Assembly (NCBI GenBank): GCA_027490595.1 | Contig: JAIXXU010000042.1 | Span: forward strand, 1 to 5,582 | Reading direction: 5' to 3' | Length of the DNA: 5,582 nt | Origin: Pseudomonadota bacterium | GTDB taxonomy: Bacteria; Bdellovibrionota_B; Oligoflexia; Silvanigrellales; Silvanigrellaceae | Shown: one piece after another, positions 1 to 5,582 of the stretch | How positions within the stretch are numbered: the stretch's first letter is position 1 | Layout of the letters: each line of letters starts with the position of its first letter | Position numbers and translations under genes: made by a program | The notes under the pieces: generated by a model | Told to the model about the DNA's origin: nothing | The model's input: only the letters and a program-made list of their open reading frames with translations | Database searches by the model: none

Positions 1-74
1 GCAATATACTTTCCATTTACAGTTAGGTATGGAGCAATCCAATCTTTTAGTTCTTTGATGTTTATACGTTCCAT
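1..74 (-). CDS. Partial hypothetical protein, N-terminus only
   Basis: An open reading frame begins with ATG at 72-74 on the minus strand and runs off the left edge, giving 24 complete codons that start MERINIKELKDWI. It has the layout of every other gene here: minus strand, start codon 17 nt from the TAAC edge of the adjoining repeat, and no signal peptide. It is too short to assign to a family. The charged, soluble N-terminus suggests a cytosolic protein. The start was chosen by analogy with the short leaders of the other cassettes and because it is the first ATG after the repeat. It should be the start-proximal end of a cassette whose stop lies outside the window. Confidence 0.6.
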   Translation of the reverse strand, partial: MERINIKELKDWIAPYLTVNGKYI

Positions 75-91
75 TTGGGTAGAATTTCTGC

Positions 92-219
92 TAACGTCCG
101 GCGGCTTCACGTCAGTTGCGGCATTTGGAACTGAGTATTCTCGGCGTGGACAAAACGAAGTTATGGAAAAAGCGGTTACATTTTACACGAAAAGTAGCAA
201 TTGCGTGAAACCGCTGTTA
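92..219 (-). repeat. attC-like cassette repeat 1 (128 bp)
   Basis: The unit runs from TAAC to GTTA. Its arms pair as + strand 101-119 with 197-214: GCGG/CCGC, TTCACG/CGTGAA, CA/TG and TTGC/GCAA. There is one C-A mismatch (105/210), one G.T wobble (115/201) and one bulged T (112). Unpaired spacers next to the TAAC/GTTA core are unequal, GTCCG (96-100) against T (215). The loop is about 77 nt. Size, palindromic ends, a bulged base and position between gene cassettes match integron attC sites. Type: GGCGTGGAC in the middle, AGCGGTTACA block on the right. Strand is given by gene direction; true polarity is unsettled. Confidence 0.85.
171..215 (-). terminator. Terminator-like hairpin in repeat 1
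   Basis: Read on the minus (gene) strand just after the stop codon of the 230-688 gene, AGCGGTTTCA (215-206) can pair with TGTAACCGCT (180-171) at nine of ten positions across a 25-nt loop, followed by a short T run. It competes with the main repeat stem for the same arm. The loop is long for an intrinsic terminator, so termination is only a possibility. Weaker versions occur in repeat 3 (1457-1501) and repeat 8 (4909-4953). Confidence 0.35.
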
Positions 220-716
220 TGTGACGTTTCTATGGTCCATTCACATCTAATTCTTCAGTGAGTTGAAGGCTAAGATTAATCATTAGTGAGAAAAAGCAGT
301 TTCCTCCATCATCAACTTCTGAAAGTTCTTCTTTCCAATTAATTGCATTAGGTTCACAGTAACAATTTATATATATTATCTTCTCTCCTTTTTGATTTAT
401 TGCTGCAACATATTGTCTATTATATTTTTTTAGATTGATTGTGCTCCAATTATTTCCTTTATTATACTTATGTACGCTTTTGGCCAATAATTTTTCAGCA
501 AGCAAAATTTCGGAATTGTCTAAATCAGCTGATTTAAATTTTTGGAATCCGCGATATTTTTCAGTTTTAAGAACAGCAATTTTAGAAGTGTCTATTTTTA
601 TTTTTTGCACAGTACTTTTCCTAGCCTGAGATAGACAATTATTTGTTATAAATAAAATACAGAAAATCATGGCTACCAGGTTTTTCATATCGTTGGTGGT
701 TGAAATGTCACATAAC
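216..716 (-). mobile_element. Cassette 1, bounded by a unique 15-nt inverted repeat
   Basis: The left end GTTATGTGACGTTTC (216-230) and the right end (702-716), whose reverse complement is GTTATGTGACATTTC, agree at 14 of 15 positions and differ only at position 11 (G/A). They diverge at position 16. The unit carries one minus-strand gene. Exact cut points are unknown; an integron-type break between G and TT at either core would conserve these matched ends. Confidence 0.8.
230..688 (-). CDS. Secreted hypothetical protein with C-terminal DGG motif
   Basis: 152 aa. A signal peptide is evident: MKN, then a hydrophobic stretch (about 4-15), with cleavage probable near LSQA (19-22), so the protein is predicted to enter the periplasm or be exported. 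The mature part is basic and polar. Its C-terminal half carries INCYC (107-111), a Trp (118), VDDGGNCFF (125-133) and LDVNG (147-151). This spacing (Cys/Trp, Asp-Gly-Gly, Phe-Phe, then a closing Asn-Gly) resembles small exported hypothetical proteins often seen in Flavobacteriia, but I cannot attach a function. The start is the first ATG after the repeat, with a 24-nt leader and no Shine-Dalgarno. The stop codon (230-232) overlaps the last base of the cassette's terminal inverted repeat, so there is no 3' untranslated sequence other than the repeat. Confidence 0.85.
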   Translation of the reverse strand: MKNLVAMIFCILFITNNCLSQARKSTVQKIKIDTSKIAVLKTEKYRGFQKFKSADLDNSEILLAEKLLAKSVHKYNKGNNWSTINLKKYNRQYVAAINQKGEKIIYINCYCEPNAINWKEELSEVDDGGNCFFSLMINLSLQLTEELDVNGP

Positions 717-840
717 GTCCGGCGGCTTCACGTCAGTTGCGGCTTTTGGAACTGAGTATTCTCGGCGTGGACAAAACGAAGTTATGGAAAAAAGAAGTTC
801 ATTTTACAAGGAAAGCAGCAATTGCGTGAAACCGCTGTTA
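713..840 (-). repeat. attC-like cassette repeat 2 (128 bp)
   Basis: Same terminal arms, bulged T and unequal spacers as repeat 1. Variants: GCGGCTTTTGG instead of GCGGCATTTGG, GGCGTGGAC in the middle, and the AAGAAGTTCA block on the right, so it combines the middle of repeat 1 with the right block of repeats 4, 5, 7 and 9. Lies between cassettes 1 and 2. Confidence 0.85.
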
Positions 841-1382
841 TATGCCGTTTATTCATATAGTCCTTTATTTGCTTTATCAACAATATCTTTTATTTTCCAA
901 TCTTGAAGCATCCACGTTTTTCCATTATCAGAAGAAATGTATATCAACATGGATCTTATTGTTTGAGACTTATTTTTTAATGTTTCGGTAAATTGATAAA
1001 AAACTTCACCGATAATATTTTTATTGTCATATTCTATTTCAGAACCTAATATTTCATCTACTTGGAACGTTGATAGTTGGTTGAAATATTTTGTGACGTC
1101 CAGTTTGATTTTACTTGCCAAATCAGAATCTGAAAAATCTCCCACTTTAATTTTGCTATAGAAACTTTTGAGTTCGATGAAAAGTCTATTGTCCCATAAT
1201 TTAGATACTGAATCATATTTTTTATTCACATACAATTCAGTCAAATATTTTTGAGAAAGTTTTTCCAAAGAATTTTTCATATCCGTATCATTCTGAGGAT
1301 ATAAAAAATTAAAAGTTAATAAAGTAAAAACTACAATTATTGTCTTCATATTAGTCACGTTCGCGTTTAAATGGCATATAAC
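837..1382 (-). mobile_element. Cassette 2, bounded by a unique 15-nt inverted repeat
   Basis: The left end GTTATATGCCGTTTA (837-851) and the right end (1368-1382), whose reverse complement is GTTATATGCCATTTA, match except at position 11 (G/A) and diverge at position 16. The gene's TAA stop is the last three bases of the left repeat end. Confidence 0.8.
849..1349 (-). CDS. Secreted hypothetical protein, 166 aa
   Basis: A signal peptide spans about residues 1-19 (MKTIIVVFTLLTFNFLYPQN), so the protein is predicted to be exported. The mature protein is rich in Lys/Asp and predicted alpha-helix in its first half (about 24-90). Its second half looks like alternating strands, ending in ISSDNGKTWMLQDWKI (138-153). 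A helical N-half followed by a strand-rich C-half closing on a Trp-containing strand is compatible with an NTF2/SnoaL-like cone fold, but this is inference from pattern only and no catalytic residues can be named. The frame stays open upstream through the repeat to 1439. I reject that extension because it would translate repeat sequence and bury the signal peptide. The ATG at 1347-1349 leaves a 29-nt leader, in line with the neighbours. Confidence 0.85.
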   Translation of the reverse strand: MKTIIVVFTLLTFNFLYPQNDTDMKNSLEKLSQKYLTELYVNKKYDSVSKLWDNRLFIELKSFYSKIKVGDFSDSDLASKIKLDVTKYFNQLSTFQVDEILGSEIEYDNKNIIGEVFYQFTETLKNKSQTIRSMLIYISSDNGKTWMLQDWKIKDIVDKANKGLYE

Positions 1383-1505
1383 GTCCGGCGGCTTCACGTC
1401 AGTTGCGGCATTTGGAACTGAGTATTCTCGGCTGGACAAAACGAAGTTATGGAAAAAGCGTTTACATTTTACACGGAAAGTAGCAATTGCGTGAAACCGC
1501 TGTTA
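1379..1505 (-). repeat. attC-like cassette repeat 3 (127 bp)
   Basis: Same arms and bulged T as repeat 1. Carries the shorter GGCTGGAC middle (one base less) with an AGCGTTTACA right block, a combination different from repeats 1 and 2. The TAA inside its right-hand core GTTA (minus strand, 1503-1505) is the stop codon of the cassette 3 gene. Confidence 0.85.
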
Positions 1506-1978
1506 GCTGCTGTACCAATTTTTTACTATCCACATACTTAAATAAAAAGGAAAAGCGATAGTAAGAAACATTATAATACCTTGAATTAAGACTTCAATAA
1601 ATGTAGCTTTTTGAGATTCCTCGTCATTTGAATAACGCATGCCATAATACATAGGACGACCATATTTTTTATAAATTAATTTGTTAGCAATTTTATACAG
1701 TAAAAGAAACGTAACGCTCCATAAAGGAATTAATAAATTATGCCGTTCGTCAACTCTATAAGATTTATCGAAGTGGAGGAGAACAAAACCAATTATAAGT
1801 TGACATGAAAACAAAATCAAAGCCCTTTTGTAAAATATTTCATCACGGAAAATCTTTAACTTAATTGGATAAGCCCAAAGAATTATAAAGAGTAAAATTG
1901 TGGGCACTAAACTAAACCAATACAAAAAGTGAATCATTTCCAACATTAGTAGTCATTTTTTTAGGTATAGCAGCTAAC
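1502..1978 (-). mobile_element. Cassette 3, bounded by a unique 15-nt inverted repeat
   Basis: The left end GTTAGCTGCTGTACC (1502-1516) and the right end (1964-1978), reverse complement GTTAGCTGCTATACC, match except at position 11 (G/A) and diverge at position 16. The left end is coding: it specifies the last three residues and the stop of the membrane protein, while its mate lies in the untranslated leader. Confidence 0.8.
1503..1946 (-). CDS. Small four-helix integral membrane protein
   Basis: 147 aa. Four hydrophobic segments are visible at about 6-27, 41-59, 70-91 and 115-140. A charged loop lies between helices 1 and 2 (KLKIFRDEIFYKR), a short polar loop between 2 and 3 (HFDKSYRVDERHN), and a longer basic/tyrosine-rich loop between 3 and 4 (about 92-114). 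No family signature or catalytic motif is recognised, so it is an inner-membrane protein of unknown role. The start is ATG at 1944-1946, giving a 28-nt leader; an in-frame ATG three codons later is an alternative. The stop codon TAA is the TAAC core of the adjoining repeat, so the reading frame is closed by the cassette boundary itself. A different sequence at that junction would alter the C-terminus. Confidence 0.85.
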   Translation of the reverse strand: MLEMIHFLYWFSLVPTILLFIILWAYPIKLKIFRDEIFYKRALILFSCQLIIGFVLLHFDKSYRVDERHNLLIPLWSVTFLLLYKIANKLIYKKYGRPMYYGMRYSNDEESQKATFIEVLIQGIIMFLTIAFPFYLSMWIVKNWYSS

Positions 1979-2101
1979 GTCCGGCGGCTTCACGTCAGTT
2001 GCGGCATTTGGAACTGAGTATTCTCGGCTGGACAGAACGAAGTTATGTAAAAAAGAAGTTCATTTTACAAGGGAAGCAGCAATTGCGTGAAACCGCTGTT
2101 A
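1975..2101 (-). repeat. attC-like cassette repeat 4 (127 bp)
   Basis: Same arms and bulged T. GGCTGGAC middle with the AAGAAGTTCA right block, plus a private change: GTTATGTAAAAAAG where the other copies have GTTATGGAAAAA. Lies between cassettes 3 and 4. Confidence 0.85.
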
Positions 2102-2582
2102 GCAGACGTTTTAATATTTCACTAATTTCAAAATATGGGTTGCAAATATTTCAAAAGGATCTTCATTTTTTTTAAAAATATCGTCATTAATTGGCTTTAA
2201 TCTTCGTCTGACCATTTTGTATTTAAATTTCCCATTAGTGCTACGCCACTGTTTATCATTGCCGTCGGTCCTGCTTTTTAGTTCTAGATAAAGTATATTA
2301 TTGTTAATTTTCCATATGCCTTTCTGTTCGTCCGATCCAAGATTATCAAATTGAGAGTAGCTAGTTTGCCTGTAAAAGTCTCCATTTTTGTAAAGCACTA
2401 AGCTATCCAGTTCACTAGAAATGTATGATATTTTTGTGCCTCTGAATGTTTGTTGCTTGGCTCTTTTAAAACGATATACGGATTCGATGTCTTGTGAAAA
2501 GCATTTAAAGCAGATAAGGCATAATGTTAATTGGAATAAGAGATTTTTCATAAGGACGACTTTTTCGAAAATGTCTGCTAAC
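2098..2582 (-). mobile_element. Cassette 4, bounded by a unique 15-nt inverted repeat
   Basis: The left end GTTAGCAGACGTTTT (2098-2112) and the right end (2568-2582), reverse complement GTTAGCAGACATTTT, match except at position 11 (G/A) and diverge at position 16. The left end overlaps the gene's stop codon by two bases. Confidence 0.8.
2111..2551 (-). CDS. Secreted lipocalin-like hypothetical protein
   Basis: 146 aa. The signal peptide is about residues 1-20 (MKN, a Leu/Cys-rich core, then CFSQ), so the protein is exported. The mature part is predicted to be mostly beta-strand, with LVLYKNGDFYR (51-61) followed by KGIWKINNNILYLEL (77-91). This 'x-L-x-L-y-x-x-G-x-F ... G-x-W-x-x-x-x-x-x-L-x-L' pattern is common in small Bacteroidota lipocalin-like or META-like exported proteins that measure out a small beta-barrel. 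It then continues with a basic strand, FKYKMVRRRLKP (109-120). The match is to a general fold pattern, not to a named family, and no ligand can be proposed. It starts at the first ATG after the repeat with a 27-nt A-rich leader. Confidence 0.85.
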   Translation of the reverse strand: MKNLLFQLTLCLICFKCFSQDIESVYRFKRAKQQTFRGTKISYISSELDSLVLYKNGDFYRQTSYSQFDNLGSDEQKGIWKINNNILYLELKSRTDGNDKQWRSTNGKFKYKMVRRRLKPINDDIFKKNEDPFEIFATHILKLVKY

Positions 2583-2706
2583 GTCCGGCGGCTTCACGTC
2601 AGTTGCGGCATTTGGAACTGAGTATTCTCGGCGTGGACAGAACGAAGTTATGGAAAAAAGGAGTTCATTTTACACGAAAAGCAGCAATTGCGTGAAACCG
2701 CTGTTA
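2579..2706 (-). repeat. attC-like cassette repeat 5 (128 bp)
   Basis: Same arms and bulged T. GGCGTGGAC middle followed by AGAACG, with an AGGAGTTCA right block and a hybrid ACACGAAAAGCAGC tail. That tail mixes the CACGAAAAG of repeats 1 and 7 with the GCAGC of repeats 2, 4 and 9. Confidence 0.85.
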
Positions 2707-3355
2707 CAGGAAGCCACTATTTTTTGTTATTTTTCTAAATGAATTTGAAAACCTAATCCTATTTGTAAGTTTTTATAAGACGAATCCGCTAAGCTGTTAG
2801 GAATTAATTTTGCAGTATTATAATCAAGCGTTATTTCTAAAGCCACACTACTGTTGAAAAAAATTACAGGCCCAGCCTTAAATCCATATCCACTATATTT
2901 AGATTTACTATCTCCTGAAGATGCGCTAAATGTATAGCTTGCTTGAACTAAAAAATTGATTTGTTTATCTTCTTTTAATAAGTAGTATCTAGCAAATGGA
3001 CCAATTCCATACCCGAAATTATCTTCATAGTTTTTTATTTTAGAGTACCCAATGCTAATATTAGTTCCAGCAACAAACTTATCTACAAAGAAATAACCGA
3101 CGTTAGGCGAAATATTAATTCCTATTCCTTTATTGATAACTTCTGTTCCATTGTTTGAGAACGTATTTTCATAGGAAGAGAAATTTCCCGTTCCTCCAAC
3201 CAACCAGTTTCCTCTTGTGATTTGAGCATTTGTCTTTACCGCTAAAAAAAGTAAAGAAATAATTAAGTATTTAGTTGATTTCATATTTGGGATTTTCAAT
3301 TATCAAAGGTTTTACCAAGTTTCGAGATCACGCGGCTGGGGCGGTTTCCTGTAAC
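2703..3355 (-). mobile_element. Cassette 5, bounded by a unique but imperfect 15-nt inverted repeat
   Basis: The left end GTTACAGGAAGCCAC (2703-2717) and the right end (3341-3355), reverse complement GTTACAGGAAACCGC, match at positions 1-10, differ at 11 (G/A) as in the other cassettes, and have one extra mismatch at position 14. This is the only cassette with that defect. It also has the longest leader. Confidence 0.75.
2727..3284 (-). CDS. Outer-membrane beta-barrel-like protein
   Basis: 185 aa from ATG at 3282-3284. The signal peptide is residues 1-20 (MKSTKYLIISLLFLAVKTNA), with cleavage before QITRGNW. The mature chain is a run of short amphipathic strands rich in Gly, Tyr, Phe and Asn: NWLVGGTGNFS, GIGINISPNVGYFFVDKFVAGTNISIGYS, YGIGPFARYYL, INFLVQASYTFSAS, GFKAGPVIFF, ALEITLDY and LQIGLGFQIHL at the C-terminus. 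It ends close to an aromatic/hydrophobic strand, as outer-membrane barrels do. This fits the Bacteroidota 'outer membrane beta-barrel' domain type with about eight strands, placed in the outer membrane. Its specific function is not known. An upstream in-frame TTG at 3297-3299 would add five residues before the signal peptide; I prefer the ATG. Confidence 0.85.
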   Translation of the reverse strand: MKSTKYLIISLLFLAVKTNAQITRGNWLVGGTGNFSSYENTFSNNGTEVINKGIGINISPNVGYFFVDKFVAGTNISIGYSKIKNYEDNFGYGIGPFARYYLLKEDKQINFLVQASYTFSASSGDSKSKYSGYGFKAGPVIFFNSSVALEITLDYNTAKLIPNSLADSSYKNLQIGLGFQIHLEK

Positions 3356-3478
3356 GTCCGGCGGCTTCACGTCAGTTGCGGCTTTCGAAGCTGAGTACTC
3401 TCGGCTGGACAGAACGAAGTTATGGAAAAAGCGGTTACATTTTACAAAGAAAGCAGCAATTGCGTGAAACCGCTGTTG
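3352..3478 (-). repeat. attC-like cassette repeat 6 (127 bp, most diverged)
   Basis: Arms and bulged T as elsewhere. Its middle is the most diverged, with GCGGCTTTCGAAGCTGAGTACTC where the other copies are close to GCGGCATTTGGAACTGAGTATTC. GGCTGGAC middle and AGCGGTTACA right block. Its right-hand core is GTTG (3475-3478), not GTTA, and the distant partner core of the same cassette is correspondingly CAAC (4130-4133). Confidence 0.85.
3430..3474 (-). terminator. Terminator-like hairpin in repeat 6
   Basis: On the gene strand downstream of the 3488-4099 lipoprotein gene, AGCGGTTTCA (3474-3465) can pair with TGTAACCGCT (3439-3430) at nine of ten positions, with a 25-nt loop and a following T run. 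Same arrangement as in repeat 1. The long loop and the overlap with the attC-like stem keep confidence low. Confidence 0.35.
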
Positions 3479-4133
3479 TGCGCAGTTTTAATGTACGATC
3501 TTACCGAATTCATATTTATTATTTTTATCCTCGGCACTATATGAATTTATCACTCTGAATGTTTTAGGGTCAGCGTTTGGAATAATTTTATTTTCGTAAA
3601 TAATTTTACTTTTTGTCTTGCCGTAGTATTCATCTATAAATTCAAAATCATCTATGTCATCCAACAGTAATGTTTGCTTTCGGTAAATTAAAAAACTTTG
3701 TGCCTTAGCCCAAGGGTAACTAATAAGTTTTATTTTTTTAAAATCAACATTTTTAATCACGCAATCCTCTGTGCCATTGCCCAAAAAATATGCAGAATCT
3801 TTATCCTTAAAAATGTAGTTTCCAACAAATGAAAAAGTATTAGGGTCAATATTTTCTACAGCTTTTGCATCTATATAAAGCCTATTTTTATCTTTTGCAA
3901 ACAAAAAATCGTAATTACTATCAATTTTCATATTTTCAAAGGTCTTGGCATCAGCTTCATCAATTAATCGTTCATAGTTTCCATTGCCTTCATCCCAGCC
4001 CTGTATGTAAACTTTGTTGTTTTTCACAATATATTTCCGTTCCTGGCAACTGAATGCCAGAATACTTAAAATGGCCAGTAATAATATTTTCTTACACATG
4101 GTTCGTCATTTTTTGGGAAAAATTGCGCACAAC
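3475..4133 (-). mobile_element. Cassette 6, bounded by a unique 15-nt inverted repeat with GTTG/CAAC cores
   Basis: The left end GTTGTGCGCAGTTTT (3475-3489) and the right end (4119-4133), reverse complement GTTGTGCGCAATTTT, match except at position 11 (G/A). The change of core position 4 from A to G is present at both ends, 650 bp apart. Confidence 0.82.
3488..4099 (-). CDS. DKNYV-like lipoprotein
   Basis: 203 aa. A lipoprotein signal peptide is clear: MCKK, hydrophobic core, lipobox LAFSC with the lipidated Cys at 18, then QERK. The mature protein carries degenerate repeats in which 'D(P/A)xTF' alternates with 'DKxxxY': DADAKTF-like around 49-54, AKDKNRLYIDAK (68-79), IDPNTF (84-89), FKDKDSAYF (97-105), ADPKTF (176-181) and AEDKNNKYEFG (189-199). 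That alternation is the hallmark of the DKNYV family of exported beta-rich repeat proteins, whose molecular function is not established. It is expected to be anchored in a periplasmic-facing or surface membrane leaflet. It starts at ATG 4097-4099 with a 30-nt leader containing an A-tract and TGACGAAC that recurs upstream of the 4967-5395 gene. The stop overlaps the terminal inverted repeat. Confidence 0.88.
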   Translation of the reverse strand: MCKKILLLAILSILAFSCQERKYIVKNNKVYIQGWDEGNGNYERLIDEADAKTFENMKIDSNYDFLFAKDKNRLYIDAKAVENIDPNTFSFVGNYIFKDKDSAYFLGNGTEDCVIKNVDFKKIKLISYPWAKAQSFLIYRKQTLLLDDIDDFEFIDEYYGKTKSKIIYENKIIPNADPKTFRVINSYSAEDKNNKYEFGKIVH

Positions 4134-4256
4134 GTCCGGCGGCTTCACGTCAGTTGCGGCATTTGGAACTGAGTACTCTCGGCTGGACAAGACGAAGTTA
4201 TGGAAAAAAGAAGTTCATTTTACACGAAAAGTAGCAATTGCGTGAAACCGCTGTTA
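4130..4256 (-). repeat. attC-like cassette repeat 7 (127 bp)
   Basis: Same arms and bulged T. The left core is CAAC, matching the GTTG of repeat 6 across cassette 6, while its right core is the usual GTTA. GAGTACTC as in repeat 6, GGCTGGACAAGACG middle, AAGAAGTTCA right block and the CACGAAAAGTAGC tail of repeat 1: a mosaic. Confidence 0.85.
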
Positions 4257-4834
4257 TGGGCAGTAATAACTTAGTCACATGCAACTTGAATCACCGTAAT
4301 CTTTTTATTTGTATTATCTACAGCAAACCCGCACACGAATTCTTCCAGCTCAAAAGCACCTAATTCATTGAATTTTGAAATTGATGGAGAAAATAAATAT
4401 AATTCTAAACCCATTATTTCTTGAAAAATAAGGGAAACTTGATTCTTAAATTTTTTAAAATTCGGATCTTGACGATAGCTTTCATAAAAATCAGACGTTA
4501 GTTTGTCAAACTCTTTTTCCAATTCAAAAATTGATGACTTTTTATAATCTGATAAGTCAAGAGCTTTAATGTCATAAGAGCCAAATTCATATAATTGAAA
4601 AATTGATCTTTCTCCAAACTCATTAGTATGATCACAAGTATAGCCTCCCACATATTTTCGTGCTGAATCAAAATCCTGTGGTGCGTTAATAAATTCATGA
4701 ATAACGTGCTCAGCATCAAATTCAGCAAACGCGTCAAAGGAGAATTCAGCTTTTGTAAATCCTAAATAGCTGTGCGCAAAAAAGATATTTGAATTTTCTC
4801 TGAAGGTCATTTGTGGTGAATTATTGCCCATAAC
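4253..4834 (-). mobile_element. Cassette 7, bounded by a unique 15-nt inverted repeat
   Basis: The left end GTTATGGGCAGTAAT (4253-4267) and the right end (4820-4834), reverse complement GTTATGGGCAATAAT, match except at position 11 (G/A) and diverge at position 16. The stop codon lies three bases beyond the left end. Confidence 0.8.
4271..4810 (-). CDS. Hypothetical cytosolic acidic protein
   Basis: 179 aa from ATG at 4808-4810, the only complete gene here with neither a signal peptide nor membrane segments. It is acidic and rich in Phe, Glu and Asp (for example KAEFSFDAFAEFDAEHVIHEF in the first 45 residues), with a predicted helical centre (SDYKKSSIFELEKEFDKLTSDFYES) and three Cys in GGYTCDH, EFVCGF and VACD at the C-terminus. 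No family is recognised. Start choice: this ATG gives a 20-nt leader like those of the neighbours. An in-frame ATG at 4829-4831 would add seven residues but begins inside the cassette core (GTTATG), and the frame stays open into the repeat to 4891; both are less likely. A different-frame minus-strand ORF at 4498-4737 lies inside this gene and is a shadow. Confidence 0.78.
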   Translation of the reverse strand: MTFRENSNIFFAHSYLGFTKAEFSFDAFAEFDAEHVIHEFINAPQDFDSARKYVGGYTCDHTNEFGERSIFQLYEFGSYDIKALDLSDYKKSSIFELEKEFDKLTSDFYESYRQDPNFKKFKNQVSLIFQEIMGLELYLFSPSISKFNELGAFELEEFVCGFAVDNTNKKITVIQVACD

Positions 4835-4957
4835 GTCCGGCGGCTTCACGTCAGTTGCGGCATTTGGAACTGAGTATTCTCGGCTGGACACAACGAAGTT
4901 ATGGAAAAAGTGGTTACATTTTACAAGGTTAGCAGCAATTGCGTGAAACCGCTGTTA
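4831..4957 (-). repeat. attC-like cassette repeat 8 (127 bp)
   Basis: Same arms and bulged T. GGCTGGACACAACG middle, AGTGGTTACA right block and a private CAAGGTTAGCAGC tail. Lies between cassettes 7 and 8. Confidence 0.85.
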
Positions 4958-5428
4958 GCTGAAGGCCTAGTTTATTAAAAATAATTTTCCTCGATGTTTT
5001 GTTTTTTCGAGTTCATTTGAATAAGTTTTTCGGTATTTTATATTGTTTTTATCTTGTAAATCAATTTCAAAAACAGTAGATCCGAAATTGCTATGGTCAA
5101 TAAAGATCGAATCGCCATTTTCTTGAATTTCACGGATGTAATTAGAAGTATGCGACATTATTAAATCCTCAAATATAATTAGTTTCTTGGTAGAACTTAA
5201 AGTGACAACTTTAAACTTACCAGTATGATCTCCATTATTAGAGGTTGACCAAACATATGTGTTATTTTTTAGGTTTAGAACATAAGACATTCCATTTTCA
5301 TAGTCTGTTTTATACGTTCCTGATAATTGCTTTCGAGCTGCACAACTAATAAAAATCAGTCCTATGATTGTAATAATTGGAAGTTTATTGAACATTGTTC
5401 GTCATTTTTGGTAAGGCTTTCAGCTAAC
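4954..5428 (-). mobile_element. Cassette 8, bounded by a unique 15-nt inverted repeat
   Basis: The left end GTTAGCTGAAGGCCT (4954-4968) and the right end (5414-5428), reverse complement GTTAGCTGAAAGCCT, match except at position 11 (G/A) and diverge at position 16. The left end overlaps the gene's TAG stop. Confidence 0.8.
4967..5395 (-). CDS. Small lipoprotein, lipocalin-like pattern
   Basis: 142 aa. Lipoprotein signal peptide MFNKLPIITIIGLIFISC with the lipobox Cys at 18, then AARKQ. The mature chain opens with LSGTYKTD (24-31) and continues as likely beta-strands: SYVLNLKNNTYVWSTSN, HTGKFKVVTLSSTKKLIIFEDL, DSIFIDHSN and STVFEIDLQ. A 'G-T/x-Y ... L-x-L-x-x-x-x-x-Y ... G-x-F/W-x' order after a lipobox is typical of small lipocalin-like lipoproteins of Bacteroidota. 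This is a fold-level guess; no binding residues can be named. It starts at ATG 5393-5395 with a 29-nt leader that shares AAAAATGACGAAC with the leader of the 3488-4099 lipoprotein. The basic C-terminus (KTKHRGKLFLIN) ends at a TAG that overlaps the cassette's terminal inverted repeat. Confidence 0.85.
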   Translation of the reverse strand: MFNKLPIITIIGLIFISCAARKQLSGTYKTDYENGMSYVLNLKNNTYVWSTSNNGDHTGKFKVVTLSSTKKLIIFEDLIMSHTSNYIREIQENGDSIFIDHSNFGSTVFEIDLQDKNNIKYRKTYSNELEKTKHRGKLFLIN

Positions 5429-5552
5429 GTCCGGCGGCTTCACGTCAGTTGCGGCATTTGGAACTGAGTATTCTCGGCGTGGACAAAACGAAGTTATGGA
5501 AAAAAGAAGTTCAATTTACAAGGAAAGCAGCAATTGCGTGAAACCGCTGTTA
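5425..5552 (-). repeat. attC-like cassette repeat 9 (128 bp)
   Basis: Same arms and bulged T. GGCGTGGAC middle with an AAGAAGTTCAATTTAC right block (ATTTT changed to AATTT). Nearly the same combination as repeat 2 but with the GCATTTGG variant. Its right side opens the next cassette. Confidence 0.85.
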
Positions 5553-5560
5553 CCGGCTGC

Positions 5561-5582
5561 TCATTTAATTTCAAAACCGTTA
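5561..5582 (-). CDS. Partial gene, C-terminal end of the next cassette gene
   Basis: On the minus strand the frame ending ...NGFEIK closes with TGA at 5561-5563. Only seven codons are visible. Support is positional: this stop falls on positions 13-15 of the cassette end GTTACCGGCTGCTCA (5549-5563), where most of the other cassettes place their stop, and the cassette end has the expected G at positions 8 and 11. The protein cannot be identified. Confidence 0.45.

What the first reader, a model, noticed from the sequence alone, without database searches (positions are those of the whole stretch)
216..5428. Each cassette has its own 15-nt terminal inverted repeat of fixed 10+1+4 architecture
For all eight complete cassettes, the sequence read inward from GTT at the left and right ends is the same at positions 1-10, different at 11, the same at 12-15 (one exception at position 14 in cassette 5) and different again at 16. 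The sequences differ between cassettes, so this is covariation and not a shared repeat. The classical integron core gives only a 7-base match (GTTRRRY/RYYYAAC). A longer match of constant length implies either a recombinase reading an extended stem or a cassette-forming process that copies one end to the other.
Basis: seen in the sequence. Interest (0 to 1): 0.92.

Follow-up and report, generated by a model that had tools for sequence, protein, structure and literature searches.

The report
Integron-like cassettes with self-matched ends
Each gene cassette in this array carries two ends that match each other but not their neighbours, so they would pair only after the cassette is cut out as a circle; related arrays in Flavobacterium lie beside an enzyme that lacks the integron integrase's hallmark insertion, so this is likely a different way of running an integron.

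Summary
In the window 8 of 8 cassettes match at positions 1-10 and differ at 11; 7 of 8 match at 12-15. In the window's assembly (54 complete cassettes) matching is 91-100 % at 1-10, 0 of 54 at 11, 87-96 % at 12-15, 2 of 54 at 16, then background. Position 11 is G (left end) against A (right end, reverse-complemented) in 51 of 54. Flavobacterium sp. BFFFF1 and F. buctense, the latter with differing repeat cores, follow the same rule, and 23 of 40 sampled recombinase loci of that genus show it nearby. At array junctions the ends do not match (10/10 in 0 of 45), so they are predicted to pair only in the excised circle, lengthening the attC-like hairpin. The array-adjacent recombinase lacks the IntI-specific insertion. 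Best reading: an integron-like platform run by a Xer-like recombinase, with an extended R stem. Recombination itself is untested, and the window's own assembly shows no close relative of that recombinase and may be mis-binned.

The parts
96..215 (+). attC-like repeat core 1 (between AAC and GTT)
216..716 (-). cassette 1; matched ends 216-230 and 702-716; ORF 230-688
   Evidence: 97 % identical cassette with the same arms in G705
717..836 (+). attC-like repeat core 2
837..1382 (-). cassette 2; matched ends 837-851 and 1368-1382; ORF 849-1349
1383..1501 (+). attC-like repeat core 3
1502..1978 (-). cassette 3; matched ends 1502-1516 and 1964-1978; ORF 1503-1946
1979..2097 (+). attC-like repeat core 4
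2098..2582 (-). cassette 4; matched ends 2098-2112 and 2568-2582; ORF 2111-2551
2583..2702 (+). attC-like repeat core 5
2703..3355 (-). cassette 5; matched ends 2703-2717 and 3341-3355 (mismatch also at position 14); weak outer-membrane beta-barrel match, under the Pfam cut-off, in its ORF
3356..3474 (+). attC-like repeat core 6
3475..4133 (-). cassette 6; matched ends 3475-3489 and 4119-4133; ORF 3488-4099, DKNYY family PF13644
4134..4252 (+). attC-like repeat core 7
4253..4834 (-). cassette 7; matched ends 4253-4267 and 4820-4834; ORF within 4271-4831
4835..4953 (+). attC-like repeat core 8
4954..5428 (-). cassette 8; matched ends 4954-4968 and 5414-5428; ORF 4967-5395
5429..5548 (+). attC-like repeat core 9

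Best explanation
The matched ends are likely the two halves of each cassette's own attC-like site, which lie a gene apart in the array and are predicted to pair when the cassette is excised as a circle, adding a stem of 10 bp, one G-T pair and 4 bp to the repeat's hairpin that a Xer-like recombinase lacking the IntI-specific insertion would read as the mark of an insertable circle. Shown: matching within a cassette and not at junctions; G/A at 11 in nearly all; a recombinase gene, a recurrent putative attI and cassette arrays in that order and one direction in relatives; absence of the IntI insertion in that recombinase; near-identical cassettes with intact ends among different neighbours. Inferred: that this recombinase moves the cassettes, that it acts on the folded antisense (bottom) strand, that the stem favours insertion of circles over re-excision, and that the G-T pair (A-C on the other strand) helps strand choice.
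For: Ends match 10/10 in 47/54, 53/72 and 18/23 cassettes of three genomes but at 0/45, 1/61 and 1/20 junctions; positions 4-10 of junctions are no better than shuffled neighbours. Predicted DNA folds: the same core closed on its own cassette is lower than the array site in 45 of 45 (mean -32.0 against -22.5 kcal/mol), and the + (antisense) strand is lower in 52 of 52 circles. In arm-only folds (47 cassettes) G/A at 11 gives the + strand a 1.6 kcal/mol edge over the sense strand against 0.4-0.45 when it is a Watson-Crick pair. Homologous core-defined cassettes, no filter on arms: 20 pairs, interiors 87 % identical on average, arm sites 417 of 440 unchanged, 7 positions changed on both sides and 9 on one, where about 0.6 two-sided would be expected if sides were independent. 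Recombinase at G096:C36:100545-101594; the first cassette starts about 120 nt after its stop, same direction. 23 of 40 fetched loci have at least 3 G/A pairs, 181 of 252 chained pairs in those 23 being G/A without a gap; in all 23 the cassette sense strand (by majority) is the recombinase strand. attI-like motif in 33 of 42 loci by a loose pattern, 28 of them ending 97-160 nt after the stop. Of nine Pfam recombinase hits in G096 and G097, two are this type; five others scanned are two XerD-like, two XerC-like and one without a family, none over the IntI cut-off; two were not scanned. Cassettes 90-100 % identical between assemblies have non-homologous neighbours in 13 of 13 comparable slots.
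Against: No recombination was observed. The window's own assembly (72.5 % complete) has no close relative of the recombinase (best E 6e-6). 17 of 40 recombinase loci show fewer than 3 G/A pairs; three of them end within about 3 kb at a contig end, the other 14 do not, so the recombinase family is not always with an array. The literature seen (PMC7790495, abstract and passages) holds that Xer proteins lack I2 and with it the means to handle single-stranded sites as IntI does. The boundary at 16 is blurred in F. buctense (12 of 23 match). In a set filtered for good arms, the most diverged pairs (interior 75 %) have arms only 65 % identical, so arms are not always slow to change. Fold energies are for naked DNA at 37 C.
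Confidence: 0.66

Rival explanations
1. The ends match because a cassette-forming process copies one end onto the other at birth (for example snap-back or template-switch synthesis), and the match is a scar and not a working stem.
For: Both arms are matched in cassettes with unrelated genes. In 48 homologous pairs that passed an arm filter, 82 positions changed on both sides and 15 on one (7 of the 82 from a pair joined only by a shared insertion), and the most diverged pairs have arms less alike than interiors; repeated copying would also give this.
Against: That count favours paired arms by its filter; without the filter it is 7 two-sided and 9 one-sided in 20 pairs, with arms more conserved (95 %) than interiors (87 %). 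A scar would decay at the interior's rate; pairs 76 %, 87 % and 88 % alike inside have identical arms. Copying does not explain one constant G/A at 11 across differing cores, nor its retention beside an inserted T. Pairs are not independent, so this is not decisive.
Confidence: 0.15
2. Double-stranded inverted repeats: a recombinase or transposase recognises the cassette ends as duplex DNA, and G/A at 11 tells left from right.
For: A fixed base difference could polarise the ends; GTT, position 4 (A 48 of 54) and position 8 (G 52 of 54 left) are nearly constant.
Against: Duplex reading needs no pairing between freely varying bases at 5-7, 9, 10 and 12-15. The repeat core is a folded palindrome with unpaired bases as in attC.
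Confidence: 0.08
3. RNA panhandle: the ends pair in the cassette transcript and serve its stability or translation.
For: Ends flank the coding sequence; in 50 of 54 cassettes the longest ATG ORF is on the sense strand and in 35 of those 50 the stop ends 11-18 nt before the cassette end.
Against: On the sense strand position 11 is an A-C mismatch, and the sense fold is the weaker one in 52 of 52. Classical integron ends lack the fixed mismatch and the 12-15 block.
Confidence: 0.05
4. Small-sample accident or selection artefact.
For: The first list had eight cassettes.
Against: 54, 72 and 23 cassettes in three genomes and a core-independent scan give the same layout; 0 of 97 classical pairs do.
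Confidence: 0.01

Closest known systems
Integrons (IntI / attI / attC), chromosomal type
   Same: Array of mostly single-gene cassettes in one direction separated by palindromic sites ending in AAC and GTT; recombinase gene and putative attI at one end (in relatives); predicted antisense-strand hairpin more stable; self-matching cassette ends.
   Different: Recombinase lacks the IntI-specific insertion; ends carry 10 bp + fixed G-T + 4 bp where classical ends have an uninterrupted run, mostly 9-12 nt; GTTRRRY not kept (position 5 is T or C in 34 of 54); recombinase gene points towards the array with the putative attI behind its stop codon, where classical intI points away (recalled).
Reverse-orientation integrons of spirochaetes
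   Same: Recombinase and cassettes in one direction; their reverse orientation is mentioned in PMC9668308 (passage read).
   Different: They carry IntI proteins; end layout not examined here.
XerA / XerD recombinases and dif
   Same: Closest solved structures by sequence are XerA-type and XerD; NCBIfam's best model is XerA_Arch, 208.8 bits under its 220 cut-off.
   Different: Extra N-terminal segment of about 70 residues and association with cassette arrays.

Membership tests
Integron | Tyrosine recombinase gene beside the cassette array | tested here: met
   In relatives: Flavobacterium BFFFF1 and 23 of 40 fetched loci. Not seen in the window's own assembly as held
Integron | IntI-specific insertion / I2 around patch III in the recombinase (PMC9668308, PMC7790495, PMC8138268, passages) | tested here: not met
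   TIGR02249 183 and 207 bits, under the 265 cut-off and split in two stretches, for the G096 and G097 proteins; against IntI4 (2a3v) query residues 251 to 276 span chain residues 178 to 246, about 43 fewer. The other loci's proteins were not scanned one by one
Integron | attC sites: palindromic, AAC/GTT ends, folded single strand with unpaired bases, bottom strand more stable | tested here: met
   (predicted folds)
Integron | R box consensus GTTRRRY / RYYYAAC | tested here: not met
   position 5 is T or C in 34 of 54; GTT itself 54 of 54
Integron | attI site next to the recombinase gene | tested here: inconclusive
   motif ending in AGTT, 33 of 42 loci with a loose pattern, 28 of them 97-160 nt after the stop, 5 elsewhere; no chance control; activity untested
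Integron | Cassettes mostly one promoterless gene in array direction | tested here: inconclusive
   50 of 54 have their longest ATG ORF (70 aa or more) on the sense strand, 4 have none that long; absence of promoters not tested
Integron | Recombinase-dependent excision and insertion through a folded single strand | not testable with these tools
   needs experiments
Classical IntI cassette ends | Uninterrupted self-match, no fixed mismatch at 11 | tested here: not met
   control 97 pairs from 21 of 40 fetched loci: 61 % match at 11, 0 exact 10+1+4, G/A 3 of 97; with the same core spacing as for Flavobacterium 60 pairs, 58 % at 11, 0 exact

The most novel reading that the evidence does not exclude
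Flavobacterium runs a second kind of integron in which a Xer-like recombinase without the I2 insertion recombines folded single-stranded attC-like sites, using a 15-nt self-complementary stem with an almost obligatory G-T pair in place of, or in addition to, IntI's recognition of extrahelical bases; pairing that exists only in the circle would make insertion favoured over re-excision and so act as an assembly ratchet.
Probability: 0.42. Interest if true: 0.88.

Novelty: new variant of a known kind. Interest (0 to 1): 0.74.

Why it matters
The step from double-strand to single-strand recombination in integrons is ascribed to acquisition of the I2 helix (PMC7790495, abstract). Arrays of attC-like cassettes beside a recombinase that lacks it make that claim directly testable. 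Relatives of the recombinase are in 211 of 398 genomes sampled from the genus of Flavobacterium sp. BFFFF1, whereas the passage read of IntegronFinder 2.0 (PMC9024848) names Salinibacter ruber as the complete integron newly found within Bacteroidetes, so a large cassette reservoir may have gone unannotated. The end layout gives a simple signature to find more, and a sharp mutational test.

Tried and rejected
Rfam, plasmid and phage collections and a viral pattern scan (3 hits without a model match) gave nothing. The repeat pattern with up to 3 mismatches in 96 relatives, and a covariance model in 58 genomes of the class, matched G000 alone. The genome scan also gave single matches in several other organisms, which were not examined. 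One search used a badly chosen pattern and is not used. Wobble direction of the rare mismatches did not separate the strands (read by eye, no test). The 99.9 % pair with different arms in L200 is joined by a 1.4-kb stretch that leaves out the first several hundred bases of each cassette, probably an insertion sequence, and not arm rewriting. The two-sided change count was biased by its own arm filter; one search repeats it without. The first circle folds took the neighbouring cassette's core; repeated with the own core, with little change. The fold search put XerA and IntI4 chains first, TM about 0.4-0.6, with a model weak near the catalytic end, so it adds little. In the listings of eight literature searches (titles and starts of abstracts) no report of this system was seen; the library holds open-licence PMC papers only.
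Full report
Observation. The window is the whole of contig C52 of assembly G000: nine copies of a 119-120 nt repeat core and eight complete cassettes. Each cassette begins with GTT and ends with AAC, and its first 15 nt match the reverse complement of its last 15 except at position 11, and at 14 in cassette 5. The same assembly has 61 cores on nine contigs, giving 54 cassettes: 49-54 of 54 match at each of positions 1-10, 0 at 11, 47-52 at 12-15, 2 at 16, and background after. Position 11 is G against A in 51 of 54; in two of the other three one gap restores it by eye, of which one search scored one. The bases at 5-7, 9, 10 and 12-15 vary between cassettes.

Generality. A pattern scan of species genomes found the repeat in Flavobacterium sp. 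BFFFF1 (G096) and F. buctense (G097). G096 gave 78 stretches between cores; 66 have G/A at 11 and 2 match there. F. buctense has cores of several other sequences sharing mainly the outer motif, and 23 cassettes: 21 G/A, 0 matches at 11, 19-23 matches at 12-15; here position 16 matches in 12. A core-independent scan used 40 loci of 39 genomes beside related recombinase genes, chosen by me from the matches for similarity and contig length. It found 301 chained pairs in 35 loci, chance pairs included; the strand of each locus was set by its G/A majority: 60 % match at 10, 7 % at 11, 67-77 % at 12-15, 17 % at 16. Of the 301, 245 fit a layout, 208 ungapped, 34 with one extra base in the left end (32 of these with G/A) and 3 in the right; 56 fit none (which preferred G/A among equal gap placements).

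What the ends are. In integrons a cassette runs from within R' (GTT...) to the end of its attC, so the two R halves of one site belong to one cassette and meet in the circle (established knowledge). That is the pattern seen: 10/10 matches in 47 of 54, 53 of 72 and 18 of 23 cassettes, but at 0 of 45, 1 of 61 and 1 of 20 array junctions, and junction positions 4-10 equal shuffled neighbours. The core folds as a hairpin with a mismatch and a bulged T, more stable on the antisense strand. Closing a core on its own cassette lowers the predicted energy in 45 of 45, by 9.5 kcal/mol on average; the antisense strand is lower in 52 of 52. On that strand position 11 is a G-T pair, on the other an A-C mismatch; in arm-only folds this widens the strand difference from about 0.4 to 1.6 kcal/mol. 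These are computations on naked DNA.

Maintenance. Among 149 core-defined cassettes, 20 homologous pairs under 99.9 % identity have interiors 87 % alike on average and arm sites 95 % alike; 7 arm positions changed on both sides and 9 on one, of 220. A wider set of 48 pairs that required good arms gives 82 and 15 of 528, but its filter favours paired arms, 7 of the 82 come from a pair joined by a shared insertion, and in its most diverged bin (15 pairs) arms are less alike (65 %) than interiors (75 %). So pairing is kept while sequence drifts; conservation alone does not separate selection from copying. Cassettes 90-100 % alike between assemblies sit among different neighbours (13 of 13 comparable slots), so cassettes have moved with their ends intact.

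Classical control. 136 of 369 genomes of another class had IntI over the NCBI cut-off. From 40 loci fetched (several ended within about 2 kb at a contig end), the scan, with core spacing 45-170 in place of 80-190 nt, gave 97 pairs in 21 loci: match 61 % at 10, 61 % at 11, 40 % at 12, background from 13; exact 10+1+4 in 0 of 97. With the same spacing as for Flavobacterium: 60 pairs, 65, 58 and 30 %, 0 exact. A published statement gives 9-11 consecutive complementary nt for most cassettes (PMC2727003, passages). So extended self-matching is general, and the fixed wobble plus four more pairs sets this system apart.

The recombinase. In G096 a 350-aa tyrosine recombinase lies upstream of the first cassette, in the direction of the cassette genes. 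Relatives at E up to 1e-50 are in 211 of 398 genomes sampled from the genus. In all 23 of 40 loci with three or more G/A pairs the majority cassette sense strand is the recombinase strand. Behind the stop codon a motif such as CATATATACTAGTT recurs, often about 105 nt downstream, with the first cassette following. The G096 and G097 proteins score under the cut-offs of the NCBIfam models, XerA_Arch best; aligned with IntI4 the G096 protein lacks about 43 residues where IntI carries its specific insertion. Its N-terminal segment has two invariant tryptophans in 45 aligned sequences and is predicted as a small alpha/beta unit. Whether it reads positions 12-15 is a guess.

Host. G000 is 72.5 % complete; none of 57 other genomes of its class gave a match to the repeat model, its best recombinase relative is weak, and four cassettes are 99.8-100 % identical to those of Flavobacterium BFFFF1. 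The nine array contigs are short and repeat-filled (flanking genes were not searched for systematically). Mis-binned Flavobacterium contigs, or recent transfer, are likely; this does not affect the finding.

Verdict. A real, widespread and specific signature of an integron-like platform with a non-IntI recombinase. Mechanism inferred.

Noticed in passing
window and L009-L017, position 16 of cassette ends: Position 16 avoids matching (2 of 54) and in 37 of 54 the same base stands on the + strand at both ends (46 of 78 in G096, 4 of 23 in F. buctense). Stop codons often lie just there; the cause is open.
   Followed up: partly
G000 array contigs (L009-L017): Four cassettes are 99.8-100 % identical to Flavobacterium BFFFF1 cassettes while no class relative has the repeat; probably mis-binned or recently transferred.
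   Followed up: partly
L014:6149-6492, L091:16345-16689, L094:7207-7550: A family of short cassettes (about 344 nt) recurs in G000 and G096; ORF content not checked one by one; possibly non-coding.
   Followed up: no
L216:724-3988: Seven cassettes of about 364 nt with the same ends in tandem; interiors not compared.
   Followed up: no
L106 / L018 (G000:C144): Two tyrosine recombinase matches in a row and a third small gene, like three-gene recombinase islands; the resemblance is recalled, not tested.
   Followed up: no
L090:4644-4754 and 5394-5512: Weak matches to the repeat model upstream of and near the recombinase gene start, possibly decayed sites.
   Followed up: no
downstream of recombinase stops, L090, L105, L179-L218: A TAnnTTTG, TAnnTTAG or TAnnTTTA motif (Bacteroidota -7 element, recalled) within 60 nt of the stop in 32 of 42 loci (no chance control), and inverted repeats before the putative attI by eye; could be a cassette promoter and a regulatory element.
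   Followed up: partly
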